Positions 1-7,659 of a DNA stretch of 7,659 nucleotides are shown in pieces. A program made the position numbers and the translations under genes. Under the pieces are notes generated by a model. That model saw nothing but the letters and a program-made list of their open reading frames with translations, was not told the DNA's origin and ran no database searches. The stretch is from a bacterium (lineage in GTDB: Bacteria; Electryoneota; RPQS01). The stretch is taken from contig JAQTRJ010000089.1 in NCBI GenBank assembly GCA_028711875.1, positions 1 through 7,659 of the forward strand, written 5' to 3'. Positions within the stretch are counted from its first letter, which is position 1; each line of letters starts with the position of its first letter.

Positions 1-41
1 TTTTCAACTGAAATTTCCAAGTGGGCTCCTGTGTTACCGGG

Positions 42-126
42 TGCGAAAGGGGGGAGTCGAACCCCCAAGCCCTTTTGGGGCACCAGATCCTAAGTCTGGC
101 GCGTCTGCCAATTCCGCCACTTTCGC
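42..126 (-). tRNA. tRNA-Leu (anticodon UAG)
   Basis: Read on the minus strand, an 85-nt cloverleaf forms. The acceptor arms GCGAAAG (5') and CTTTCGC (3') pair over 7 bp and are followed by discriminator A. The anticodon stem is CCAGA/TCTGG with loop CTTAGGA, giving anticodon TAG, which reads CUA/CUN leucine codons. The T arm is GGGGG/CCCCC around TTCGACT. A long variable arm (GTGCCCCAAAAGGGCTT region) marks a class II tRNA, as expected for leucine. The genome continues with CCC after the discriminator, so the CCA tail is not encoded and must be added by a nucleotidyltransferase. A good promoter lies just upstream, so the gene is probably expressed independently of fbp. Confidence 0.96.
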
Positions 127-136
127 AGAACTTATT

Positions 137-165
137 AATATAATGTGCCTTGGGGTGAATATCAA
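137..165 (-). promoter_or_regulatory. sigma70-type promoter for tRNA-Leu
   Basis: On the minus strand, TTGATA (165-160) and TATATT (142-137) are separated by exactly 17 nt, close to the sigma70 consensus. The -10 box ends 10 nt before the tRNA 5' end, so a start site about 6-7 nt downstream leaves a leader of only a few bases. The local sequence is AT-rich compared with its surroundings. This is a sequence-only prediction, but position and spacing fit a stable-RNA promoter. Confidence 0.75.
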
Positions 166-224
166 CCTGCGGGGAGGGCTTCTCATATGGTATTGTATGT
201 TCACTTGTTAGGTCCCCCCTTCTA

Positions 225-245
225 TTCCCCCACAAAACAGGGGAA
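225..245. repeat. Inverted repeat in the fbp-tRNA gap
   Basis: TTCCCC (225-230) and GGGGAA (240-245) form a 6-bp stem around a 9-nt loop. It lies downstream of the stronger hairpin at 259-281 in the direction of fbp transcription and could help end the fbp transcript. The stem is short and no T-run follows it, so the role is uncertain. Confidence 0.35.
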
Positions 246-258
246 GAATGAGAGCATG

Positions 259-281
259 GAAGCCCGGCGGGGCCGGGCTTC
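259..281 (-). terminator. Strong hairpin, possible operon terminator
   Basis: GAAGCCCGGC (259-268) and GCCGGGCTTC (272-281) are perfect complements around a 3-nt loop, a very stable GC-rich 10-bp stem. It lies about 120 nt beyond the fbp stop codon and before the tRNA promoter, where the end of the long minus-strand operon is expected. The sequence after it on the minus strand (CATGCTCTCATTCTTCCCC) is pyrimidine-rich but has no proper U-tract. It may be a weak intrinsic terminator, or a hairpin that protects the 3' end after factor-dependent termination. Confidence 0.5.
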
Positions 282-299
282 AGGGAACACTCTATTCCG

Positions 300-318
300 G
301 CAGGGACGCAATCCCTGC
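300..318. repeat. Inverted repeat downstream of fbp
   Basis: GCAGGGA (300-306) and TCCCTGC (312-318) form a perfect 7-bp stem with loop CGCAA. It lies in the untranslated region after fbp, 85-103 nt past its stop. No T-tract follows on either strand. It could be part of a structured 3' UTR. Confidence 0.4.
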
Positions 319-335
319 TCGGCGAACCTCAAAGA

Positions 336-351
336 ACACGATGCATCGTGT
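336..351. repeat. Perfect 16-bp palindrome downstream of fbp
   Basis: ACACGATGCATCGTGT equals its own reverse complement, so it is a loop-less perfect palindrome. It could be a site for a dimeric DNA-binding protein or, less likely, an RNA hairpin. Nothing nearby shows which. No gene is visible in the surrounding 127-402 gap. Confidence 0.4.
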
Positions 352-402
352 CGCTACAATGGACAGCAAGCTGTGGTACTCCAAGACTGCACACGCGATT
401 GC

Positions 403-1443
403 TCAGCCATGCTGTTTGATGGAAGCTATGACCTCTTTCATTTCGCGTTTGGAGCCGAGGAAGAGCGGAACGCGCTGGTGCAGCTCGGTGGGCTGCACGT
501 CGAGCACGGGAATTTCACCGGTGGAGGCCATGCCGCCCGCCTGTTCGAAGATGAAAGCCATGGGCGAGGCTTCGTAGAGCAAGCGGAGTTTGCCTTTGGG
601 CTTGCTCGGGTCTTTGTAGTCCATCGGATACATGAAAATTCCGCCGTAGAGCAGCGTGCGGTGCGCGTCAGCCACCAGCGAACCGATGTAGCGGCTGGAG
701 AATGGACGATCGCGCTCTTTATCGGTGGACATGACGTCGTCCACATATTTGCGCACGCCCTCGCTCCAGTAGCGATAGTTGCCCATGTTGCAGGAGAAGA
801 TTTTTCCCTCGTCGGGAATGCGGATGTCGGGATGGGAGAGCAGGAATTCGCCCATCGAAGGCTCGAGCGTGAAGCCGTAGACTCCGCGGCCTGTGGTATA
901 GACCATCATGGTCGAGGAGCCGTACATGACGTAGCCGGCCACGACCTGACGGCGGCCGGGTTGAAGCAGGTCTTCGGAGGTGCCGTCACGGCCGGGGGTG
1001 ATTTTCCGGTGAACGGAGAAGATCGTTCCGACGTTGACGTTGGCGGCGATGTTGGACGAACCGTCGAGGGGATCAAACGCCAGCGTATATTTGCCGAGAT
1101 CGAATTGCGCGGGGATGGGAATGATGTCATCCACCTCTTCCGACGTCATGCAACAGAGCACGCCCATATGGTCAAAGGCGGCGTAGAAGGTCTCTTGAGC
1201 GATGGCATCGAGTTTCTGGACGGTTTCGCCCTGCACGTTGACGTCGCCGGTGGTTCCGAGGATGTCAAGCAGGCCGGCGCGGCGCACTTCACGGCTGATG
1301 ACCTTGGACGCGTAGGCGATCTGGTAGAGCAACCGCGTCAGCTGGCCAGTGGCTTCGGGATTCTGACGTTCGTGATGGAGAATGTGCCGCTCGATTGTGA
1401 TGATGTCGGACATGCGGGCGGTGATGGACGCTGATTTTTTCAT
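403..1443 (-). CDS. fbp: Fructose-1,6-bisphosphatase, class I
   Basis: Hydrolyses fructose 1,6-bisphosphate to fructose 6-phosphate in the cytoplasm, the committed step of gluconeogenesis. The 346-residue length is usual for bacterial class I enzymes. Visible signatures are SEE at 101-103 (metal-binding acidic pair), the FDPLDGSSNI metal/phosphate motif at 123-132 (D124 and D127 match the catalytic aspartates), YGSSTMMVYT at 174-183, RYIGSLVAD at 251-259, and YEASPMAFIFEQAGG at 290-304, whose E291 matches the third metal-site glutamate. The ATG overlaps the HAD gene's stop as ATGA and has a GAGG Shine-Dalgarno (1452-1455). An internal ATG at residue 11 (MSDIITIERH) aligns with some family starts but has no such site. 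It is the last gene of the coupled set. All key residues look intact. Confidence 0.97.
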   Translation of the reverse strand: MKKSASITARMSDIITIERHILHHERQNPEATGQLTRLLYQIAYASKVISREVRRAGLLDILGTTGDVNVQGETVQKLDAIAQETFYAAFDHMGVLCCMTSEEVDDIIPIPAQFDLGKYTLAFDPLDGSSNIAANVNVGTIFSVHRKITPGRDGTSEDLLQPGRRQVVAGYVMYGSSTMMVYTTGRGVYGFTLEPSMGEFLLSHPDIRIPDEGKIFSCNMGNYRYWSEGVRKYVDDVMSTDKERDRPFSSRYIGSLVADAHRTLLYGGIFMYPMDYKDPSKPKGKLRLLYEASPMAFIFEQAGGMASTGEIPVLDVQPTELHQRVPLFLGSKREMKEVIASIKQHG

Positions 1444-2078
1444 AACAGTTTCCTCAGTTCTTCATAATGCGTGATGACTTCGTCCGCCTCACGCAGGTAT
1501 TTTGGGGGGAGTGTGGTGGTGATGGCAATGGTGCGCAGCCCGGCGGCTTGGGCGGACTGAATGCCGAGAGGCGCGTTTTCGAGCGCCGCACATTCGCTGG
1601 CCGCGAAACCGGAGCGCTCGATGGCAATGAGATAGGGATCGGGAGCGGGTTTGCCGCGTTCGTAGTCGTCGGCAGTGATGATGTGGCGAAAGAGAGCGCG
1701 TTCTTCGGGCAAGACCACTCCGTTCATGTTGACGCGGATGGAGCCGGTGACGATGCAACACATGACGCCGTCGCGATTCAATTCCTCGACAACGACGCGC
1801 GCTTCGGGAATCAAGCCTTTGGGCGCGAGCGGGCGATAGAGAGCGCGTTTGCGTTTGATGAGATCGCAGTATTGGTCGGCGCTGAGACTCATCCCGCGTT
1901 CGGCGGCGAGGCGGGTGATGGTGACTTCGGCTTTTTCGCCTTCGTGAAGCTGAATGTAGAGATCGTCGAGTTCGATACCGATGTCGGCAAGCACGGCGCG
2001 CCACGCCTGAGCGTGGGCGGGCATGGAGGCAATGAGGGTTCCATCGAGATCAAAGAGGACGGCTTTGGTGCGGATCAT
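1440..2078 (-). CDS. HAD-superfamily phosphatase, beta-PGM-like
   Basis: A 212-residue cytoplasmic haloacid-dehalogenase-type hydrolase or phosphomutase of the group with beta-phosphoglucomutase and phosphoglycolate phosphatase. Motif I is DLDGTL at 10-15, with nucleophile D10 and general acid D12. Residues 15-90 form the helical C1 cap. Motif II is TGS at 111-113, motif III lysine is K143 in GKPAPDPY, and motif IV is LENAPLGIQSAQAAG at 166-180. In motif IV the usual acidic pair is E167-N168, a variant I also recall from other phosphatases of this group. The exact substrate cannot be read from sequence; a sugar phosphate is plausible beside fbp. The start ATG overlaps the SDR stop (ATGA) and is preceded by GGGAG about 4 nt away. 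The stop overlaps the fbp start in the same way, indicating translational coupling. Confidence 0.9.
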   Translation of the reverse strand: MIRTKAVLFDLDGTLIASMPAHAQAWRAVLADIGIELDDLYIQLHEGEKAEVTITRLAAERGMSLSADQYCDLIKRKRALYRPLAPKGLIPEARVVVEELNRDGVMCCIVTGSIRVNMNGVVLPEERALFRHIITADDYERGKPAPDPYLIAIERSGFAASECAALENAPLGIQSAQAAGLRTIAITTTLPPKYLREADEVITHYEELRKLL

Positions 2079-2956
2079 GAAACTCCCGGGGCCGAGTCGG
2101 AACGCCCGGCACGATTGAGACGGTAGAATTTCGCGATGACGCGATCCATCAGGCGGTCGGACAGGACGCGGCGCAGACAGGACGCAACGTGCGCGGGAAT
2201 CGTGACGCAGTAACGGGGATGAGGATTTTTCGCTTCGACGGCGCGGAGAATCACGCGGGCGGCGCGCTCGGCGCTGACTTCGAATTTTCGCCGCGCGGAA
2301 CGCTCGCCCCGCATCCGGGCCACCGTTTTTTCATACACAGGCACGAGCGGCAGAGGCAGGTCGGGAAGAAGCACGTTCTCGACGAAAGCGGTTTTCACCG
2401 GGCCGGGAAGAATGGAAATCGTGCGAATGCCGAAGCGCGCGAGTTCCAACCGCATCGTGTCGCTGAGAGCCTCGAGCGCGAATTTCGAGGCGGAATACCA
2501 GCCGTTGTAGGGCGCGGCGGTTTTGCCGAGAATGGAAGAGACGTTGACGATTCTCCCCCACCCCGCGCGGCGCATGTCGGGAACGACCATGCGCACGAGC
2601 CGCATCGCGCCGAAAACATTGGTTTCGAACTGCGCCTTCGCGTATTCATCGGAGACGGCTTCGAGCGGCCCGGCGACGCCGTAGCCCGCGTTGTTGACGA
2701 GAATATGAATTTCGCCGAAGGCTTCGCGGGCAGCCATCAGCGCCGCGACGCAAGAGGCTTCGTCGGTGACGTCGCAGGCGGCGGTGACAAGTTTCCAATT
2801 CTTCGCGCGCGCTTCCTCGATCAAATCCTGAAGCGATTCCGGTTTGCGCGCGGTGGCGACGACGGCGTAGCCACGCTCCGCAAGCCGTCGCGCAAGTTCC
2901 CTTCCAATTCCGCTCGAGCAGCCCGTGATGAAGACCGTTTTTTTTCGCGCGTCCAC
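2075..2956 (-). CDS. Short-chain dehydrogenase/reductase, 17beta-HSD-like
   Basis: A 293-residue NAD(P)-dependent classical SDR, probably cytoplasmic; the substrate is unknown. The Rossmann glycine motif TGCSSGIG is at 11-18, with R-containing ATARK after beta-2, which often favours NADP. The adenine-binding aspartate is D62 (DVT), NNAG is at 88-91, and the catalytic tetrad is N113, S141 (NVSS), Y154 and K158 (YSASK). PGPVKT at 184-189 follows. The TARKPESL and PGPV signatures resemble the 17beta-hydroxysteroid dehydrogenase-like SDR subgroup. The basic C-terminal tail (SCLRRVLSDRLMDRVIAKFYRLNR) is typical of it. The chosen start is GTG (2956-2954), sharing one base with the tnaA stop (TAGTG). 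GGAAGAG lies 5 nt upstream. A longer frame to 3073 would overlap tnaA by over 100 nt and adds no SDR-like sequence. Confidence 0.93.
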   Translation of the reverse strand: MDARKKTVFITGCSSGIGRELARRLAERGYAVVATARKPESLQDLIEEARAKNWKLVTAACDVTDEASCVAALMAAREAFGEIHILVNNAGYGVAGPLEAVSDEYAKAQFETNVFGAMRLVRMVVPDMRRAGWGRIVNVSSILGKTAAPYNGWYSASKFALEALSDTMRLELARFGIRTISILPGPVKTAFVENVLLPDLPLPLVPVYEKTVARMRGERSARRKFEVSAERAARVILRAVEAKNPHPRYCVTIPAHVASCLRRVLSDRLMDRVIAKFYRLNRAGRSDSAPGVS

Positions 2957-4326
2957 TATATCTCTTCCATGCGGGCGGTGAAGTGACGGAGCATGGGCGC
3001 TTCGTAGGTAAGGCGCAGACCGCGCATGGTTTTCCGGCTGCGGAAGATTTCCACAGTCGCTTCGGCCACGCAAATCATGTGCGATGACGTGTAGACGCGG
3101 CGCGGAATCGCGAGACGAACCAGATCGAGTTCCGGATATTTCGCTTCACCCGTTTTGGCGTCCTTTTCTGTGAACATGAGCGAACCAATTTCCACGGCGC
3201 GGATGCCCGCTTCGCGATAGAGAGCGACGGTGAGCGCGACGCCGGGGAACTGCGACTGCGGGATATGCGGGGCGAAGGCTTTGGCGTCAATAAACACCGC
3301 GTGACCGCCGATGGGCCGAACGACGGGAACGTTTTCCGCGATGAGCATGTCGCCGAGCGCGCGCACCTGACCGGTACGATAGTCGAGATAGTCCGGTTCC
3401 AGTCCTTCATAGAGACCGGCGGCAATCGCTTCCAGATCGCGACCGGCCAAGCCGCCGTAAGTGGGGAAGCCTTCGATGAGAATGAGTTTGTTCTTCAGCG
3501 TCTGCGCGAGCGTCTCATCGTTCATGGCGAGGAAGCCGCCGATGTTCACGAGCGCATCCTTCTTGGACGACATCCAGCAGCCGTCGCCATAGCTGAACAG
3601 CTCGCGGGCGATTTCGATGATCGGTTTGTTTTCGTAGCCCGCTTCGCGCTGGTGAATGAACCAGCAGTTTTCGGCGTAGCGCGCGCAGTCGAAGAAGAAG
3701 GGTACGCCGTATTTTTTACACACGCGCGAAGTTTCGCGGATATTTTCCATGGAGACCGGCTGACCGCCCGCCGAGTTGTTGGTGACGGTCATGGCGACGA
3801 GCGGAACGGAGGTCCGCTTCTTCGACAGCAGATCGTCGAGGGCGGGCACGTTCATATTGCCTTTGAACGGATGCTCGAGCGCGGGATGCAGCGCTTCCTC
3901 GACGGGCAGATCGAGCGCCAGCGCGCCGCTGGCGGAGACGTTGGCGTGGGTCGTGTCGAAGTGAGTGTTGTTGGGAATGATGACGCCCGGCTTGCCAAGC
4001 GTAGAGAACAGTAAATTCTCGGCGACTCGTCCCTGATGGGTGGGAATTACGTGGGCGAAACCGGTGATGTCGCGGACGGCAGCCTCGAAACGCTGAAAGC
4101 TGCGCGAGCCGGCATAGGCTTCGTCACCCTGCATGAGCGCGCCCCACTGACGGTCACTCATGGCCGCGGTGCCGCTGTCGGTGAGCAGGTCAATGAAGAT
4201 TGCGTCGGACGGAATGTTGAAGACGTTGAAGCCCGCCTGCTTCAGGAATTGCTCACGCTCTTCGCGGGAGGTGCGGCGGATTCTTTCGACTGTTTTGATG
4301 CGAAACGGTTCGGGGGGAAAGTTCAT
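2956..4326 (-). CDS. tnaA: Tryptophanase (tryptophan indole-lyase)
   Basis: PLP enzyme splitting L-tryptophan into indole, pyruvate and ammonia. The 456 residues are collinear with E. coli TnaA (471) and tyrosine phenol-lyase (456). IDLLTDSGT is at 45-53, GDEAYAGSRS at 67-76 (Y71), THQGR at 96-100, FDCARYAEN at 212-220 (D213, R216), and the PLP lysine K256 in SSKKDALV. FPTYGGLAGRD is at 287-297, GGHAVFIDA at 340-348, and R404 in VRLAIPR. Specificity positions match tryptophanase rather than tyrosine phenol-lyase: D124 (HFDTT; Thr in the phenol-lyase), I380 (AVEIG; Arg there) and H448 (LRHFTA; Phe there). The start MNFPPEPFRI aligns with both families, though no clear Shine-Dalgarno precedes it. 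The open frame runs on to a GTG at 4419 through REP DNA. No Trp-containing leader peptide or permease gene is adjacent. It heads the coupled SDR-HAD-fbp set. Confidence 0.95.
   Translation of the reverse strand: MNFPPEPFRIKTVERIRRTSREEREQFLKQAGFNVFNIPSDAIFIDLLTDSGTAAMSDRQWGALMQGDEAYAGSRSFQRFEAAVRDITGFAHVIPTHQGRVAENLLFSTLGKPGVIIPNNTHFDTTHANVSASGALALDLPVEEALHPALEHPFKGNMNVPALDDLLSKKRTSVPLVAMTVTNNSAGGQPVSMENIRETSRVCKKYGVPFFFDCARYAENCWFIHQREAGYENKPIIEIARELFSYGDGCWMSSKKDALVNIGGFLAMNDETLAQTLKNKLILIEGFPTYGGLAGRDLEAIAAGLYEGLEPDYLDYRTGQVRALGDMLIAENVPVVRPIGGHAVFIDAKAFAPHIPQSQFPGVALTVALYREAGIRAVEIGSLMFTEKDAKTGEAKYPELDLVRLAIPRRVYTSSHMICVAEATVEIFRSRKTMRGLRLTYEAPMLRHFTARMEEI
2957..2968 (-). promoter_or_regulatory. 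Shine-Dalgarno that sets the SDR GTG start
   Basis: GGAAGAG (2968-2962 on the minus strand) lies 5 nt before GTG. It overlaps the last codons of tnaA. It supports initiation at the stop-start overlap TAGTG and the 293-residue SDR over a longer overlapping version. Confidence 0.7.
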
Positions 4327-4382
4327 GGTGTTCAGGGTCAAGGAAGAAAGGTTTGTTGTTAGAACGAAATCGTCATTGAAGA

Positions 4383-4404
4383 GCGCACTGCCGTGCGGCA
4401 CTAC
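4383..4404 (-). repeat. REP element, copy R1
   Basis: On the minus strand GTAG (4404-4401) is followed by the hairpin TGCCG-CA-CGGCA (4400-4389) and GTGCGC. The GTAG tetranucleotide 5' of a short imperfect palindrome is the known layout of REP sequences recognised by RAYT transposases. It is identical over 22 nt to copy R4 and to the inverted copy R3. It lies between the transposase stop and the tnaA start. Confidence 0.88.
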
Positions 4405-4407
4405 CGA

Positions 4408-4422
4408 GCCGAGCGGCACTAC
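4408..4422 (-). repeat. REP element, copy R2 (short form)
   Basis: On the minus strand GTAG (4422-4419) is followed by TGCCG-CT-CGGC. It has the same orientation as R1 and is separated from it by 3 nt (cga), making a head-to-tail doublet. Its GTAG contains the stop codon of the transposase gene (TAG, 4421-4419). The loop differs from the other copies by one base. Confidence 0.82.
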
Positions 4423-4937
4423 CTACTTGGGTGATACTTATCTAATTCCCAGCGAAGCGGATTAGTTCGGATATAGTTGCAGGCACGGCTGAATTGGTCA
4501 GCATTACGGATGACATGTTCGAAGTAGTTTGGTTGCCAGAGGCGAGTGCCGGGTGCTTTCCGAAGCTCATTCACCAGCTTGGTTGTGTACGCCTTGAAAC
4601 CTGCCACAAAAGAGCTTATGGAATGCGATTCTCTTTCCCGGCTACTGCGACGATATACATCCGGTAGTGCCGCACGGCAGTGCGCTTCATTGTTCTCGCG
4701 AAGCAGCACAATCCCGTGAAGATGGTTCGGCATAACAATAAAATCCCCAACATTGAGTTCCTTGCGGATTTCGGCAGAGTGTCGCCATTCCCTCTCGACG
4801 ATCCGGCCATATTCGCTCAGATGGACACTTCCGTCGCCAACTTCTCCCAAGAAACACTCTTTATTGTGTATGCACAAGGTCAAGAAGTAGGTACCCGATG
4901 CGGCATAGTCATAATGAGGCAACCGGGTGGATTTCAT
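4419..4937 (-). CDS. REP-associated tyrosine transposase (RAYT, Y1/HUH)
   Basis: A 172-residue single-domain DNA nicking/joining enzyme of the IS200/IS605-like Y1 transposase family, here of the REP-associated type that processes GTAG-hairpin elements as single strands. The HUH metal motif is HLH at 72-74 in VMPNHLHGIV. The candidate nucleophile is Y138 in WQPNYFEHVIRN, followed by the conserved YIRTNPLRW at 155-163. HYDYAASGTYFLTLC at 8-22 is the usual family N-terminus. Three REP copies precede the gene, two follow, and one lies within it (residues 85-92, AHCRAALP) in the linker between the HUH and Tyr motifs without breaking the frame. The stop codon lies inside REP copy R2. The gene looks more AT-rich than its neighbours, suggesting acquisition. 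No clear Shine-Dalgarno precedes the ATG. Both catalytic motifs are intact, so it is probably active. Confidence 0.93.
   Translation of the reverse strand: MKSTRLPHYDYAASGTYFLTLCIHNKECFLGEVGDGSVHLSEYGRIVEREWRHSAEIRKELNVGDFIVMPNHLHGIVLLRENNEAHCRAALPDVYRRSSRERESHSISSFVAGFKAYTTKLVNELRKAPGTRLWQPNYFEHVIRNADQFSRACNYIRTNPLRWELDKYHPSR
4664..4685 (+). repeat. REP element, copy R3, inside the transposase gene
   Basis: GTAG (4664-4667), TGCCG-CA-CGGCA (4668-4679) and GTGCGC are identical to R1 and R4 but in the opposite orientation. It lies wholly within the transposase reading frame, where it encodes AHCRAALP (residues 85-92). Identity to R1 and R4 extends 2 more bases at the GTAG side, 24 nt in all. 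Confidence 0.9.
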
Positions 4938-4958
4938 TGATTGTTACCAGATCAACAT

Positions 4959-4980
4959 GCGCACTGCCGTGCGGCACTAC
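4959..4980 (-). repeat. REP element, copy R4
   Basis: On the minus strand GTAG (4980-4977) and hairpin TGCCG-CA-CGGCA (4976-4965) are followed by GTGCGC. It is identical to R1 and sits 21 nt upstream of the transposase ATG. Its position fits a site for self-regulation or for cutting by the transposase (inference). Confidence 0.88.
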
Positions 4981-4995
4981 CGACTTACTAATCTC

Positions 4996-5017
4996 GCGCA
5001 CTGCCATGCAGCACTAC
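4996..5017 (-). repeat. REP element, copy R5 (diverged)
   Basis: On the minus strand GTAG (5017-5014) is followed by TGCTG-CA-TGGCA. Two changes relative to R1 turn two stem G-C pairs into G-T wobbles, so the hairpin can still form. The flanks GTGCGC and GTAG are unchanged. Confidence 0.82.
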
Positions 5018-5020
5018 CGA

Positions 5021-5035
5021 GCCGTGCGGCACTAC
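5021..5035 (-). repeat. REP element, copy R6 (short form)
   Basis: On the minus strand GTAG (5035-5032) is followed by TGCCG-CA-CGGC. It forms a head-to-tail doublet with R5 using the same 3-nt spacer (cga) as R1-R2. Its GTAG directly follows the stop codon of the HD-domain gene. Confidence 0.82.
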
Positions 5036-5584
5036 CTATTTGAGGAGGTCGCGGAGCGGTTCGAAGGTGATGAAGTCGGCATGGTGGACGATGACGGCGG
5101 CGGGCGAACGATACGCGCCGTCGCCCTCGTGCGCGTGCACGGCGATAATGTGCTGGACTTCGTCGGGCAGGCCGTGTTTGAGAGCCAGCGCCGCGCCGGA
5201 AAACGGATGACGCATGATGCGGCCGGTTTGACTCTTCACGAAACCCTTCTCGGTCTCGGCATACTCCATGAGCTTGCCGACGTCGTGGAGAATCGCGCCC
5301 GAGAGCAGAATATCGCGATCCAGTTGATAGTAGCGGTTGTAGAAACCGTCGAGAGTGTCGGCGATACGGATGGAAGTCTGCACGACGCTGCGCATGTGCG
5401 TGAGCAGTCCGACCGGGCAGTTCGGAATCAGGAGCGTGAAGGGGATGCGATCGAGATCATCGAGCGTCCACCCGCCACGGCTCATGGCTTCCTGAAAGGC
5501 GGCGCAGGTCTTGGCGCGGATATTGTTATCAGTGATGTGGGCGATTTCGGGGAAGACTTCGATTAATTTTTCGGTGAGCGGCAT
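5036..5584 (-). CDS. HD-domain metal-dependent hydrolase
   Basis: A 182-residue soluble protein with the conserved HD phosphohydrolase layout. H63 is in LTHMRSVV, the doublet H100-D101 in ILHDVGK with K104, H126 in RHPFSG, H150 in VHAHEG, and D170 in HHADFI. HD proteins of this kind bind divalent metals and cleave phosphate esters, often of nucleotides or RNA. The spacing loosely resembles the HD domain of YhaM-type exoribonucleases, but no nucleic-acid-binding domain is present, and the substrate is unknown. The start ATG (5584) has GGAG 6 nt upstream and lies 17 nt after the glycosyltransferase stop. An in-frame extension to 5629 would overlap that gene and is unlikely. The TAG stop abuts REP copy R6, so the REP/RAYT block begins exactly where this gene ends. 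Confidence 0.85.
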   Translation of the reverse strand: MPLTEKLIEVFPEIAHITDNNIRAKTCAAFQEAMSRGGWTLDDLDRIPFTLLIPNCPVGLLTHMRSVVQTSIRIADTLDGFYNRYYQLDRDILLSGAILHDVGKLMEYAETEKGFVKSQTGRIMRHPFSGAALALKHGLPDEVQHIIAVHAHEGDGAYRSPAAVIVHHADFITFEPLRDLLK

Positions 5585-5588
5585 GGGT

Positions 5589-5594
5589 ATCTCC
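5589..5594 (-). promoter_or_regulatory. Shine-Dalgarno for the HD-domain gene
   Basis: GGAGAT (5594-5589 on the minus strand), with GGAG 6 nt before the ATG at 5584, decides the start in favour of MPLTEKLIEV over the longer upstream reading frame. Confidence 0.7.
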
Positions 5595-5601
5595 AAGCGG
5601 T

Positions 5602-7182
5602 TTATTCGATATCTTCGGGCGAGGGCCACCAGGTATCTTCGGGAGTGCGGCGGCGATAGACAAACACGTCACCGATCTGTCCCTCGGGCAAGTAATTTTG
5701 TCTCAGGTAATCAGCGAGCATCGGATACGTGCGAAGGGAATATTTGACAAACGGAAAGGCGTAATCATATACTTTGACCAGATCGAAAATGTATTTCGGT
5801 TGACGACGCTCGAGGTCTTCGACGAACATCGCTTCCGCCTGCGGATGCCCGTAAGGACGCACCGCACGTTCCGACATCGGATCAAAGGAACCGGGAGAGT
5901 ACCCGGTGATGTAATGACACAAATAATCGCGCACGCCGGGCAGGCGATTCGCGTGATAATAAATCTGCGGACAGTAGCCCCAAACGACGATGGTCTGATC
6001 GGGAGTGGTGTTCTCGCGCGCGAACTGCGCAACCTTAAATTCGAGCGATTCCCCACCAAGCCGGTAGATCGAGACTCCCCTCGGCATCGCACCTCGATCC
6101 CATGCGCGCCAGGCGGGAAAATGGAGCGCCGCCACCGCCACGCCCACCATCACCCCTCCCACCAAGAGCAGCCGATGGGAACGTTTCACGCGGTGCAATG
6201 CAAACCAAGCAGGAACTCCGAGCAGCGCGACGATGGGAAAGACTTGAATCCAATAATGACCGAAAAAGCGCGAGCCGGAACACAGAGCGAGAACGGAGGC
6301 GAGGGTCATCCACAAAAGAAACGATCTGACTCTTTCCCTGGGACCTCTCCAGAGGATGATTCCCCCCCAGACAGCCGCCGCCACCGGAATTGCCGCTTGA
6401 ATCAGGAAGTCGTTGCCGTTATAATATAATGCAAGGAGGAAACCGAGGAAACCGGTGTCGCTGGAGTAGGCGAACGGATAGCGCAGCCACGAGTCCCACG
6501 CCCAACCGAACGCGCCGCGGCCTGCGTAAACCATGAGCACGGGAAGCCACGGCAAAAACACACCGATCAATGCGAAGACGACGCCGCGCAAACGCCGCTC
6601 GCTTTCGCTCAAGGCGAGATAGAACAGCGGCAGAAGAAACGCGCCCAGCGTCTGGCGGAAGAGCATGGCGATGCCCATGAGCGTTCCGGAAAGCAGCCAT
6701 GCCCATGCGTTGCCGCGCGCCTTCCATGCGACGAGCAGCGCGGCGACCGCCCCGACGATAGCCGGCGATTCCACGTTCAGGGCCATGATCTCGTAGGGGA
6801 GATTGAAACTGTTCGAGACCATCCAAAAGAGGCCCGCCGCGGGAAGCGCCGCGGGGATTCCCCACATGGCCACGGCAAGTTCGACGAGCAGAATTCCCGC
6901 CGCGATCATGATGACGAGATGCGCGGCGTGGATCACCGTCAGCGAACGTCCGAAGATTTCAAAGAGCAGAAAATAAAGCAGTGCGACGCCGGGCGGCTTG
7001 GTGGAGCCGAGCAAATCCACGCCGGGAAGCCAGCCGCGACTCAGCGCGTCGGCGGCGACGGCGTATTCGGCTTCGTCAATGTTGTAAATGGTCTCGTCAA
7101 CGAAACTCAGGCGGCAGAGCAGCATTCCGAGCAGGATCACCAGCCACGCCGCCGGGCGCTGGATGGCAGGCGAAATTTTCAA
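5602..7182 (-). CDS. Membrane glycosyltransferase, GT39/ArnT-like
   Basis: A polytopic inner-membrane glycosyltransferase of the GT-C fold (PMT/ArnT type), which uses a polyprenyl-phosphate sugar and transfers it on the periplasmic side. A first membrane helix at about 11-27 leads to a loop with the catalytic-type acidic pair D36-E37 in NIDEAEY. STKPPG at 60-65 is typical of the family. Further hydrophobic segments lie at about 64-78, 82-106, 108-123, 140-153, 161-176, 180-192, 200-219, 260-278, 288-301, 313-330 and 337-353, with RFFGHYWIQVFP at 305-316. A soluble C-terminal domain follows from about 380. Donor and acceptor cannot be told. The start is uncertain: I chose TTG (7182), whose TTGA overlaps the upstream stop, giving 526 residues. 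GTG at 7239 or a longer form to 7326 would add sequence that looks like read-through of the upstream gene. No convincing Shine-Dalgarno supports any of these. Confidence 0.85.
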   Translation of the reverse strand: MKISPAIQRPAAWLVILLGMLLCRLSFVDETIYNIDEAEYAVAADALSRGWLPGVDLLGSTKPPGVALLYFLLFEIFGRSLTVIHAAHLVIMIAAGILLVELAVAMWGIPAALPAAGLFWMVSNSFNLPYEIMALNVESPAIVGAVAALLVAWKARGNAWAWLLSGTLMGIAMLFRQTLGAFLLPLFYLALSESERRLRGVVFALIGVFLPWLPVLMVYAGRGAFGWAWDSWLRYPFAYSSDTGFLGFLLALYYNGNDFLIQAAIPVAAAVWGGIILWRGPRERVRSFLLWMTLASVLALCSGSRFFGHYWIQVFPIVALLGVPAWFALHRVKRSHRLLLVGGVMVGVAVAALHFPAWRAWDRGAMPRGVSIYRLGGESLEFKVAQFARENTTPDQTIVVWGYCPQIYYHANRLPGVRDYLCHYITGYSPGSFDPMSERAVRPYGHPQAEAMFVEDLERRQPKYIFDLVKVYDYAFPFVKYSLRTYPMLADYLRQNYLPEGQIGDVFVYRRRTPEDTWWPSPEDIE

Positions 7183-7659
7183 CGGAGCAATCGAGAAAAT
7201 TCGGCAACGGCGCGTTCCCAGCCGAGACGCAGCGCCCACGTCCAGAGGTCGGGCACGGGATAAATTTCCTCGACATGAGGAATCCTCCCGAGCGACGGCG
7301 GGAGATGGCGGCCGGTCGGCCCCCACAGTGCGACCCGCAGAATGAGTTTCGCGGCGGCAAGAGCAGAGGAAGTCAACCGCGCAAGTTCGGCCTCAGCCTG
7401 TGCGGAGGTGGCCGAGTCGAACAGTTTCTCCGTGGAAAAATACGCCCACTGCGCGCGCGCGCGGGAGAGTTCCTTGAGCGCGGCGGGTTCCGGTTCGATG
7501 GGCGCACCGACCTCCTGTCCTTCGACGGCCACCCGGCGCGCGGCTTCGGCGGCGGTAAACGGGTCGTGCAGGGAACGATGGCCTTCGGCGGTCAACACAA
7601 TGCGATCGTGCGCGTCACCGAGAGCGGGCAGCCGATCGAGCAGATCCGTCTCGATTTTC
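7179..7659 (-). CDS. Unrecognised protein, C-terminal part
   Basis: An open frame enters from the right edge and ends at TGA (7181-7179), leaving 159 visible residues; the N-terminus lies outside the window. I recognise no family. The visible part is Ala- and Glu-rich and looks mostly helical, with no membrane segment. Residues RIPHVEEIYPVPDLWTWALR near the C-terminus are its most distinctive stretch. Codon 7598 is a GTG and could be an internal start, but the frame stays open to the window edge, so the gene is probably longer. Its stop overlaps the proposed TTG start of the glycosyltransferase, which suggests the two are co-transcribed. No function can be assigned. Confidence 0.6.
   Translation of the reverse strand, partial: KIETDLLDRLPALGDAHDRIVLTAEGHRSLHDPFTAAEAARRVAVEGQEVGAPIEPEPAALKELSRARAQWAYFSTEKLFDSATSAQAEAELARLTSSALAAAKLILRVALWGPTGRHLPPSLGRIPHVEEIYPVPDLWTWALRLGWERAVAEFSRLLR

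Follow-up and report, generated by a model that had tools for sequence, protein, structure and literature searches.

Why does a gene for a REP-associated tyrosine transposase (RAYT) carry, inside its own reading frame, a copy of the repeat that flanks it, and has this copy been tolerated there as a chance insertion or kept as a feature of the gene? The question is raised by the window analysed here, a stretch of 7,659 nucleotides that forms a whole contig of a 2.30 Mb genome (367 contigs, completeness 92%). RAYTs are kept transposase relatives for which we know of no established benefit to the cell. The initial annotation formulated the choice between tolerated insertion and kept feature. An in-gene REP is not a singular case, and the kind as such is already in print: in the available sections of Quentin et al. 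(2018, PMC6006769), the subclass 2.4 is described as having REPs within the tnpA_REP genes, in frame and generally between HuH and Y, and in-gene REP insertions predominate in this subclass. No later paper on REPs inside RAYT genes was found by title or abstract in the open literature, and the available sections of PMC8266576 hold no passage on them. What is new here is the agreement of the internal repeat with the REPs around its own gene, the paired changes of its two arms and its persistence in genes without flank copies; in the accessible part of PMC6006769 we found no flank-matching test, covariation test or genes with an internal REP only, all three of which are presented here.

The RAYT gene of the window (4419..4937, minus strand) is intact and encodes 172 amino acids. 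Its open reading frame matches the profiles NF047646 of NCBIfam (REP_Tyr_transpos; E 3e-18, 66.1 bits, curated cut-off 80) and Y1_Tnp of Pfam (E 2.4e-04, 21.7 bits, curated cut-off 23), in both cases below the cut-off, which is a score threshold and no biological feature; the assignment is carried by fold and motifs. An AlphaFold2 model based on a 40-row alignment (mean pLDDT 86.5) has as its best structural match PDB 4er8 (E 7.6e-08, TM 0.63/0.65), the E. coli RAYT (TnpA_REP) bound to a REP hairpin. The HUH motif, as initially annotated, is found at residues 72-74 (H72-L73-H74; codons 4716..4724, minus strand, by arithmetic). The catalytic tyrosine had been placed at Y138, which in the profile alignment stands opposite F98 of 4er8; Y155 falls on Y115 and N159 on N119 (residues counted from the alignment), so that Y155 (codon 4473..4475, minus strand, by arithmetic) is the catalytic residue. 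It heads the sequence Y155-I-R-T-N159-P160, a Y---NP motif of the form given as typical of class 2 proteins in the sections of PMC6006769 at hand. With HUH, Y---NP, the 4er8 fold and flanking GTAG REPs, the window gene has the features of a class 2 RAYT of the Y1 HUH type.

The likeness to E. coli TnpA_REP thus comprises the fold, the HUH and Y---N residues and the GTAG REPs on either side of the gene. Unlike the window RAYT, 4er8 lacks a long loop after HUH in the alignment. In the model this loop spans between strand 72-79 and helix 107-126, and the internal REP is positioned in it, between HUH and Tyr155. The pLDDT drops below 50 at residues 86-91 and 95-98, in agreement with the flexible linker initially suggested; judged by this low model confidence the loop is probably disordered, so most REP-encoded peptides would be tolerated. 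From H74 to Y155 there are 81 residues, and the median HuH-Y distance reported in the accessible text of PMC6006769 is 88 in subclass 2.4 compared to 58-67 in most subclasses. Like the subclass 2.4 tnpA_REP genes described there, the window gene carries a REP of its locus in frame between HuH and Y, in a beta3-alphaC insertion, and by loop position, HuH-Y distance and internal REP alone it fits this subclass, to which the same source assigns RAYT group 4 of Bertels et al. 2017.

The internal REP, a GTAG foot with a hairpin, covers 22 nt at 4664..4685 (plus strand) and encodes, in frame, most of AHCRAALP, residues 85-92 (codons 4662-4685). As the initial annotation had noticed, it is an inverted exact copy of the flanking repeats. 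On the 3' side of the gene the 22-mer recurs exactly at 4383..4404 (minus strand), and the inverted repeat extends to 25 nt (4662..4686, partner 4382-4406); a partial REP of 16 nt with a 94% match follows at 4408..4423 (minus strand), and its GTAG foot contributes the TAG (4419-4421) with which the RAYT gene stops. The same arrangement of a RAYT stop inside the GTAG foot of an adjoining REP was seen in several relatives, at L077, L116, L126, L133, L148, L180 and L199. On the 5' side there is an exact 22-mer at 4959..4980 (minus strand; exact inverted repeat of 24 nt, 4959-4982), a second REP with two mismatches at 4996..5017 (minus strand; 92% over 4996-5019) and a partial one of 16 nt with a 100% match at 5021..5036 (minus strand). 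The GTAG foot of the flanking copies is on the coding strand of the RAYT and that of the internal copy on the opposite strand, so the mRNA is without GTAG plus hairpin in the internal copy. The E. coli REPtron, in the available text of PMC6006769, has inverted REP pairs beside the gene, whereas at the window locus all flanking copies point the same way and their inverted partner lies within the gene; the internal and flanking copies could possibly pair in a foldback, as their complementarity suggests. The neighbouring gene (2956-4419, minus strand) belongs by Pfam and NCBIfam profile matches to the tryptophanase/tyrosine phenol-lyase family. As listed it begins at a GTG inside the flanking REPs, its first residues being REP-encoded, and its true start is therefore probably further in.

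Is this repeat a REP? Within its own genome the exact 22-mer occurs at three places, all at the RAYT locus, and with up to three mismatches at 48 sites, compared to 0 for a reversed-pattern control, so the number of REPs is above chance. The repeat has a GTAG foot, an imperfect palindrome with a short stem and repetition in the genome; as single-stranded DNA it folds weakly (5-bp stem, -5.5 kcal/mol, z -0.65). REPs are by definition extragenic, which the internal copy is not, since it lies in the RAYT frame; we retain the name, as its sequence is exactly that of extragenic copies.

The genome count also indicates how readily other proteins accept the repeat. All 48 sites were taken and 20 open reading frames covering them, mostly the longest, were tested for Pfam domains. 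Apart from the RAYT copy, two sites are clearly within Pfam-supported coding sequence and in frame, one between a beta-helix region and a secretion sorting domain (L008, 438-459) and one after a SpoIID domain (L213, 1501-1522). At L020 and L211 (two sites) the REP is in an N-terminal stretch before the domains and may precede the true start, the frame at L025 has a sub-threshold DUF match only, and the remaining frames of the 20 gave no Pfam match. Other proteins thus do accept a REP in a linker, though seldom. Similar cases, REPs (GTAG/CGTC) and the Rickettsia RPE in frame in other genes, were reported by Di Nocera et al. (2013, PMC3733652); in the parts of that paper available, as in the window, a palindromic repeat is read through in a protein, often in a linker. 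The hosts described there are unrelated genes, whereas the host here encodes a transposase predicted to recognise the repeat. These observations bear on the most serious rival explanation, in which the REP landed by chance in a permissive loop, survived because it was in frame and has no function. That REPs are tolerated in two other genes speaks in its favour, as does the view in the accessible text of PMC6006769 that the variable region of subclass 2.4 may have little impact on activity; the small number of REPs in other supported coding sequence of this genome argues against it.

To compare the loop among relatives, RAYT genes were collected with up to about 1.5 kb per side, the loop was defined as the segment between the residues aligned to 76 and 107, and a flank match was scored as the best ungapped score of a loop against its own flanks, with a threshold of 16 or more in both sets. 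Set 1 comprised 129 loci, 124 of which had the gene (none at L102, L118, L127, L161 and L196), 122 being unique and 117 used after dropping L099, L100, L163, L165 and L188 as short or broken; it includes the gene of the window (L075). Set 2, from genomes absent from set 1 and containing part of the matches found, comprised 71 loci, 69 with the gene (none at L238 and L290) and 68 used (L262 dropped). Excluded beforehand were L229 and the other tandem RAYTs of two genomes (G385 and G317), because these have RAYTs in their flanks, and two distant relatives on viral contigs were kept out of the counts. One stretch outside the counts (G385, contig C2, 2300408-2302059) holds three tandem RAYT genes nearly end to end, and at L145 an apparent broken second RAYT with REP-like palindromes of its own is located just upstream of the intact gene.

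The internal repeat proved to be tied to its locus. In set 1, 56 of the 117 loops matched their own flanks, compared to 79 of 4680 comparisons with the flanks of other loci and 0 of 233 for neighbouring gene segments of equal length against their own flanks; the corresponding counts in set 2 were 21/68, 81/4556 and 3/136. Within genomes that harbour several RAYTs, own-locus matches outnumbered those to other RAYT loci of the same genome in set 1 (42/83 vs 5/198, 29 genomes) as well as in set 2 (14/37 vs 0/70, 14 genomes), which indicates that the match is to the gene's locus and not only to its genome. The window's genome itself has a second RAYT (contig C160, L105) with a different REP, present twice in the loop and also in the flanks. 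In the loops of L190 and L280 the repeat unit, spacer included, measures at least 60 nt and differs little from the flank (scores 60 and 102), giving the impression that a complete REP dimer was copied into the loop.

As to orientation, 30 of the 56 matched genes had the internal copy inverted relative to their clear flank copies and 15 had it in direct orientation, while 3 were mixed and 8 ambiguous. A general orientation rule was dropped, as the ratio of 30:15 by genes (p 0.036) became 13:7 when counted by 25 clusters (p 0.26). Of the 12 genes with clear copies in both flanks, 10 are wholly inverted, one is mixed (L106) and one direct (L190), in a set weighted towards the phylum of the window.

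The loops were next compared as DNA and as protein. The net stem score was taken as pairs minus twice the mismatches, without bulges, with a threshold of 8 or more. This score was reached by 73 of 117 loops in set 1 (neighbouring segments 4/117 and 2/116) and by 61 of 68 in set 2 (2/68 and 2/68). In a planctomycete-type group of relatives it was reached by 0 of 23, and among 13 other relatives with named organisms by 9. The window's own loop has a stem of 5, reached by 43 of 60 synonymous resamplings, and its nearest relative (L076) behaves likewise; for the window copy the evidence hence comes from the flank match and from its kin, not from the stem. Over set 1, the mean best stem of 8.31 fell to 5.18 after synonymous resampling, and in 56 of the 117 genes at most one of 60 resamplings reached the observed stem. 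Neither a flank match nor a stem of 8 was present in 26/117 and 7/68 genes of the two sets.

The possibility that the loop residues are selected as protein and that the palindrome is a by-product draws on the 11 closest homologues (68-77% identity), all of which keep AHCRAAL or AHGRAAL, a conservation that on its own would fit a protein element. The initial annotation had regarded the same peptide in homologues with unrelated REPs as the sign of such an element. Alignment gave another picture: in the more distant relatives, whose REPs are different, this loop encodes other peptides from DNA that is palindromic, and since the arms of these palindromes remain complementary the peptide follows the palindrome. 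In 30 distinct DNA rows (28 genes) selected with the peptide motif G-xxxx-APT, 78 cells had changed on both sides compared to 27.1 in shuffles, and 90% of the cells were paired compared to 32-50% when the partner was slid. Two of the five paired-change measures did not exceed the shuffles (two-sided-change pairs, 6 vs 5.6; further pair types, 14 vs 16.9), and the innermost pair is unpaired in 11 of the 30 rows. The finder of row coordinates may return a flank copy with identical letters, which leaves the paired-change counts unaffected. Re-dealing the right arms among the rows lowered pairing from 0.856 to a mean of 0.373 for G-xxxx-APT and from 0.938 to 0.518 for VGA-xxx-xPL (8 distinct rows), none of 2000 trials being as high in either case. 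Moreover, many central dipeptides (AR, MH, LQ, IY, AC) are those of self-complementary hexamers.

Codon use leads in the same direction. In 40 non-redundant gene pairs from both sets that share a loop peptide of at least six residues, 267 of 318 codons were the same in the shared peptide compared to 1505 of 3252 in the core, the proportion being higher in the loop in 39 of the 40 pairs. In ten pairs that have REP-foot residues but lack flank copies in both genes, the counts were 83/93 compared to 457/891. Nine pairs without REP-foot residues, the intended control, were high too (50/66 vs 332/717), but several of their peptides look REP-encoded as well, so this control is not clean. Synonymous resampling, re-dealt arms, codon conservation and paired changes on both arms together lead us to reject peptide conservation as the cause, and we consider it very improbable.

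How old and how stable are these repeats? Another genome of the same genus holds the syntenic locus (2057 bp at 70% identity), with an internal REP identical over 24 nt, the longest identical run elsewhere in the gene being 18 nt. That the whole arrangement is an assembly artefact, as might be feared for a short contig of a repeat-rich, 367-contig metagenome assembly, is made next to negligible by its presence in this second genome. In the syntenic gene (L076) the internal copy matches its own flank over 39 nt, which suggests exchange between copies. A tolerated insertion refreshed by gene conversion or template switching with flank copies a few hundred bases away would account for such matches, the 39 nt of L076 and the 60 nt of L190 pointing to recent exchange, and for the variation of loop length and REP number among relatives.

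It accounts less well for persistence where flank copies are lacking. Genes without a flank match still had a stem score of 8 or more in 35 of 61 cases (set 1) and 40 of 47 (set 2), and genes with core identities of 47-64% share exact palindromes. For two palindromes we searched whole genomes, allowing at most three mismatches. The first was confined to the RAYT gene in G185 and present elsewhere too in the other five genomes searched; the second was confined to the RAYT gene in G039 (59% complete), accompanied by one 3-mismatch site in G214, present in more copies in G159, G161 and G208, and found in none of four further genomes. Genomes in which close copies were found only in the RAYT gene argue against a tolerated insertion, to which we give an appreciable though lesser chance.

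The lack of donors bears equally on a third explanation, homing, in which the RAYT itself adds or exchanges REPs at the one already present in its loop and renewal is due to the enzyme instead of host selection. Homing would fit related genes that hold different REPs at the same site (L120 and L125, whose loops differ at 74% core identity) and loops with more than one copy or with whole dimers (L105, L199, L190, L280). It needs donor copies, which are absent at the locus in many genes and which did not turn up in the sequence of G185 and G039 that was searched, and no insertion was observed; we regard it as unlikely. Insertion with flank exchange, or homing, does explain the recent-looking cases (L190, L280 and the 39-nt match of L076).

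Across the relatives, then, the internal repeat matches its own locus, its arms change in pairs, its constraint goes beyond the peptide and it persists without flank copies. On these grounds we give a probability of about 0.47 to the reading that the internal REP is an in-frame copy of the gene's own REP, likely kept as a DNA element with the peptide as by-product. Recurrent insertion with flank exchange and homing together weigh about the same. Counted against a kept element are the weak hairpin and stem-test score of 5 in the window, the genes with neither feature, the long recent-looking flank copies of L190, L280 and L076, such as insertion or exchange would give, and the in-frame REPs of two other Pfam-supported genes in the same genome. 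The choice posed by the initial annotation therefore leans towards a kept feature, short of proof, with recurrent tolerated insertion as its serious rival.

If the element is kept, we infer that selection is responsible and that expression or the locus may be affected. The selected trait would be the hairpin, bound by the encoded enzyme as single-stranded DNA of its own gene, or as transcript. With such a self-recognition site, enzyme output or action at the locus would depend on the enzyme's own specificity and might be affected by competition from REP copies elsewhere, a dependence that would account for the match of the internal copy to the flanking family and for their changing together. 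A cis function of the internal REP is thus a prediction of the kept-element reading. Extended to the whole of group 4, the proposal is more tentative: RAYT genes of this group may be self-addressed, with the cognate REP hairpin as a permanent and selected component of the reading frame that is rewritten along with enzyme specificity. Where close copies occur nowhere else in the genome, such a gene would carry its own substrate or operator, and could seed a new REP family at any destination it reaches.

A coding sequence that contains the predicted target of its own product, with the arms held complementary across the amino acids, would offer a way to find out directly what RAYTs act on, how REP specificity changes and whether enzyme and repeat are tied by feedback. 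Moreover, constraint would here run opposite to its usual direction, with a DNA signal shaping a loop of the protein.
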